Of a stretch of 64,000 bases of DNA, positions 1 to 64,000 are shown one piece after another. The position numbers and the translations under genes were made by a program. Source of the stretch: Marinoscillum furvescens DSM 4134 (GTDB lineage: Bacteria; Bacteroidota; Bacteroidia; Cytophagales; Cyclobacteriaceae); NCBI RefSeq assembly GCF_003386095.1, contig NZ_QREG01000004.1:62001-126000 (forward strand), in the 5' to 3' direction. The notes beneath the pieces were generated by a model, which saw only the letters and a program-made list of their open reading frames with translations, did no database searches and was not told where the DNA came from. Numbering within the stretch: the stretch's first letter is position 1; each line of letters starts with the position of its first letter.

Positions 1-792
1 CCTGCATTGGCTCGGCCGGTGGCGGAGATTGTAGGTGTGAGAAACTACGAAACTCGTTCGCTGGGCATACGCCTCAGTGAGGAGGTGAAGCTCAATCTGC
101 TGTGCATTGGTGAGCGTGGGCACAGTGATAATATGGCGGATTATGGCTGGATACTCGATGCAAACACCCGTCAGCTGGTTTGGAAAATGAAGGAATACCG
201 CACATCGCATGCCGGTGGGGCCAGCAAAAACCGAATGGTAGAAGAAGACTTGACATTGCCAGCGGGGGATTACCTGCTGTACTACAAAACAGACGGTTCA
301 CACGCGTTTAATTCCTGGAATGCTACTCGTCCTTATGATCCAGATCGCTGGGGAATCACCCTATGGGCTGCGGATGAGCGTGGACGCAAGGCGGTGAGCA
401 CTTTTGATCCTGATGCTTACCGTTCACAAAAGGTGATAGCGGCTATCTCTGATGTGCGTGACGATGATTACTTAAAAGACGCCTTTGATATCAAAAGGAC
501 CACTGAGGTGGTGATCCACGCCATAGGAGAAGGTGATGATGATAAGATGTATGACTATGGATGGGTCCGAAATATGGATACTGGCCGTATCGTCTGGGAG
601 ATGGACTACCGCAGTACAGAGCATGCGGGTGGTGCACGAAAAAATAGAGAGATAAGAGAAAAAATTACACTGGAGCCCGGAGAGTATCGGGTGTATTACC
701 GAACGGACGGCTCGCATTCTTCCGAAGATTGGAACGATGAGCCGCCTTCAGATCCAGAATTTTACGGCATTCAAATCTTTTTAGCTGAGTAG
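1..792 (+). CDS. Duplicated-domain protein of unknown function, 5' end outside the window
   Basis: I do not recognise the family. The protein holds two copies of one domain of about 80 residues, roughly residues 44-122 and 182-259 counted from the TTG at position 7. Shared landmarks, in order, are DYGW, HAGG followed by KNR, YYxTDGSH, and a closing WGITL or YGIQI. The reading frame is open to the left window edge (codons Pro-Ala before the TTG), so the true start is probably upstream and this is the C-terminal part of a longer protein. No membrane segment or sorting tail is visible in this part. It ends just before a shared terminator and converges on the xylan gene pair. Confidence 0.75.
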   Translation, partial: PALARPVAEIVGVRNYETRSLGIRLSEEVKLNLLCIGERGHSDNMADYGWILDANTRQLVWKMKEYRTSHAGGASKNRMVEEDLTLPAGDYLLYYKTDGSHAFNSWNATRPYDPDRWGITLWAADERGRKAVSTFDPDAYRSQKVIAAISDVRDDDYLKDAFDIKRTTEVVIHAIGEGDDDKMYDYGWVRNMDTGRIVWEMDYRSTEHAGGARKNREIREKITLEPGEYRVYYRTDGSHSSEDWNDEPPSDPEFYGIQIFLAE

Positions 793-821
793 TAGAATTT
801 TTAGCTAATTGCGCAGGAAAG

Positions 822-849
822 AACGCGGGCATTTGTCCGCGTTTTTTCT
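822..849. terminator. Convergent intrinsic terminator
   Basis: Arms AACGCGG (822-828) and CCGCGTT (837-843) flank an 8-base loop. A T-run follows on the plus strand and an A-rich flank precedes it, so it can serve both the upstream plus-strand gene and the mannonate dehydratase gene on the minus strand. Confidence 0.8.
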
Positions 850-850
850 T

Positions 851-2011
851 TTACTGCATCATTTCCAATATCCCCATTTCCAATCCTCTCAGCTCAGCGA
901 GGCTTTTGAGTCGGCCTATGGCGGAGTATCCCGGGTAGGTTTTTTTCTGTAAATCATCGAGCATTTGATGACCATGATCCGGGCGCATTGGAATGGAGCG
1001 CTGCTGCTTTTGCATGATCCGCAGGGCTTGCATTACAATGCCTGCCATGTCTGCATCACCTTCCAGGTGAGGAGCTTCTTCAAAATTGCCGTATGCATCA
1101 CTTTTGGTATTCCTTAGGTGTAAAAAGTGGATGTGCTCTTCGAATTGCTTCATCATACCGATGAGGTCATTGTCAGGACGAGCTCCAAACGATCCTGTGC
1201 AAAAGCATAAGCCGTTGGCCGGAGATGGGACACAGTTGATGATGTCTGCGGCATCCTCTGCCGTGCTCACAATCCGCGGAAGACCGAGGACAGGAAATGG
1301 CGGGTCATCCGGGTGGATGGCCAGCTTCAGGTTGCATGCTTCAGCTACAGGTACTACAGCTTCCAGAAATGCGAACAGGTGCTGTTTCAGCTGGTTCCGG
1401 TCGATGTTGTCATAGGTTTTGAGTGCCGCTAAGACCTGCTCAGGAGTGAATGCATCCTCACTGCCAGGTAAGCCCAGCAGGATGTTTGAGAGTAGAGAGT
1501 CTTGCTCGTCTATTGTGAGGTTGTTGAGGTAGTTTTCCGCGGCGGAAATTTCCTGTTCACTATAGTCTTTTTCAGCGTTTGGTCGCTTGAGTAAGAAAAT
1601 GTCAGCAGCCGCAAAAGCATCACGCTCAAACCGCAGGGTAGTGGATCCATCAGCTCTCCGGTGGTAGGGGGCTGTGCGGACCCAGTCGAGCACTGGCATG
1701 AAATTGTAAGTGATCACCTCCAGGCCTGCAGCTGCCAGGTTTCGAAGTGACTCCTGGTAGTTGGTAATGTAGGTAGTAAAATTTCCCGTTTGCTTCTTGA
1801 TGTCTTCATGCACTGGCAGGCTTTCTACTACCTTCCAGGTCATGCCCGCACCTTCCACTAGTGCTTTGCGCAGCTCAATTTCTTCAGGAGTCCAAACGTC
1901 TCCTACGGGTATGTGATGAAGAGCTGTTACTACGCCTACGCAACCAGCCTGACGGATGTGTTCCAGACTGACCGGGTCATTCGGGCCATACCAGCGCATG
2001 GTCTGAGTCAT
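851..2011 (-). CDS. uxuA: Mannonate dehydratase
   Basis: Converts D-mannonate to 2-keto-3-deoxygluconate in the cytoplasmic hexuronate pathway. The N-terminus has the family signature RWYGPNDPVSL followed by GVVTALHHIP. Conserved metal-site regions follow (HPDDPPFP and HFLHLRNTK, with GHQMLDD near the end). The start chosen is the ATG at 2011 (MTQTMRWYGP, 386 aa), which matches the usual family N-terminus; an ATG at 2026 is also possible and would add five residues. It lies 25 bases after the alpha-glucuronidase gene on the same strand, so the pair is probably co-transcribed. This links release of glucuronic acid from xylan side chains to its catabolism. The identification is firm; the start is moderately sure. 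Confidence 0.93.
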   Translation of the reverse strand: MTQTMRWYGPNDPVSLEHIRQAGCVGVVTALHHIPVGDVWTPEEIELRKALVEGAGMTWKVVESLPVHEDIKKQTGNFTTYITNYQESLRNLAAAGLEVITYNFMPVLDWVRTAPYHRRADGSTTLRFERDAFAAADIFLLKRPNAEKDYSEQEISAAENYLNNLTIDEQDSLLSNILLGLPGSEDAFTPEQVLAALKTYDNIDRNQLKQHLFAFLEAVVPVAEACNLKLAIHPDDPPFPVLGLPRIVSTAEDAADIINCVPSPANGLCFCTGSFGARPDNDLIGMMKQFEEHIHFLHLRNTKSDAYGNFEEAPHLEGDADMAGIVMQALRIMQKQQRSIPMRPDHGHQMLDDLQKKTYPGYSAIGRLKSLAELRGLEMGILEMMQ

Positions 2012-2036
2012 TTTGAAAATTATCATAATTGCTCGT

Positions 2037-4178
2037 TTACCACTTTGGGCGGATGCCCGGTGCAAAGGGAAATTTCAGGGATTGGTAATACTCCAGGTCG
2101 TGCTGTGGAGCCTCCATTGCTTCCGGGTAGGGAAGTCCCGATTTGCTCTGGAAATAGCTCATGCAGGCGTCTTTCCACCAGATGGCTTCTTGCTCCTGGA
2201 TGTCCAGAAGCATAGACACACTTTGATGTCGCTCATGATCTATGTATGGTTTCAGTTGCTTCCATTGCGCTTGCATACGCCGAACTTCCGCTACGCCGTT
2301 TTGGTAGTGGTAGGCAAGCGCTTCCCATAAGGTTTTGCCAGACTTCATTTTACACGTCCAGGGAAGGTGATGAAACCACAGCAAAAACTTTTCTGGACAG
2401 GAGTCAGGATCGTTGAAGGTACTTGCTACTGGTGGAAAGTACTGCGATGTGGCATTGCTGCCAGTGGATGTGCGGTCAAATCCTATACCGCCCTGATTGG
2501 ATTTGTGGTAGTAGTATGGAGTCCAGTCGGCCCGCGATAAGTTGTCTACCCATGGAGCAGGCCCATAATGATGACTAGTGCCCATCAGGTGGTGGAGTCC
2601 CAGAGGAGTCATGTAGCTGACAGCAGTTTCCCAGGAGTTGAGCATCAGCTCGCTAATGGTCTCTACTACCTTGCGTTCATTTCCGAAGGTAGCACGTATC
2701 CATTCATCAGCGATTTGTTGGGCGTCTAGCTGAGGGTTCCATGCCAGCCGTCCAAAGGCGTACCAGTTGGACTGTGCCATGGGATGGCCGGTCCAGTTGA
2801 TGTCAGTACCAATATTGGCAACTCCCGCCATACCGGTAAGTTGGTAGTCGTGCAGGGTGCCATCTATTACCGAAGCTACGGTGGAGCTTTCACCTTTGGC
2901 GTAGGTGTCAGATTGCAGGCACTCTTCATACATTGGAGCGAGATACACCAGCTGTGTGGCTTGCCCGAGGTATTCCTGAGTGATTTGAAATTCCATCATT
3001 AGCGGTGTGTTTGGCATGGCGCCAAAAAGCGGGTGAAATGGTTCCCGCGGTTGAAAGTCAATGGGGCCATTTTTTACCTGTATCATCACGTTTTCATGAA
3101 ACTGTCCATCGAGTGGTTTGAACTCGTTGTAGGCTTGTTTGGCTCGGTCGTCAGGTTCTTCATCGCTGTACACAAATGCTCGCCACATTACGGTGCCGCC
3201 GAAAGGCCGGAGTGCATCTGCAAGCATATTGGCGCCATCCGCGTGGTTACGCCCATAGTTTTGTGGCCCAGGTTGGCCTTCAGAGTTCGCCTTTACGAGA
3301 AAGCCTCCAAAATCTGGAATCATGCTGTAGATTTCTTCAGCTTTCTTTTGCCACCAAGTTTGTACTTCAGGGGCTAGTGGGTCAGCAGTTTTTAGCCCAC
3401 CGATCTCTATAGGAGCACTAAACCGGGCGGTGAGGTACACCCGAATGCCATACGGGCGGAATACATCGGCTAGTGCTTTTACTTTTTCGAGGTACATCGG
3501 CGTGAGTACCTGGGCATTGGCATTTACGTTTGTGAGCACAGTGGCATTGATGCCAATAGAAGCATTCGCTCGGGCATAGTCGATGTAGCGCTGATCGATA
3601 TATCCTGGAAGGCGGTGCCAGTCCCATATGCTAAATCCGGCATAGCCTCGCTCGGAGGAGCGGTCCAGGTTGTCCCAATGGTTGAGAATTCTAATTTTGG
3701 TTTTGGGTGCTTCTATGATGGACAAGCTGCCGAGAGGTTCACCCATTTGTGTGAGGCGTAGGAGGTGGTAGGTACCATATAGTAAACCGATGGATGTGTT
3801 GGCTGTTACGGTGACCTGGCCCCGGTTTGCCGAAATGTAATATCCTTCAGTTCCCAGTTGGTTCGTGATGTTGGCGGGGATATCGAGGTTTTCTACGGTA
3901 GCTATGACTAGTGACGCCTTAGAGCGACTGGTTTCATTTGGGATGATTCCCAGCATACTACTGGCTGCCAGCGCTAGCTCTTTGCGAATTACAACGGCAG
4001 TGGGGTCATCTGCTATACAGTGGAAGCTGGTGAAGTAGTCGAGATAATGATCTTTTAAAGAAGAATCGGTAATAGGAGCATATCTGAGCCAGAGATCATA
4101 GCCGTTTTCGGAATATCCGTCTAACGCACCTATAAGTATTAAAACGTTGAGAATTGTTGATCGAAGAATGAAGGTCAT
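2037..4178 (-). CDS. aguA: GH67 alpha-glucuronidase
   Basis: Removes (methyl)glucuronic acid from the ends of xylo-oligosaccharides. The 713 residues match the usual length of GH67. The barrel begins near residue 163 with RILNHWDNLD. The probable general acid is Glu300 in KANSEGQPGP, and the conserved GPIDFQPREP block (371-380) carries an acidic residue (Asp374) of the catalytic region. The N-terminus is hydrophobic (ILNVLILIGALDG), so export to the periplasm is likely. It is followed directly by uxuA on the same strand. A GH10 xylanase and an acetylesterase lie about 8-11 kb away, which together make a small xylan set without SusC/SusD genes in the window. Confidence 0.94.
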   Translation of the reverse strand: MTFILRSTILNVLILIGALDGYSENGYDLWLRYAPITDSSLKDHYLDYFTSFHCIADDPTAVVIRKELALAASSMLGIIPNETSRSKASLVIATVENLDIPANITNQLGTEGYYISANRGQVTVTANTSIGLLYGTYHLLRLTQMGEPLGSLSIIEAPKTKIRILNHWDNLDRSSERGYAGFSIWDWHRLPGYIDQRYIDYARANASIGINATVLTNVNANAQVLTPMYLEKVKALADVFRPYGIRVYLTARFSAPIEIGGLKTADPLAPEVQTWWQKKAEEIYSMIPDFGGFLVKANSEGQPGPQNYGRNHADGANMLADALRPFGGTVMWRAFVYSDEEPDDRAKQAYNEFKPLDGQFHENVMIQVKNGPIDFQPREPFHPLFGAMPNTPLMMEFQITQEYLGQATQLVYLAPMYEECLQSDTYAKGESSTVASVIDGTLHDYQLTGMAGVANIGTDINWTGHPMAQSNWYAFGRLAWNPQLDAQQIADEWIRATFGNERKVVETISELMLNSWETAVSYMTPLGLHHLMGTSHHYGPAPWVDNLSRADWTPYYYHKSNQGGIGFDRTSTGSNATSQYFPPVASTFNDPDSCPEKFLLWFHHLPWTCKMKSGKTLWEALAYHYQNGVAEVRRMQAQWKQLKPYIDHERHQSVSMLLDIQEQEAIWWKDACMSYFQSKSGLPYPEAMEAPQHDLEYYQSLKFPFAPGIRPKW

Positions 4179-4256
4179 GTGAATTTATCTATTAACACAA
4201 TCGATTGCGTAAATATAGTGATTAATTCGAATGTATGCTTCTGTCACATTATTCCG

Positions 4257-4958
4257 CTAGCCAGGTCGATAAATTGAGCGGGGATAGTCGGAGGATCTGA
4301 GTCCGGTTTTTTGCAGCTCTTTGAGCACATCTTTAGCGATCCAAATACCAGATCGGGTGCCTTGCATCAGTATGTCTTCAGCACAGGCAATAGCCGAAAT
4401 TTTCAGGTCTTTGTTACGCTTTCCGATGCTGCGAAGTGCCCAGCTGATCGCTTTTCTGATGTGATCGCGATCATCCCTGGCATGTGCTTTGATGAGTGGG
4501 TAAAAGTCTTCAAAAGTCTCGTTTTCGGCTTTTTTATCGGCCATGCAATAGGCCGCCAGCGTGGCAAATGCTGCCCGTTTTTCATAGAGCGGTTTCCGGT
4601 GAGCCCACTCGCTGATTTTGGGTAATGCATGCTTGCTTTTTGCAAAAAGTCCCATGCAGAATGTGTCGCAAATCTCCCAGTTGTCAAATGTGGTGATCCA
4701 GCTATCCATCAGCTCAGGGGTGAGGTCTTTGGGCGGATACACCTTTGCGCCAAGCAACCGCGCCTCGTAGATATCTGATGCTATGAGCTGAAGCGCCAGG
4801 TCCGCATCTTTGGGGACTTTGCGTGCCAGGGCGTTGAGATCACTCATGTAGATGCCGAAGGCATTGGTAGCCACAATGCCAAACTTTTTCTGCTTGAAGG
4901 CAGCCTTCTCCGGGTTGGCCAGGGCATGTAGCTCTGCGATGATCGTTTGGTAATCCAT
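4257..4958 (-). CDS. AlkD-like DNA alkylation repair glycosylase
   Basis: A HEAT-like alkylpurine DNA glycosylase of the AlkD family that would excise N3- and N7-alkylated purines. The 233 residues match the family. The residues that contact the lesion in AlkD appear in the right order and spacing: Trp94 and catalytic Asp98 in NWEICDTF, and Trp173 in ISWALRSIGKRN. It is a single gene on the minus strand, divergent from the FemAB-like gene. There is nothing in the neighbours that suggests an adaptive-response operon. Confidence 0.9.
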   Translation of the reverse strand: MDYQTIIAELHALANPEKAAFKQKKFGIVATNAFGIYMSDLNALARKVPKDADLALQLIASDIYEARLLGAKVYPPKDLTPELMDSWITTFDNWEICDTFCMGLFAKSKHALPKISEWAHRKPLYEKRAAFATLAAYCMADKKAENETFEDFYPLIKAHARDDRDHIRKAISWALRSIGKRNKDLKISAIACAEDILMQGTRSGIWIAKDVLKELQKTGLRSSDYPRSIYRPG

Positions 4959-5011
4959 GATATGAATTTAGTCATCTTACTTACAAATTTGAAGATAAGC
5001 TTACTACGCTT

Positions 5012-5040
5012 TTGTGGGCTACAGGCCTTTTCTAGCTTTG
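5012..5040 (+). promoter_or_regulatory. Bacteroidota-type promoter of the FemAB-like gene
   Basis: TTG at 5012-5014, an 18-base spacer, then TAGCTTTG at 5033-5040, an exact TAnnTTTG -7 element. The start codon of the next gene is 26 bases downstream. Confidence 0.65.
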
Positions 5041-5066
5041 CGGCTTGCTAAAAATAATCGGAGCCA

Positions 5067-6164
5067 ATGATCTTACAAGCGGAGCAAAAACCAATTGAAG
5101 AAATGCGGTCTACGAACATCCTGCCACAGACCTCTTACTGGGCAAGGGTGAAATACCGACAGGGACTTACGCCCGGTGGTTTTCAGGTAAAAGCCTCCAG
5201 CGAGGTGCTGAGCCCTGATGGTGGGGTGGCTGGAAGCGTGGAGGAAGACTTGCTGGTGCTGATTCAGTACGTTAGCGATACCCAGTGCTTCGCATATGTG
5301 CCTTACGGTCCTAAGCTGGAGCCGGTCTTTGAAAATCATGGGGTGTTTTTGGAAGAACTATCGGAAGTGATACGTCCGCATTTGCCACCAAACTGCGCAC
5401 ACATCCGCTATGATTTGCTTTGGGAAAACCAATGGGCCAGTGAGGAGGAGCACTATGATGAGGCTGGCAACTGGCTAGGTCCGCCTCCGGGACATACGCA
5501 GGAGTTTCGCCTCAATTTCAACACCCAAAACTGGAACCTTAGGAAGAGCCCGGGGGACTTGCTGCCTAAAAACACGTTTTTTCTGGATCTGAAGCAGACT
5601 GAAGAGCAGCTGCTGGCCAATATGCGACCCAATACGCGCTACAATGTGCGAAGATCGCTGTGGCGTGGGATAGAAGTGAAAGCTCATGGTATAGAAATGC
5701 TGGACACGTGGTATGCGCTCTATCAGGAGACTGCTCTGCGGCAAGGGATGGTACTGCACCCCAAAGCTTACTTTGAGCAGGTGCTGGCTGAACGCAATCA
5801 ACCCGGAGTAGAAGTGAAGCTGCTTATGGCCGAATATGCAGGTCAGTACCTCGCCAGTATGCTGCTGGTGCTTTCTGGTCAGCGAGGTGTGTATCTCTTT
5901 GGTGCTTCTTCCGGGGCTAGGCGTGAGCTCATGCCTAGCTATGCGTTGCAGTGGGAAGCCATCAGGCTGGCAAAAGCCCATGGATGTGTGGAGTATGACC
6001 TCTTCGGTTGTGCGCCAAATCTGGATCCATCTCACCCATTACATGGTGTGCACTTGTATAAAAAAGGCTTTGGCGGTCAGCTGTTTCACCGAATGGGCTG
6101 CTGGGACTATCCACTGGACCTGGAGCGCTATGAATTACTCAAAGCGCAGGAGCTTCAAAGTTAA
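5067..6164 (+). CDS. FemAB/GNAT-like peptidoglycan bridge or aminoacyl transferase
   Basis: Belongs to the FemAB-type GNAT fold (two tandem acyltransferase-like halves). Members use aminoacyl-tRNA to add amino acids to peptidoglycan precursors or related acceptors. Features seen: NTRYNVRRSLWRGIEV near residue 190, typical of the central helix region, and the C-terminal block with GVHLYKKGFGG typical of the family's last strand. The length of 365 residues fits. No signal peptide is seen, so it should be cytoplasmic. The substrate cannot be told from sequence. It overlaps the convergent NTF2-like gene by four bases. Confidence 0.8.
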   Translation: MILQAEQKPIEEMRSTNILPQTSYWARVKYRQGLTPGGFQVKASSEVLSPDGGVAGSVEEDLLVLIQYVSDTQCFAYVPYGPKLEPVFENHGVFLEELSEVIRPHLPPNCAHIRYDLLWENQWASEEEHYDEAGNWLGPPPGHTQEFRLNFNTQNWNLRKSPGDLLPKNTFFLDLKQTEEQLLANMRPNTRYNVRRSLWRGIEVKAHGIEMLDTWYALYQETALRQGMVLHPKAYFEQVLAERNQPGVEVKLLMAEYAGQYLASMLLVLSGQRGVYLFGASSGARRELMPSYALQWEAIRLAKAHGCVEYDLFGCAPNLDPSHPLHGVHLYKKGFGGQLFHRMGCWDYPLDLERYELLKAQELQS

Positions 6165-6649
6165 TTGGCTTCATATCGCTTGCGAATGGCCTGGGGTACC
6201 TCACAGTCTTCGGTGCGGCGTGTGTCAGCAAGAGCAAAAATCTTCCATCCATTTGCTGTCTGTATGAGCTGGAAGCTGTCTACACCACAGTGGCTAAATG
6301 TATTTCCCAGATAGAAAGCATACTCTACCCACACGGAAGCCAGCTGGTCGTCTTGTTGGATTTGTATGTCCCAGATGGGCTCATGCCATTTTTCAGCTTT
6401 GGGCTTACCGATGATGCTGATGAATTTGCTGGCTGGAAATGACTTGAGTGAGGCCTGGCCGTTTTCGTTAGTTTTTACTCCATGCAACATGGCATCCGCC
6501 GTGAAGCAACTGGCGGCCAGGGTGCTGTCACACAGCGTCATTGCCTCGAAAAGGTTTCGAATAGGCTTCAGGATGGCCTCATCTTCGGATTGAGCTTTGC
6601 CGGATAGGGAGAGGGCAACTAAGCAGGTGAAAACAAACAATCTAATCAT
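6161..6649 (-). CDS. Exported NTF2-like (SnoaL/DUF4440 type) small protein
   Basis: An 18- to 20-residue signal peptide (ending near SLSGKAQ) is followed by one cone-shaped NTF2-like domain of about 135 residues. Typical landmarks are an early helix (ILKPIRNLFEAM), a central VEYAFYLG strand, and the closing NGWKIFALADTRR. Such proteins bind small ligands or act as isomerases; no activity can be assigned here. Its 3' end overlaps the convergent upstream gene by four bases. Confidence 0.75.
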   Translation of the reverse strand: MIRLFVFTCLVALSLSGKAQSEDEAILKPIRNLFEAMTLCDSTLAASCFTADAMLHGVKTNENGQASLKSFPASKFISIIGKPKAEKWHEPIWDIQIQQDDQLASVWVEYAFYLGNTFSHCGVDSFQLIQTANGWKIFALADTRRTEDCEVPQAIRKRYEAN

Positions 6650-6751
6650 GGTGAACCTTCAGTTTTTGTAGAAAGTAACCTGATGATGGCAGCTTTTACA
6701 AGCAAAAAATGAGTGATGCCAGGTCTCACCTGTTGAGCGGCAGTTTGATGG

Positions 6752-7534
6752 CTACAATGCTCCCATCTGAGTCATGATGTCTGCGATCAATACATTTTTT
6801 TCTTGAATCTGGTCATTGTACTGATCGGTGCCTTCGAGTATGGATTTTTGGATTAGCCGATAGGTGTCCAGTCGCAGTTGGTTGTAAGTGGTGAGATTGG
6901 TAATGTAGCTGGCAAATTCGGGCTCCAATTCATACTCGGTTGTGAGGTCCTGGAGGATGCTTAGGTTTTCCTCCCAGTGGTTGATTCCTCCGTTGGTGAT
7001 CAGTTCGAGCTGTACTTCTGGAGGCGTATTGGCATGATCAATGGAGTAGAAGCGCAAGGCTTGCTGTTCGTTTTTGTCGATCAGAGCTAATTTTTGGTTG
7101 ATGTCCTGGTCTGCTTGCCCTTGTTCCGCAAAAATGTACGTCACTAGCACTCCTCCGAGTATCAGCATCCAGAGTCCGCCTATGCCGGCCGCTTTCCAGT
7201 TGGATTCAAACGGGGCGTTTTGCTCCGAAGCAGCTTTGAGTTCTTTTCCCTGAAGCCATTGTACTATGCCGTAGATGATGGCGGTATAGATCGCGGGGAT
7301 GAGTTGTTGCGGGATATTGTCTACCGTGCTTTCCGGTAGGGAGAAGAGGCCTGCAAAAATGGCTGCTGTGGCTATGATGCCCAGAATGAGTGCGATTAAC
7401 CCTTCGCGCTCTTTGCCCAGGCGGCGGTAGTTGAGGCGGATGAGGTGGCCAGCAGCCGCCGGTCCACCCAGAAAAGTGGCGATGGAAATGCCATTTTGTG
7501 TGTAAAGCTTTCGGTTGGTGTTTGGTTGGACCAT
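6752..7534 (-). CDS. Multi-pass membrane protein of unknown function
   Basis: I do not recognise a family. The N-terminal half has a glycine-rich segment (TFLGGPAAAGHLI) and about four membrane helices, clear ones near residues 45-65, 78-92 and 115-135. The C-terminal half, about 125 residues, is soluble, acidic and helical (KLALIDKNEQQALRFYSIDH and onward), probably outside the cytoplasm. It starts at the ATG at 7534 and stands alone on the minus strand. Confidence 0.7.
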   Translation of the reverse strand: MVQPNTNRKLYTQNGISIATFLGGPAAAGHLIRLNYRRLGKEREGLIALILGIIATAAIFAGLFSLPESTVDNIPQQLIPAIYTAIIYGIVQWLQGKELKAASEQNAPFESNWKAAGIGGLWMLILGGVLVTYIFAEQGQADQDINQKLALIDKNEQQALRFYSIDHANTPPEVQLELITNGGINHWEENLSILQDLTTEYELEPEFASYITNLTTYNQLRLDTYRLIQKSILEGTDQYNDQIQEKNVLIADIMTQMGAL

Positions 7535-7873
7535 AGGTTAAAAAAGTATATGGGAAAAATACGATATCTGGGGAAAGTAGGCAAATGTGTGGATTGACTT
7601 AATTCTTCCGAATCATACGTGTCAGTTGCTTGAATGAGAGGTGGTGTAGTCTCAGAAACGAGGTAAAATTATAATGGTTGATAACTAAACACGGTGGTTG
7701 GAAATATAATTGAGTTATATTGAATGTCATATGGAGGGATTTAGTTATAGTTTTATAACTACTTAAATATTAAATAATAACGAAATGCGTTTTATAAAAA
7801 AAAACACCACATGATTTTGATTTTAAAGTTTTCATTTACGATTTTGGTTGTAAAAAAATAATTACACCGCTTT
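7535..7873. other. AT-rich intergenic region with a palindrome
   Basis: No open frame of note. The right part is strikingly AT-rich. It contains a perfect inverted repeat TAGTTATA-GTTT-TATAACTA at 7742-7761, about 110 bases before the next start codon, which may be an operator or part of an insertion boundary. I find no exact TAnnTTTG promoter element on the plus strand. Confidence 0.5.
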
Positions 7874-9118
7874 ATGGAAAGAATGATTAAAGTTATTAGC
7901 TCGGTTATCGTTATATTGTGCTTATTCAGTTGTGAATCTAATGTTGAGCCTGAGGTTTTTTGGGAAGATGAGTCTAAATCTGAAATTACCGTAAATGCAT
8001 TGATTGCGGATGATGAATTAAAGGAAGTAGCAAAACTTATTGGCACATTTGTTAATAACCCTGAAGTCAAACGAGAATTGATTTCTTATGCTACTGAGAA
8101 GTCAGACTTTGAAGTATTTCAGCCATTTGCAACAATGTTCGGTGAGGAGAATGGTAAAACTTCTTCAGTTATTGGTTCTTTATTGAGAGAAAAGCTACAG
8201 CGGGAATGTTCTGGATGTCGTACGTCTACTCAAGAATTAGAAAATCTTCTTAAAGAAGGCTATGTTATTTCCGCTCCATATCTAGCAGAAGATTTTGCTC
8301 ATGTGGATGAGCCTATCACTGTTTCATGGTATAATGGGGGAGAAGAGGGGGTTACACCTGGTATACTCACTTCAAAAAATGGTCGTTTGAATAATAGTGT
8401 TATAGCCGTGGATGATGAATATGCTTCTCAGAACCCTACAATTGTTATTATTCCTTGGGATCCAGTGTGTGTTCCATACCCTACTTGTCAAACTTGTACA
8501 CCAACTCCAGGGAGGCCTTGTCCAGAATTATGCAGGTATTCTTGCCCTCCAGGTAATGGAAGAGATATTGATTGCAGGACAATTGGTGATGCAACACTTC
8601 AACTTAAGCTCCCTGAATTTAGGTTGAAAGATAATTTACGTGGTTGGCCTAATGGTAATTATTTATACCTTCATGTAGTTGGAGGTGAGTTTTCTCGCAA
8701 CTCTCAAGGAGAGGTAATTAATACTTCTCCCCAAATAAATACAATTTGGAATAAGAAGTTGGTAAGTAGAAAAAATGTTCGAGATAAAAAGTGGGTAAGT
8801 TCAGGGGCGTCGTTTATTTGGAGTAATTGGAAACAAAGTCAACATGAACTTAGGTTTGTTGTAGATTATACAAAAGGGAGTAGAGATCAGAAAACAACCG
8901 TCAAAGTGAAAATGGATGCTAATGGTAATTTTGATGCGGATTCTGAAGTTGAAGCCACTACAGTCTCGAAAAATGCACGCAACATGTTTACTGTGGGATT
9001 TGATCGATGCTCTACTTTGGCTTCAATAGAATCTAGTGGTGATCAAGGGAAGCGTAATGGCTTGCGAATACATTATTTTGGAGAACTAATGTTTACTTTA
9101 GATACTGAGATTTATTGA
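7874..9118 (+). CDS. Lipoprotein with a cysteine-rich segment, AT-rich, unknown function
   Basis: A lipoprotein signal is present: a hydrophobic stretch then LFSC with the lipidated Cys at residue 20. The start could also be the Met at residue 4. A cysteine cluster spans about residues 195-235 (CVPYPTCQTC, then PCPELCRYSC and a further Cys). The rest is beta-rich with Asn and Ser. I recognise no domain. Base composition is clearly more AT-rich than the flanking genes, which suggests recent acquisition. It is followed after four bases by an outer-membrane protein gene, so the two form a unit. Confidence 0.75.
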   Translation: MERMIKVISSVIVILCLFSCESNVEPEVFWEDESKSEITVNALIADDELKEVAKLIGTFVNNPEVKRELISYATEKSDFEVFQPFATMFGEENGKTSSVIGSLLREKLQRECSGCRTSTQELENLLKEGYVISAPYLAEDFAHVDEPITVSWYNGGEEGVTPGILTSKNGRLNNSVIAVDDEYASQNPTIVIIPWDPVCVPYPTCQTCTPTPGRPCPELCRYSCPPGNGRDIDCRTIGDATLQLKLPEFRLKDNLRGWPNGNYLYLHVVGGEFSRNSQGEVINTSPQINTIWNKKLVSRKNVRDKKWVSSGASFIWSNWKQSQHELRFVVDYTKGSRDQKTTVKVKMDANGNFDADSEVEATTVSKNARNMFTVGFDRCSTLASIESSGDQGKRNGLRIHYFGELMFTLDTEIY

Positions 9119-9122
9119 TCAA

Positions 9123-9791
9123 ATGAGAGTAATTATTTGCTTGTTTTTATCTATTATCAGTCCTGCACTTGTGGCTCAATCTGATCATCTCTCCATAAGA
9201 GTCGGGGGCTTTCAGCCGGATGCCGTTTTAACGGACGAGAAGGGGTGGAATTTTGAGCTGCAGTATGAAAAGAAGGTAGTAAAGAATCTTGTTATCGGTG
9301 CGGGAGTGGGCGTGGGATTGTTCGACGACTTTCCTTCCTACATGAAGCCCACCCAGCAACTGTTTTCAGGAGTGCCACCCAAAGCGGATGAGGTGATTAG
9401 GCGCTTGACCTTTCCCGAGTATTTTAACTTTGAATTTGATCAAATCGCTACGAATTACTTGAATCTTTATTGTTCTTATCAGCTGGTGCAGGTTTTTGGA
9501 TATCAGTTGAGAATAACTCCAGGGATTAATTTCCTGAATCAGCAAACTGCTTATTTTGCGTTAGATGAGGCCAAATTTAAAAATGGAACCATCGATGAGT
9601 ATAAGGTGGCATATCGAGTAGAGACCTTTCGCGATTTAGCCTGGAGTGCAGAGGTAAGTATCCAAAAACAGTTTACCCAGAAAACCAGCGTATTAATTTA
9701 TGGACGGTTTACTCAAATTTTTCGAGTTCAGGATTTCGCAACAGACTACACCTTATTTGGCGTAGGACTAAAAAGAGAAGTGTATTGGTAA
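9123..9791 (+). CDS. Outer-membrane beta-barrel-like protein
   Basis: A signal peptide (ends near ALVAQ) is followed by about 200 residues of alternating strands with aromatic girdle residues, finishing FGVGLKREVYW, an aromatic C-terminus typical of outer-membrane barrels. The order of strands and the length fit a small eight-strand barrel. It is only four bases after the lipoprotein gene, but its composition is closer to the chromosome average. Function unknown. Confidence 0.7.
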   Translation: MRVIICLFLSIISPALVAQSDHLSIRVGGFQPDAVLTDEKGWNFELQYEKKVVKNLVIGAGVGVGLFDDFPSYMKPTQQLFSGVPPKADEVIRRLTFPEYFNFEFDQIATNYLNLYCSYQLVQVFGYQLRITPGINFLNQQTAYFALDEAKFKNGTIDEYKVAYRVETFRDLAWSAEVSIQKQFTQKTSVLIYGRFTQIFRVQDFATDYTLFGVGLKREVYW

Positions 9792-9812
9792 TCCTCTAGA
9801 GGTGATACGGCC

Positions 9813-10508
9813 CTAAATATTGGAATCCATAAAAACCATCCACTTGCCTTGAGCGTCTTTTTGCCAGCAGATCATGTATTTACCACCATAGGAGCCGCTG
9901 CACTGTCCGATTTCGAAAGCAAACGTGGTATTGACCATCTCGCGGTGGAGCGGAGCCAGGTGTAGGCTGTATTCGGGCCGATTCATGTAAGCATATTCAG
10001 CTATGAGGGCAGTGCGGTCGGTAATTGGAGGTTTGTGGTTGTAATAGATGGCCTCAGGCAGGTATAGGTTGTTGATGAGCTCGGCAGCATGGTGTGCGTT
10101 GCAAAGCCTAATCCAATCATTTCGCCGCTGATCGATGGCCGAATCCCAGGCAACCTCAGAAGCTACCAGAGTAAGTTCAAGCTCACGCTGGTTTGCCTGG
10201 TCGGTGATGAGTAGCTGTTTGTAGTGATGGTCTGCCTTACGAGCCGCTACGATGGCGTAGGTATATTTTTTATTTGCCGCCACGCTAAAGCGTGTCCAGC
10301 TTGTATCCATGTAGGTTCTCTGGTTGGAGAGGCCAGTGCTGTCCAGTAGGAGGGCGTTTTCAGTATATGAAGGTGTAGACGTGCTGTCTATGGAGGTGAG
10401 AGGCTCCATCGGGGCGGTTGTTGTTGGCAAGTCTATGGATGATGATTCTTTGTTTTTAGGCTGACAGGCCATTAAGATTAGGAGTAGAACTGGAAGCAGT
10501 GTTTTCAT
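9813..10508 (-). CDS. Lipoprotein with NTF2-like C-terminal region
   Basis: Lipobox LMAC at residues 12-15 makes this a lipoprotein. A Ser/Thr-rich linker follows (to about residue 55), then a globular part. The last 100 residues resemble an NTF2/DUF4440 fold: LINNLYLPEAIYYNHKPP, then FAFEIGQCSGSYGGKYMICW and KWMVFMDSN. The function cannot be assigned. It is a single gene on the minus strand. Confidence 0.7.
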   Translation of the reverse strand: MKTLLPVLLLILMACQPKNKESSSIDLPTTTAPMEPLTSIDSTSTPSYTENALLLDSTGLSNQRTYMDTSWTRFSVAANKKYTYAIVAARKADHHYKQLLITDQANQRELELTLVASEVAWDSAIDQRRNDWIRLCNAHHAAELINNLYLPEAIYYNHKPPITDRTALIAEYAYMNRPEYSLHLAPLHREMVNTTFAFEIGQCSGSYGGKYMICWQKDAQGKWMVFMDSNI

Positions 10509-10553
10509 GACTTGGGTAGTTGGTTTTAAGTAAAAATAGGTGGTGGAACAGGG

Positions 10554-11405
10554 TTAAAACAAACTTCCCTGGCTGCCATTGGTAGCTTCTTTGCCAAACT
10601 GCAGTTCAGGGAAGGAGGCCTCCTGGATGCATTCAGGGTCATTTAGGGAAATGCGCTTGCGCCCACTCTGATGAAAAAGCTTTTTGACCGGGAAGGCCTT
10701 AAGCTCTGTTTCGGGGAATACTCTTACGTTTTTTTTGAGTTGATCGGCGGTCAGATCTGGCTCTAGCCATGCTTCTGCGCTTTCCTGGTCTAGTATGGCC
10801 AGCTGGCGCGGACCTTCGCTGGCTTTGGGCTTATTGTGTACGCGCCGGCAGAGCGGATTGGCATCTGTGGTCACCAGCCCTACCGTATCGCGAGTGATGT
10901 CTTCAGTTTTGCTCTGCCAGGTACGCCAGATGCCTGCGATCAGCATCGGTTCTTCAGACTTGAGGAGGATGTGGAAATTGTAGGAGTTTTTTCCCTGCCA
11001 GTGCCAGTCGTAGTAGCCATCCAGCACCACTACACAGCGCCGTTCCAGAGCAGATTTGTAAAAGGGGTTGTCCAGGTCGCGGTTGAGCTTGGCGTTGTAC
11101 ATTTTTTCGTCAAAAAGCGTCTCGATGCGGCAGTTCAAATACCGGCTGGCATACTTGCCAAAGTATTGCTCAGTGTCTTTCACAAAGTGGGGAATCAGGC
11201 CCCAGTGGTAAAACTGAAAGTCAGTCGGTTTGTCGCTAGTGACGACAGGCATGCGCCAGTGCTCAAATGCGGTGGTGTGATACACCGGACCTAAGGTAAA
11301 TTCTTCGAGCTGTCGCTCTAGTTTGTCTATTTCGGTAGCATCCTTGCCGATATGGTCAGCATATTTCTTTTTCTTCTGCGTGAGGTAGCGTACGTCGTAG
11401 CACAT
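10554..11405 (-). CDS. SRAP (HMCES/YedK) family protein, abasic-site crosslinking
   Basis: SRAP proteins form a thiazolidine crosslink between an N-terminal Cys2 and abasic sites in single-stranded DNA. I place the start at the ATG at 11405, because only that start gives the obligatory Met-Cys N-terminus (MCYDVRYLTQ); a longer frame begins at 11450. The histidine motif appears as RRVHNKPK. The position usually held by Glu in GFYEW is Asp here (GYYDWHW). The length of 283 residues is somewhat above the minimum family size. It is divergent from the small gene at 11515, with a repeat-containing gap between them. Confidence 0.9.
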   Translation of the reverse strand: MCYDVRYLTQKKKKYADHIGKDATEIDKLERQLEEFTLGPVYHTTAFEHWRMPVVTSDKPTDFQFYHWGLIPHFVKDTEQYFGKYASRYLNCRIETLFDEKMYNAKLNRDLDNPFYKSALERRCVVVLDGYYDWHWQGKNSYNFHILLKSEEPMLIAGIWRTWQSKTEDITRDTVGLVTTDANPLCRRVHNKPKASEGPRQLAILDQESAEAWLEPDLTADQLKKNVRVFPETELKAFPVKKLFHQSGRKRISLNDPECIQEASFPELQFGKEATNGSQGSLF

Positions 11406-11476
11406 TTCGGTGTTTTTTGGCCTACAGCCAAAATAAGGATTATCCTGCAAATAATTTTAGGAAACTAAATACCAAT

Positions 11477-11509
11477 AAAATTAGTAATACTATAAATATT
11501 AGTAATTTT
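11477..11509. promoter_or_regulatory. Inverted/direct repeat between divergent genes
   Basis: AAAATTAGTAAT (11477-11488), nine bases, then ATTAGTAATTTT (11498-11509). The arms pair at 11 of 12 positions and also share the direct repeat ATTAGTAAT. It sits between the SRAP gene and the plus-strand gene at 11515 and is a candidate shared operator. Confidence 0.45.
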
Positions 11510-11514
11510 ACCTT

Positions 11515-11853
11515 ATGAAACTTGATCCGGGATATTACAAAGTGAAGCGAAAGTCCAGGTTTGTGGGGGGGGTGACTTGCCACTACCTGAGGGTGTATGT
11601 AGAGGGAAAGAAGAAATATATCCAGTTTGATCATGGACTGCCGCAGGAGGCGGAAGACCAGGAGGATGAAATCATCCATGGCTACATGATTGTCAAAAAG
11701 ATCACTCGGCCTGTGGAGGTGAAGAAAATACAGGTAAGCGTGGAGTGGCAAGATGAAGACGGGGACAGTTTTGTGATGCGAGCGAAAAATAGCTATGTCC
11801 TCAAGCGCATTTTTGAGTACTTCCCCAGAGTTTTAAAAGCTTTTAAAGTGTAA
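11515..11853 (+). CDS. Small basic protein of unknown function
   Basis: 112 residues, no signal peptide, no membrane segment and no family that I recognise. The first third is basic (KVKRKSRFVGG), the middle is acidic (QEAEDQEDEI), and the C-terminus is helical and basic (YVLKRIFEYFPRVLKAFKV). Coding quality is good throughout and it has the divergent repeat region as a likely promoter. It may be co-regulated with the SRAP gene, but that is inference. Confidence 0.6.
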   Translation: MKLDPGYYKVKRKSRFVGGVTCHYLRVYVEGKKKYIQFDHGLPQEAEDQEDEIIHGYMIVKKITRPVEVKKIQVSVEWQDEDGDSFVMRAKNSYVLKRIFEYFPRVLKAFKV

Positions 11854-11889
11854 TGCTCTGGCAGCATTTGCTGCCAGAGCGTGTTGCAT

Positions 11890-13134
11890 TTATTGGATCA
11901 CCACTTTATGCGTACTGATGGTGTCTTGCTCATTGAGCAGCTCCAGCAGGTAGGTGCCTGCAGGTTGATTGATTTCCAGTTCTAGTGCTCGAGGGTTTTC
12001 TGTAAGGGTGTAAACCTTCAAGAGCTGACCTCCTATGTCGTACAGATTGGCAGAGGTTAGCGGTCTTTGAGTTGAAAGGCTTAGTTTTCCGTTAGTTACC
12101 GGGTTTGGGAAAAGCTGTATTTCTGCAGATTCAGCATTGAGGACATTTGGATCTACAGGTTCCCAGGCGGTCACATAGTTGCGGAGCCACTGCAAGGCTG
12201 GGCGTTCGTTGGTCGCATCGTCTACCAAATACGCTTTTTGTTCGTTTCGCCACAGGCCAGGCCTCCAGCCCCAGAGCGTGACGCCTATGACCGCTTCATG
12301 TTCCCAAAAAATGGGGAATATGCGTTTGTACTCGTCAAGCTGTACCTGATCTGATGGTCCATCTATATCCATTTCGGTAACCATGATGGGCAGGCCTGTA
12401 TCGGCCAGTTTGTCCAGTATGCTGCTCATCACGGAGCTCTCCGCAGTGGTTGTGAATGCATGGGCTTGCACACCGATCACGTCAATTAGTCCTTTGGACT
12501 GGAGTAATTCCACGATCACTTTGTATTGTGATGATCTACTGGAGCTGTTCATGATGTTGTACTCATTGATCATGAGTTTTGCATTCGGAAATCGCTCTTT
12601 GGCCAGCTCAAAAGCTGTAACGATCCAGTCATAGCCAGTAATGCCTTTGCCTCCGAGTGCTTCCATGTAATTTCCTCCACCACTGCCTTTTTTGTTTGGA
12701 GGGTCGTTGATTGGTTCATTGGCTACTTCCAGGTAGGCGATATTAGGATAGCGAGCGGCTATGGTGTCCATCCATTCTTTGATTTCCTCTAGCTGCTCTT
12801 CTCGCGGCAAGTCTTCGATCCAGCCGGGCTGTTGGTTGCCCCAAACGAGTACATGAAACCTAAATGGCCAGCCGTTTTCTTCGGCCAGTGCATAGGCATT
12901 GTCCAGTTCTGTGAAATTGTAGGAGTCACGATTTCGCTCTACGCTGCCCCATTTTCCGGCATTTTCCGGCGTGACCTGATTCCAGTAGTTTTCAAACTGC
13001 TCTATTTGATTGCTGCTGTAGATATTTCCCAAAAACTTAGGCTTGTCTTTGGCTATTTGTCCGATCGCCGGAGCCAAAAGGCATATACCGATGATGGTGA
13101 GCAGAGCTTTCATTTTTTGTGGTTTGTTTGTCAT
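11890..13134 (-). CDS. GH10 endo-1,4-beta-xylanase with T9SS sorting domain
   Basis: Cleaves the beta-1,4 backbone of xylan outside the cell. A signal peptide runs to about residue 26; the Met at residue 8 (13113) is a plausible alternative start. The GH10 barrel covers about residues 30-330. The acid/base is Glu140 in YLEVANEPIND and the nucleophile Glu254 in MVTEMDIDGP. The last 75 residues are a type A T9SS C-terminal domain (LFPNPV, then LYDIGGQLLK and GTYLLEL), so the enzyme is secreted through the type IX system and probably held at the surface. It lies next to the acetylesterase gene on the same strand. Confidence 0.95.
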   Translation of the reverse strand: MTNKPQKMKALLTIIGICLLAPAIGQIAKDKPKFLGNIYSSNQIEQFENYWNQVTPENAGKWGSVERNRDSYNFTELDNAYALAEENGWPFRFHVLVWGNQQPGWIEDLPREEQLEEIKEWMDTIAARYPNIAYLEVANEPINDPPNKKGSGGGNYMEALGGKGITGYDWIVTAFELAKERFPNAKLMINEYNIMNSSSRSSQYKVIVELLQSKGLIDVIGVQAHAFTTTAESSVMSSILDKLADTGLPIMVTEMDIDGPSDQVQLDEYKRIFPIFWEHEAVIGVTLWGWRPGLWRNEQKAYLVDDATNERPALQWLRNYVTAWEPVDPNVLNAESAEIQLFPNPVTNGKLSLSTQRPLTSANLYDIGGQLLKVYTLTENPRALELEINQPAGTYLLELLNEQDTISTHKVVIQ

Positions 13135-13173
13135 GTGTGTTAAATCGATAAAATAGGTACGTTACATTGTTGA

Positions 13174-15096
13174 TTATTCTTTCCAATTGTCAGTACGAAA
13201 AGGGGAAGCCGGCAGCCCAGCTTCATTGTACAGGTTGGTCTGGTTGGGGTTGTGTGCCCAGGCATAGCGTACTGCCACGGGTTTAGGGACTTTGTCACTC
13301 CATACGGTGATTTGGTTGCCTTTTATTTGGGCTTCAGCCCAAACGAATTGTCGGTTGGCACCTGCAATGGCAAATGCACGCAGTGGTCCACCACGAGCGA
13401 CTAGCTTGTCCTGATCAAAGGTGAGAATGATTTTACCTTTTTTGACTTGCATTTGCTGGTATACAGGACCGGATGCGATGATGTCTTCATCATAGCTAAG
13501 CTTACGAGCTGCACGCGCAAGCCGTTCACCTACGGGCTTTTTCCGCAAAGGGTGGACGTCATTCCATTCGCCCAGGTCGATGGTCACAGTCAGGGCTGTG
13601 TTGGGCGTGTTTTGAGCGGTGAGTAGTTGTGCCTCCCGAAGCATTGCCCAGTTACTGGGTCCGGGCGCGTCCGCAGGCTCCATGTAGTTGGCCAGTTGTA
13701 CGATTAGAAACGGAAACTCATAGCCCCACTGGCTACGCCAGTCCTCAATCATGGCTGGTAGCAGTTTTCGATATTCCTGGGGATTACTGGTATTGGATTC
13801 TCCCTGATACCAGATGGCTCCACGTATGGTGTAGGAGGTAAGTGGAGCTATCATCGCGTTGTACAGCCCTAGCGGTTTCCATCGAATGAAAGTAGGTCTG
13901 GCCAGTGGTTGCATCTCTGCACCTAATTGGTAGTGCCAGGTTCCGCTGAGGTCTATCGTTTGGTCCTGACAGCTAATCTGATAGTTTTTGTCTGGCACAA
14001 ATCCTCCACGTCCAGAGGTGTTTACCACTCTCACTGTAAGGGTATTTTCTCCAGCCGTAAGCACCCCAGCAGGAATTTGGTAGCGCCTGGGAGGGTAGCG
14101 ATACGTGGTGTTGCCCACAAAATGCCCATTTACAAAAGTGCTATCAGCATCTACAATGCAGCCGAGTTCCAGATATGCAGCTTGTCCAGTGCAATCAGCT
14201 GGTAGAGTGAAGTTTCTTTTGAACCAGACCACACCATTTTTAAAGTTTACATTTTGATCTGTCCAATAACCAGGTACCATCATAGTGGGCCAGTTATTTG
14301 CTTTTACTTCATTACTGTGCCAGTCGGGGGATGATTGGAGCCACCGATCTTTGGCCGTAGAGGTGGCATACCAGTTATTTTTCCTTGTTGCATCGGCCTG
14401 TTTTAGGGAGTCTATTACGCTTTGATCTTTAAATATTTGGGCTTCCTCGAAGTGTGATGGGAAGGCTTTGAGCGCATCCTCACTCATCCAGGCCTGGGCT
14501 GGCGATCCTCCCAGACTGCTTTTGATGATGCCTATGGGTACTCCCTGTGATTGGTGCAGCGCCTGAGCAAAAAAGTAAGCAACCGCTGAAAATTTCAGTA
14601 CGTTTTCGGGAGTAGTACTAGTCCACTGGCCACCCTCCAGATCAGAGAGGGGTTCATTGAAATGGTATTTGTTAGGAACCTGAAAGTATCTGATCTGCGA
14701 AAAATCAGCATTTTCAATTTCTGTTTGATAAATGGGGCTCACTCGCTCTATGGTGAGGTCCATATTACTCTGGCCAGAAGCCAACCATACATCTCCAATC
14801 CATACATCTTCTAGCAGGATCGTTTGCGATCCCGTAATTTTCGTAGTGTACGGCCCTCCAGCTTTCTGTGGGGGAAGCTGTATTCGCCAGGAGCTATCAG
14901 ATTTGGTTTTGCCCAGGTAAACCACTCCATCGAGCTCTACACTTACAGGGTGTCCGGGAGTATCCCAGCCCCATAGGGTGAGTGGAGTGTCTCGCTGCAG
15001 TACCATTCCATTGCTGATGAGCTGGGGTAGTTTCAGCTGTGAGGTACTCGCCAGACTCAGTAATAAGAAGAATATAGATGATACAATGCGTAGCAT
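13174..15096 (-). CDS. SGNH acetylesterase, CE20/sialate O-acetylesterase type
   Basis: Removes acetyl groups from carbohydrate. It has a signal peptide (to about residue 20), the block I nucleophile Ser110 in ASGQSNMD, the family element GAIWYQGESNT, and a catalytic Asp-His pair in DVHPLRKKPVGERLA. Between the SGNH segments, about residues 270-390, sits an inserted jelly-roll-like module (TFVNGHFVGN, then PAGVLTAGENTLTVRV), the arrangement known for CE20 enzymes. Next to a GH10 xylanase, acetylated xylan side chains are the likely substrate; sialic acid is possible from the family name but unsupported by the context. Confidence 0.87.
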   Translation of the reverse strand: MLRIVSSIFFLLLSLASTSQLKLPQLISNGMVLQRDTPLTLWGWDTPGHPVSVELDGVVYLGKTKSDSSWRIQLPPQKAGGPYTTKITGSQTILLEDVWIGDVWLASGQSNMDLTIERVSPIYQTEIENADFSQIRYFQVPNKYHFNEPLSDLEGGQWTSTTPENVLKFSAVAYFFAQALHQSQGVPIGIIKSSLGGSPAQAWMSEDALKAFPSHFEEAQIFKDQSVIDSLKQADATRKNNWYATSTAKDRWLQSSPDWHSNEVKANNWPTMMVPGYWTDQNVNFKNGVVWFKRNFTLPADCTGQAAYLELGCIVDADSTFVNGHFVGNTTYRYPPRRYQIPAGVLTAGENTLTVRVVNTSGRGGFVPDKNYQISCQDQTIDLSGTWHYQLGAEMQPLARPTFIRWKPLGLYNAMIAPLTSYTIRGAIWYQGESNTSNPQEYRKLLPAMIEDWRSQWGYEFPFLIVQLANYMEPADAPGPSNWAMLREAQLLTAQNTPNTALTVTIDLGEWNDVHPLRKKPVGERLARAARKLSYDEDIIASGPVYQQMQVKKGKIILTFDQDKLVARGGPLRAFAIAGANRQFVWAEAQIKGNQITVWSDKVPKPVAVRYAWAHNPNQTNLYNEAGLPASPFRTDNWKE

Positions 15097-15266
15097 GTGT
15101 TGTATGATTTCAGGTTGAAAATTAGACGTAAAACTTACTAGTAGAGTAGGTGTAATGTCATTATTGTGGGTTGCATTTGGCTAAAGTGAGTAGAAAATGC
15201 TTCGATAGGGTGTTTGATAAGTACAGAATGAGGTGTGATAGCGTCCATATTTCATTAGGAAGAGCA

Positions 15267-15303
15267 ATAAAAAACCCGGGCCACTGCAGTAGTCCGGGTT
15301 TTG
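15267..15303 (-). terminator. thrC: Terminator of the threonine operon
   Basis: Arms AACCCGG and CCGGGTT (15273-15279 and 15294-15300 on the plus strand) with a 14-base loop and a T-run on the minus strand. It lies 20 bases after the thrC stop codon. Confidence 0.85.
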
Positions 15304-15323
15304 GTTCGTAAAGCCTGGTGCTC

Positions 15324-16610
15324 TTAGTCTAGCAGGTAGGCTTTGAATTTTTCGTAATCATTGTCGATAAGGGTGGCTACTTTTTCTTTAGCCATCAGGT
15401 CACCAACAAAGTCCGGCATATCGATTTTTTGGTCCAGCGCCTGCTCTACAGTGCTCATAAACTTGCTGTAGTGTGCTGTTTCCAGAAATACGCCTGTTTC
15501 TTTTTTCTTGAGTTGTCCTTTCAATGAAGCATAGCCAATCGCTCCATGTGGGTCTAGAATGTATCCATTGGTATCATAGCAGGCCTTCATGACACTGAGG
15601 GTCTCCTCATCGTTGAGTGAGAATCCAGACACATGGTCGATGATGTCCTTAAATGCTTTTTCGTGAAGCTCCAACATGCGCGGGTGATTACTCGGGTCGC
15701 TTACATCCATGGCATTGCTAAGTGTAGCTACAGTAGGCTTCACTTCGAACTTCCCGTCTTTTAGGTAGCGAGGGATGATGTCGTTGGCATTGGATGCTGC
15801 CACAAAGCGCTCAATCTCCAGCCCCATTTTCTTGGCAAGCATACCTGCGGTGATGTTGCCATAGTTTCCTGAAGGCACCGAAAACACCAGTTTGCGTTTG
15901 TCTTTGAGCTGCTTATATGCTTCGAAATAGTAAATCGACTGTGGCAGCCAGCGAGCGATATTGATTGAGTTGGCAGAGCTCAGGTTCAATTTGGCATTGA
16001 TCTCATCATCCAGAAATGCTTGCTTTACCATGGCCTGACAGTCGTCAAAGTTGCCCTTTACTTCCAGTGCACGGATGTTTTTGCCCAGAGTGGTGAGTTG
16101 TTTTTCTTGCAAGTCACTCACTTTTCCGCTAGGGTAGAGGATCACTACGTTTACGCCCGGAACATCATAAAAACCACTGGCTACAGCGCCTCCGGTATCA
16201 CCTGATGTGGCTACCAGGATGGTCACTTCATTGTTTTCAGACTCATTGAAGTAGCCCAGACACCTGGCCAAAAAGCGTGCTCCCACATCTTTGAATGCGT
16301 AGGTAGGGCCGTGAAACAGCTCCAGGGTATGGATGTCTTTTTCTACTTCTACTACGGGTATTTCAAAATTGAGCGCATCGTGCACGATCTCCTGAAGCTT
16401 TTCAGCAGGAATATCGTCACTGGTAAACTGGCGGAGCACTTCATTGCCAATCTCTGGCAGCGAATAGTGGTCTAGCGTTTCTAAAAACAAAAAATCCAGT
16501 TCGGGAACTTCTTCCGGGAAGTATAGTCCTTTGTCGGCGGGGAAGCTTTTGATCACTGCTTCCTTAAATGACACTCGTGATGATGGATTGTTGGTAGAGT
16601 AAAACTTCAT
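15324..16610 (-). CDS. thrC: Threonine synthase
   Basis: PLP enzyme that turns O-phosphohomoserine into threonine. The PLP lysine is Lys107 in GPTYAFKDVGARF. The phosphate-binding loop VATSGDTGGAVASGF and the second loop SVPSGNYGNITAG are both present. At 428 residues it is the full-length bacterial form. It starts six bases after thrB and is the last gene of the block, followed by a terminator. Confidence 0.97.
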   Translation of the reverse strand: MKFYSTNNPSSRVSFKEAVIKSFPADKGLYFPEEVPELDFLFLETLDHYSLPEIGNEVLRQFTSDDIPAEKLQEIVHDALNFEIPVVEVEKDIHTLELFHGPTYAFKDVGARFLARCLGYFNESENNEVTILVATSGDTGGAVASGFYDVPGVNVVILYPSGKVSDLQEKQLTTLGKNIRALEVKGNFDDCQAMVKQAFLDDEINAKLNLSSANSINIARWLPQSIYYFEAYKQLKDKRKLVFSVPSGNYGNITAGMLAKKMGLEIERFVAASNANDIIPRYLKDGKFEVKPTVATLSNAMDVSDPSNHPRMLELHEKAFKDIIDHVSGFSLNDEETLSVMKACYDTNGYILDPHGAIGYASLKGQLKKKETGVFLETAHYSKFMSTVEQALDQKIDMPDFVGDLMAKEKVATLIDNDYEKFKAYLLD

Positions 16611-16616
16611 GATCGT

Positions 16617-17543
16617 TTATAATACCTTACACCCTGTAGGGTTGATTTGTGATAAGTGTAGCAGTACGTTGAGGTCCTGCTTTTCATAAATTTCTTTGAT
16701 GGAGCTTTGGCAGCCCTGCGCATCCTCTGCATTTTTAAACAGTGCAAACATACTAGGCCCTGATCCAGAGATATTGAACCCTACTGCTCCTTTTTCCATA
16801 ACGGCCTTTTTGACCGTATCATATGCAGGGATCAGCTTTTTCCTGACTGGCTCGGCTATGCGGTCTGTAATGGCAGAGCGCATCAGGTCATAGTCGGAGG
16901 TATGCATGGCATGGATCAGCGCGCCTATATTGCCCCATTGCTCACGGGCCTCAGCTACTGAAAGCTCTTTGGGTACGAGCCCCTTGGCTTCAGCTGTTTT
17001 CACCTGCACATCCGGAAATATGATCAAAACGCTCAGGTTTTCTGGAGTAGGTATGCAAAACAACTCTAGCGGATCATAGCTTCGTACGGCCTGAAACCCA
17101 CCCAAAAGGGCAGGAGCTACATTGTCGGCATGGTACGATTTAGATGCCAGGGCTTCACCTTCCAGTGCAAAGGGAAGCAATGCTTCTACTGCAAGCGGTC
17201 GGCCTAGCAATTCATTGGCGGCAAAGACGGCACCAGAAGCACTGGAAGCACTACTGCCTAACCCACTGCCCGGTTTGAAAAGCTTCTTGATGTGAATGTC
17301 CATTCCCTGCTTGCTACCCAGATGGTCTAGCAATGCCTGTATGGCCACCGTGGCTACATTGTTTTTTGGGTCTGTAGGCAGATCGGCGCCTTCAGCAGGC
17401 AGGATGTGGAGTTGCTCATCGTCACGCGCGGTGAGGGTGATTACATCTCCCAGTCCGTCTATGGCAAAGCCAAAGGTGTCATATCCCGGGCCTACGTTGG
17501 CCACAGATGCCGGTGAAAATATTTTTACACTTTTCAATTTCAA
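16617..17543 (-). CDS. thrB: Homoserine kinase
   Basis: GHMP-family kinase that phosphorylates homoserine. The N-terminal PASVANVGPGYDTFGFA and the ATP loop PGSGLGSSASS (residues 91-101) are intact, as is the C-terminal glycine motif GFNISGSGPSMFAL. It begins only eight bases after the toxin gene that separates it from thrA, and precedes thrC closely, so thrB and thrC may be transcribed through the toxin-antitoxin pair. Confidence 0.97.
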   Translation of the reverse strand: MKLKSVKIFSPASVANVGPGYDTFGFAIDGLGDVITLTARDDEQLHILPAEGADLPTDPKNNVATVAIQALLDHLGSKQGMDIHIKKLFKPGSGLGSSASSASGAVFAANELLGRPLAVEALLPFALEGEALASKSYHADNVAPALLGGFQAVRSYDPLELFCIPTPENLSVLIIFPDVQVKTAEAKGLVPKELSVAEAREQWGNIGALIHAMHTSDYDLMRSAITDRIAEPVRKKLIPAYDTVKKAVMEKGAVGFNISGSGPSMFALFKNAEDAQGCQSSIKEIYEKQDLNVLLHLSQINPTGCKVL

Positions 17544-17551
17544 TGATTTAA

Positions 17552-17836
17552 TCAGTGAGGTGGTTTTTCTTGTTTGTTTGAAAAAAGACTTAGTAATTCT
17601 ACTGTATTATCTACTATTCTGTAATAGAGCGATGTTTGTTTGGTCAAAACGAGCTTACGTATCTCAGGATTTCGATCAGAAGATTTGCCGATAAATGGGT
17701 GGAGGCTCAGTAATTCTATTTTGGAAATGAGCTTCGAGCGAAACAAATCCGCCGATTTCGCAGACCATCTTTCCTGTAAGTATTCGATGATCTCATTTGC
17801 GTCTTCCAGGGCTTCCTCAGTCCACCTTATCTTCAT
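17552..17836 (-). CDS. RelE/ParE-family toxin
   Basis: 94 residues with the ParE/RelE pattern: N-terminal KIRWTEEALEDANEIIEYLQERW, a central LISKIELLSLHPFIGK, RKLVLTKQTSLYYRI and VELLSLFSN. ParE members inhibit gyrase and RelE members cleave mRNA; the sequence does not decide between them. It overlaps the antitoxin by four bases (ATGA), the antitoxin first, as usual. The pair is inserted between thrA and thrB. The last residues (after LFSN) are short and polar. Confidence 0.88.
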   Translation of the reverse strand: MKIRWTEEALEDANEIIEYLQERWSAKSADLFRSKLISKIELLSLHPFIGKSSDRNPEIRKLVLTKQTSLYYRIVDNTVELLSLFSNKQEKPPH

Positions 17837-18063
17837 TTTAGACGATTGAGAGCTTCTTCATGGTCGATCAAACGCTTAGCATTTGCACTGTCGATCGCAT
17901 TATTAAGTCTCGCAGACTGAGTCTGGGAAAGTTCATCGAGTACATCTTTACTCGATTGATCCTGAACATAAAGATCATGAATCAACTCATAGTAGTTCTC
18001 CAAATTCTCATTAGAGATTTGATCGATGAGGTGATGAAACTTTTCCTTGATTGTATTGCTCAT
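17833..18063 (-). CDS. Antitoxin of the RelE/ParE pair
   Basis: 76 residues, mainly helical and acidic, with the typical ending of addiction-module antidotes (SANAKRLIDHEEALNRLK). No clear DNA-binding fold can be read off the sequence. Its gene begins 31 bases after the thrA stop and overlaps the toxin start, so the two are translationally coupled. Confidence 0.8.
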   Translation of the reverse strand: MSNTIKEKFHHLIDQISNENLENYYELIHDLYVQDQSSKDVLDELSQTQSARLNNAIDSANAKRLIDHEEALNRLK

Positions 18064-18094
18064 AGTAGTCTACTTTAAAAATAGCCAAAATCTA

Positions 18095-20527
18095 CTACAT
18101 ATCACTCTGTCCCAGTCTGAGCACATCCGCAAAGATTCCTGAAGCGGTCACTTCGGCGCCTGCACCGGCTCCTTTGATCACCATTGGGTGATCATCATAG
18201 CGCTTGGTGTAGAAGAGCACGATGTTGTCTTTGCCTTCCAGGTTGTAAAACGGATGCGTGGCATCTACTGCTTCCAGTCCTACTGATCCATGTCCGTCTT
18301 TGTACTTCGCTACTACTTTCAGGCGCGCACCCTTGGCTTTGGCATCTTCATAGAGTTTCTTAAAGTGTGCTTCTTCTTTTTCTACTTTTTCGTAGAAGTC
18401 TTCCACGGAGCTACTTTCCATACAGCTTTCTGGTAAGAACGAGTTGAGTTCTATATCATCGTACTCACAGGTGTAGCCACTTTCTCTGATCAGGATGAGA
18501 ATCTTACGTTTCACATCTGAACCGAACAGATCCAGACGTGGATCTGGCTCTGTAAAGCCTAGTTCTTTCGCCTTTTTGATAACGTCCACAAACTTGGTGG
18601 TGCCATCGTACTCGTTGAAAAGGAATACGAGTGTACCTGACAGTACAGCCTCGATCTGATGTACCTGATCTCCACTGCGTACCAAATCATTGAGCGTACT
18701 CAGTACCGGCAGGCCTGCACATACATTGGTCTCAAACAAGAATTGGCTGCCATAACGCTTGCTCATGCTCTTGAGGTTCAGATAGTCCGTCTGTGGTCCA
18801 GTGGCTGCTATCTTGTTTGGTGTTACCACCGAGATGCTCTTCTTCAGGATATCTGCGTACAATGCAGCGATATCTTCGGAAGCTGTGATGTCAATGAAAA
18901 TACTGTTTCGCAGGTTGACATCATACATGTTTTGGATGAAGTCTTCTTTCGTAAACGCTACGCCTTCTGCCAGGTAGCTCTCCCATTTAGAAAGTGGGAT
19001 GCCATCTTTTTCAAAGTGCATCTGGCGCGAGTTGGCCAGCCCGATGATCTTAATGTTGAGCTGGTGGTTTTTCTTAAGGAAAGTAAACTGCTGCGCCAGC
19101 TGGTTGATAAATGCTTTGCCTACGTTTCCGGTACCGATGATAAACAGGTTGATGCGTTTGGTCAGCGATAGGAAGAAGCTCTCATGCAGTACATTGAGTG
19201 CTTTGTGTAGGTCTTCTTTAGATATTACTGCCGAGATGTTGCGCTCAGACGATCCTTGAGCTATGGCATGGATGCTCACGCCGTTTTTGCCCAGTACATT
19301 AAACATCTGTCCGCTGACACCCACCTGGTTGCGCATGTTGGAGCCTACCAGTGCGATGATCGAGAAGTTATCTTCGATTTCGATTGGATTGATGCGGTTA
19401 GTAGCAATCATTTCCTCAAATTCGGTGTTGAGCGCTCGCAGTGCTCTGCCAGACTCTTTGCCATCGATACCCACGGTAATAGAGTGCTCTGAACTCGCTT
19501 GTGTGATAAGGATCACATTGACATTTGCCGTGCTCAGAGCGCGGAAAAAGCGGTAAGAAAACTTAGGAATCCCTACCATGCTACTACCACTGAGAGTTAC
19601 CAGTGCTATGTCTTTGATGCTGGAAATACCTCTGATGAGCTGCTTGTCTTCATCCCACTCTTTGGTGATGAGCGTGCCTTTTTGCTCTGGGTTAAAAGTG
19701 TTTTTGATGGTGATCGGAATGCCTTTTTCCAGCGCTGGCTGGATACTTGGCGGATAGATCACTTTAGCACCAAAGTGCGAAAGCTCCAGGGCTTCTTCAT
19801 AACTCACATGCTCTATGAAGTGTGCCTTCTTTACAATGCGTGGATCAGCCGTCATGAGGCCGTCTACATCAGTCCACACCTCAAAATGATCTGCAGCCAG
19901 TAGTCCTGCGAGGATTGCAGCTGTATAGTCTGACCCACCACGCCCGAGTGTTGTGGTTTCGTTTTCTTCTGTAGCGGCTACAAATCCCGGGAAGAGGTTC
20001 ACTTTGGTAAATGACTTTTTCGCTTCCTGCAGGCGCTCGTTGGTGAGCTTGAAGTTGACATTGGCATTGCCAAACTGATCGTCGGTGACGATGTATTTGC
20101 GGCTATCGTAAAGTGTAATATCGATGCCTTGAGTGCGGAAAAAGTCTGTAATAATGAGCGTAGACAGGCGCTCACCAATACTATGGATAAAATCTGCACT
20201 GCGAGGAGTAAGTTCTCTCAGAAGCCATACCCCACGGCAGATATCTTCAAACTCCTCGATGATGTCATAAAAGTTGGTGTCTGGTTTGTTTTCTACCAGG
20301 TTGTAGTACATCTGCTCATGGCGTAGCTTTACCGCTTCTAGCAGGCTTTCGTATTCTTTTTTGCCTCTGGCTGCTGTATCGCCAATTTCTACCAGCTGAT
20401 CAGTGACACCACCTACAGCGGAACTCACCATGACAATCTGGTCTACATTGCCCTGAACGATTTTAGCTACTTGTCTGATGGCTTCTTCACTGCCTACTGA
20501 AGTGCCTCCAAATTTTAGTACTTTCAT
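18095..20527 (-). CDS. thrA: Bifunctional aspartokinase / homoserine dehydrogenase
   Basis: Catalyses the first and third steps from aspartate to homoserine. The kinase domain starts with KFGGTSVGS at residues 4-12. Two ACT regulatory units follow (about residues 310-455), and the dehydrogenase domain begins near residue 465 with the Rossmann motif FIIGTGNVGKAF. The 810 residues are the usual size. Feedback control by threonine is expected from the ACT region. It follows ilvA, with its own promoter and a structured leader between the two genes. Confidence 0.97.
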   Translation of the reverse strand: MKVLKFGGTSVGSEEAIRQVAKIVQGNVDQIVMVSSAVGGVTDQLVEIGDTAARGKKEYESLLEAVKLRHEQMYYNLVENKPDTNFYDIIEEFEDICRGVWLLRELTPRSADFIHSIGERLSTLIITDFFRTQGIDITLYDSRKYIVTDDQFGNANVNFKLTNERLQEAKKSFTKVNLFPGFVAATEENETTTLGRGGSDYTAAILAGLLAADHFEVWTDVDGLMTADPRIVKKAHFIEHVSYEEALELSHFGAKVIYPPSIQPALEKGIPITIKNTFNPEQKGTLITKEWDEDKQLIRGISSIKDIALVTLSGSSMVGIPKFSYRFFRALSTANVNVILITQASSEHSITVGIDGKESGRALRALNTEFEEMIATNRINPIEIEDNFSIIALVGSNMRNQVGVSGQMFNVLGKNGVSIHAIAQGSSERNISAVISKEDLHKALNVLHESFFLSLTKRINLFIIGTGNVGKAFINQLAQQFTFLKKNHQLNIKIIGLANSRQMHFEKDGIPLSKWESYLAEGVAFTKEDFIQNMYDVNLRNSIFIDITASEDIAALYADILKKSISVVTPNKIAATGPQTDYLNLKSMSKRYGSQFLFETNVCAGLPVLSTLNDLVRSGDQVHQIEAVLSGTLVFLFNEYDGTTKFVDVIKKAKELGFTEPDPRLDLFGSDVKRKILILIRESGYTCEYDDIELNSFLPESCMESSSVEDFYEKVEKEEAHFKKLYEDAKAKGARLKVVAKYKDGHGSVGLEAVDATHPFYNLEGKDNIVLFYTKRYDDHPMVIKGAGAGAEVTASGIFADVLRLGQSDM

Positions 20528-20635
20528 GCTTGTCGTGTTTTGCCTCTTTTGCCACTGGTTTTGGCAGCGGCTTGAGATTATTTGTCAGGTCATCGGTGGG
20601 GTTACCAACTCCCGGATTTGTTTGATTATTAAAAA
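20528..20635 (-). promoter_or_regulatory. Structured leader of thrA
   Basis: About 108 bases from the predicted transcription start to the thrA ATG. Seen in the sequence: a GC-rich core with GGGAGTTGG and CCCCACCGAT that can fold on itself, a Met-Thr-stop mini frame inside it, and a hairpin GCCGCTG/CAGTGGC (20551-20571, one G-U pair, 7-base loop) near the ATG. I cannot match it to a known riboswitch class, and there is no T-run, so control would have to be at translation or by a protein. Confidence 0.4.
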
Positions 20636-20641
20636 TAATGT

Positions 20642-20671
20642 CGAAACTAAGGGCTAATATGTTGCGACCAA
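20642..20671 (-). promoter_or_regulatory. Promoter of thrA
   Basis: Reading the minus strand: TTG at 20671-20669, a 19-base spacer, then TAGTTTCG at 20649-20642, seven of eight bases of TAnnTTTG. It begins five bases after the ilvA stop codon, so thrA need not depend on the ilv promoter. Confidence 0.55.
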
Positions 20672-20675
20672 AATA

Positions 20676-21941
20676 TCAGATGATATAACTGAACAAATCT
20701 GGCTTTTCATTGAGGTATTCGCCTAGAAAATTACGCTCTTTCATTCTGCGAAGGAGCGGTTCAAAGTCTTCCTGGTTTTTGAGTTCTATACCTACTACCG
20801 CAGGACCTTTTTCACGCGAAGTTTTCTTGGTATACTCAAAGTGGATGATGTCGTCATCGGGTCCGAGTACCTCAGCTACAAATTCTTTAAGTGCACCGGC
20901 CCGCTGCGGAAAGCGCACAATGAAAAAGTGCATGAGCTTTTGGTAAAGCAATGAACGCTCGCGAATTTCTTCGGTGCGTGTGATGTCGTTGTTGCTACCC
21001 GAAAGCAAGCACACTACGTTTTTACCTTTGATTTCCTCTTTGTAGTGCTCCAGTACAGCGACTGACAGTGCTCCTGCAGGCTCTAATACTATACCACTTT
21101 CATTGTACATTTTGATCAGTGCAGTGCAGAGCTCTCCTTCATCTACCAGCTCTATCTCCTGCATGTTTTCCTTACACAGCGGGTAGGTGAGATCACCCAC
21201 ACGCTTTACGGCAGCACCATCTACAAACTTGTCAATTTTGTCTAGTGACACCACTTTGCCTTTTTGGAAGCTGTCATACATGGCCGGCGCTCCTGCTGGC
21301 TCCACACCGATGATCTTGGTGTTGGGGCTGAGGAGCTTCATCACGCTGGATACACCCGAGGAAAGTCCGCCACCACCTACTGGTAGAAACAGGTAGTCGA
21401 TCCCGAAATCGGCATCTTTGAAAAGCTCAAGTCCTACTGTGGCCTGTCCTTCGATGACTTTTGGGTCATCAAACGGATGCACAAAGGTGCTGTTGTTTTC
21501 AGCGCAGTAGGCTTTGGCGTAGTTGTAGGCGTCATCAAAGGTGTCACCTTTGAGTACTACTTCTACATACTCTTTGCCAAACATTTTGACTTGCTGTACC
21601 TTCTGCTTGGGAGTAGGTGCAGGCATGAAAATCACTCCTTTTACTTTGAGTTTATTGCAAGAAAGTGCTACACCTTGCGAGTGATTCCCGGCACTAGCAC
21701 AGACCACACCATTTTTCAGCTCTTCTTCTGAGAGTGAAGTGATTTTGTTGTAAGCTCCACGAATTTTGTACGACCGCACTATTTGAGTGTCCTCACGCTT
21801 GAGGTATACTTCGGCACCGTATCGCTCGCTGAGGTTAAAGCTATACTGTAGCGGTGTCTGGTAGATCACCTCCTTCAGCTTGTTGTGGGCCTTTTTTACT
21901 TCTTCTATTTCCGGTCTGTACGCTATCTCTGTGGTCTTCAT
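20676..21941 (-). CDS. ilvA: Threonine deaminase (threonine dehydratase)
   Basis: PLP enzyme that makes 2-oxobutyrate from threonine, the entry step to isoleucine. The PLP lysine is Lys59 in RSYKIRGAYNK, and the PLP-phosphate glycine loop is PVGGGGLSSG. The C-terminal part (about residues 330-421) is a single short ACT-like regulatory unit, as in the 400-residue biosynthetic forms, so isoleucine feedback is likely. It is the last gene of the ilv cluster on this strand, 69 bases after ilvN, with a small hairpin between. Confidence 0.96.
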   Translation of the reverse strand: MKTTEIAYRPEIEEVKKAHNKLKEVIYQTPLQYSFNLSERYGAEVYLKREDTQIVRSYKIRGAYNKITSLSEEELKNGVVCASAGNHSQGVALSCNKLKVKGVIFMPAPTPKQKVQQVKMFGKEYVEVVLKGDTFDDAYNYAKAYCAENNSTFVHPFDDPKVIEGQATVGLELFKDADFGIDYLFLPVGGGGLSSGVSSVMKLLSPNTKIIGVEPAGAPAMYDSFQKGKVVSLDKIDKFVDGAAVKRVGDLTYPLCKENMQEIELVDEGELCTALIKMYNESGIVLEPAGALSVAVLEHYKEEIKGKNVVCLLSGSNNDITRTEEIRERSLLYQKLMHFFIVRFPQRAGALKEFVAEVLGPDDDIIHFEYTKKTSREKGPAVVGIELKNQEDFEPLLRRMKERNFLGEYLNEKPDLFSYII

Positions 21942-21960
21942 AAAGCAATGAAAGGGTAGA

Positions 21961-21978
21961 AGGGAGCCAGAGCTCCCT
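21961..21978 (-). promoter_or_regulatory. Intercistronic hairpin between ilvN and ilvA
   Basis: Perfect 7-base-pair stem AGGGAGC/GCTCCCT with loop TCTG on the minus strand. No T-run follows, so it looks like a processing or mRNA-stabilising hairpin rather than a terminator. Confidence 0.45.
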
Positions 21979-22010
21979 GCTGTGATATTATAGTGTTCTA
22001 CTTTTGACTA

Positions 22011-22607
22011 TCAGAAGTCTTTGATACTTAAATAGTTTGACGGAGCTTCTTCCAGTTGCTTGATATAAGCCTCTGTTTTACGCTTTGATTTGGAAATGGC
22101 CACACGTCCGGATCTTACAAACTCTAACAGCCCATAAGGCTCCAGTTTTTTATAGAGTTCGTGTGTTTCTGACTTATGACCTGTTTTCTCAATAATGATA
22201 TGGTCCTGCTCGATTACCAGGATTCGCGCACCATTGTTTCTTACCAGGTCTTCTGTGTCATTGCCGTTCAGAAAGGCCTGCGTAGGCACTTTGTAGAGGG
22301 CAATCTCCTGATAGTAAACCTCATCTTCTTCGTATACGAATGCTCCCAGCACATCTATGAGCTTCCTGATTTGCTTTACCACTTTTTCGATTTTTTCACG
22401 AGTGGTGGTCAAGACTATAGTAAATCTGGAAACGCCATCTACCTCGGTGGTAGAGACGTTTAAGCTCGTAATGTTCATCTTTCTTCTGGTGAAGATGATG
22501 GTGATGTGATTGAGCAAGCCGGCTTTGTCTTCCGTAAGTACGGAAAGTGTAAATTCTTTTTCCACGTTGTCCGAATGATCTTCGCTATATATGTTGTTCG
22601 TAGACAT
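22011..22607 (-). CDS. ilvN: Acetolactate synthase small (regulatory) subunit
   Basis: Regulatory ACT-domain partner of IlvB. The ACT domain at about residues 17-90 reads FTLSVLTEDKAGLLNHITIIF, followed by the C-terminal ilvH-like half. The 198 residues are a little longer than the short ilvN forms. It lies 19 bases after ilvB and gives valine-type feedback control in this family. Confidence 0.95.
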   Translation of the reverse strand: MSTNNIYSEDHSDNVEKEFTLSVLTEDKAGLLNHITIIFTRRKMNITSLNVSTTEVDGVSRFTIVLTTTREKIEKVVKQIRKLIDVLGAFVYEEDEVYYQEIALYKVPTQAFLNGNDTEDLVRNNGARILVIEQDHIIIEKTGHKSETHELYKKLEPYGLLEFVRSGRVAISKSKRKTEAYIKQLEEAPSNYLSIKDF

Positions 22608-22626
22608 TTTCTTTAGCTTGTTTTAG

Positions 22627-24378
22627 TTACTCCAAACGGATGTCTGATACAGAAGCTCCAGATGGTACCATCGGGAATACATTCTCTTCTTTTTCTACTA
22701 CCACTTCTAGAAGTGAAGGGCCTTCGTCGCTGAGCCACTGGTCTATGGCTGCATCGATGTTTGCTCTTTCCACCACTTTTTGTGTTTTGATCCCGTAGCC
22801 TTCAGCGATCTTCTGGAAGTCAGGATTGGTAAGTTCCGTAAATGAGTAGCGCTTATCCATAAACAGCTGCTGCCACTGACGTACCATGCCCAGGAAATTG
22901 TTGTTGAGGATCAGGATCTTTACACCAATATTGCTTTGGAAGATGGTGCCAAGCTCCTGAATGGTCATCTGGAAGCCACCATCACCGATTACGGCGATCA
23001 CTGTACGATCCTCACGGCCCATTTTCGCACCCATAGCTGCCGGGAGGGCAAAGCCCATGGTACCCAGACCACCAGAGGTTACGTTGGAGTCTGTATCCGA
23101 AAATTCGTAATAGCGAGAGGCCACCATTTGGTGCTGTCCTACATCAGTAACCAGCACGGCTTTTCCTTCGGTTTTGTCCGAAATCATGCGGATAACTTCC
23201 GCCATCAGGAGTGGTCCTTCGGTAGGAAACTTCTCCTTTGCCACTACTTTGTCATACTCCTGCTTTTCACAAGCTTTAAACTCTGCGATCCACTCGTCGT
23301 GCGATTGCTGGTCTACCTGCTTATACAGCGACTGTAGCGCTTGCTTCGCATCGGCATTGATGGCTACAGCTGTTTTTACGTTTTTATCGATCTCAGCCGG
23401 GTCTATCTCTATGTGGATGACCTTAGCTTGTTTGGCATAAGTATTTAAGTCGCCTGTTACCCGGTCATCAAAGCGCATACCTACCGCGATGAGTACATCG
23501 CATTCATTGGTTTTCACGTTGGGGCCATAGTTGCCATGCATACCCAAATAGCCCACGTAAAGCGGATGGCTGGTAGGCACTGCAGAGAGCCCCATCAGCG
23601 TAGAAGCCATTGGGATACCCGCTTTTTCGGCAAGAGCAATCAATTCCTTTTGAGCACCGGATAGCAATACGCCATGTCCTACTAAAAGGAAAGGTTTTTT
23701 AGCTTCATTGATGAGTTTTGCAGCAGCTTCCACTTCTTTTTCTTCTAGTGAAGGGTAAGGATGGTAGCTTCTGATTTTGGTACACTTTTTATAAGTGAAT
23801 TTCATCTTCTCAAACTGAGCGTCCTTGGTGATGTCAATCAAGACAGGACCCGGACGGCCCGTTTTTGCGATGTAGAAAGCACGTGCAATGGCATCAGGGA
23901 TTTCTTCAGCACGAGTTACCTGATAGTTCCATTTGGTAACGGGCATAGAGATGCCTACCACGTCAGTTTCCTGAAAAGCATCTGTGCCTAGCAGGTGCGA
24001 AGGCACCTGTCCGGTAATCGCCACCATAGGGGTGGAGTCTATCTGTGCATCGGCTATGCCGGTAATCAGGTTAGTGGCACCGGGCCCGGATGTGGCAAAG
24101 CAGACCCCTGTACGACCCGTGACTCGCGCATATCCTTGAGCTGCGTGTGCAGCACCCTGCTCATGGCGTGTGAGGATGTGGTTGAGTCGATCGGTATAGC
24201 GGTACAACTCATCATAGATCGGCATAATGGCTCCTCCAGGGTAGCCAAAGATGACGTCTACACCTTCCTCTATCAGACACAACAATACCGCCTCAGCACC
24301 CGATACCTCGATCGTTGCTTTTTTGGGCTTCTTCGCTACCTCCAGTGATGGTGTATTCATGCTTGATTGTTTATTCAT
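22627..24378 (-). CDS. ilvB: Acetolactate synthase large (catalytic) subunit
   Basis: ThDP enzyme that makes acetolactate and acetohydroxybutyrate. Catalytic Glu73 lies in [10 protein letters not shown]; the ThDP-Mg motif begins at [14 protein letters not shown] and includes the [12 protein letters not shown] stretch. The 583 residues are full length. The start overlaps the ilvD stop by eight bases (24371-24378), so the two are translationally coupled. Confidence 0.97.
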
Positions 24379-26047
24379 CGGTTACACAGCCAAGTGAAGC
24401 CGATTTTACTGCTTTAACGTATTTTCTTAATATGCCTTTTGGCGCTTTTGATGCTGGTTGTTTCCAGTTTTTGCGACGCTCTTCCATTTCTTCGTCGCTG
24501 ATTTTTACTTCCAGCTTATTGTTTACCGCATCTATGCGGATGATGTCTCCATTTTGGATGAGTCCTATTGGTCCTCCGTCCTGAGCTTCCGGTGTGATGT
24601 GCCCTACTACAAATCCGTGTGATCCTCCAGAGAATCTACCATCAGTAATCAGTGCCACGTCTTTACCTAATCCAGCACCCATTACAGCTCCTGTAGGCTT
24701 GAGCATCTCCGGCATACCCGGACCACCTTTCGGGCCAGAGTATCTGATCACGATCACTTCTCCCTTTTGCACTTCGTTTTGGATACCTTTTATAGCTGCA
24801 AACTCGTCATCGTAGCAACGTGCAGGGCCTTCAAATAGCTCTCCCTCTTTACCGGTGATTTTGGCTACAGCTCCTTCAGGTGCCAGGTTACCGTAGAGGA
24901 TCTGTAAGTGGCCTTGTGATTTGATTGGTTTGTCAAAGCTGTACATCAGTCCTTTGTCATCCTTCAAATCAGGTATTTCGGCGAGGTTTTCAGCGAGTGT
25001 TTTTCCTGTTACAGTCATACAGTCGCCGTGCAGGTATCCTTCTTTGAGCATGATCTTGAGCACACCTGGCACACCGCCAATGTTGTGCAGGTCTTCCATC
25101 AGGAATCTGCCACTTGGCTTGAGGTCTGCGATAAACGGTGTCTTGTCGCTGATGCGCTGGAAATCGTCCAGTGTGATGTCTACATCTACCGCACGAGCCA
25201 TGGCTATGAGGTGCAAGACCGCATTGGTAGATCCTCCCAGTACCATGATCGTGCTGATGGCATTTTCGAATGCCTTTTTGGTCATGATGTCTCTTGGGAG
25301 AATGTTTTTCTCCATGAGGTTTCTCACGGCTAACCCTACTTTGCGTGTTTCGGATTGTTTGTTTTCGCTCTCAGCAGGATTTGAAGAACTAAAAGGCAAG
25401 CTCATACCCATGGCTTCAATAGCTGATGCCATGGTGTTGGCGGTGTACATTCCACCACATGCGCCGGGTCCTGGTATGGAATTTTTGATGATTCCCTGGT
25501 AGTCTTCATCGGAGATGTTGCCTCCCATTTTGGCTCCATAAGCTTCGAACGCCGATACGATGTTGAGGTCTTCGCCTTTCCATTTTCCGGGTTTCACGGT
25601 GCCGCCATATACCATGAGGCCAGGTCTGTTTAGTCTGCCTAGTGCCATGATAGCAGCAGGCATGTTTTTGTCGCAGCCTACTACGGGTACCACAGCATCA
25701 TAAAACTGAGCCTGAACTACGGTTTCTATAGAGTCAGCAATGATGTCTCTCGATATCAGGGAGTATTTCATACCCGTGGTACCATTGGAGATGCCGTCAC
25801 TTACACCTATGGTGTGAAAGATCAACCCGACAAGGTCTGCTTCTTTTACTCCTTTCTTTACTTGATGAGCGAGGATGTTGAGGTGCATGTTACAGGGATT
25901 GCCTTCAAATCCTGTAGATACGATGCCCACCTGGGCCTTCTTCATTTCCTCTTCTGTGAGGCCAGTAGCATAAAGCTGTGCCTGTGAAGCAGGCTGTGAA
26001 GGGTCCTGCGTGATGGTCTTGCTGTACTTGTTCAGTTCTTGTGCCAT
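24371..26047 (-). CDS. ilvD: Dihydroxy-acid dehydratase
   Basis: Iron-sulfur dehydratase that forms the 2-oxo acid precursors of valine and isoleucine. Cluster cysteines are Cys52 (NPCNMH), Cys125 (GCDKNMPA) and Cys197 ([12 protein letters not shown]). Length 558 is standard. It starts five bases after ilvE and overlaps ilvB. Confidence 0.97.
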
Positions 26048-26052
26048 TAATT

Positions 26053-26943
26053 TTATACGATGGTCAGTCCTTGATATTCGTCAAACATTACTTTTTGCTG
26101 GTAGACCATGTGGATGTTGTATCCTACAGAGTCTTCCCATTTCTTTTTGAATTTTTCACCATTTACTGAGCTGATATGGGTGATTTCCGTGGCTGTACCA
26201 CAGAAAAATGCATGATCTGCTCCATACAGTTCTTCTGGTGTGATGTCTTTTTCGGTGACTTTCACTTTGAGTTCTTTGCAGATGTCCATGACCGTGCTGC
26301 GTGTGATGCCCGGTAGGATGTTGCCTTCTTTTGGAGTGAAAAGCTCACCGTCTTTTTCATAGAATATGTTGCTGCCGGGGCCCTCAGAGATATGTCCCTG
26401 GTGGTCGAGCAGGATGGCTTCATCGAAGCCTAGTTTTTTTGCCTCCGCTGATGCCAGGGTGTTGGCGGAGTAGTTGCCTACTACTTTGGCATCCACGGGA
26501 GTGGACTTGGGGCTTGGCTTTAGGTATGAAGAGATCATACAGTTGAGCGGTTCAAAACCCGGGTATTTGGCCCACTTCCAGGCAGTCATAAAAACGTGTG
26601 TCTCCTTAGCAGGGGCCAGTATCATGTTCGGACCAGCAAATACAAGGGGGCGGATGTATGCGTTGGTCAGGTTGTTGCGATCGATCAGCTCATAGGCGAT
26701 TTTAATGAGTTCTTCTACGGTATAGGGGACTTTAAGAAAAACCTTTTCTGCCGAGCTGTGCAGGCGCTTAAAGTGCTCAAATGGCTTAAAGATATTGAAG
26801 CCATTGCCGCTGTTGTAAGAGCGGAGGCCATCAAATACTCCAGTGCCATAATGGAGCGTCTGGTCGAAGAGACTGGCCTTGGCATCTTTGGCCTTGATCC
26901 ACTCACCGTCCAGGAATACCTCGGTTCGATCGTCGTAATACAT
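26053..26943 (-). CDS. ilvE: Branched-chain amino acid aminotransferase
   Basis: Fold-type IV PLP aminotransferase that completes valine, leucine and isoleucine. The PLP lysine is Lys153 in [11 protein letters not shown], and the family block [13 protein letters not shown] is intact. At 296 residues it is full length. It is the first structural gene of the ilv operon and begins 20 bases after the attenuator terminator. Confidence 0.97.
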
Positions 26944-26962
26944 ATATTTTGTCGTTTGGGTT

Positions 26963-26996
26963 AAAAAAAAGCGCCATCCCTCAGGAATGGCGCTTT
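26963..26996 (-). terminator. ilv attenuator terminator
   Basis: On the minus strand the stem is GCGCCATTCC (26993-26984) with GGGATGGCGC (26980-26971), ten pairs including one G-U, a three-base loop TGA, then eight Ts. It stops 20 bases before ilvE. Its 5' arm contains GCCATTCC, which is exactly complementary to GGAATGGC inside the leader peptide frame, so an alternative antiterminator fold is possible. Confidence 0.85.
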
Positions 26997-27017
26997 ATGT
27001 TTATTTTTCATTTTCAG

Positions 27018-27104
27018 CTAAACATAGCCATTCCCCTTCTTGGTCAATCGAATGACCAGAATAATAATTGGTGTAATGACAATATTTGAGATGAATGTTT
27101 TCAT
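27018..27104 (-). CDS. ilv operon leader peptide, 28 residues
   Basis: An ATG at 27104 opens a 28-codon frame whose residues 5-21 read ISNIVITPIIILVIRLT; it ends TKKGNGYV and TAG. Seven Ile, three Val and two Leu make 12 of 28 residues branched-chain; three more are Thr. Three consecutive Ile codons are followed by Leu-Val-Ile. The last codons (AAG GGG AAT GGC) form the antiterminator arm. A ribosome that finishes translation would cover that arm and permit termination; a ribosome stalled at the Ile codons would leave it free. This is the classic attenuation logic, inferred from sequence. Confidence 0.85.
   Translation of the reverse strand: MKTFISNIVITPIIILVIRLTKKGNGYV
27027..27036 (-). promoter_or_regulatory. 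ilv antiterminator arm inside the leader peptide frame
   Basis: GGGGAATGGC on the minus strand. Its GGAATGGC pairs over eight bases with GCCATTCC in the terminator 5' arm. Just upstream, TGGTCA/TGACCA (27041-27058) makes a six-pair hairpin over the CTGGTC-ATT codons, a possible pause hairpin. Confidence 0.7.
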
Positions 27105-27113
27105 AACGCTTTT

Positions 27114-27142
27114 CAAAGCTAATGTATAAGGATAAAAATCAA
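27114..27142 (-). promoter_or_regulatory. Promoter of the ilv operon
   Basis: TTG at 27142-27140, an 18-base spacer, and an exact TAnnTTTG element TAGCTTTG at 27121-27114. The predicted transcript starts only a few bases before the leader peptide ATG, so the leader would be nearly leaderless. The stretch from 27143 to 27320 holds no gene that I can support. Confidence 0.65.
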
Positions 27143-27320
27143 TAAGCCCAGCACGCTATTTTTTCACAGAAATGATAATAATTACGATTCTTAAGGTGAT
27201 AGTATTGGTTTAAATTGTCGTATAGGTCTTCTAAGGGTGGTTTTCATTACGACTTGAAAGAGGGTGTTTGCGGTGAGTAGTGGTTTGCTGAAGTCAGGAT
27301 GCAGGTAAAAAAGGCATAAA

Positions 27321-27352
27321 AAAAAGCCGAACCACAAATGATTCGGCTTTTG
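27321..27352 (-). terminator. sucC: Terminator of sucC
   Basis: Arms AAAGCCGAA (27323-27331) and TTCGGCTTT (27342-27350) with a 10-base loop; the minus strand runs into eight Ts. It lies about 25 bases after the sucC stop. Confidence 0.85.
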
Positions 27353-27374
27353 TTATCATTAGAAGGAGTAAGGC

Positions 27375-28586
27375 TTACGCCAAAACTTCTTTTACTTTTT
27401 CGGCTGCATCTTTGAGTACTACTGCAGACACTACCTTGAGTCCTGACTCGTCGATGATTTTCGCGCCTTCTTCAGCATTGGTACCTTGAAGTCTTACAAT
27501 GATTGGCACATCGATATCGCCGATAGACTTGTAGGCTTCTACTACGCCGTTAGCTACACGATCACAACGTACAATACCACCGAAGATGTTGATAAGGATG
27601 GCTTTTACGTTAGGGTCTTTCAGGATAATTCGGAAACCAGCCTCTACGGTTTGTGCGTTTGCTCCACCTCCTACATCCAGGAAGTTGGCAGGCTCACCGC
27701 CAGAGAGCTTAATGATGTCCATGGTAGCCATGGCCAGTCCGGCACCATTTACCATACATCCTACGTTTCCGTCTAGTTTTACGTAGTTCAATCCGTTTTG
27801 CCCAGCCTCTACTTCCAACGGATCTTCTTCAGAGAGGTCACGCATCTCAGCGATATCCTTGTGACGGTAGAGGGCATTGTCGTCAAGGTTTACCTTGGCA
27901 TCTACTGCCAATATTTTGTTGTCTGAAGTTTTAAGCACCGGGTTGATCTCAAATTGGGAGCTGTCAGTAGCTTCATATGCTTTGTAGAGGGAGAAGATAA
28001 ACTTCACCATTTCTTTGAATGCCTGACCTTCCAGCCCTAATGCGAAAGCTACTTTGCGTGCCTGAAATCCCTGAAGACCAACAGCTGGGTCTATCCACTC
28101 TTTTACGATTTTTTCAGGAGTTTCTTCTGCTACAGTTTCAATGTCCATACCACCTTCGGTAGAGGCCATGATTACGTTGCAGCCTTTTGCTCGATCCAAA
28201 AGGATCGACAGGTAATATTCTTTAGGCTCAGACTCACCCGGATAGTATACATCCTGAGCAATGAGCACCTTATTTACTTTTTTGCCTTCGGCGCCCGTCT
28301 GGTGAGTGACCAGTGTGCCTCCGAGGATGGCTTCTGATTTAGGTTTTACTTCATCCAGGCTTTTGGCCAAAACCACACCATTAGAGCCGGTTTCCTGTAC
28401 TTTACCTTTTCCTCTACCTCCAGCGTGAATCTGGGCTTTTACCACGTACCATTCGGTGCCGGTCTCGCGGTTGAGTTCTTTAGCAGCTTCTACGGCTTTT
28501 TCGGGGGTGTCAGCGACGATTCCTTCCTGAATCGTAACACCGTAGCTTTTGAGTATGTCTTTGGCTTGATATTCGTGGATGTTCAT
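27375..28586 (-). CDS. sucC: Succinyl-CoA synthetase beta subunit
   Basis: ADP- or GDP-forming beta subunit of the TCA-cycle enzyme. The N-terminal ATP-grasp region shows [12 protein letters not shown] and [15 protein letters not shown]. The C-terminal CoA-ligase half has the conserved loop [20 protein letters not shown] and [10 protein letters not shown]. Length 403 is standard. The alpha subunit gene is not adjacent, as is common in Bacteroidota. A weak promoter (TTG at 28635-28633, 20-base spacer, TAGATTCG) lies upstream. Confidence 0.97.
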
Positions 28587-28748
28587 GCTGTTGAAATTTT
28601 CTTGCGAATCTAGGGTATACCGCTTGTTTATTCAACTAAATCCTGTGAAGGCTTCAAGGTTTTTTGTGGATTTTGTAAGATCAGGAGTGAAAAATGGAGC
28701 TGATCTGGACAAGAATCGCATTCTGATTCATTACTTGCGATCAACGCC

Positions 28749-28756
28749 TATATTTG
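28749..28756 (+). promoter_or_regulatory. -7 element directly before the LolD-like gene
   Basis: TATATTTG, an exact TAnnTTTG, ends five bases before the ATG at 28761, so transcription would begin at or next to the start codon. No TTG is found at the expected -33 distance, so the call is weak. Confidence 0.35.
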
Positions 28757-28760
28757 CGGC

Positions 28761-29417
28761 ATGCTAAAAGCTCAGGGGATTTTAAAGGCATACGGCAAGC
28801 TGCCAGTACTGAAGGGTATCGATTTACATATCAAAGAATCGGAGGTGGTCTCGGTGGTGGGCGCCTCGGGTGCGGGTAAAAGCACGCTCCTACATATAGT
28901 AGGTACACTGGATACGCCTGACTCGGGTAAAATCTTCATCAATGATACAGATGTATTTGCACTCAATCAGCAACAGTTGGCGGCATTCCGAAACCAGCAC
29001 ATCGGCTTTATTTTTCAGTTTCATAATTTACTGCCTGAGTTTACGGCACTGGAGAATGTGATGATTCCCGGATTGATAGGGGGGAGGTCTTCGTCGAAAG
29101 TACAAAAGCGTGCGCTAGAACTTCTGGGTATGTTGGGCCTGGATCAGCGCAAAGATCACAAACCCTCTGAGCTTTCGGGTGGTGAGCAGCAGCGCGTTTC
29201 AGTAGCTCGTGCGCTGATCAATGATCCGTCCATCGTCTTTGCAGATGAGCCTAGCGGAAATCTAGACTCTAAAAATGCAGATGAACTCCATCAATTGTTT
29301 TTTCAACTCAGAAAAGATTTAAATCAAACCTTCGTAATCGTCACCCACAATAAGGAGTTGGCGGAGATGGCTGACCGAAAGCTAGAGATAGCGGATGGCG
29401 TAATCCTCACCGACTGA
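28761..29417 (+). CDS. ABC transporter ATP-binding protein, LolD type
   Basis: A 218-residue ATPase with Walker [10 protein letters not shown] (34-42), signature LSGGEQQRV (138-146) and Walker B IVFADEP (158-164). The sequence [19 protein letters not shown] is typical of the LolD/MacB subgroup, which works with an FtsX-like permease in lipoprotein release or efflux. No permease gene is adjacent; the next gene is an unrelated transporter. Confidence 0.9.
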
Positions 29418-30250
29418 TGTCAAAGGGAGTACGCTACATGCTGGTGGCTACTTTCATGTTTACCCTCATGAAAGTCTGTGTAAAGCTAGTGCCGCACATT
29501 CCGGCGATCGAGGTGATTTTGTTTCGTTCGTTGATATCGCTGGTCATCAGTGTGTATTATTTGCGAAAGCAGCGCGTAAGTGTGTGGGGTAACAATAAAC
29601 CCATACTGGTGTTGCGTGGAGCTACTGGAGCGGTGGCATTGATTACGTATTTTAGCTTGATCCAGCAGATTCCATTGGCTACCATGTCTACGCTACAGTA
29701 TTTGGCGCCGATCTTTACGGCTATCCTCGGGATATTTCTGGTGAAAGAAAAGGTGCGGCCCTGGCAGTGGGTGTTTTTTGCGGTCAGCTTTGCAGGGGTA
29801 CTGGTGGTGCGAGGGTTTGATGATCGTATCTCGCTATTGCATTTAGGGATGGGGATAGGTGCCTCGCTTTTTATGGGGCTGGCTTACAATTTCATTCGAA
29901 TGCTCAAGACTTCAGAGCATCCACTCGTTATTATATTCTACTTTCCGCTGGTGTTGTTGCCCATAGCAGGGGTGTGGTCCGCAATGGTGTGGGTGCAGCC
30001 ACAGGGTTGGGACTGGCTGGTATTGCTGGCGGTTGGCTTGTGCACTCAAATTGCACAGTTTTTTATGACCAAGTCTTACCAAAGTGAGGAGCTCTCCAAA
30101 GTCTCCATTTTAAACTACATCGGGCTGATTTATGCTTTATTGTTTGGCTGGGTGCTGTTTGACGAGACGTTTAACCTGATGACCTACCTGGGTATGGCTT
30201 TGGTGATCGCAGGTGTGGCTCTGAATGTAGTGCTGAAGAAGAAGGCTTGA
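29417..30250 (+). CDS. EamA/DMT-family transporter
   Basis: 277 residues with ten predicted membrane helices in two five-helix EamA repeats; the first repeat carries LRGATGAVALITYFSLIQQIPLAT-like features and the second LNYIGLIYALLFGWVLFDE. Members export metabolites or amino acids; the substrate is unknown. Its ATG overlaps the stop of the ATPase gene by one base, so they are translationally coupled although not of one known system. Confidence 0.87.
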   Translation: MSKGVRYMLVATFMFTLMKVCVKLVPHIPAIEVILFRSLISLVISVYYLRKQRVSVWGNNKPILVLRGATGAVALITYFSLIQQIPLATMSTLQYLAPIFTAILGIFLVKEKVRPWQWVFFAVSFAGVLVVRGFDDRISLLHLGMGIGASLFMGLAYNFIRMLKTSEHPLVIIFYFPLVLLPIAGVWSAMVWVQPQGWDWLVLLAVGLCTQIAQFFMTKSYQSEELSKVSILNYIGLIYALLFGWVLFDETFNLMTYLGMALVIAGVALNVVLKKKA

Positions 30251-30369
30251 GTTTTAGTTCGTTCAGGTTTGATTCGCCGATTGGCATTTTAAGTATACCT
30301 GGACCAACATTTTATAAGTTGGTTATTTTTGTCAGGTAACCAATTTATATTCATGGTGCATTTCAGCTT

Positions 30370-32244
30370 ATGGTCTTATCTTTTGGCAACAAGTGCTTTG
30401 CCGTTCTAATTAGTTTTTTGTTCCTGTTTCTGGCGGGTATTTCTGACTTAAAATCTCAAGTAAGGGAAGGTCGTGTTTTCTACCAGGGAGAAAAAGAACT
30501 CTCTCTAGCGGGCGAATGGGAGTTTTACTTTGATACTTTGTTTGTCACAGTGCCTGAAGGCCTGTCACCTTCTAGCCCTATCACAGTTCCGGGTAATTGG
30601 TCTTCGTTTGGGTATCCCTCTAAGGGCAAGGCGTGCTATAGGCTGGTGATCACCGCTGATGATGAGTATACCCGGCTGGCGGCAAATGTGCCTGAGACGC
30701 ATGGAGCGTCAGAGCTTTACTTGAATGGAAGAAAAATAAGCAGTAGTGGTGAGGTACATGCTGATCCTCAAAAAACAAAACACAGGTGGGTCCCTGAGGT
30801 GGTGCCATTGATGCTGCGAAAAGGGGAGAACGAACTGGTATGGCAAGTAGCTAACTATAAGCACAGCAAAAGTGGGATGAACAAGGCCATACGTATCGGC
30901 CACTTTGATGGGCTTTTTGATGAGCGGGAACTGCAGGTGATTTCTACTATTTTTTTGATGGGAAGTGTGTTTGCGTTAAGCCTGTTTTTCTTTGGGATGC
31001 ATCTCTACTGGAAAAAGGATCCACCTACTTTGTATCTGTCATTAGCGTTTTTGAGTTATGGTCTGAGGTTTGGCTTGTACGACCTTCATTTGATCAATAA
31101 GGCATTGGCGGATGTGCCATGGATATATCTGGTGAGAGCTGAGTATCTGACGACCTATTTGTCTTTTTTCTTCTTTATCCTGTTCTTCCGCTCCATGTTT
31201 CCAGAGGAAATTAGACGTAGGCTATACCTGACTTTGCTAACGTATTTCGGGGTGGGGATGGTGGTCATTCTTCTTGCTCCGGTTTATTACTTCTCTACTA
31301 TGCATAAACTTACAATCGTAGTTATGCTGGCCACTTTGATCATCCTATTGTGGATTGTCTTTTTGGCCTACCGAAGAAATAAAATTAAATCTCACCTGGC
31401 GCTTTCGTTTGTAGGGTTTTTTCTGTTTGCTCCAGTGCCAGCTATATTGTTTTACTTGAACTGGATACCGTATGTTCCTTTTGTAGAAAACCTCAGTACG
31501 CTGGGTATTATGTTGACACTTGCTTTTATGATGGCGGTGAGGTTTGTGGGCTTATTCAATCAGGTGGAGGGGCTTCAGATACAGGCCGAAAACCAACGTG
31601 AGGTGATTGCCAAATCTCTGCAGGAAAAGGAAGTGCTTCTGGGTGAAATTCATCATAGGGTCAAGAATAATTTACAGACCATCAATAGTCTATTATTGTT
31701 ACAGTCCAAGTCGATCAAAGATGAGGGAGCTGTAACGGCCATACAGGAGAGTCAGTATCGTATTCAGACGATGGCACTGGTCCATCAGAAGCTTTACCAA
31801 ACCAACGACAAGGGGATGGGAGTGAATGTGCAGACTTATTTCAAAGACCTGGTGAAGTCCATAGTGCATTCGCTGGACACCACTCGCCAGGTTAAAGTTT
31901 GGCAAGAAGTGGATGATTTTGTGCTGGATCTTGATACGATTATCAATATTGGTTTAATTACTAATGAGCTGATAGTCAATTGTTTGAAATATGCATTTGA
32001 TGATACTATTGCTGAACCGGAGATACGCTTGAAGCTGTCAAAATCGGAGGACCATCTTTATTTAGAAATCAAAGACAATGGTCTTGGGTTTGACATAAAT
32101 AATTCTGATAAGGATGGTAACTTTGGATTGAAGCTAGTGAGTTCGCTCAGTCGCAAGCTAAAATGCAAGCCAGAGACAAGGTCATCTTCCGGGGGTGGAA
32201 CTAAAACATCATTTGTGATAAAACAATATACAGTAATAGGCTGA
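30370..32244 (+). CDS. 7TM sensor histidine kinase (HisKA_2/HWE type)
   Basis: Domains in order: signal peptide (to about residue 30), a periplasmic jelly-roll-like sensor (35-180, with GEWEFYFD and NGRKISSSGEV), seven membrane helices of the 7TMR-DISM type (about 190-400), a HisKA_2 box with the phospho-His at about residue 429 in EIHHRVKNNLQ, and a HATPase domain (NELIVNCLKYAF, then DNGLGF). It is coupled to the LytTR regulator, overlapping it by one base. The ligand may be carbohydrate-like from the sensor fold; this is inference. Confidence 0.92.
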   Translation: MVLSFGNKCFAVLISFLFLFLAGISDLKSQVREGRVFYQGEKELSLAGEWEFYFDTLFVTVPEGLSPSSPITVPGNWSSFGYPSKGKACYRLVITADDEYTRLAANVPETHGASELYLNGRKISSSGEVHADPQKTKHRWVPEVVPLMLRKGENELVWQVANYKHSKSGMNKAIRIGHFDGLFDERELQVISTIFLMGSVFALSLFFFGMHLYWKKDPPTLYLSLAFLSYGLRFGLYDLHLINKALADVPWIYLVRAEYLTTYLSFFFFILFFRSMFPEEIRRRLYLTLLTYFGVGMVVILLAPVYYFSTMHKLTIVVMLATLIILLWIVFLAYRRNKIKSHLALSFVGFFLFAPVPAILFYLNWIPYVPFVENLSTLGIMLTLAFMMAVRFVGLFNQVEGLQIQAENQREVIAKSLQEKEVLLGEIHHRVKNNLQTINSLLLLQSKSIKDEGAVTAIQESQYRIQTMALVHQKLYQTNDKGMGVNVQTYFKDLVKSIVHSLDTTRQVKVWQEVDDFVLDLDTIINIGLITNELIVNCLKYAFDDTIAEPEIRLKLSKSEDHLYLEIKDNGLGFDINNSDKDGNFGLKLVSSLSRKLKCKPETRSSSGGGTKTSFVIKQYTVIG

Positions 32245-32960
32245 TGGAATACAAAATACTTATTGTAGAGGATGATCCGCTGATAGCAGATTCACTGGAA
32301 GTAATTGTAGAAGATGCTAATTATAGATGTTGTGGTAAGGCAGAGAGCATTACTGAGGCATTGAACCTGATATCCGACACCCAGCCGGATCTTTTATTGT
32401 TAGACATCAACCTGGAAGGGAAAAATGAAGGTATAGAACTGGCGGAGATCGTACGAAAACGCGAAAAAATCCCGCTGGTCTTCATCACTGCCTACTCAGA
32501 TGAAAAGACAGTAGATCGTGCCTCCAAAACCAATCCTTTGGGGTATTTGATAAAACCTTTTCGCGAGGCTGAGGTGCGTGTGGCATTGAAGCTGGCTTTT
32601 GCTGCTATAGAGCGGGAGCAGTCCGACATGGAGAATTTGATGGATGCAGATGGTACTGTGTATGTGAAAGATCGCAATGGCTATCTACGGGTAAATATCC
32701 CGGAGATCATGTTTATCCAAGCCAATGACGTGTACTCCCATGTGATCACGAATAATATCCGATGCATGATCAGCAAACCACTCAAGCAGGTGGAAGAAAT
32801 TGTCAGATCTTATGGTTTCATGCGAGTACATAAATCCTATGTGGTCAATAAAAAGGCGATCAAACAGATCAAGGACCAACACTTGATTCTCGGGGAGCAT
32901 GCCATACCAATAGGTCGGGTATACAGGGAGGAGCTGATGCAGCAGTTGAGGCTCCTTTAG
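32244..32960 (+). CDS. LytTR response regulator
   Basis: A receiver domain (residues 1-125) with acidic pocket EDD at 9-11 and phospho-Asp54 in LLLLDINLEG, and a C-terminal LytTR DNA-binding domain (about 140-238; VNIPEIMFIQANDVYSHV, and FMRVHKSYVVN). It is the cognate partner of the preceding kinase, with which it overlaps. Confidence 0.94.
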   Translation: MEYKILIVEDDPLIADSLEVIVEDANYRCCGKAESITEALNLISDTQPDLLLLDINLEGKNEGIELAEIVRKREKIPLVFITAYSDEKTVDRASKTNPLGYLIKPFREAEVRVALKLAFAAIEREQSDMENLMDADGTVYVKDRNGYLRVNIPEIMFIQANDVYSHVITNNIRCMISKPLKQVEEIVRSYGFMRVHKSYVVNKKAIKQIKDQHLILGEHAIPIGRVYREELMQQLRLL

Positions 32961-33123
32961 TTTTTCCTTTGAAAAAGTACCTTCCAATGAAGCCAGCGAC
33001 CACCGTTGGCTTTTTTTCTGTCGTTTACCTAGTTTCTGATGTCGTTCACTGATTAGCGATTGTGGTCACCAGTTGACATGGATACTTTCGGTTATTCCTT
33101 TTTAAAGATAATCTAAAGTCAAC

Positions 33124-36069
33124 ATGAAAAAACTATTACCACTTATCCTGTCATGTGTGCTCACTGGGTCGCTGTATGCTCAAAGGGCATTTATAACAAC
33201 CTGGCAGACCACTACGGAAAATGAGTCCATTACCATCCCCACGAGAGGTAGCGGATATGCTTACACTGTAGACTGGGGAGATGGAAGTACTGATACCACC
33301 ACTTATCAGGGAAGTGCCATCCATGTGTATACAGATCCGGGTATATATTCAGTGAGTATCATCGGAGTTTTTCCACGCATCTATTTCAACAACGGAAGAG
33401 ATAAAGACAAAATACTCACCATAGAGCAATGGGGTGATATCCAGTGGACAAACATGAACCGTGCCTTTAAGGGTTGCTCTAACCTGACGATACCAGCCAC
33501 AGATGCTCCGAATCTTAGTGCGGTATACGACATGTACGACATGTTTTTCGGTGCTACGAGTATGAATGCTGATATCGGTCACTGGGATGTGAGTAATGTG
33601 AGAGTTATGCGTGGAGTGTTTTTGCTCGCATCCTCATTTAACCAGGATATCAGTAGCTGGGATGTGAGTAACGTGAATTTCATGGAGTACATGTTTGATA
33701 AAGCGACTTCTTTTAATCAGGACATTAGTGGCTGGGATGTAAGTAAAGTAACTTCTATGAAAGGTATGTTTCAGCTTAGTTCCGCTTTTGATCAAGATTT
33801 GGGTGCATGGAATATTGAGAAGGTAGAGAATATGAGTTTGATGTTTAATGAAAGTGGGATGTCTGGATACAGCTACGATCAAACCTTGCAGGGGTGGGCT
33901 GAAAAAGCAGTGCAAAATAACGTAACAGTTGGGGTGAAGGATATGCTTTATTGTTTTGGCGAATCGGCCAGGGAAAGCCTGAAATCCAATGCAGGGTGGT
34001 CTTTTGATGGAGATCAAAAGCAATGTACGAGTATCCTTCAGTTTCAGTTGGATGAGGCTGTCTCAGAGCCGGTAATCAACCAATCAAATCAGACAGTGTA
34101 TTGTGAGGTGGATTTTGATACATCCCTTGTTGATTTGGTACCAGAATTGTCCGTTACAGAGGGGGCTAGCCTATCTCCACAGAGTGGAGTGGCGTTGGAC
34201 TTTACTACACCTCAGGTATATACGGTAACCTCAGAAGACGGTACTACAACACAAGATTGGACAGTCACCATAACATACCCATCTGAATCTGCCACGGCTA
34301 TTAGCAGTTTTGCTCTGCCAGGGCAGTTGGCTGAAGCTGTCATTGATACGGGTGCCCATACCATAGAGGCCATTATGCCAGTAGAAGTTGATTTAACTTC
34401 CATTGCCCCAAGTATTACTACATCCTATGGAGCCACAGTATCTCCTGACTCAGGTATGGTTAATGATTTTGCCAACCCCACGATATATACGGTTACGGCT
34501 TATGATGGTATCACCCGGCAAGATTGGGAAGTATCTGTGGTCCAACCGCCAGTAATAGCACACGTTGCTGACCAGTCAGTTTTAGGATATTCGGAATTCG
34601 CAATTACCATAGAGGCTACAGATGCAGATGGTGATGATCTTGTTTTTTCTTTGGATGATACCTCGAAGAGCAAAGGGATGCTCATAGACGAAAACCAGGT
34701 TTTGCGATGGACGCCCACGTTCATTCATCAAGGGAGCCATGCAGTGGAAGTAGTCGTGATGGAGGAAACGGAGCATGAGTTAACCGATACGCTGAGGTTT
34801 ACTGTAGATGTGGAAGAGATGAAGGTGTGGGATGGGAATGCCTGGAGTACTGTGAGCTACAATAGAGTGCACGTGATAGCGAGTGCATACGATACAGATG
34901 CACATGGTGCACTAGAGGTTGGAAAGGATCTTATCGTTGAGGCATCAGGTAGTTTGCATATTGACGCAGGCTCTCCGGTGGCTGTGTTTTCTGCAGATGT
35001 TTATAACTATGGCGAAGTTCGTATAGCCCCCGGTGGTGAGCTGATTCCTTTGGGCGGGACGTTATATGGTGATAACTATACCGTAGAACGAAATACTACA
35101 TTTGATCAGTCTACAGGAAGGTATAGCATGATTGGTTCGCCAGTGAAGGATGCTTCCTTTGATGTGCTTGGTGAAAACGCATTGGTTTATTTCTATGACG
35201 AGTCAGAGACTTATGATCCTGGGGGTACGGATGGTCTCAATCGATTTAAAGATCCGCTGGCAAATGGAATGTCAGAAATGGAGGCTGGAGCTGGCTATTT
35301 CAGTGCGTTTACCGGAGATGAAGATGGACTGGTTACGTTTGTGGGGACTCCACACAATAGCGAGATCACGCGATCATTGACGGCTACCGATCATGCTGCA
35401 GTTGAAGATGTCTATGAGGGCTATCACATTCTGTCCAATCCATATCCCATGTCATTATCCATATCTGAGTTTTTATCAGAAAATGAAGACCTGGAAGGAG
35501 CTGTCTATGTATGGGATGATAATGGCTCTGACACGGGCCGAGGTACTAATGCTGACTACCTCGTCCACAATGGAGATGTGGCTGTCCAAACCACGCCTGG
35601 GGGGCGCAGTTCTGAGCTGGAGGGTCTTTCTTCGGGGCAGGGATTTTTTGTGAAAATGAAAGAAGGTGTTCGGGAAACAGAGGTTGTTTTGAGTCCCGAG
35701 ATGTTCGGTGATGGAGATAACGGAACATTTTTCCGCCAAACACCTCAAGCGATAGCACGCGTGAATCTTACAAGCGCTAATGGCTTTTTTAGACAAACAG
35801 TAGTGGGCTTGCAGGAAGGTCATGGCTTAAAAAATTCCTTCAATGCTCCCGTTTTTGATCCGGCTTCAGCGAATCTATTGTACACAATCTGTGAGGGCAA
35901 AGCCCTGGCGATTCAGGGGGTAAATCAGGCGGTGGAGCGAATTCCTCTAGGGGTAAACGTATCCGAATCTGGTAGCTATACCTTGTCTTCGGAACTGGAA
36001 GGATCACGTGGGCAGGCGCTATATCTTCATGACCTACACACGGGTGTTTATCACCATTTAAATGACTAG
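33124..36069 (+). CDS. BspA-like (DUF285) surface protein, ended early by an amber codon
   Basis: Signal peptide (ends LYAQ), a PKD-like strand region with VDWGDGSTDT near residue 45, then DUF285/BspA-like repeats (about 105-290; repeated unit FNQDISxWDVSNV), two cadherin/Ig-like DUF5018-type repeats (about 305-480; SVTEGASLSPQSG, then a second) and a beta-helical tail. Translation stops at TAG 36067-36069, but the same frame continues without a break into a T9SS-type tail ending at 36381. The protein as read lacks its outer-membrane sorting signal. A probable extracellular adhesin; whether it is functional is uncertain. Confidence 0.85.
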   Translation: MKKLLPLILSCVLTGSLYAQRAFITTWQTTTENESITIPTRGSGYAYTVDWGDGSTDTTTYQGSAIHVYTDPGIYSVSIIGVFPRIYFNNGRDKDKILTIEQWGDIQWTNMNRAFKGCSNLTIPATDAPNLSAVYDMYDMFFGATSMNADIGHWDVSNVRVMRGVFLLASSFNQDISSWDVSNVNFMEYMFDKATSFNQDISGWDVSKVTSMKGMFQLSSAFDQDLGAWNIEKVENMSLMFNESGMSGYSYDQTLQGWAEKAVQNNVTVGVKDMLYCFGESARESLKSNAGWSFDGDQKQCTSILQFQLDEAVSEPVINQSNQTVYCEVDFDTSLVDLVPELSVTEGASLSPQSGVALDFTTPQVYTVTSEDGTTTQDWTVTITYPSESATAISSFALPGQLAEAVIDTGAHTIEAIMPVEVDLTSIAPSITTSYGATVSPDSGMVNDFANPTIYTVTAYDGITRQDWEVSVVQPPVIAHVADQSVLGYSEFAITIEATDADGDDLVFSLDDTSKSKGMLIDENQVLRWTPTFIHQGSHAVEVVVMEETEHELTDTLRFTVDVEEMKVWDGNAWSTVSYNRVHVIASAYDTDAHGALEVGKDLIVEASGSLHIDAGSPVAVFSADVYNYGEVRIAPGGELIPLGGTLYGDNYTVERNTTFDQSTGRYSMIGSPVKDASFDVLGENALVYFYDESETYDPGGTDGLNRFKDPLANGMSEMEAGAGYFSAFTGDEDGLVTFVGTPHNSEITRSLTATDHAAVEDVYEGYHILSNPYPMSLSISEFLSENEDLEGAVYVWDDNGSDTGRGTNADYLVHNGDVAVQTTPGGRSSELEGLSSGQGFFVKMKEGVRETEVVLSPEMFGDGDNGTFFRQTPQAIARVNLTSANGFFRQTVVGLQEGHGLKNSFNAPVFDPASANLLYTICEGKALAIQGVNQAVERIPLGVNVSESGSYTLSSELEGSRGQALYLHDLHTGVYHHLND

Positions 36070-36381
36070 CCGTATTCGTTTACAACCTCTGCTGGCCAGT
36101 TTGTCGATAGGTTTGAACTGATGATTACATCCAATATTCTGGAAGTGCCTGAAACCTCTGATTTGGTCTATGCTCATGGCAAAACCCTAACCATTCGTAG
36201 GGGACATGAGGGAAGAGCAAGTGATGCTGATAAAAGAATTTACCGTTTGATGAGCGTGGATGGCCATCAGGTGTGGAGCGGAGAGGTGGCTAATGAGCTA
36301 TCAGTGACCTTCGATCATCTACAGTCAGGAGTTTATATTATCAATGACGGATCAATCTCCAAAAAAGTAGTATTCAAGTAA
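36070..36381 (+). pseudogene. Severed T9SS C-terminal region of the BspA-like gene
   Basis: In the same frame as the gene before it: the codons after TAG read PYSFTTSAGQFVDRFEL, the normal lead-in to a type IX sorting domain, then the domain itself (IYRLMSVDGHQVWSGEV, GVYIIND, VVFK end). An ATG at 36121 opens an 86-residue frame, but this would have no signal peptide, so it is unlikely to work alone. Confidence 0.8.
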
Positions 36382-36443
36382 CAACCATTTAAGAGCTATG
36401 GTCTTATGACATGGCTAATGATTCCTATAAACTAAGAGAAATT

Positions 36444-36611
36444 ATGAAAGCATTAATCGAACGAACAATTTTGGTGGTAGTGGTTTTACTCGTGGCATTG
36501 CCTGTGATGGCTCAGGGCGCGCCTCCTGCTACTCCCATAGATGGAGGGTTGTCGCTCTTGCTAGCGGCTGGAGGGGTGTACGGGATCAAGAAGATCCGGG
36601 ATAGTCTGTGA
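36444..36611 (+). CDS. Small PID-CTERM protein
   Basis: 55 residues from the ATG at 36444: a signal peptide (ending VMAQG), then a very short mature part with the sorting motif PIDGGLSLLLAAGG, a hydrophobic segment and a basic end (YGIKKIRD). This is the PID-CTERM pattern of Bacteroidota exosortase substrates. It lies 60 bases after the BspA-like gene region and may be in the same transcript. Confidence 0.75.
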   Translation: MKALIERTILVVVVLLVALPVMAQGAPPATPIDGGLSLLLAAGGVYGIKKIRDSL

Positions 36612-36639
36612 TCTTGATAAGGTGTTAATCGCTGGTTGG

Positions 36640-36671
36640 GAAAGGGGAGTCCGTTTGGGCTCCTTTTTTGT
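36640..36671 (+). terminator. Terminator after the PID-CTERM gene
   Basis: GGGGAG and CTCC with a loop of about eight bases and TTTTTT following. It closes the BspA/PID-CTERM transcription unit, in the gap to the convergent kinase gene. Confidence 0.6.
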
Positions 36672-36753
36672 ATTGAATGACCAGCTGTTACTATTTACTT
36701 CTAGCCTCATAAACCATCCCCGATTAAGTGGTTTTCAATAAAAAGAACGGGAC

Positions 36754-39444
36754 TTACCCTCGCGCAAACTGAAGTGTGAATGTAGTGCCCTTGCCCAGTT
36801 CGCTCTTGCAGGTGATTTGTCCGTACATCGCTTCTACATATTTTTTTACGATAGAGAGCCCAAGACCTGTAGACTTTTCATTGGCCGTGGCTTTAGCCGT
36901 CAGCTGGCGAAACTCATCAAAAAGCCTGGCCTGATCCTCAGGACTGATGCCCGGGCCGTCATCAGTTATTGAGATAAGTACCTCTTGATTTTTGTGCTCC
37001 AGGGCAAGTTGTACCTGCGTATTCGGTTCTGAAAACTTCAATGCATTGGAAATCAAATTTTCGAGGATTCGAATGAGGTAGTTGGGGTCAGCGTCAATGA
37101 TGAGTTCCTGTTTTGGTAGCTCGGCGGTTACCTTTTGGTTCTTTTCTGCAGCGGATAAGGAAAAGTTGATCGCCAGCTGGCGGAGTAGGTCGTTGATGAT
37201 CACAGGTTTTAGCCGGACATCCACACTTTTGGATTCCATGGCACTTACGTCCAATAGCTCCGCAATCATGTTCGAAAGTCTGTCTGTAGCCTCCAGGGAA
37301 TAATCTACAAATTCCATTTCGGCCCCCAGTCTGTCGGATGCGCGAGTTTTTACCATAGAAATGAAACCCTTTATGAGCTGGACCGGATTCCTCAGGTCGT
37401 GCGCCACTACAGCCAGTATTTTTTTCTTTTCTTCGTTGAGCTCGGTGAGTTTCTTATTGGCCAGGTCTAGCTGATTTCTTTGTTGAGTGATTTCTTCATT
37501 GCGTATGGTGATCGACTCATTGAGTTCCTGCAGTTTTTTGTTGGTGCGGATTCTGTTTTGATAAAAAAAGTACAGCAGGAAGAGCAAAGCAGTAACTACT
37601 GCCAGCACGATGGCAACTATCAGCGTATTGGTGCGCTCCGTTTGAATTTTTTGATCGAGCATTAGTTTTTCCTTTTCGTTGGCAAATCGGATGGAATCTT
37701 TGGCCATTTCGAAAGCGTACGAGGCTTCCAGTCGCATGATTTTTCGGGTATTGTTATCGTTGAAAATGCTGTCTTGCAGCTGTGCGATGGCTAACTGGTG
37801 AGCAAGTGCGGGTTTATATTCACCTCGCTTTTGATGCAGTCTCACCAGTGCTGCTCGTCCTTCTTTCTCTAATTGTTGATTCGAAATCTCTTGGGCCAGA
37901 CCCACACCCTTTTCAAGGAAGGATAAGCTTTGTTGGGGTTTGTTTTGTTTGAACGCTAGTTCACCGAGTGCTAATAGCGCGGTGGCTTCCTGCCCTTGAA
38001 GTCCGTTTTGCTGGCTGATTTGGAGACTTTTGCGGAGGTGGTTTTCTGCTTCTGATGTCTGGTTCAGGAGCGTGAGGCTTAGCCCCAAATTAAGGTGATT
38101 TTCGCAGATGCCATATGGGTAATTGGTTTCCTGGTTGATCGCCAGTGCTCGTTCCTGGTAAAAAATGCTAGAATCAAGTTGCTCCAGGTTGTGGTGCAGC
38201 ATGCCGATATTGGTCAAAGCCTCAGCGATGTTGTATTGATCACCAACTGCCTCGCTGATGGCTGCTGCCTGGCGATAGTGTTGGAGGGCTGTTTCGGTTT
38301 GTCCTTGTACTTCATGGACCTTGCCGATGGCATTTAAAAACTCCCCTTCGAGGAGTTTAGCCTCAATGGTGCGAGCGTAGCGCAAAGCGATCAGGTAATA
38401 CTCCAACGCTTGTGGATAGTTGGATCTGTTGTAATAATCGTGCCCTAAATTTCGGTAAGCAATGCCAGCGTTGTATTTATCCTCAATTTCTTCATATAGT
38501 TGGATGGCCTTCAGTGCATAGTAGTCTGACGAGTCGTATTCATTTCGATCCGAGTAGACCGCACCGATGTTGCTGTAGTTTTGAATAATGCGACCCTTAA
38601 GCCCTTGCTCCAGGTTGAGCTTCATGGATTGGCGGTAGTAGTAGAGTGCACTATCGGCGTTGCCCAGGTTTTTGTGAGCTACACCGATGTTGTTTAAGGT
38701 ACCGGCCATGTTGTTCTTCTGGTTGTACTTTTTCTGAATTCCAAGTGCTTTTCGGTAGTAGTTCAGGCCAATCTCCGGCAATTCTTTTTCGATGTACATC
38801 ACGCCGGTATTCATGTAAACTCTTCCGAGTTTGGAGTCAGTTCCTTGCTGCAAGCAGATGGCTATGCACTTTTCGAATTGCTCAATAGCTTTATCCAGGT
38901 TTCCCAATAAGTAGAAATTGAGCGCCGTGTTGTTATAGACGGGCACATAATCTCGTGGCTCCTCACTTTGATTCAGTGCTGCAAGCGCTTCATCTAGTAG
39001 GCCTAGCGCTTCTTTGTATTTCCCTTTGGAGCGCTTAATTCGGGCTAGCCCCAGTTTGGCGTCAGTTATTCCTTTGTAATAGTTGAGGTCGGTAGCAAGG
39101 TTTAGCGCTTCTTCCAATTGCACGCTGGCTCTGGTATAGGCTGCAAGCTCTATCAGCATGCTACCGCGTATATTGAGTATGTCAGTTTTGGCAATGTTGT
39201 TTTGAGCACTGGCTGCCAGCTCCCAGGCCTGTTCTGTGTATTCAAGGACTTTGGCCGTATCTGTATTGATATGTAGTCTGCCAAGTTTGACATAGGTGTC
39301 TAGTTTCTCCTGATCGCTAATGGGGCTGGCAATCCTGCGAAGTAAAGAATCCACTTGCGCTTGATCTTGCGCTATGGTGTCGAAATGAGCAATAAGTAAG
39401 AATAGGGCACAGCAGCATACTGGCCAAAAAATGGGGCGCTTCAT
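36754..39444 (-). CDS. TPR-containing sensor histidine kinase
   Basis: Signal peptide, then about ten tetratricopeptide repeats (roughly residues 35-560; e.g. AGTLNNIGVAHKNLGNADSA), one membrane helix near 610-630 (TLIVAIVLAVVTALLFLLYF), a coiled coil, a HisKA domain with His682 in VVAHDLRNPVQLIKG, and a HATPase domain with ENLISNALKF and DDGPGIS. A periplasmic TPR sensor kinase of the common Cytophagales type. No response regulator is adjacent. Confidence 0.93.
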   Translation of the reverse strand: MKRPIFWPVCCCALFLLIAHFDTIAQDQAQVDSLLRRIASPISDQEKLDTYVKLGRLHINTDTAKVLEYTEQAWELAASAQNNIAKTDILNIRGSMLIELAAYTRASVQLEEALNLATDLNYYKGITDAKLGLARIKRSKGKYKEALGLLDEALAALNQSEEPRDYVPVYNNTALNFYLLGNLDKAIEQFEKCIAICLQQGTDSKLGRVYMNTGVMYIEKELPEIGLNYYRKALGIQKKYNQKNNMAGTLNNIGVAHKNLGNADSALYYYRQSMKLNLEQGLKGRIIQNYSNIGAVYSDRNEYDSSDYYALKAIQLYEEIEDKYNAGIAYRNLGHDYYNRSNYPQALEYYLIALRYARTIEAKLLEGEFLNAIGKVHEVQGQTETALQHYRQAAAISEAVGDQYNIAEALTNIGMLHHNLEQLDSSIFYQERALAINQETNYPYGICENHLNLGLSLTLLNQTSEAENHLRKSLQISQQNGLQGQEATALLALGELAFKQNKPQQSLSFLEKGVGLAQEISNQQLEKEGRAALVRLHQKRGEYKPALAHQLAIAQLQDSIFNDNNTRKIMRLEASYAFEMAKDSIRFANEKEKLMLDQKIQTERTNTLIVAIVLAVVTALLFLLYFFYQNRIRTNKKLQELNESITIRNEEITQQRNQLDLANKKLTELNEEKKKILAVVAHDLRNPVQLIKGFISMVKTRASDRLGAEMEFVDYSLEATDRLSNMIAELLDVSAMESKSVDVRLKPVIINDLLRQLAINFSLSAAEKNQKVTAELPKQELIIDADPNYLIRILENLISNALKFSEPNTQVQLALEHKNQEVLISITDDGPGISPEDQARLFDEFRQLTAKATANEKSTGLGLSIVKKYVEAMYGQITCKSELGKGTTFTLQFARG

Positions 39445-39688
39445 GTAGTGTATGACGAATGAAAAACCCTAAACTACCGAAAATAATCAGTACAATTGCC
39501 TAACTAAGGGTAAAATGAATTTCTTCAATAACGGGAGCTATTCGCGGCTTCTGAGCATTGCAAATAGTGTCCTGGTTAGGCTAAAAGCTCAGTGCCAAGT
39601 GTCAGGTTATAAAATGAGTCGATTTCCGGGCTGCTACAGGCTATTTTGGTTGCTCATCTATTTTGTTAATCAAAAAACCTAATTCACT

Positions 39689-41740
39689 ATGAGACTAAAC
39701 TTACTCGGACTTTTTGCTCTACTGCTGTGCTGCACTGTCACCGCGCAGGTGGCCAATGATGGGAGAGTCCTGCTGCAGGGCTTTTACTGGGAGTCATCAC
39801 ATGATTACCAGAATGACTGGTACCAATATGTAGAAGCCAAAGCCGCTGATATGGATGCTGCGGGCATTGACCTGATTTGGCTTCCACCTCCAAGCGATGC
39901 TGGATCATGGGAGGGGTACCTACCTAGAGAACTCAATAATTTTGCAAACTCGTATGGATCACTCAGTGAGCACCAAAGTTTGCTGAGCACACTGGATGGT
40001 TATGGTATTGATGCTATTGCTGATATTGTGGTCAATCACCGCGTGGGTTCCACCAACTGGGTGGATTTCACCAACCCTACCTGGGGAACCAATTCCATCA
40101 CCGCCGATGATGAGGTATGGAGTGAGCCAGCTTACAGTGGTATTGGCCTTCGTGGCAACTATGATACGGGTACACCGTATGCGGCGGCTCGTGACGTAGA
40201 TCATACCCAGACTTTTGTCCAAAATGACATCAAGGCATTTTTGGATAACCTAAAAGCACTGGGCTACGATGGCTGGAGGTATGATTTCGTGCATGGATTT
40301 TCCACACAATACATTAGTATGTACAACAATCACACGAGTCCGACCTATTCTGTGGGTGAAAACTGGAACAGCGACAAGCAGGTCATTCAGGACTGGATAG
40401 ATGCTTCAGGTTCTGCGGCATTTGATTTTCCTACTTACTATGCGCTCAAAGGAGTGATTCGAGACAATAATTATTCTTATCTCGCTTATCAGGGAGCTCC
40501 GGCTGGGGGTATTGGTTGGGATCCCAAAAACTACTCCACGTTTATTGAAAATCATGATACCCCGGATTATGACCCGAATAATAATGTGCTCAATGCCAGC
40601 AATGTTGGGCAGGCCTACGCTTACCTGCTTACGCACCCCGGTGTGCCTTGTATCTTTTGGTCGCACATGTATGAGTGGGGCACTGCGGTGACCAATGAGT
40701 TGAAAACACTCATTCAGCTACGAAAAGCTGCGGGCATTCATAGCCAAAGCCCTGTTACCATCCATCGCAGTGAAAGTGGCCTCTATGTAGCTTCTATAGC
40801 TGGAGACAACCATACGGTTTTCCTGAAGATGGGCTATACCAACTGGGGAGATCCTGCTAATGAGGGAATGGGTGGAAGTTGGAGTCTGGCTGCTTCCGGT
40901 ACCAACTACGCTATATGGTCTGAGGCAACTTCCGGAGGTGGTGGCGGAGGTGGTACGTCCATGACCGTCTATGCTCAAAACTACACGCATGCTTACGCTT
41001 GGGATGATAACCAAAATGCACTGCTAGGAGCATGGCCAGGGTCGGCCATGTCGGCTGGTGCTAATGGATGGAATGAGATTACTGTGCCAGCGACCTGTAC
41101 CAACATCATCTTTAGCTACAATGGTGGCAGTCAGACTGCAGATCTGAGTACGTGTGACAATCAGCCGTACTATTATAATGGTACGTGGCACGCTACGGAC
41201 CCTACTTCGGGAGGAGGGAACAATACACTGACCGTTTATGCTCAGGGATATACGCACTGCTATGCCTGGGATGACAACCTTAACCCACTCCTGGGAAGCT
41301 GGCCAGGCAGTGCTATGAACTCAGGTAATCCCTGGAACTCCATCACCATACCGGCTAGTTGCTCCAATGTGATCTTTAGCTACAATGGTGGAGGGCAAAC
41401 GGCTGACCTCTATACCTGTGGTCCGGATGCCTACTGGAATGGCGGGAGCTGGTCGAGTAGTGGGCGAACAGGAACGGTATTGAGCGCTGATGTTGCCGTG
41501 CACCCGAATCCGTTTTTTGATCATGCCAATGTCAGCTTTACGCTAAAAGAGCAAGCAGAAGTACGCATTCAGGTGTTTAGTTCCGCAGGTAAGCAAATGA
41601 AGGCTTTTGATCAGAAGCTTTCTCCTGGAAGCTATCAGGTGCAGCTTAGTGCAGAGGATTTACCTCCTTCCGAGGCGCTTTACATCTTGCGCATGCAGAT
41701 CGGTGAGGAGCAGTTGACTAGAAAATTAATCATGAAGTGA
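39689..41740 (+). CDS. Secreted GH13 alpha-amylase with two starch-binding modules and T9SS tail
   Basis: Signal peptide (to VTAQ), then a GH13 barrel with nucleophile Asp199 in GWRYDFVHG, acid/base Glu224 in VGENWN and Asp290 in IENHDTP. Two starch-binding repeats follow, each opening with TVYAQxYTHxYAWDDN (about 430-505 and 510-580), separated by glycine-rich linkers. The end is a T9SS sorting domain (VHPNPFFDHANVSF, then EALYILRMQIG). It degrades starch or glycogen outside the cell. It is a single gene, with its own terminator. Confidence 0.95.
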   Translation: MRLNLLGLFALLLCCTVTAQVANDGRVLLQGFYWESSHDYQNDWYQYVEAKAADMDAAGIDLIWLPPPSDAGSWEGYLPRELNNFANSYGSLSEHQSLLSTLDGYGIDAIADIVVNHRVGSTNWVDFTNPTWGTNSITADDEVWSEPAYSGIGLRGNYDTGTPYAAARDVDHTQTFVQNDIKAFLDNLKALGYDGWRYDFVHGFSTQYISMYNNHTSPTYSVGENWNSDKQVIQDWIDASGSAAFDFPTYYALKGVIRDNNYSYLAYQGAPAGGIGWDPKNYSTFIENHDTPDYDPNNNVLNASNVGQAYAYLLTHPGVPCIFWSHMYEWGTAVTNELKTLIQLRKAAGIHSQSPVTIHRSESGLYVASIAGDNHTVFLKMGYTNWGDPANEGMGGSWSLAASGTNYAIWSEATSGGGGGGGTSMTVYAQNYTHAYAWDDNQNALLGAWPGSAMSAGANGWNEITVPATCTNIIFSYNGGSQTADLSTCDNQPYYYNGTWHATDPTSGGGNNTLTVYAQGYTHCYAWDDNLNPLLGSWPGSAMNSGNPWNSITIPASCSNVIFSYNGGGQTADLYTCGPDAYWNGGSWSSSGRTGTVLSADVAVHPNPFFDHANVSFTLKEQAEVRIQVFSSAGKQMKAFDQKLSPGSYQVQLSAEDLPPSEALYILRMQIGEEQLTRKLIMK

Positions 41741-41772
41741 CCAGATTTTAATATCCCTCATTAAACCCAGAG

Positions 41773-41819
41773 AAGCCTCCATGCCAGTATCGGAAACGAG
41801 ACAGGATGGAGGCTTTTTT
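41773..41819 (+). terminator. Terminator of the amylase gene
   Basis: Ten-pair stem AAGCCTCCAT (41773-41782) / ATGGAGGCTT (41806-41815) with a long loop, then a T-run. Confidence 0.85.
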
Positions 41820-41941
41820 ATTGGTCACTTTTGGTCCTATCACCTATCCGTATTTTTTAGGATTCAAAAATGCGGGTATATGAGGAGGTGTGCTTTGTGG
41901 AATATGAGGTTTCTTCCATAGAAGAACAACATGAACCTATA

Positions 41942-42556
41942 ATGGGCAAAACAGGAAATATTTGGAACCGGGTAAAAGCAGTGGTGGTTTTGGTGCTGGT
42001 TTTTTTATTGGTGCTTGCGACCAACCTGATGGATAATCATCATTTTGACGTGGTAAAGCGCTCGCTCACTTCTGTATATGAAGATCGACTTCTGGTCAAG
42101 GATTACTTGTACAAAATGAGCAGGCAGCTTCAGCTAAAGGAAAAACACCTGAAAGAGCGTTCGGCCCATCTTTCCAGGCAGTTGGGCGTTCAGTCTACGG
42201 ATTCTATCCAAACCTTGATCAATAAATATTCTGCCACCAAAATGACGGCTTTGGAAGCATCCATATATGAAAACCTTTATGCTCAGTGGCAAACACTAAA
42301 AGGAAAGGAAGCCAGTTTTCTGCAAGGAGGAGCGGAGCTTTCGGAATCGCAGATTGATGAGCTGTGGGGGCTCAACTGGCAATTGCGTGAAACCATTGAT
42401 CATTTGTTTGAAATCCAGAAGAATGAGGGAAAGCGACAGATTGCTTTTTCGAATAGGGCGATAGCGAAAAGTGATCTGATGGCTAAGCTGGAGATCGGAG
42501 CATTGATCGTTATCGGTCTGATCATACAGGTGATCGTTTTTTACAGACCTGATTGA
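41942..42556 (+). CDS. Membrane protein with four-helix-bundle-like sensor region
   Basis: From the ATG at 41942, 204 residues: a helix anchor (VVVLVLVFLLVLATNL), about 130 residues of long amphipathic helices (e.g. RQLQLKEKHLKERSAHLSRQ), and a C-terminal membrane helix (GALIVIGLIIQVIVFY). The layout is like a sensor domain with no output domain. An upstream ATG at 41870 is possible but adds a non-hydrophobic leader. Function unknown. Confidence 0.65.
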   Translation: MGKTGNIWNRVKAVVVLVLVFLLVLATNLMDNHHFDVVKRSLTSVYEDRLLVKDYLYKMSRQLQLKEKHLKERSAHLSRQLGVQSTDSIQTLINKYSATKMTALEASIYENLYAQWQTLKGKEASFLQGGAELSESQIDELWGLNWQLRETIDHLFEIQKNEGKRQIAFSNRAIAKSDLMAKLEIGALIVIGLIIQVIVFYRPD

Positions 42557-42573
42557 ATCTTTGCCAGCGGGAG

Positions 42574-42605
42574 ATAAAAAAACCCTGACGAATAGTGTCA
42601 GGGTT
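42574..42605 (-). terminator. gapA: Terminator of gapA
   Basis: Stem AACCCTGAC (42581-42589) / GTCAGGGTT (42597-42605) with a 7-base loop and a minus-strand T-run; also works for the converging gene. Confidence 0.85.
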
Positions 42606-42633
42606 CTTTAGGAATTTTACGAGGAGTAAAATA

Positions 42634-43644
<1,011 letters not shown>

Positions 43645-43678
43645 TTATATGGTTTGTGTGAGTTTCTGAATTTTGCTA

Positions 43679-43708
43679 CAAAAGTATAACTAGATTTTAC
43701 AGAAACAA
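43679..43708 (-). promoter_or_regulatory. gapA promoter
   Basis: TTG (43708-43706), exactly 19 bases, then TACTTTTG (43686-43679), a perfect match to the Bacteroidota consensus. About 40 bases of leader to the gapA ATG. Confidence 0.8.
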
Positions 43709-43921
43709 ATTTCCTAAAAAGATCAGTTTAGGAGCTTTTCATGGGTCAGTTAGCAGACAAATGCGGTCTACTTCCAAATTTTGTTTTGTTTGAGCGAGTT
43801 GTCGAAAGGCAGAATGGTGAATTTGATGGTGGAGGGTGTGTTTTTTTGAAAAAGATTCAAATGAATATCAGGTAGTTATCCAGACGGGTGAAAAATATTT
43901 TGATTTTTTTTCGTGGAGTAT

Positions 43922-43951
43922 TTGCAGTTATGCAGACCTTTTTTACTTTTG
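43922..43951 (+). promoter_or_regulatory. Promoter of the tRNA-Glu region
   Basis: TTG (43922-43924), 19-base spacer, TACTTTTG (43944-43951), a perfect consensus. The transcript would start near 43957 and pass through both tRNA-like sequences. The 509-base gap from 43642 to 44150 holds only this, the gapA promoter and the tRNA fragment. Confidence 0.7.
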
Positions 43952-44036
43952 CACCACCGAAACAAAACGAGCAAGGCAAACGGCCACAAACGCTCGGAAG
44001 ATTGACCCACAAAAGCAGGGTATAAATGCTTCACTC

Positions 44037-44086
44037 GGTCCCTTCGTCTAGGGGGTATGGGCGGACGGCTAGTCACGCCAGGTTTT
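44037..44086 (+). pseudogene. Degenerate 5' part of tRNA-Glu
   Basis: GGTCCCTTCGTCTAGGGG here is identical to the 5' end of the intact tRNA 114 bases downstream. A disturbed D-arm follows, then a second block CGCCAGGTTTTCAT (anticodon stem and the TTC anticodon). After that the match ends; the anticodon 3' arm, T-arm and acceptor 3' half are missing. Confidence 0.65.
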
Positions 44087-44150
44087 CATACTGAGAGGAA
44101 AACCACACAGACAAAAACCTTTAAAGAAAGGTAAAAAAACAACAACACTC

Positions 44151-44222
44151 GGTCCCTTCGTCTAGGGGTTAGGACGCCAGGTTTTCATCCTGGAAACAGG
44201 GGTTCGATTCCCCTAGGGACTG
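44151..44222 (+). tRNA. tRNA-Glu (anticodon UUC)
   Basis: A full cloverleaf: acceptor GGTCCCT with AGGGACT, anticodon stem CCAGG/CCTGG around loop TTTTCAT (anticodon TTC), and T-arm with GGTTCGATTCCCC. No encoded CCA. Its 3' half overlaps the end of the recombinase gene on the other strand and marks the left attachment site of the prophage. Confidence 0.95.
44185..44222. other. Probable left attachment site (attL) within tRNA-Glu
   Basis: The overlap of tRNA-Glu and the recombinase coding end. The prophage genes begin directly here, so the crossover core should lie in the 3' half of the tRNA. The right copy must be outside the window. Confidence 0.55.
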
Positions 44223-45747
44223 CTGTAGTTGAATAAACCAGATTTACACCATTTGTAAGTCTGGTTTTTTCTTTTGTAGGGCTATGAATAACCGCGAAAA
44301 TGGAGTGTATACGTGGGGTTCGATATTCTTCTTTTTTCTTACTATACATTAAACCTTCTGGGAAGATCAATTTCTGAAGTTCCCTCTGGGCTGAAATATT
44401 GCTATCACGCCATATTTTGGAGGGTTTTGTAACAAGTTTGAGGCTGTTGTTAATGAACTGGGTGGGGTTCGATAATTGTACCTGGCTTCTGAGTGCGCTC
44501 TCAAGTTTGTGGATTTCATTTAGTGTGGATTCTTTATGCTTTTTATACGTCTCTGTATCTAATCCATCGTTTATATACTTCTTCTCCAGTTTTTCCAGAA
44601 ACTGAGACTGCTCAGTGATTCGCTTTTTCAATAATGCCTGGGATTCTCTTGCTTCTTCCTGCATTGAGTTGAATACAATCTCGAGCTCTTCTCTGAGTAT
44701 GTCTACATCGTTGTGATTGAGCGAGAAGGAGCTAAGCATATCGCTGAAGGTTTCGTGAAGCTTTTTGCCGGAGATATCACCGCAAGCACACTTGTAATAG
44801 ATTGGCTTAGACTTCTTTTCTCGATATGAGCCGTCTGGCTTTTGCTTGGTTTTGCGTTGGTAGGCAGTGTGGGATTTGCCACAGTCTGGGCATTGTAGAA
44901 ACTTCTTTAACGGGAAAAGATCTTCATTCTTCCCGGACTTCTTGTTGCCTGATAGAATATCCTGGACAAGCTGCCAGGTGGTAGGGTCTACGAGGGGTGG
45001 TTGATTCCCTTTTACTATTTCAGATCCTAATAGACGATGAGAAATGTAGCCCTTGTAAAAGACGTTTCGGAGCATTTTGCTCAGCGCCTTAAAAGTTACG
45101 TTAACACCTCTTAGGTTTAGAAATGTCTGTGCCTCGCGAATATTGTATCCATGATGAGCTATTTTGTCATAAGCTGCAGCGATCAGTTTGCCTTCATCAG
45201 TGATCTGAACTTCGCCGGTGTTCTTATCTTTCCAGAAGCCTCGAGGATACTTTCCCGCACACCAGTTACCTGCACGTAGTGATTGGATCATGCCGCGCTT
45301 CACTTTTTTAGATCTCCACAGATTGTCCACCGCAGGCATGGTGATGTAATTGCCGCGCATAATCAACGACTCAGGTACTTCGTAGTTTAACAGTTGATCA
45401 ATGGCCTGTAGTTCTATTCCCCATTGATCCAGTTGATTGATGGATACATAGGCAAGAACGTCATTACGGCTGAATCTGGAGTAATCGATGATCAATACCA
45501 GGGAAATAGAGGTGTGATGTTTCTTGAGGTAGTCCATCAGATCGACCCATCCTGGTCGCTTGAAATCCTTGGCTGAATGATCATCGATGAAATACTTTTC
45601 GGTGATCACGCCAAAGTTTGAGGACCACATCTCCATCTGTTCGCGCTGAGCCTGGATGCTGTACTTCTGTCTATAGGCATCATCAGTGGATTTTCGTAGG
45701 TAGCATACTGCTCTTTTGCCTTCAAACGAACTTTTATCAAGATACAT
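44185..45747 (-). CDS. Large serine recombinase (integrase)
   Basis: Integrates and excises the element. Resolvase-type catalytic domain at the N-terminus with Ser20 in VCYLRKSTDD, Arg residues in DYSRFSRNDV, then a recombinase domain (about 165-270), a zinc ribbon (CPDCGKSH near residue 290, CACGD near 325) and a long coiled coil (350-430). The final 13 residues (AVPRGIEPLFPG and stop) are encoded by the antisense of tRNA-Glu, so in the free element the end of the protein could be different. 520 residues. It reads toward the attachment site. Confidence 0.94.
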   Translation of the reverse strand: MYLDKSSFEGKRAVCYLRKSTDDAYRQKYSIQAQREQMEMWSSNFGVITEKYFIDDHSAKDFKRPGWVDLMDYLKKHHTSISLVLIIDYSRFSRNDVLAYVSINQLDQWGIELQAIDQLLNYEVPESLIMRGNYITMPAVDNLWRSKKVKRGMIQSLRAGNWCAGKYPRGFWKDKNTGEVQITDEGKLIAAAYDKIAHHGYNIREAQTFLNLRGVNVTFKALSKMLRNVFYKGYISHRLLGSEIVKGNQPPLVDPTTWQLVQDILSGNKKSGKNEDLFPLKKFLQCPDCGKSHTAYQRKTKQKPDGSYREKKSKPIYYKCACGDISGKKLHETFSDMLSSFSLNHNDVDILREELEIVFNSMQEEARESQALLKKRITEQSQFLEKLEKKYINDGLDTETYKKHKESTLNEIHKLESALRSQVQLSNPTQFINNSLKLVTKPSKIWRDSNISAQRELQKLIFPEGLMYSKKKEEYRTPRIHSIFAVIHSPTKEKTRLTNGVNLVYSTTAVPRGIEPLFPG

Positions 45748-45848
45748 TCTTTGCTTCTGTTTGTTTCTGCGTCTTAATATGGTGAGAATATAGGATTTGA
45801 GCTAGTTTTTTCAACGCCTTTCTGCGATCATCGATATGTTGATGATCT

Positions 45849-46133
45849 CTACTTTGCATCTCTGGCTTTCCAACTGGCTAGTGTGATTTCATGATCGACT
45901 TTCTTCATGAAAATCAATCCCATGTCAATAGCTTTCTGGATCCACTTTGGGTCTGTCTCATTGGTGACCGTTTGTTCGATAAGAACTGATCCATTCTCAT
46001 CCTGGTAAAGTACATAGTAATTAAGGCCATTTCGGCGTGAAAGATCTTCACGCCGGAACTGCTCTATGTTTTCTGCCTGGCACCAGGTTTTGTCAAATAC
46101 CGATATGGAGGAGATAGAGGATGCCATCATCAT
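45849..46133 (-). CDS. Small phage protein, unknown
   Basis: 94 residues, no motif that I recognise; acidic with a possible beta core (GLNYYVLYQDENGSVLIEQTV). Its start overlaps the stop of the upstream gene by four bases (ATGA), so it is coupled in the early operon. Confidence 0.6.
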   Translation of the reverse strand: MMMASSISSISVFDKTWCQAENIEQFRREDLSRRNGLNYYVLYQDENGSVLIEQTVTNETDPKWIQKAIDMGLIFMKKVDHEITLASWKARDAK

Positions 46134-46573
46134 TTCCTTTTCAGTTCTTTAGCTACCTGGAATTGAAGTCTCTTTAAATTCAATATTGAATTGACATTGT
46201 TGGTGACCGCTTTCGCCTGGTTTATGTACTCAGGATTCTCCCGTACTTTCTCAATATTATCGAGCAGCGTTTGTGTGAGATCATTGATGTCGAGATTGGA
46301 ATTCTTGACAATGGCCATGGCGAGCTCTGTGTTTTCATCCTTCGCCTTTTCCACTACTGTGGGAGTCATGTCCACAATAAGGCAGTCTTTGACGAATTGC
46401 TTCACGTCCTGAGCATGTAGATCTATGTCTTCATTGGTCCCTTCAGGTGACTCAGCTTTGATTCGAAATATTTCATCTCTCTGGAATACACCTAGTATTC
46501 GGATGTTTTTGCTGTGATACAACCAGTCTTTGCCGATCATATCAAATAGTTTTTCTTCTGGACTTTTCATCAT
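46130..46573 (-). CDS. Phage protein of unknown function, all-helical C-terminus
   Basis: 147 residues: an N-terminal beta-rich part (about 25-60; SKNIRILGVFQRDEIFRIKA), then helices. The end, LNLKRLQFQVAKELKRK, resembles the end of the upstream HNH-like protein (LELKRTQFQLNKQ), which may mark a shared interaction helix. It overlaps both neighbours. Confidence 0.6.
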   Translation of the reverse strand: MMKSPEEKLFDMIGKDWLYHSKNIRILGVFQRDEIFRIKAESPEGTNEDIDLHAQDVKQFVKDCLIVDMTPTVVEKAKDENTELAMAIVKNSNLDINDLTQTLLDNIEKVRENPEYINQAKAVTNNVNSILNLKRLQFQVAKELKRK

Positions 46574-47453
46574 TGATTTGTTTGTTGAGTTGAAATTGAG
46601 TTCTTTTTAATTCCAGGAGCTCTGGAGCTTCTTTAATGACCATGCTCTGCATCTCAGTGTCAGCGCCTACTATATAGCTGGCGACTCTTTTATCAGATCC
46701 TCCTTCTTCCCAGTTGAGCTTGTTGGTCTGGCCGGCTTTTTCGGAGTTTCTGTTTCTTCGGGCATTTTCTGCCATAGAAATGCATTCCAGATTGCTGATG
46801 TCACAGTTTAGTGGATTGCCATCTACGAAGGATATGATATGCTTAGGAGGAATGGGACCATGTTCTTTTTCCCAGACATATCGGTTTAGCTGAATCCATT
46901 TTCCTTTGGAGATTCTTATATGCCAGGATTTGTATTGCTGACCTGTGCGATAGTTGATGTGAGTCCTCAGGGAGATGGCTCCATCGTGCAGTGTGTTGGC
47001 GGGTTGCTGGCCTTTTTTGAATTCAGATTTTGGAGATACTCGCACTCCTTTCTTACCGGCATTTGCTGGGTTGTGCCCTTTCTTAAAGTAGGATTCTTGT
47101 CTGATACGTGCTTTGACCTCATCCGGGACTACTATTCCGAGTTGACGCATTCGGGTTCTTACTGCAGTGTCACTTTTCCCAATCTTTCGCGCTATTGTTT
47201 TGGATCCAATTTTATCATAGTTGGCTTTGATGAACTGATCCTGCTCAGCAGTAAGAGAGGTTTTGCCTTTCAATTTCTCAGCAGCCCATTTGCGACTCTG
47301 GGCCTTTGATACTTTAAGGCCTTTTTCATTCATGAATCTTTTGACAACCGAGGCGCTCACTCCGAGCACTCTGGCCATATCACTACTGGACTCTCGGCGA
47401 TAATTGGCGTAGATGTAGTTGATTTTCTCCTGGTCTAATACTCTAAATCCCAT
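46542..47453 (-). CDS. HNH-fold protein with two HTH units, catalytic His apparently lost
   Basis: The ATG at 47453 (MGFRVLDQEKINYIYANY) is chosen over a frame that runs on through the iteron region; 303 residues. Two helix-turn-helix-like units (about 5-40 and 50-90; ARKIGKSDTAVRTRMRQLG) precede an HNH_3-like fold near 165-225 (LNRYVWEKEHGPIP, FVDGNPLNCDISNLE). In active members a His stands in front of the (I/V)D pair (HID); here it is Phe (SFVDGN). A DNA-binding rather than cutting role is thus plausible. Confidence 0.8.
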   Translation of the reverse strand: MGFRVLDQEKINYIYANYRRESSSDMARVLGVSASVVKRFMNEKGLKVSKAQSRKWAAEKLKGKTSLTAEQDQFIKANYDKIGSKTIARKIGKSDTAVRTRMRQLGIVVPDEVKARIRQESYFKKGHNPANAGKKGVRVSPKSEFKKGQQPANTLHDGAISLRTHINYRTGQQYKSWHIRISKGKWIQLNRYVWEKEHGPIPPKHIISFVDGNPLNCDISNLECISMAENARRNRNSEKAGQTNKLNWEEGGSDKRVASYIVGADTEMQSMVIKEAPELLELKRTQFQLNKQINDEKSRRKTI

Positions 47454-47496
47454 GATTAAAAATTTTGAGGTGAATGCGGAAGTCAGTGAAATCACT

Positions 47497-47717
47497 TCGG
47501 ACAGATCGGACAAGCTTGTTTTTTGATCTAAGTGTCTGATATTCAAAAAGATGAGTTTCGGACAAGAGCTCAAAAACTGGCCGATTCTGTCCGAAAGTGT
47601 CCGAACTACAAACCCACTTCGGACAAGATCGGACAAGATCGGACAGGGGTTCGGATAGCTTATTAATACTTAAATACTTATTAATCAGATACTTATAATT
47701 TGTCCGAAGTTGTCCGA
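47497..47717. repeat. Iteron cluster with AT-rich stretch, putative phage replication origin
   Basis: Ten exact copies of TCGGACA or its complement TGTCCGA, plus one near copy, within 221 bases. Starts on the plus strand: 47497, 47506, 47558, 47619, 47629, 47639 direct; 47588, 47598, 47701, 47711 inverted; 47651 is TCGGATA. Several are exactly ten bases apart. Between 47658 and 47700 is a very AT-rich stretch with three TACTTA repeats. It lies directly after the primase-helicase gene. An origin is the most likely meaning; a repressor array is the alternative. Confidence 0.75.
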
Positions 47718-47779
47718 TCTGAAAACACCCCTTTCTTTTTCTTTCCTGATAATTTTTAAAAAAGGGTGGCAGGGAAATT

Positions 47780-50700
47780 CTAAAATGGAAGGTCTTTTTC
47801 ATCTTTTGGTTCGTTAAACATTTTGCCCTGTACGGGTTTTGGTTGATCTGACATCTGTCTGCTGCCTATCTCTGGTTTGAGGTCCTGGTTGGCCCTTATC
47901 TGCCAGTCTACAGCCTCGTAGAGGTCATCGTATATGCTGAGCTTTTTGAGGTCTATGACCCACACGCTACTTTTCTTCTCGGGCATGCGGTGGCTGTTTT
48001 TTTCCTCGATAAACGAGGTGTCTTTTTTGATTACATCTGTGAGCTTGGATTTGGAAGGTGTCTGCTCGTGGTACTGTGCCCACCACTGTGCTATGACCTT
48101 GTTGTAACAGTGCGTGAAATTGAAGTAGAGCTTGTCATCCTTAAGCTCAAACTCACGGCCATGACGCAGGGGATCTGTCTGTGTCCGGACGCTGGCCAGG
48201 AAGCAATCCCACCACTTCATAATTACCGAGGCAGTGTTGAGCTTGCGGACCTGTGTTTCCAGTGCTGCTTTGTTGTGCTCGAGGAAATCGGCAAAACTGA
48301 AAGGGAACTGGAGGACGTCCTTCATGAGCTCATAGGTAGCTCCCAGTACTGCGATGTTACCTATCATGCGGTCATGGCCACTGGTGAGTGTGAAGTCTTT
48401 TTTCAGGTTACTCTCTACGCGCCGGTAGATTTCCTTGAATTTTTCTTTCCACAACTGTCGGTGCTCGAGCATCTGAGCTGTAAATCCTGATATGCCTTTT
48501 TTGGTCATATCCTTGAGCTCCTGGTAGGCTTTCTTTTCATCCAGGGAAAATTCCGTCTTGGTCATTTCTTCACAGATGATCCTGGTGATCAGGGCGTCTG
48601 CCTCCGGGTAGTGATTTCCAGTGAATATGACTGAGCTGGTAATAGGGATGGTGTCTGTGCCATACATGCTGTCAATGTTGCCCCTCTCATAGCCCCGCCG
48701 ATCCCAGAAGCCTTTAAGTAGTCCGGTGATCTGCGGGTCATTGACAAACTCGGAGAGGTGGACGATGATATTTCGGAACTGGGCAAACTTGCGGATCTGT
48801 GCTTTGGCTGTACTGGTTTTGTTTTCCAGGTGAATGGGAGACTGAGGAGCCCCGTAGAAGCTTTGGCAGCACTCTATCAGCTGATCCTTACCAGATGAGG
48901 GTGGTCCATATAGGAATAGGAGAGGAAAGTTGCCAAGCTTGTCTTCGACAATATCCAGGAATGTAGTGGCCACGGTGAACAGAATGCCGTTGATAGCATG
49001 TGATCTGTGAACAGCCATCATCTTGCTGCAGTATGCTGAGAAGCTAAATGGAGGATCCTGGTCCAGGTGAACCTTCTTTTGAGGAGCGTATTTGAAGGAG
49101 TTGTTTTTGTAGATCTTATTGGCTGAGGGGATATAATACGATACCTCTGCATCATTTTGGGAATATTTGAATACTCCATTGTTATCGATAGGAATGGTGC
49201 CCTTGCCGGGAATGGTAACGCCATTGTTCCAGACCCAAAAATTATCAGGTTGCCAGCCCATGACTTCTATCTTTTGGCCCGTGCCCATGCGATCGTATAA
49301 GTACTGACGGAGACGCTGAAATTCGTTTCGACCTCCTGTCCACAGGAAGTTGCCATGGTTGGTCATGGCATTGTCAAATGCCTGGGGTGTGTTGAGGTTC
49401 TCCGAAGGCACATCGAAGATTCGTTCCTCATTGTATATATTTCTGATCCGGACGAGCTTCATCGGGAAGCGCTCATCCTGCATGTGCTGGATGATTTCTA
49501 TACTAAAGTTGGATACGTGAAAGAACGTGTATGGGCGCTCTTCTCCCTTCATCATCCAGATGCGGTTGTTGGCGATGAACATCTGGTACCGCTCTATGTC
49601 TTTGATGAGCTCACTGAGTGGGGTTTTGACCTCTGTGGGCAGCTGGTAGCGTTTGAATGTTACCTTTTCAGCTTCCTGATTGTCCTGCTCGGTTTTTACC
49701 CATCTGGAGATTGCCGCTGCTTTGAGGCCTGATTCTTTGGTAAGCCATCCCTGATAGATCTCTTTGAGGGCTTCGTCCGGAACGGAGGCTACTACCTCTG
49801 CCAGCTTGCGAGCGCCGATGGCTTTCTCTGTCTCGGTGACGCCATCACCCAGGTAGTGATCCAGCAGTATTCTAAACCCTTCCTGTAGTGGGGAGTGCTG
49901 CAGAAGGCTGTGCATGGCCTGATATCCTGCTGAGGTATACAGCGCCCGGGAGAAGTCATCCGGATCCAGGAACTTACCATTCACGGGTGGCAGGGTGCAT
50001 ACTTCTGTTTGGAAGCCAGCTGCCAGGAATAGTGGGATCTGCTTGATAGTAGCTTTGATCCCCGCCGCATCTCCATCCAGGCAGAATATGACCTTGCTGC
50101 AGTAGCGCTTCAGTATCCTGACTTGTGTCTCCGTGATGCTGGTGCCACAGCTGGCAATGGTATTGGTGATGCCTTGTTTGTGCCAGGCGATGACATCATT
50201 GTAGCCTTCCATGAGCCAGGCTTCACCGGATTTGCGAATCTCGTCTTTGGCTCTATGCAGTGCAAACCAGGCTTTGTCTTTTTTGTACAGGGGAGTGTCT
50301 TTGGGGTTGATCCATTTGGCTGTGCGCTGTACCGACTCACCGCTGGCCAGCTTCTCTTTAAGCTCCTGGGATGACAAGGGTTTGGATACATCGCGGCCTG
50401 CAAAGCCGATGAGAAGGCCATTTTCATCGTGGATGGGAATGATGAGTCTGTTCCAGTACTTGTCTGCCTTTTCACCCGCTAAAAACAAGTCCTGGCCTTC
50501 TTTCAATTTGCCGCGTTTGACCAGGTCACTGAAGATCAGTCTGCCACCAGGTGCATAGCCCAGCTCCCAGTCGGTGATGTCGTGATCTGTGTATCCTCTT
50601 TTTTGCAACTCATTCAATACACCGTGATCTGTCTGGTTTTTCCTGATCTCTCTAAGTTCCTGTACATAGAGTTTTTGGGCCACTTTGAGCAATGGTCTGA

Positions 50701-51046
50701 GCTCTTCTTTTTTCTGGATTTGAACCGCTTTTTCTTTTGCCCAGGCTTCATCCTCATACTCCACAGGCATGCCTAACATACCTGCGAGGTGTTCTATGGC
50801 CTGAGGGTAGGGAAGAGACTCTTTCTCCATGATAAAGGAGATGACATCTCCTGACCTGTCTGAATGGTAGTCGACAAAGCGCTGCTTGTCCGGATCTACA
50901 CAGAATGAAGGAGTGCGCTCGGTACCGAAAGGCGACAGGCAGAAGAAGTTTTTTCCCTGACGCTTGAGGTCTGCATAGCGGCCAATGATGTCTGTGATTT
51001 CCGCCTGGTCTTTGATGCGGTCTATAAACGATTGTTTGATGTACAC
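47780..51046 (-). CDS. Primase-helicase with DnaG-like N-terminus and P-loop ATPase domain
   Basis: 1088 residues from a GTG start at 51046; a stop codon lies two codons before it and the next Met is residue 73, so GTG is forced. The N-terminal CHC2-like fold keeps TPSF and VISFIM but lacks the zinc ligands after Cys36 (LSPFGTERTPSF, no His or second Cys pair). TOPRIM: Glu280 in MEGYND, Asp324/Asp326 in CLDGDAAG. P-loop GPPSSGKD at 714-721 with a following helicase-like region (FVNDPQITGLLKGFW, TGNHYPEADALITRI). It should prime and unwind phage DNA at the iterons downstream. Confidence 0.9.
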   Translation of the reverse strand: MYIKQSFIDRIKDQAEITDIIGRYADLKRQGKNFFCLSPFGTERTPSFCVDPDKQRFVDYHSDRSGDVISFIMEKESLPYPQAIEHLAGMLGMPVEYEDEAWAKEKAVQIQKKEELRPLLKVAQKLYVQELREIRKNQTDHGVLNELQKRGYTDHDITDWELGYAPGGRLIFSDLVKRGKLKEGQDLFLAGEKADKYWNRLIIPIHDENGLLIGFAGRDVSKPLSSQELKEKLASGESVQRTAKWINPKDTPLYKKDKAWFALHRAKDEIRKSGEAWLMEGYNDVIAWHKQGITNTIASCGTSITETQVRILKRYCSKVIFCLDGDAAGIKATIKQIPLFLAAGFQTEVCTLPPVNGKFLDPDDFSRALYTSAGYQAMHSLLQHSPLQEGFRILLDHYLGDGVTETEKAIGARKLAEVVASVPDEALKEIYQGWLTKESGLKAAAISRWVKTEQDNQEAEKVTFKRYQLPTEVKTPLSELIKDIERYQMFIANNRIWMMKGEERPYTFFHVSNFSIEIIQHMQDERFPMKLVRIRNIYNEERIFDVPSENLNTPQAFDNAMTNHGNFLWTGGRNEFQRLRQYLYDRMGTGQKIEVMGWQPDNFWVWNNGVTIPGKGTIPIDNNGVFKYSQNDAEVSYYIPSANKIYKNNSFKYAPQKKVHLDQDPPFSFSAYCSKMMAVHRSHAINGILFTVATTFLDIVEDKLGNFPLLFLYGPPSSGKDQLIECCQSFYGAPQSPIHLENKTSTAKAQIRKFAQFRNIIVHLSEFVNDPQITGLLKGFWDRRGYERGNIDSMYGTDTIPITSSVIFTGNHYPEADALITRIICEEMTKTEFSLDEKKAYQELKDMTKKGISGFTAQMLEHRQLWKEKFKEIYRRVESNLKKDFTLTSGHDRMIGNIAVLGATYELMKDVLQFPFSFADFLEHNKAALETQVRKLNTASVIMKWWDCFLASVRTQTDPLRHGREFELKDDKLYFNFTHCYNKVIAQWWAQYHEQTPSKSKLTDVIKKDTSFIEEKNSHRMPEKKSSVWVIDLKKLSIYDDLYEAVDWQIRANQDLKPEIGSRQMSDQPKPVQGKMFNEPKDEKDLPF

Positions 51047-51095
51047 GCTTTAGTTCCTTGAGTTTAATGATGATTAGAAAATGGGTGAGGGGAGA

Positions 51096-51257
51096 TCAGT
51101 CCCTTTTTGATAGTTTGCCGGAGTACCAGTCAATTTGCAGTCCCATGGATCGGGCTATTTTTTCTGCTTCGAGGCGCTGCTTGTTTAGCCGCTTTTCTTC
51201 TTCCACGAGACTGTCCATCAGTGAGCGGAGCTGGCCTTGTACCTTTAGCGTACTCAT
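51096..51257 (-). CDS. 53-residue coiled phage protein
   Basis: ATG at 51257 overlaps the TGA of the upstream gene (ATGA). The product starts MSTLKVQGQLRSLMDSLVEE and ends DWYSGKLSKRD; helical, charged, no known family. Its conserved coupling to the upstream gene is the main support. Confidence 0.6.
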   Translation of the reverse strand: MSTLKVQGQLRSLMDSLVEEEKRLNKQRLEAEKIARSMGLQIDWYSGKLSKRD

Positions 51258-51481
51258 GATTCTACCTCCTGTTCTATTTTAATGGTGTAGCATCCTTCCA
51301 GGCCGATAAACTCCCTGCGTACATTGGTGAAAATGGAGCCAATGTGTGAGTGAGGGATTGCGCTATCTTCTAGTGTGGCCATGAGTTCGCTGCCTCGAGC
51401 ATGGCCTCCCTGGTCGGTTTCTACCTGCCAGAGTATGCGGCCGGTGGCAGGATTAAATATGGTATTTACTTCTACTTTCAT
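51254..51481 (-). CDS. Small phage protein, unknown
   Basis: 75 residues, beta-rich start (KVEVNTIFNPATGRILWQVE), no known family, followed by the 53-residue gene with ATGA overlap. Confidence 0.6.
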   Translation of the reverse strand: MKVEVNTIFNPATGRILWQVETDQGGHARGSELMATLEDSAIPHSHIGSIFTNVRREFIGLEGCYTIKIEQEVES

Positions 51482-51493
51482 ATTATGAGTGAT

Positions 51494-51745
51494 TTAGTTT
51501 GTGGGGTCTAATTTGACGGCATCTTCGAAGAATGGATCCTTAAGTGCCTTGGGATGGTATTCTATTTCTACATATCCATTTGCCTGAAGGATCATGCTTT
51601 TGATGTCAAATGTGTCTTGATTTTTGAGTACTTCACAGGCATCCTGATGACGCTTCTTATTTGCCTGTAATCTGATGAGCTGGTAGATGAAGACTGCGAT
51701 GGTGATACCTAGTAAAATCCAGTCGCCTTGGAGGTTTATGTTCAT
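51494..51745 (-). CDS. Small single-span membrane protein
   Basis: 83 residues: a membrane helix near the N-terminus (DWILLGITIAVFIYQLI), then a basic stretch and a soluble tail. Its start overlaps the stop of the frameshifted gene. Function unknown. Confidence 0.6.
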   Translation of the reverse strand: MNINLQGDWILLGITIAVFIYQLIRLQANKKRHQDACEVLKNQDTFDIKSMILQANGYVEIEYHPKALKDPFFEDAVKLDPTN

Positions 51746-51923
51746 AGTATTTCGTAGTTGTAGCCAATGGATGACATGGCGGTGATGAGATCCTGTATAT
51801 CATTGTTTAGGTACTGGTTTTTGATGATCGGTATCCGGACTACTCGCTGTGATTCTTTGTGTACCCAGACACTGAAAAAGTCACGAACCTTTGTCCGGCG
51901 CTATCGGATATAAGTCTTTTCAT
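51742..51923 (-). pseudogene. Small phage gene with a -1 frameshift at an A/T homopolymer
   Basis: ATG at 51923 overlaps the previous stop (ATGA); the stop at 51742 overlaps the next start (ATGA). The span is 182 bases, one short of 61 codons. The first frame reads MKRLISDSAGQRFVTF and soon meets a stop; the second frame reads FSVWVHKESQRVVRI to the end IGYNYEIL. The change of frame falls at A5 (51875-51879 on the plus strand); a six-base run restores one 60-residue protein. A lost base, a sequencing error or slippage would explain it. Confidence 0.65.
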
Positions 51924-52210
51924 GGTGTGGCTTCTTTGAATATGCTCATGTGAAATAGTCCGGGGATATAGACCATGTAGCATGTATGGCTGTCTCCGGG
52001 TGTGTAGATTGTGAGCTCCTCAGGCTTGCATCTGGGATGGTGTGCGTTGGCCAGGGCTACGTGTTCTTTGAGGTTTTCAAGGTATTGCTCTAGCTCATCT
52101 GTCCCTTCCAGGATTTTGGCATCTTTGGTTTTTGCGATGTTTGCGAGCTCCTGGCATAGCTTGTTTTTGGCTACATAGGTGGCCGTGATCTTTGCGAAAT
52201 ATCTGGTCAT
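51920..52210 (-). CDS. Small phage protein, unknown
   Basis: 96 residues: a helical N-half (AKNKLCQELANIAKTKDAK), then a probable beta end (SHTCYMVYIPGLFHMS). No known family. Overlaps both neighbours. Confidence 0.6.
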   Translation of the reverse strand: MTRYFAKITATYVAKNKLCQELANIAKTKDAKILEGTDELEQYLENLKEHVALANAHHPRCKPEELTIYTPGDSHTCYMVYIPGLFHMSIFKEATP

Positions 52211-52920
52211 TTGCTATCTGAATTTTGTTTACACTTTGACATATGGGAGGTGATGCTCTTCTCTGGCCAGTAGACCTGCTGGCAATGCGGACAGGTAAAC
52301 TGGTCGATCAGGTCTGCGAGCTCCTTTTTTCTGCTGGTTAGTTGGTTTATCTCTTGTTGTAGGTTGGTGTGTGTTTGTCTCAAGCTGGTGAGCTCTTCCT
52401 CCTTGCTGGTGAGCTGCTGGTCTAAGCTGGTGAGCTCCTGCTGTGCAGTGGTCTGCGCTTGCTTCTCTTTGAACAGGTGAGCAAAACCAAAATCCATGGA
52501 GCTGAGCATGATGCAGCTAAACCAAAGGAAGTAGTACTCGGCCTGGGTGTCTGCTTTCCAGGGCTTCCAAAAGAAGATGTTGATGATGAGGGCATAGAGC
52601 ACCAGTATCACCTTAGACCAATGAAGCTGGGAGGTGACTTTTCCTTCGTCATCTTTGACCGGGATGGGGGCGAGATAGGAGCTATTGACCATGAAGATGA
52701 GGGTAGTGAGCACGGCTACCACGGCAATGACATGAGAGGGCCAGGGGTCATCGAGCAGGTCATGGAATATTTGCTGTGATTCATAGTACCGATAGGCCAT
52801 AAATCCCATGAATGCCAGTAGGAAGAGTGCTTTGCTGGTGAGAAACTCGGCGAACTTGTCGTCAAGTGTGTGGTACCAGTACTCCTCAGTCTGCTTATCT
52901 TTTGTGTCTATAGTGCCCAT
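52207..52920 (-). CDS. Membrane protein with coiled coil and C-terminal zinc-finger-like motif
   Basis: 237 residues: four probable membrane helices (about 30-135), a heptad-rich coiled coil (150-210; LTSLDQQLTSKEEELTSLRQ), then a CxxC...H...C cluster (FTCPHCQQVYWP, then HMSKCKQ). An unusual build for a phage early gene: it may tether a cytoplasmic activity to the membrane. No family is recognised. Confidence 0.7.
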   Translation of the reverse strand: MGTIDTKDKQTEEYWYHTLDDKFAEFLTSKALFLLAFMGFMAYRYYESQQIFHDLLDDPWPSHVIAVVAVLTTLIFMVNSSYLAPIPVKDDEGKVTSQLHWSKVILVLYALIINIFFWKPWKADTQAEYYFLWFSCIMLSSMDFGFAHLFKEKQAQTTAQQELTSLDQQLTSKEEELTSLRQTHTNLQQEINQLTSRKKELADLIDQFTCPHCQQVYWPEKSITSHMSKCKQNSDSK

Positions 52921-53060
52921 TTGAAAAAACAGATTAGTGTGGCACCTACGGCCCCAGAGATGAGTCCGAAAGCCAGGAAGATAAAGGCAATGAATACTTC
53001 ACGATCTATACCGGGTTTTCTGCCCAGCTTGTCTGGTTTGTATGTGGCGTTGTATTTCAT
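52908..53060 (-). CDS. 50-residue membrane protein
   Basis: ATG at 53060 chosen: it overlaps the preceding TGA (ATGA), while the longer frame would read into the upstream gene. A basic N-terminus (KYNATYKPDKLGRKPG) and one membrane helix (FIAFIFLAFGLISGAVGAT). It overlaps the next gene by 13 bases. Confidence 0.6.
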   Translation of the reverse strand: MKYNATYKPDKLGRKPGIDREVFIAFIFLAFGLISGAVGATLICFFKWAL

Positions 53061-53557
53061 GATGCTTGCTTGTTGGTGAGGTATTGATATTCTACCACTG
53101 TGAGCTGGCGAAGGAAGTCTGGCACTTCCCATTTGTCATCGTATCCTACTGCTTCTGTGACCCACTTTTCATTGGCTGTGATGATGATATCTCTCTTGTG
53201 GACTTCCAAGCCTGGACATGCGAAAATTGAGTCGAAATTGAGAATGGCCTTAAACTCTGTCTTACGGATCTTGGGCAGGGCGGCGATTCTCTCTAGTAGC
53301 TCTTTATTGGCTTTGATCTTTTTTGGGAAATAGAGGTTGGTGCGTGACCTGTAGCCGGAATTGCGATAGCCATCAGGTTTGCTGTCAAACTGGAATGCGG
53401 AAATACCCCCTGCGAAGCAGTCTATACCAATAGTGTGTGCTTTGGCTCCGACCTCTTTGGTTATTTTGTTGGCTTCTTGATCGTAGGCAATTCTCTTATC
53501 TAATAATGAGATAAGCTGCTGGTATTCTGGTGCTGATTTATCTACTAAAAGTTTCAT
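53057..53557 (-). CDS. Phage protein of unknown function
   Basis: 166 residues from the ATG at 53557, which overlaps the preceding stop (ATGA). Alpha/beta in appearance with a glycine-rich centre (CFAGGISAFQFD) and SDSIFACPGLE-like Cys. I recognise no family. Confidence 0.6.
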   Translation of the reverse strand: MKLLVDKSAPEYQQLISLLDKRIAYDQEANKITKEVGAKAHTIGIDCFAGGISAFQFDSKPDGYRNSGYRSRTNLYFPKKIKANKELLERIAALPKIRKTEFKAILNFDSIFACPGLEVHKRDIIITANEKWVTEAVGYDDKWEVPDFLRQLTVVEYQYLTNKQAS

Positions 53558-53763
53558 GGTTTTTCGTTTTGTTTGAAAGGATTGTTGATGTCTACCCATC
53601 CATACCAGGTAGCGTAGGTTGGGCCTTTTCTAAGCGCACACTTTCCACTTTCAACCTGTGATCCCTTGATGTTTTTAAATCCGATTTTAGGATCGTGGGT
53701 GTAATGTTCACAATTGCGGCATTGCGTATTTTTCGGGCAATCTGATTTGGCATTGAAGCTCAT
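53554..53763 (-). CDS. Cysteine-rich small phage protein
   Basis: 69 residues with four Cys: two in the first 18 (CPKNTQCRNCEHY has three) and one at GKCALRKG, a likely zinc site with nearby His. The sequence is like small phage zinc-binding proteins, but I cannot name it. Coupled by ATGA on both sides. Confidence 0.6.
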   Translation of the reverse strand: MSFNAKSDCPKNTQCRNCEHYTHDPKIGFKNIKGSQVESGKCALRKGPTYATWYGWVDINNPFKQNEKP

Positions 53764-54098
53764 GGTCGAGATGGAATTTTTTGAGCTTGATTGTCATACT
53801 GCAGCTTGGTAAGGCTGGATACTTGCTTGCAATGTGCGATGAGCTCAAGCATGTGCTTATGAGTGGTGGCATGACCGCCTGTGGCGGATGGTAGGATGAA
53901 CATAATCAGGTGCTCAGCATTGCGCACCTCGAGACAGTGACGCCAGTAGCTCCAGTCTCGAATGAAGCAAAAGCGCTTTTGAAGGAGGATACAGATTTCC
54001 TCTAGATGTCTTAGCTTCAGCTCTCTATAAATGTGCTTTCGCTGTGCCAGGAATCCTCGCATGGATTTGCGTAGTTGTTCTTTGGTGGCGTATTCCAT
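53760..54098 (-). CDS. Small helical phage protein, unknown
   Basis: 112 residues, very basic and helical at the start (QLRKSMRGFLAQRKHIYREL), ending with TKLQYDNQAQKIPSRP. It may bind nucleic acid, by charge only. First of the closely coupled chain. Confidence 0.55.
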   Translation of the reverse strand: MEYATKEQLRKSMRGFLAQRKHIYRELKLRHLEEICILLQKRFCFIRDWSYWRHCLEVRNAEHLIMFILPSATGGHATTHKHMLELIAHCKQVSSLTKLQYDNQAQKIPSRP

Positions 54099-54143
54099 TA
54101 TTTCTTGGATTTAAGGGTTTTAGCTGGGGTCTCCCGCCCCGGG

Positions 54144-54168
54144 CCTTCCCCCGGGTGACAGGGGAAGG
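54144..54168. other. GC-rich hairpin
   Basis: Perfect eight-pair stem CCTTCCCC/GGGGAAGG with a 9-base loop, in a GC-rich segment unlike the flanks, between the regulator gene at 54204 and the next early gene. No T-run. It may limit transcription or act in processing. Confidence 0.5.
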
Positions 54169-54203
54169 TGTAGGGCAGGTCCTCATGAACCAGCTTGTGT
54201 CTG

Positions 54204-54515
54204 TTAGGCTACCTGTGGGTGGGCTTCCAGTATGTCTTCTGCAGTGCGAAAATCTTTGGCCGAGATATCCAGGAGTTCCTCGATACTTTTCAGGCCAAAG
54301 AAGTAGGTGAAGGTGATGGCTTCATCGAGTTTCATCTTGTAGGAGCCATTGATGAGAGACTGCAGGCGCTTGCGGCTTCCAGACTGTAGTTGGCTGTCTA
54401 CGTATTTGGACATTTCGGAGAGTAGGCGCTCCCGTGCCTGGTCTCTGTCTGGCGCTCCGGCGATGGCTTGTTCGATCAATAGAGCTAGTTTGTTGGAGGT
54501 GGAGGTTGTTATCAT
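54204..54515 (-). CDS. Putative early regulator, HTH-like
   Basis: 103 residues, helical; the region RKRLQSLINGSYKMKLDEAITFTYFFG has the order of an XRE-like recognition unit, but the match is weak. It is the first gene of the leftward early operon, divergent from the coiled-coil regulator at 54652. By position it is a Cro-like partner. Confidence 0.6.
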   Translation of the reverse strand: MITTSTSNKLALLIEQAIAGAPDRDQARERLLSEMSKYVDSQLQSGSRKRLQSLINGSYKMKLDEAITFTYFFGLKSIEELLDISAKDFRTAEDILEAHPQVA

Positions 54516-54548
54516 TTTGTGCTGTTTTACTTACATATAATCGTATAT

Positions 54549-54633
54549 GCTCTATAAATAGAGCTAGATGTTAGACAAATATAACTAGATGCTCTATAAA
54601 AGCAAGTAAAACCTTACAAAATTGCTCTATATT
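54549..54633. promoter_or_regulatory. Operator region of the lysogeny switch
   Basis: Between divergent regulators: GCTCTATAAA at 54549 and 54591, and GCTCTATATT at 54624; the first forms a perfect inverted repeat GCTCTATAAATAGAGC (54549-54564). CTAGATG occurs twice (54564-54570 and 54585-54591). Likely binding sites for one or both regulators. Confidence 0.65.
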
Positions 54634-54651
54634 AGTGACGATATTGCAATC

Positions 54652-55065
54652 ATGAACGAAGGTCAATTACTTGAGGATCTGATCAAGGAGTCGGGAATGA
54701 AGTTTGATACCGTAGCTGAAAAGATCGGTAAGTCATATCATACCCTGCTACGAAAGAGAAAATTGGATCGGATAGACGATGATATCTGGATCAAGATCGG
54801 AACCATTCTGAATATTGACATTTCTCAACACATCCCCCGTTTAAAGAAGTTTGTAAAGAATTCTTATGCCAGTAATTCTAATGAGGCGTTGGAGTCTCGC
54901 TTGAATGAGCTGGAGCTACAGGTAAGGACGGATTCGGATGATATCCTGTTTCTAAAGAATCGTATAGCAGACTATGACCTGATGATCGAGGCTAAGAATG
55001 AGGTGATCCGTCAGCAGTCTGAGACGATCAAGCGCCTGGAAAAGGAGCTGAAGAAATACAGGTAG
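54652..55065 (+). CDS. Phage repressor-like protein: HTH plus coiled coil
   Basis: 137 residues from the ATG at 54652; a TTG at 54622 is less likely because it would start within an operator copy. An N-terminal XRE-like HTH (residues 1-60; LLEDLIKESGMKFDTVAEKI, SYHTLLRKRKL), then a long coiled coil (80-137; RLNELELQVRTDSDDI, ETIKRLEKELKK) in place of a cleavable peptidase domain. The rightward gene of the switch; probably the maintenance repressor. Confidence 0.72.
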   Translation: MNEGQLLEDLIKESGMKFDTVAEKIGKSYHTLLRKRKLDRIDDDIWIKIGTILNIDISQHIPRLKKFVKNSYASNSNEALESRLNELELQVRTDSDDILFLKNRIADYDLMIEAKNEVIRQQSETIKRLEKELKKYR

Positions 55066-55095
55066 TCTCTATCTCCCAGCTCTTCCATTTACTAT

Positions 55096-56301
55096 TTACT
55101 TATTGAGCATCTGGCGCATGGTATTGCGATACTCGGCGTTTTGTTTGGATAGGATTTTTAATCGCTCTTTGATCTTCTCGGGGAAGAACCTACGCGTGTA
55201 ATACAGTGATGCGAATATAGCAACGAGTATGGTGGCCAGAATGATAAACTGGTATATCGTACGTTCCTCTTGCTGCTGAAGCTCTCTGCGGCGAAGTTCT
55301 ATTTGTCGTTCTATCTCGAGGATTTTGAGTCTGGCGTTTTCTGCCCGGATGAGCTGGTCTTTGGTAAGATCCTCAGCTACCAAATCGGCCAGAAGAGCCT
55401 CGTAGTGATGAATGCTGTCGGGGTGGGTATGGTATCTTCTAAGGTCTAGTAGTATGGACTTGTAGTCCCTGGAGTCCAGGTCTGAATGAAACCTGTCTTT
55501 GGCTGCTATGAGGTGGGGGTATGGATCGTCTACAAGTCGGGAGAGGTTGTAGCTGATGTGCATGGCGAGCCTGCTGGACTGAAAGGGGATGGATCTGGAC
55601 AGGTAAGCAATGGCTGAATCTGTCATGCCTTCTTCTTTGTAGGCATTGCCGATGTTGTTTAGCGCAAATCCCTGGTATTTGGTGGAGCCTACGTGTGTGC
55701 TATAGTCTAGCAGGTCAAAGTAGTACTCACGAGCCTGTGGGTAGTCATTTAGGTAGAAGTAGATCAGGCCGATCTCGTTGAGATTTTTGCAAATCTGCAG
55801 GGTGTCTTTTTGGGCAAGGTAGTAGTCGTAATTTTCTGTGAAGTACCAGAGTGCTGAGTCCATTTTGTTTAGCTTCTGGTATGCCAGGGCGAGGTTGTAC
55901 TGATTTCTATGCTTCCAATGGTCATCTGGCGCATGCTTGAGTGCTTTGATGGCGGAGTTTCGTGCTTCCTGGAAGCTGTTCCACTTGTAGTAGCACTGAA
56001 AGAGTCTCATGTATGCACGCATGATGTGGAGCTCCTCGTCACTTTTGAATGCCAGGTCTAGCGATTTGTGCGCGTGGATGAGTGCCTGCTCCACGGAATC
56101 CTCGGCATAATACACACCTGCAAGGTAGTAGGCGCTGAGGTGGAGGGAGTCTGCCGGCATGTCTGATTCTAAGGCTGAAAAAAATATTGCTTTGCAAGCC
56201 GGGTTGCCCTCTTTATATAGCGAAAATGCAAGGTTGAAATCTTGAGCCACTATCATTTGATAGTGTATAATGGCTAAAAACACTAAAAAAGGTCGCTTCA
56301 T
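55096..56301 (-). CDS. TPR membrane protein without an output domain
   Basis: 401 residues: signal peptide (ends MIVAQ), four to six TPR units (about 60-245; TKYQGFALNNIGNAYKEEGM), a coiled coil (320-345), and one membrane helix (IYQFIILATILVAIFASLYY), ending after 35 cytoplasmic residues. The plan is that of host TPR kinases, such as the one at 36754-39444, but it has no kinase or HTH. It may be a receptor or a decoy; function unknown. Confidence 0.75.
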   Translation of the reverse strand: MKRPFLVFLAIIHYQMIVAQDFNLAFSLYKEGNPACKAIFFSALESDMPADSLHLSAYYLAGVYYAEDSVEQALIHAHKSLDLAFKSDEELHIMRAYMRLFQCYYKWNSFQEARNSAIKALKHAPDDHWKHRNQYNLALAYQKLNKMDSALWYFTENYDYYLAQKDTLQICKNLNEIGLIYFYLNDYPQAREYYFDLLDYSTHVGSTKYQGFALNNIGNAYKEEGMTDSAIAYLSRSIPFQSSRLAMHISYNLSRLVDDPYPHLIAAKDRFHSDLDSRDYKSILLDLRRYHTHPDSIHHYEALLADLVAEDLTKDQLIRAENARLKILEIERQIELRRRELQQQEERTIYQFIILATILVAIFASLYYTRRFFPEKIKERLKILSKQNAEYRNTMRQMLNK

Positions 56302-56371
56302 TGTATCAATTGAAATTATGGCGAGGTTGAGTTTGTTAATTATAGCGTATTAGCACGACATAAAAAAGTAA

Positions 56372-56400
56372 AGGCACTTTTCGTTATATGGAAAGTGCCT
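56372..56400 (-). terminator. Terminator of the small lipoprotein gene
   Basis: Nine-pair stem AGGCACTTT/AAAGTGCCT around 11 bases; on the minus strand it is followed by TTTACTTTTTT. It separates the lipoprotein gene from the TPR gene. Confidence 0.75.
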
Positions 56401-56436
56401 CTAACTATTTGTATTTTTCTAAGTGAGGTCTGTCAA

Positions 56437-56616
56437 TCAGCCACCACCATAGCCTCCGTCACCGCCATCTGGATCACCTTCGGCATTGCCATGGGTGGCA
56501 TCCACATCGTGTTTTTCGATTTTGATTTCGTTAGCTGAGAGGTCATCGTTGCATGCAGAAAATGTACAAGCGATGAGCGCTAGAAGGGTGAGCATTGTTG
56601 CTGTCTTTTTTTTCAT
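56437..56616 (-). CDS. Small lipoprotein with glycine-rich tail
   Basis: 59 residues from the ATG at 56616; lipobox FSAC with Cys22. The mature part is about 38 residues, acidic, and ends EGDPDGGDGGYGGG. I know no family. With its own terminator it is expressed by itself, next to the TPR gene on the same strand. The glycine tail is like that of small secreted peptides, but no maturation gene is near. Confidence 0.65.
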   Translation of the reverse strand: MKKKTATMLTLLALIACTFSACNDDLSANEIKIEKHDVDATHGNAEGDPDGGDGGYGGG

Positions 56617-56784
56617 GATTAAAAGTGATTTAAGCCTCTTTTTAGAGGGTTGGTTATAATTTATATGAGTACTAAAGATAAGCAAGAGAGGATAAGGGGA
56701 GTAGGTCAGAAAATGGAGTGCTGAGAAGATTTGACTTTAAGTCTGAGAAGTCGTTAATTGGGAAGAAATGAAAAACTGATACCT

Positions 56785-57033
56785 ATGGAAGCAATACTAT
56801 TTTTGATTTGCGCGGCTATTTTTGTGGTTTTTTGGATAGCGGTCTATACGAAGCTATCTGACATCTTGCGCGAGCTGAAGATCCGGAACGTGTACCTGCG
56901 CAATGAATGGCGAGTAAGTGGTAAGGACCTGGACATGCCAAGCCTGAGTGAGGGGGACCTCTTTACCTCCTATAAGCTGGGGATTATCTCGCACCAGGCG
57001 TATAAAGCTGAGCGTAAACGGAGAAGGGGATAA
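56785..57033 (+). CDS. Small membrane protein
   Basis: 82 residues from the ATG at 56785 (a TTG at 56758 is the other choice). One membrane helix at the start (AILFLICAAIFVVFWIAVYT), then a basic cytoplasmic tail ending KAERKRRRG. Its stop touches the next ATG, so it is coupled to the 29-residue gene. Confidence 0.6.
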   Translation: MEAILFLICAAIFVVFWIAVYTKLSDILRELKIRNVYLRNEWRVSGKDLDMPSLSEGDLFTSYKLGIISHQAYKAERKRRRG

Positions 57034-57123
57034 ATGGGATATCTGGATGTGCTGGTACTGGTACTAATGACCGCACTGGGTATGTACCTACATGCCTGGG
57101 TGAGAAGCAATCTGAAAAAGTAA
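57034..57123 (+). CDS. 29-residue membrane peptide
   Basis: Starts immediately after the previous TAA. Reads GYLDVLVLVLMTALGMYL then HAWVRSNLKK: one membrane helix and a basic end. A strong terminator begins at its stop codon, which supports a real transcript end here. Confidence 0.5.
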   Translation: MGYLDVLVLVLMTALGMYLHAWVRSNLKK

Positions 57124-57149
57124 AGCCGGATCTAGTCCGGCTTTTTTTG
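57122..57149. terminator. Bidirectional terminator
   Basis: Arms AAAGCCGGA (57122-57130) and TCCGGCTTT (57136-57144) with a 5-base loop and seven Ts on the plus strand. It also lies just after the XRE gene on the minus strand. Confidence 0.85.
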
Positions 57150-57374
57150 TGATTCTACAGGGGTGAAGGTGAGGTCTGCATAGCACTGGAGTGCTGTGCA
57201 CAGCTTGAACACGATCCCCAATGAGGCGTTTACCTCGCCGCGTTCCAGCTGGCTAACATACTTACGACTCACGCCGCATTTTTCTGCAACCTCATCCTGG
57301 GTGAGCTGCCGGTACTTGCGCAATGTGTATAGCTGCTTACCTACAATTGCGATAAATTCTTGTTCTGGTGTCAT
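57132..57374 (-). CDS. XRE-family transcriptional regulator
   Basis: 80 residues, a single Cro/C1-type HTH (residues 12-65): LYTLRKYRQLTQDEVAEKCG, VSRKYVSQLERGEVNASLG. No partner domain. A separate regulator from the switch at 54.5 kb; it may act on the small membrane genes or as the antitoxin-like half of a unit, but no toxin is clear. Confidence 0.85.
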   Translation of the reverse strand: MTPEQEFIAIVGKQLYTLRKYRQLTQDEVAEKCGVSRKYVSQLERGEVNASLGIVFKLCTALQCYADLTFTPVESQKKPD

Positions 57375-57398
57375 ATGAGCATTGTTTTTTAAAAGTGA

Positions 57399-57421
57399 AG
57401 CCCCGACCAGTGGCCGGGGCT
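57399..57421 (-). terminator. Hairpin between the 146-residue gene and the XRE gene
   Basis: AGCCCCG/CGGGGCT with a 9-base loop; a short T-rich stretch follows on the minus strand. Weak terminator. Confidence 0.55.
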
Positions 57422-57461
57422 GGTTTCCCGCTAGAACTTTGCGAGAAACTAACGGGAAGTG

Positions 57462-57902
57462 TTACTTCATCAAATAGGAGTTGATAACTGCTGCCAATCT
57501 CCTGTTCTTCTCAGTGTTGGTGAATGCTATGGACTTATTGTAATCCTGATGCTGATAAACCGGATGTGCCCAATATATATTTTCATTACCAATCACGAGA
57601 ATCTTACCATAATTGGTCTCCATATAACCCTTTGCTTTTTCAAATTTTGCGCGTTTGATCGCAGCAATTACTTTGTTCCTATTGTGAGAGTGATTAATTC
57701 TGTGGTGTTTGAAGTCTCCAGCTCCATAAGATAGGTTATACGCTTTTCTGGATACTTTTTGGCTAGGTGAATGAGCTTCAATCCATCTCATTAATGAGCC
57801 TCTATTAGATACATCTATACCAGATGCTTTAGCTATTTTGAAGATTTCAGTGGTGTTTTCTGATCTTAAAACTGATGTGATTTGTGTTTTTGAAGTTTTC
57901 AT
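57462..57902 (-). CDS. Phage protein of unknown function
   Basis: 146 residues, basic, no membrane segment. A His/Asn-rich centre (GDFKHHRINHSHNRNKVIAA) and an end with YQHQDYNKSIAF. It may be a nuclease or nucleic-acid binder by these features, but I cannot name it. Confidence 0.6.
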   Translation of the reverse strand: MKTSKTQITSVLRSENTTEIFKIAKASGIDVSNRGSLMRWIEAHSPSQKVSRKAYNLSYGAGDFKHHRINHSHNRNKVIAAIKRAKFEKAKGYMETNYGKILVIGNENIYWAHPVYQHQDYNKSIAFTNTEKNRRLAAVINSYLMK

Positions 57903-57954
57903 GGTCGCAAAGTTTTTAATTCTGTAGAACAGCTCCGTGCCGTTCTGATATAGT

Positions 57955-57998
57955 AAAGGTAAATATATTTCTCATAAAAGAGAAATATATTTACCTTT
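57955..57998. repeat. Perfect 19-bp inverted repeat at the end of the tail operon
   Basis: AAAGGTAAATATATTTCTC (57955-57973) and its exact complement (57980-57998) with a 6-base loop ATAAAA; eight Ts end the plus-strand copy. It lies between the last tail gene and the 146-residue gene. On the plus strand it is a strong terminator shape, but no plus-strand gene leads into it. Confidence 0.75.
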
Positions 57999-58012
57999 TT
58001 TTTGAAAAAACT

Positions 58013-60130
58013 TTACAAACTATACCCCTCCACCTCCTGATCGCGGATGCCGTCTCGGGTGAGGGTGGCGCGGAAGGACCGGAAGCGCATGAGGCCTTTG
58101 AGGTGGCGGATGATTTTTTTTGTTGAAAGGTTTTTGGCCTCCAACCCTGATAGATTGCCTAGTGATTTGATGATCCGCGTTTGCTGCGCAAAGTCACGGA
58201 GCTTTAAAAGTGTATTATCCCAAAGATTGTTCTCCTCATAATTTTCAGCAATTTGCAAGCTTACTCCAGGCAATTCACTTTCACCGTCAACAGAATTGGA
58301 GTAGAGGTTGTCACTACTAGCATACGGGTAGGTGTCTACTTTATTGAAATCGTATTGCATGCCATGCCATTGCACTATGGTGCCTGAGGTGTCCTCAGCA
58401 TCATCCTGAAACACAAAATCAAAAGAACCGTGTCGAGTCAGCGTTTTTCCAATTACAGGCATGAAAAATTTTACCTGACTGGCAGTCTTGATTTTTTTCA
58501 CCTCTTTATCCTCTATATAATCCCATAGAAGGTCTATGAATGAATCATCCGGAGTGCCTGTAGTGGGATTGTAGATTGCTTGTAAGGTGGAAAAATAAAG
58601 TCTCGGCTCCCTAACGCCTGTATAATAGTCTGTGAGCGTGATAATATTGCCACTCCGACTCCTGGTCATGTTTGCGGGCACTATCAGTGATGGAAGTCCC
58701 TTTTCGTAGCCTCTGCCTCTACCTCCGGTTCCCACATTACCGCGAGTTCCTGGAGCTGCGTTTCGCCCCAGATCTACACTGTTGAAATTTCGCATCCGAC
58801 TTAAGACTTTCTGTGTTTTATTTTCTCGAGAGCTAAATTCGAGAACGGCGAAGTAGTCGTAACTTAAAAGCAAACTTGTTTCAAAACCATTCAACCGCAC
58901 TTTTCCCGGTGATGCAGCCGACTCTGTAAGTGTCATATCTACATCGTATTCACCATAGTACCATCTATCACGCATGGCCGGCGTAAATTTGCTCTGGAAA
59001 ATAATCGGATTCTTCGTGCCAGTCTTCTTCTCTCTGAAAGGAGTAGCATAAGCCTCCATGTACAATACATCGTTGTATTTCAAAAATTGATAATACTTTT
59101 GCTCCCATTTACAAAATCCGTAATCGTTTTCAGCAGTACCAGGCTCTAAGCTTAGGTCCGTTTTGGAGTCAAACACACCCAAATAATTGCCTTGCATCTC
59201 TTGTGGCCCTATATGCAGAAAGTCATTGCCCTCTGCAAACCGAATGACCACATCATCTACAAATGTGCTCGATGGACGCTGGTACGTAAGAGCTAAATAC
59301 GGACCATTTCGTCGCTTGAGTGAAAAGTCAAGGCTCTCAACTTGTATTAGTTTTTTAGCCACATCTACATAAACAGAAGCACCTGCATACACACTCACCT
59401 CATAGATTAGATCAGAAACAGAGATGTCGGGCACGAAAGCACCATACGGTAATGAAGCGCCATCGCTCAGGATAGTAAACTGATTCGGTGTGCATACTAG
59501 ATAATTATCCAACACCTTGGAGGTAAGACGATACTCTGTGCTATATCCCAGCTCAGAGGCTGTAATATTGAGTAGGTGTTTGAGGGTAAAAAAAGGAACA
59601 GCAAATACATCGCTATTCGTAATATGGATGTATTCCTCGGTGATTGGATTTCGATCCACTTCACCATAAAAATGACACCAGGGAAATCTGATACCTCGGT
59701 TTGTGGTGCCGTTGAAGTGATTATAAACTACTTCGTAACCTCCGGAGGGATAACTAAACGTTCTTTCTTTAAGAAGCTCACGCAAGCTTCGACCTTTATT
59801 CGACTCCAATACACTATCCACCGTGCTGAGCGTAGCCTCGTAATATCTACCGTCCTCGCTTACACCTTCCAGCACGCAGCTGCACTCCCACCAGACATTT
59901 CCACCCCAGGTGATTGCAAAATCGTCATAGGTCTTAAACCGGTTGCGGCTGTTGGCCGGATCGCTGGCGTACTTAAAGGCCCATTCGTTGCCCTTTACGG
60001 GTATCTGGATGGGCGCGGACCATCCCTGTCCCAGGTGCCCGAAATCTAATAAGTCATCCTCGACATTCCACGGTATCTCAAACCCGGGGTCTAGGGTAAG
60101 CTGCCTGCCGTTTTTGCTGAGTCCTATCAT
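58013..60130 (-). CDS. Phage tail or baseplate protein
   Basis: 705 residues, beta-rich, with aromatic motifs (WSAPIQIPVKGNEWAF, TWGGNVWWECSCVLEGVSED near residues 75-90) of the kind found in tail-associated proteins of Bacteroidota phages. It is the last tail gene of the leftward operon and overlaps the previous one by four bases. I cannot assign an exact place in the tail. Confidence 0.65.
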   Translation of the reverse strand: MIGLSKNGRQLTLDPGFEIPWNVEDDLLDFGHLGQGWSAPIQIPVKGNEWAFKYASDPANSRNRFKTYDDFAITWGGNVWWECSCVLEGVSEDGRYYEATLSTVDSVLESNKGRSLRELLKERTFSYPSGGYEVVYNHFNGTTNRGIRFPWCHFYGEVDRNPITEEYIHITNSDVFAVPFFTLKHLLNITASELGYSTEYRLTSKVLDNYLVCTPNQFTILSDGASLPYGAFVPDISVSDLIYEVSVYAGASVYVDVAKKLIQVESLDFSLKRRNGPYLALTYQRPSSTFVDDVVIRFAEGNDFLHIGPQEMQGNYLGVFDSKTDLSLEPGTAENDYGFCKWEQKYYQFLKYNDVLYMEAYATPFREKKTGTKNPIIFQSKFTPAMRDRWYYGEYDVDMTLTESAASPGKVRLNGFETSLLLSYDYFAVLEFSSRENKTQKVLSRMRNFNSVDLGRNAAPGTRGNVGTGGRGRGYEKGLPSLIVPANMTRSRSGNIITLTDYYTGVREPRLYFSTLQAIYNPTTGTPDDSFIDLLWDYIEDKEVKKIKTASQVKFFMPVIGKTLTRHGSFDFVFQDDAEDTSGTIVQWHGMQYDFNKVDTYPYASSDNLYSNSVDGESELPGVSLQIAENYEENNLWDNTLLKLRDFAQQTRIIKSLGNLSGLEAKNLSTKKIIRHLKGLMRFRSFRATLTRDGIRDQEVEGYSL

Positions 60131-60888
60131 ATCACTCTATCCATTGCCCGCTGCTCGAATGCATAGCGGTAGGTGATCGCCAGGCGCTTGATGTTTGATT
60201 TTGCGGATGGCAAAATAAGCTGCTCCTGCTCAGGGATAATCGGTGCTCTGGTCACCACAGTGTCATGCTTATGGTATTCGTAAGCCTGCTTGATTAAGAA
60301 AAGATCTTTCAGTGCAAACACTTCTTTTCCCGGCTTAGCCGCACTGGATAAGCTGTGCTGCGTGCGAAACTTCGGATCGGCATAGCGAAACTGCTGGCTG
60401 GCACTTTCGTACACCGCCTCAAATGGCTGGGCGGTGATGATGCCATTTGCCTGGATCTGCTCCTGCTCATCGCCCACACAGATCAGGCTGTCCACTCCAC
60501 CTTGCGAGTTGTGGTAGTAGATAGCGCGAATGTGATCACCGGTGGGTGTGTATGGGTAGCACTCTATGTAGTCCTCAGTCCCGTCCGGGTAATCAGGGCT
60601 GTCCACCCGGATGATAAACTTGCGGATGGTTTTTGCCGGATTTAGCATGTCGTAGTTGCGCTTGGCGTAGCTGATATCATACATGCGCGTCTCACCGGCC
60701 CTGAGCGTGGTGGCCAAGAGCTCGTGTTTTTCTGAAGTGTTATCAGTATACGTCACCACAGCCACCAGTTTGGGGCTGGTGACCGTCTGGTGAGGGAGAA
60801 TGTAGAGAAACTCCGGGTGATTCTTGCTGATCATTCGCCGCTGTGGGCGGGTGGTGAGGAACTGGTAATGACTTGTAGTGTCTATCAT
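60127..60888 (-). CDS. Phage tail-associated protein
   Basis: 253 residues, all-beta in appearance (KLVAVVTYTDNTSEKHELLA, IRKFIIRVDSPDYPDG). It is in the tail operon, overlapping the next gene by four bases. No family name can be given. Confidence 0.6.
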   Translation of the reverse strand: MIDTTSHYQFLTTRPQRRMISKNHPEFLYILPHQTVTSPKLVAVVTYTDNTSEKHELLATTLRAGETRMYDISYAKRNYDMLNPAKTIRKFIIRVDSPDYPDGTEDYIECYPYTPTGDHIRAIYYHNSQGGVDSLICVGDEQEQIQANGIITAQPFEAVYESASQQFRYADPKFRTQHSLSSAAKPGKEVFALKDLFLIKQAYEYHKHDTVVTRAPIIPEQEQLILPSAKSNIKRLAITYRYAFEQRAMDRVI

Positions 60889-60890
60889 TA

Positions 60891-61310
60891 TTACAACGCT
60901 AGTTTTGCTGTGTTACTCCAATTGCTTTTAAGCCCATCTCTCACCGCTCTTACGCGGTAGTAATATGCCCTGCGAACTTCCAGTATTACCGATTTCTTGT
61001 TTGAACCATCGAATGTAAATGCCTGTGGTGGGCTGACAGGAATATGCGTATCTGTCTCTATTGCAGAAATCACAAAGTCGGTTGATCCTTCCACAAGCTC
61101 AAAAAGCTCCCCGGCTGGTAATGTGTATTGCTGGGCGGCTCCACCATTACGCTCGATCGTAATTGTAGCTCCTGACACTAGATTGCCAAACTGATCTACA
61201 ACAGCCACAGACAAATTTTCCAGGTATTCAAACTTCAATCCCGTAAATTTCCTGATCAGAAAATCATTGTCTGGATAAAAAACTAATCCGGTAAGTTTAT
61301 CTACTGGCAT
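60891..61310 (-). CDS. Small Ig/FN3-like phage tail protein
   Basis: 139 residues: an Ig-like middle (VAVVDQFGNLVSGATITIERNG) and a fibronectin-III-like end (YYYRVRAVRDGLKSNWSNTA). It sits beside the beta-helix protein and may bind host surface sugar. Coupled to neighbours. Confidence 0.6.
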   Translation of the reverse strand: MPVDKLTGLVFYPDNDFLIRKFTGLKFEYLENLSVAVVDQFGNLVSGATITIERNGGAAQQYTLPAGELFELVEGSTDFVISAIETDTHIPVSPPQAFTFDGSNKKSVILEVRRAYYYRVRAVRDGLKSNWSNTAKLAL

Positions 61311-61311
61311 T

Positions 61312-62571
61312 TTAGAGTCCGTTAGCTCGAAAAGTGAATCGATACTTTCGCTTATACATAATTATTTTCTCAGTTTCACCCCATCTGTAGTCCTCCTCCC
61401 CATTGTAGTTTCCGAGTGTATCTACAGATGGGATCTCACCAAACCTAAAACGTTTCCACGGTCCATAAATACCATCCAGACCAGACCAAGCACATTCATA
61501 GATAAGTCGATCCTGACCAGCTAATGCTATTATTGCGTCATTGTCTAAGGATGGAAACCCACACAAATCTAATCGAGGTAGGTATCTCAAATTTGATTCC
61601 TGAAACTCCCCCGTCTCCACTACGGTATCTGCAGCTACTTCTATTTCTCCTGTACTTACATTATAAGTTAAGTTTGCATCAGAATCGATTATTGCATCAA
61701 GCCATTCTGAGCCATAGAAATAGGATTGGCCAAAAGTTGTCCCTCCAATGTTATTGCCAGCATTTCCCGCTCCAATATGAGGGCTATCAGCCGCAAGGCT
61801 AAAATCTCCCCCCTCAGCATTGTTAAACTTAGGATCTAAATCTACACACCCCGAAAAATATGTTGGGTTTGCTGCATTGGCTGCCGCCAGATCAGTATAA
61901 GAGGTTCCATCTATAGTGATGCTCCCCCTTATATTACTGTTCGTCGCAGGATCACCAGCCACGGTCATGGTCAGGTGTGAGTTTTCATCTATGTAACAAC
62001 CTCTGTGAGTTCCGTTTCCTGAAATAGGGGAGTTAATTATTATACTATCAAAGGTTGTATCCCTTCTTGCCGTAGCCTGTCCAGCGGTATACACGGAATT
62101 GATAAGAATGCACCCTCTAATATATCCAAAAGCCCCTCCTGTAAAAGTGTACTGATTTAATAAGCCCGCATTCACAAATACACAATCCTCAGCGTAAGTA
62201 GAATTCGCGGAATTAGTTATTCTCAAACCGGTGTCGTAATTTTTGAATATTATATTCTTGACATAATTATTTGATCCCCCAATTGTAAGACCAATACCAG
62301 ATCCCGCACCTAGCAGCATGACACTACCGTCTCCGATAATATTTCTTGTACCAGCACTCAAACCGGTTTCTTGATAAACCCCCGTATAAATCACAATCGT
62401 GGCAGTTGATGATGTCGATGCTATAGCTGTTGCTATAGTTTGCCAAGGGTTTGCAGCAGTGCCAGTTCCTGTGCCGTCATCTCCCCATGGAGCCACAAAG
62501 TAATGATTGGCTTTTGCTGTAGCACCAGTCGGATCTGTTGCCCAGTCTATTCCTTCTTTCCAGTTAGGCAT
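61312..62571 (-). CDS. Right-handed beta-helix protein, probable tail spike or fibre
   Basis: 419 residues with a DUF1565-like entry YFVAPWGDDGTGTGTAANPW and a run of beta-helix coils (about 60-260; GLTIGGSNNYVKNIIFKNYD, YAEDCVFVNAG). Such folds make phage tail spikes that bind or cut surface polysaccharide. No catalytic residues can be pointed out with confidence. Confidence 0.75.
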   Translation of the reverse strand: MPNWKEGIDWATDPTGATAKANHYFVAPWGDDGTGTGTAANPWQTIATAIASTSSTATIVIYTGVYQETGLSAGTRNIIGDGSVMLLGAGSGIGLTIGGSNNYVKNIIFKNYDTGLRITNSANSTYAEDCVFVNAGLLNQYTFTGGAFGYIRGCILINSVYTAGQATARRDTTFDSIIINSPISGNGTHRGCYIDENSHLTMTVAGDPATNSNIRGSITIDGTSYTDLAAANAANPTYFSGCVDLDPKFNNAEGGDFSLAADSPHIGAGNAGNNIGGTTFGQSYFYGSEWLDAIIDSDANLTYNVSTGEIEVAADTVVETGEFQESNLRYLPRLDLCGFPSLDNDAIIALAGQDRLIYECAWSGLDGIYGPWKRFRFGEIPSVDTLGNYNGEEDYRWGETEKIIMYKRKYRFTFRANGL

Positions 62572-62929
62572 GTAATATTCGAATTAAATAGTAAAACCAT
62601 GTAATTGGACTCAGCACCAAGCAAAATAAGATCATCAGAATGGACATAATCACTAAGCCTGGCACCCATCCCTGACCTACCTTGAAGTCCTCGTCAATAT
62701 CACTTAAGTAAGCATTCTTGCAGTGTCCTTTTCCGTCTACTGGGTAGAAAGTAAAATCAACTATCACCCTACAAACAATCCAAAACAAGCTGTCAGACCG
62801 CATAATCAGGCTCATAAAGCCTATACGAGCAGACACTGATATATCAGGATTACCACCAGAGAGCGCATTGCCAAGCTGGCTAATCGCATTAGCCACTCGC
62901 CCAAGATATGTAGCGTTGTAATCTGTCAT
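62564..62929 (-). CDS. Small phage membrane protein, widespread family
   Basis: 121 residues with GGNPDISVSARIGFM near residue 27, FTFYPVDGKGHC, and a C-terminal membrane helix (VPGLVIMSILMILFCLVLSP). This pattern occurs in many phages near lysis or tail genes; function is not established. It overlaps both neighbours. Confidence 0.65.
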   Translation of the reverse strand: MTDYNATYLGRVANAISQLGNALSGGNPDISVSARIGFMSLIMRSDSLFWIVCRVIVDFTFYPVDGKGHCKNAYLSDIDEDFKVGQGWVPGLVIMSILMILFCLVLSPITWFYYLIRILHA

Positions 62930-63273
62930 GCAGGTGGATTTACTATTTCATCAGTTTTTGCAATAGCCTCATTACGCATATTCTCAGCAAAGGCTTTTAC
63001 TCCTGGGAAATAGGTGTCACGCAGGTGTGACATCATGTTGTTAAAGTCACCTGGAGATAAGGTAAAGACCGGTTCATCTGGATCTTTGCTAAGCGTCAGA
63101 TGTACAAGGCCATCATCCTTCAACTCAGCATTCAGATAAGGAAATGAATTGAAGCCACCATATGCATTAACTGCGTTATCTACTTTGTTCATAACCTTTA
63201 CACAATGCGAGGCAATACCGATCAGCTCATCTGCGTCATTAATTGTTTCCAGGTTTATTTCAGTTAGTTCCAT
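62926..63273 (-). CDS. Phage protein of unknown function
   Basis: 115 residues, helical and acidic (VKVMNKVDNAVNAYGGFNSF, PGDFNNMMSHLRDT). No family is recognised. It lies one base from the fibronectin-like protein and overlaps the next gene by four bases. Confidence 0.55.
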   Translation of the reverse strand: MELTEINLETINDADELIGIASHCVKVMNKVDNAVNAYGGFNSFPYLNAELKDDGLVHLTLSKDPDEPVFTLSPGDFNNMMSHLRDTYFPGVKAFAENMRNEAIAKTDEIVNPPA

Positions 63274-63274
63274 A

Positions 63275-64000
63275 TTACTCGGATATATCGTCTATATATT
63301 CAGTTACATTTTCAATTACTTCACCGACTTTAGTCCAGCCGGTCACCCTATCCAAACTTCTTTCTATTTCAAAGACAGTTTCATTTTCTGAGTTATCCGT
63401 CCAGGTTAGGCGGTTTTCTGTGTCGCTTTCAACAGTACTATGAAGGTTGGATGGTGCGTCTGGCGGTGCTAGAATGAAATACATATTCACACTATCATAC
63501 CCACCCAGCAGCACAGCCACCACATCGCTGGTCACGATCGTGTATTTCAGTCCTTTATAAATGGTAGCATTCGTATAGCCGGGCACCTCCAGCTCATCGT
63601 AAGTACCTGCCGCTATGTCAGTGGTATCTAGCCATAGCTCATCTCCCAGCTCGTAGAGCTTGTTGAAGTTCTGCGTACTGGCGCCGGATCTGGTGCGGAG
63701 CGAGGCAAACACCTGGTCTGTCTCCAGCACCACTATGTAGTCCTCGCCTGTTTCCAGTGCGGTGATATCCACCCAGCTCAGCGTCTCCTCATCGCTATCC
63801 TCATGGTAGATCTCCTCTACCAGCTCCAGCTGCGCCGGGTCATCTTCGTAGAACTCACACTTTATCCGGCGAGAGGTATTAGCCATCACCACGTCATCGT
63901 CGAAAAAAACGGGAGCGTCATAGTTCAGCACATCAGCCTCCAGCAGGTCGTGCACATAGAAGGTGCACTGGCTGTTGCTGTCTGGCCATGCCTTCAGCGC
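63275..64000 (-). CDS. Phage tail protein with C-terminal fibronectin III domain, partial
   Basis: Open to the right window edge: the frame continues past the GTG at 63955 with codons for ALKAWPDSNSQCTFY, so the start is outside. The end is a fibronectin III domain (PPDAPSNLHSTVESDTENRL, TWTDNSENETVFEIERS). Part of the tail operon; the total size is unknown. Confidence 0.65.
   Translation of the reverse strand, partial: ALKAWPDSNSQCTFYVHDLLEADVLNYDAPVFFDDDVVMANTSRRIKCEFYEDDPAQLELVEEIYHEDSDEETLSWVDITALETGEDYIVVLETDQVFASLRTRSGASTQNFNKLYELGDELWLDTTDIAAGTYDELEVPGYTNATIYKGLKYTIVTSDVVAVLLGGYDSVNMYFILAPPDAPSNLHSTVESDTENRLTWTDNSENETVFEIERSLDRVTGWTKVGEVIENVTEYIDDISE

Follow-up and report, generated by a model that had tools for sequence, protein, structure and literature searches.

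A predicted leader-peptide attenuator ahead of the ilv operon of Marinoscillum furvescens, with leaders of similar architecture across the Cytophagales

The window, i.e. the whole stretch of DNA analysed here, comprises 64,000 nucleotides of contig NZ_QREG01000004.1 of Marinoscillum furvescens DSM 4134. On its minus strand lie the genes ilvE-ilvD-ilvB-ilvN-ilvA, whose pathway products are the amino acids in which a short leader ORF upstream of them is rich. All five genes scored above the cut-off of the NCBIfam models given below, and the features are listed in the direction of transcription:

27322..27351, minus strand: terminator-like hairpin just after the upstream gene sucC, separate from the leader terminator
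27114..27142, minus strand: predicted Bacteroidota-type promoter, with the -7 element TAGCTTTG (TAnnTTTG) at 27121-27114 and TTG at 27142-27140
27018..27104, minus strand: leader ORF of 28 codons, MKTFISNIVITPIIILVIRLTKKGNGYV followed by a stop codon; frame kept in L002-L005 and G345
27070..27087, minus strand: segment 1 (AAATATTGTCATTACACC), a possible protector by pairing with segment 2; predicted in six of six close sequences
27060..27068, minus strand: three consecutive ATT codons (Ile 13-15), likely control codons by inferred role
27019..27034, minus strand: antiterminator arm (segment 2), GGAATGGCTATGTTTA, covering the leader from codon 24 on and reaching into the stop codon
26984..27003, minus strand: segment 3, antiterminator partner (TAAACATA ... 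GCCATTCC), common with the terminator 5' arm
26963..26996, minus strand: intrinsic terminator, with a 13-bp stem (26996-26968), a 3-nt loop and eight T's (26970-26963)
26053..26943, minus strand: ilvE, branched-chain aminotransferase, first structural gene (TIGR01122, NF005146)
24371..26047, minus strand: ilvD, dihydroxy-acid dehydratase (TIGR00110)
22627..24378, minus strand: ilvB, acetolactate synthase large subunit (TIGR00118)
22011..22607, minus strand: ilvN, acetolactate synthase small subunit (TIGR00119)
20676..21941, minus strand: ilvA, threonine ammonia-lyase (TIGR02079)

After ilvA come thrA (aspartokinase/homoserine dehydrogenase), thrB and thrC, at 20675-15324 of the window on the same minus strand. 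A second attenuator serving thrA was considered and rejected, as the finder detected neither a terminator nor a Thr/Ile leader in 20760-20500, a region that includes the 148-nt gap after ilvA.

The leader contains seven Ile, two Leu and three Val. An earlier note made from the letters alone had described a 28-codon frame with 12 branched-chain residues and three Ile codons in a row, together with a terminator with eight T's shortly before ilvE, and both descriptions hold on the minus strand, the distance from the last T to the ilvE ATG (26943) being 19 nt. The stop codon of the leader is 21 nt from the terminator. The predicted fold of 27110-26960 was better than 200 of 200 shuffles (z -4.5), and of the 16 terminator-like hairpins located in the window by the terminator finder (9 on the plus and 7 on the minus strand) only this one had an ORF with a run of branched-chain amino acids (BCAA) ending within 60 nt upstream. 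The consensus promoter also claimed in the note exists as a promoter element, though of another kind: a scan for E. coli-type promoters on the minus strand between 26600 and 27400 gave no match, so that this type was rejected, and in its place stands TAnnTTTG, which has been given as the Bacteroidota promoter consensus (PMC7366714). In the window the -7 element is separated from the leader ATG by 9 nt, and in the window and five relatives the motif is found 8-11 nt ahead of it, the ATG probably lying about 5 nt after the transcription start in this genus.

A terminator in front of a biosynthetic operon is typical of riboswitches and T-boxes too, and one of these could control the hairpin with the ORF being incidental. 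The Rfam scan of the 64-kb window identified no riboswitch, T-box or named leader, a tRNA elsewhere (44151-44222) being the only element to reach the gathering score, and the leader ORF takes up most of the space between the promoter element and the terminator, so that we give this explanation next to no credence.

Close to the end of the leader the octamer GGAATGGC (27034-27027) has its exact complement, GCCATTCC (26991-26984), in the 5' arm of the terminator. The exact 8-base complementarity noted before is therefore real but stops short, since a second block, TATGTTTA (27026-27019), pairs with TAAACATA (27003-26996), and the whole antiterminator reaches 16 bp with a 4-nt bulge, up to the stop codon. 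Likewise, the antiterminator arm had been placed within the codons next to the stop, which is correct from codon 24 onward, but it also runs into the stop codon itself. The predicted energies were -16.5 kcal/mol for the antiterminator and -19.8 for the terminator hairpin. Compared with shuffles, the complementarity of this leader end alone gave a p of 0.02, which is modest for the window by itself, so the weight of this feature comes from the relatives. The last codon of the BCAA run is 18 nt from segment 2, which ends in the stop codon; the control codons, likely Ile 13-15, are thus placed so that a stalled ribosome would free the antiterminator arm and a finished one would cover it, an argument based on the generally known size of the ribosome footprint.

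The same type of leader was found in five relatives, namely four named ones (L002-L005), three of them labelled Marinoscillum, and one genome of the same genus (G345); Marinoscillum belongs to the Cytophagales according to the NCBI taxonomy. The frame, the terminator and TAnnTTTG were kept in all five, with a peptide core close to NIVITPIIILV. Conservation in relatives of the leader frame and of the 8-base complementarity had been proposed as the point on which the idea could fail; it did not fail there, as, besides the frame kept in five, the 8-base core is exact in three (L002, L003 and G345), holds at seven of eight positions in L004 and is shifted in L005. In the second half, the window, L002 and G345 have TATGTTTA/TAAACATA, TGTATTTA/TAAATACA and TGTGTTTA/TAAACACA, respectively, i.e. 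the pairing was kept with changes on both sides; these second 8 bp were only partly kept in L003, L004 and L005. Covariation of the antiterminator within the six closest sequences did not exceed that of shuffles, because the arms hardly vary. Three further genomes that are about as close (G403, G365 and G396, with ilvD 80-84% identical) have other leader sequences with the same architecture, and one more (G378, ilvD 80% identical) gave no leader match.

The upstream DNA of ilvD and ilvE loci was then read for leaders over the order and the family. Of 148 genomes sampled from the order, 91 had an ilvD match and, under a strict cut-off, 35 an ilvE match; in the family sample ilvD was matched in 63 of 69. 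The order rows left out were G092 (about 320 nt upstream), G120 and a second place in G096, and the family rows left out were G369, which begins within the gene, and G366, which lacks DNA upstream of it; L006, a fifth named locus only 28% identical, and G012, with ilvE and no ilvD match, were left out as well. The resulting 150 genomes or records are the sum of 89, 61 and four named loci, minus four genomes present in both samples. Candidates were chosen blind to complementarity, allowing 0-160 nt between stop codon and terminator with a slight penalty for distance. A BCAA-run ORF followed by a terminator was detected before ilvE or ilvD in 86 of the 150 (48 of 61 in the family sample), and the same detector gave three in the reverse complements and 0.0 in dinucleotide shuffles (mean of five). 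The leader peptides of L005 and G397 are identical, and each of the two is counted among the 86. The stop codon was 17-45 nt from the terminator in every one of them. The 64 genomes or records without a match reflect in part the limits of the detector, and 86 is probably an undercount, leaders being visible in L019, L024, L025, L027 and L030, genomes among these misses. One locus upstream of ilvE (L036, in G055) carries two tandem terminator-like hairpins between a Leu-rich leader and the gene.

These figures bear on the simplest explanation of the hairpin, that it is the ordinary terminator of sucC, with the short ORF and the complementarity there by chance. The gene sucC is indeed upstream on the same strand, and such hairpins end many genes. 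However, sucC already has its own terminator-like hairpin at 27351-27322 and can end without the one in the leader, and the recurrence in 86 of 150 far exceeds both controls. Furthermore, leader and terminator stay together irrespective of which ilv gene leads the operon: some genomes have them directly before ilvD, others about 1 kb ahead of it, at the place of ilvE. An ordinary sucC terminator is hardly believable on these grounds.

The end of the leader was complementary to the terminator arm at p<0.05 in 72 of the 86 leaders (4.3 expected; shuffles of the leader end) and at p<0.01 in 47, and it was not significant in 14. The complementary leaders include 65 distinct paired stretches, and the arms of other genomes matched a leader end as well in a median fraction of 0.047. 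The best complementary run overlaps the stop codon in 40 of the 72. An SD-like sequence was detected ahead of only four of the 86, and TAnnTTTG was found within 60 nt of the leader start in 21 of 86 vs. 3 of 86 in a control stretch. The attenuator proposed in the note thus gains support from the relatives and from a wider order that keeps the architecture with other, matching sequences. What is conserved across family and order is the richness in BCAA and not the peptide, and this argues against arrest by the nascent peptide, in which NIVITPIIILV itself would stall the ribosome in reaction to a small molecule rather than for want of charged tRNA. The near identity of the peptide core in the six related sequences speaks for such an arrest, which we nevertheless regard as very unlikely.

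An alignment of 15 family leaders with a shared arm type was used to follow both folds. The antiterminator pairs hold in 94.0% of cells vs. 31-49% when slid. Seven cells carry changes on both sides, a number that none of 500 shuffles equalled; nor did any of the 500 attain the covariation score. Two other measures on the same 15 leaders gave the antiterminator no excess: 232 of 500 shuffles had at least as many pairs with a two-sided change, and 246 of 500 at least as many pair types. For the terminator, 95.2% of cells are paired, a value reached by 45 of 500 shuffles, and six cells carry changes on both sides, reached by 12 of 500. At one position a C-to-T change in segment 3 is accompanied by G-to-A in segments 2 and 4 in four of the 15 sequences, which is expected if one segment must pair with two partners, although these four sequences may represent one event. 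The parts, their spacing and their conservation are direct observations, as is the covariation in the related set, and the comparison backs an antiterminator predicted to exclude the terminator. When the RNA left free by a stalled ribosome was folded at equilibrium, the terminator was obtained for the window and four of its five close relatives, and L005 was the exception, giving the antiterminator; the fold of L004 was based on an earlier run, IVIV. Since equilibrium favours the terminator in five of six, the switch must be kinetic, with the order of synthesis deciding, as it does in known attenuators.

Whether a protector hairpin also takes part was judged from segment 1 (AAATATTGTCATTACACC), just upstream of the Ile run. 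In a classical four-segment attenuator it would pair with segment 2 when the ribosome is absent or released, and a ribosome stalled on Ile 13-15 would mask it; this would be a fuller form of the three-segment attenuator rather than its opposite. The 1:2 fold is present in the consensus fold of the six close sequences, and segment 2 is paired upstream in the predicted fold of each leader alone. Among the cells of its 12 main pairs, 88.9% are paired vs. 33-54% when slid, and in the inner hairpin two pairs changed on both sides, each in one sequence. On the other hand, none of the 12 main pairs changed on both sides in the six close sequences, and segment 1 is made of codons that are nearly invariant anyway. 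A short duplex test of the antiterminator arm with the upstream RNA gave p 0.27 for the window, and over the family it reached p<0.05 in 6 of 72 leaders vs. 3.6 expected, so the protector hairpin was rejected as a family rule. The statement that there is no separate protector hairpin is then appropriate as such a rule and less so for the window and its five relatives, in which the long 1:2 fold is predicted; for them we treat the four-segment form as a real possibility, if the less probable one.

Returning to the three-segment form, the sequence comparison makes it very probable that the predicted element serves the ilvE-ilvD-ilvB-ilvN-ilvA operon as a ribosome-mediated transcription attenuator. 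We infer the start site, the translation of and stalling on the leader, the amino acid sensed and the read-through as follows. RNA polymerase would start a few bases ahead of the leader ATG, and a ribosome would load on the leader without a Shine-Dalgarno site. With ample charged tRNA-Ile (probably also Leu and Val) the ribosome would proceed to the stop codon and cover segment 2, the terminator hairpin would form and transcription would end before ilvE. With charged tRNA-Ile scarce the ribosome would stall at Ile 13-15, leaving segment 2 (GGAATGGCTATGTTTA) free to pair with segment 3 as it emerges, and the polymerase would read through.

Leaders of this kind are also found at other amino-acid operons. 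Thirteen of 15 family genomes, the one of the window included, have a leader with a run of Trp followed by a terminator before trpE, with 0 in the reverse complements and 0.0 in the shuffles; three weak second trpE matches (L185-L187) were left out of this count. The leader in the own genome of the window is the following:

L174:1320-1438: Trp leader MKTRNTYYWWHMVNNKL, followed by a stop codon, and terminator before trpE

Here GTGAACGGT, at the stop codon, can pair with GCTGTTCGC. The Trp antiterminators are shorter, and the complementarity reached p<0.05 in 3 of 13, the value for the genome of the window being p 0.32. Near the stop codon, 8 of the 13 listed Trp rows share a pairing between GAAC(A/G)G and CTGTTC. 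Leaders with His runs and a terminator precede hisG at 4 of 14 loci (L159, L161, L166 and L167), with HHHH or HHHHH in three of them and HHHIHH in L161, and all four have leader-end complementarity at p<0.05. At hisG of the window's own genome (L163) no His leader was found. We are inclined to believe that leader-peptide attenuation is common and old in the Cytophagales for ilv, and partly for trp and his, in a lean form with no SD, no conserved protector and an antiterminator arm over or beside the stop codon.

Outside the order 31 genomes had an ilvD match and 27 were examined, four without a locus being left out. One of them (G159) was clear (p 0.005) and another (G166) borderline (p 0.055); G210, G245, G225 and G317 look similar without the complementarity, G186 was weak, and no leader was found in 16 of those examined. 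With only G159 clear among the 27, an attenuator common to the whole class was rejected. In one family of the class (L127, L128, L129, L130 and L131) a conserved hydrophobic ORF of 40-48 aa with a terminator lies upstream of ilvD. These five have no leader-end complementarity and look like something else, a small membrane protein or a different switch.

The leaders suggest that ilv, trp and some his operons are controlled by amino acids in many genomes, and they point to small ORFs that are easily missed. If the switch works as drawn, these Bacteroidota would have to load ribosomes early and hold them in step with RNA polymerase. Attenuation requires transcription and translation in step, so that widespread leaders would be an endogenous reporter of their coupling in Bacteroidota, a phylum described as having no classical Shine-Dalgarno sites and an unusual primary sigma factor (PMC7366714). 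With them one could also study ribosome loading on transcripts whose 5' leader is almost absent.

Leader-peptide attenuation of ilv operons has long been established in Proteobacteria and Actinobacteria, including the ilv operons of E. coli, and Lopatovskaya et al. (2010) is, by its title, said to be a broad attenuator survey. The mechanism is classical, but its leaders recur here throughout a group of bacteria for which there is hardly any record of it. A statement from 2010 has leader-peptide systems then known in Proteobacteria and Actinobacteria only (PMC2965389), and in the passages concerned of a study of Bacteroidota his genes, attenuation comes up for enterobacteria alone (PMC8305728). 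Leader peptides of amino-acid operons were predicted by comparison in Actinobacteria (PMC1262725); these attenuators are likewise outside Proteobacteria, in another phylum. In Flavobacterium psychrophilum leader peptide attenuation has been inferred from structured 5' transcripts of amino-acid operons (PMC9723704). Those candidates share the phylum and the kind of operon with ours but come from another order, and the passage that presents them contains no anatomy or covariation. The remark in the note, whose writer knew no well-described leader-peptide attenuator in Bacteroidota, must then be qualified, such attenuators having been suggested in print for a flavobacterium, though in a passage without anatomy.

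In Corynebacterium the ilvB-II motif is described as a leader-peptide attenuator of ilv genes (PMC10272879). The leaders described here resemble it and those of the E. coli ilv operons in their BCAA-rich ORF, their intrinsic terminator, the antiterminator that excludes it and the position before ilv genes. They differ in having no Rfam match (the comparison being made via Rfam), in the SD-like sequence present in so few of them, in the ATG placed 9 nt after the -7 element, in the antiterminator arm that continues into the stop codon and in a protector hairpin that is not family-wide. PMC10272879 cites a paper whose title tells of a leader in Corynebacterium that is produced with no ribosome binding site, and a missing SD is therefore not unique to the leaders of the Cytophagales.
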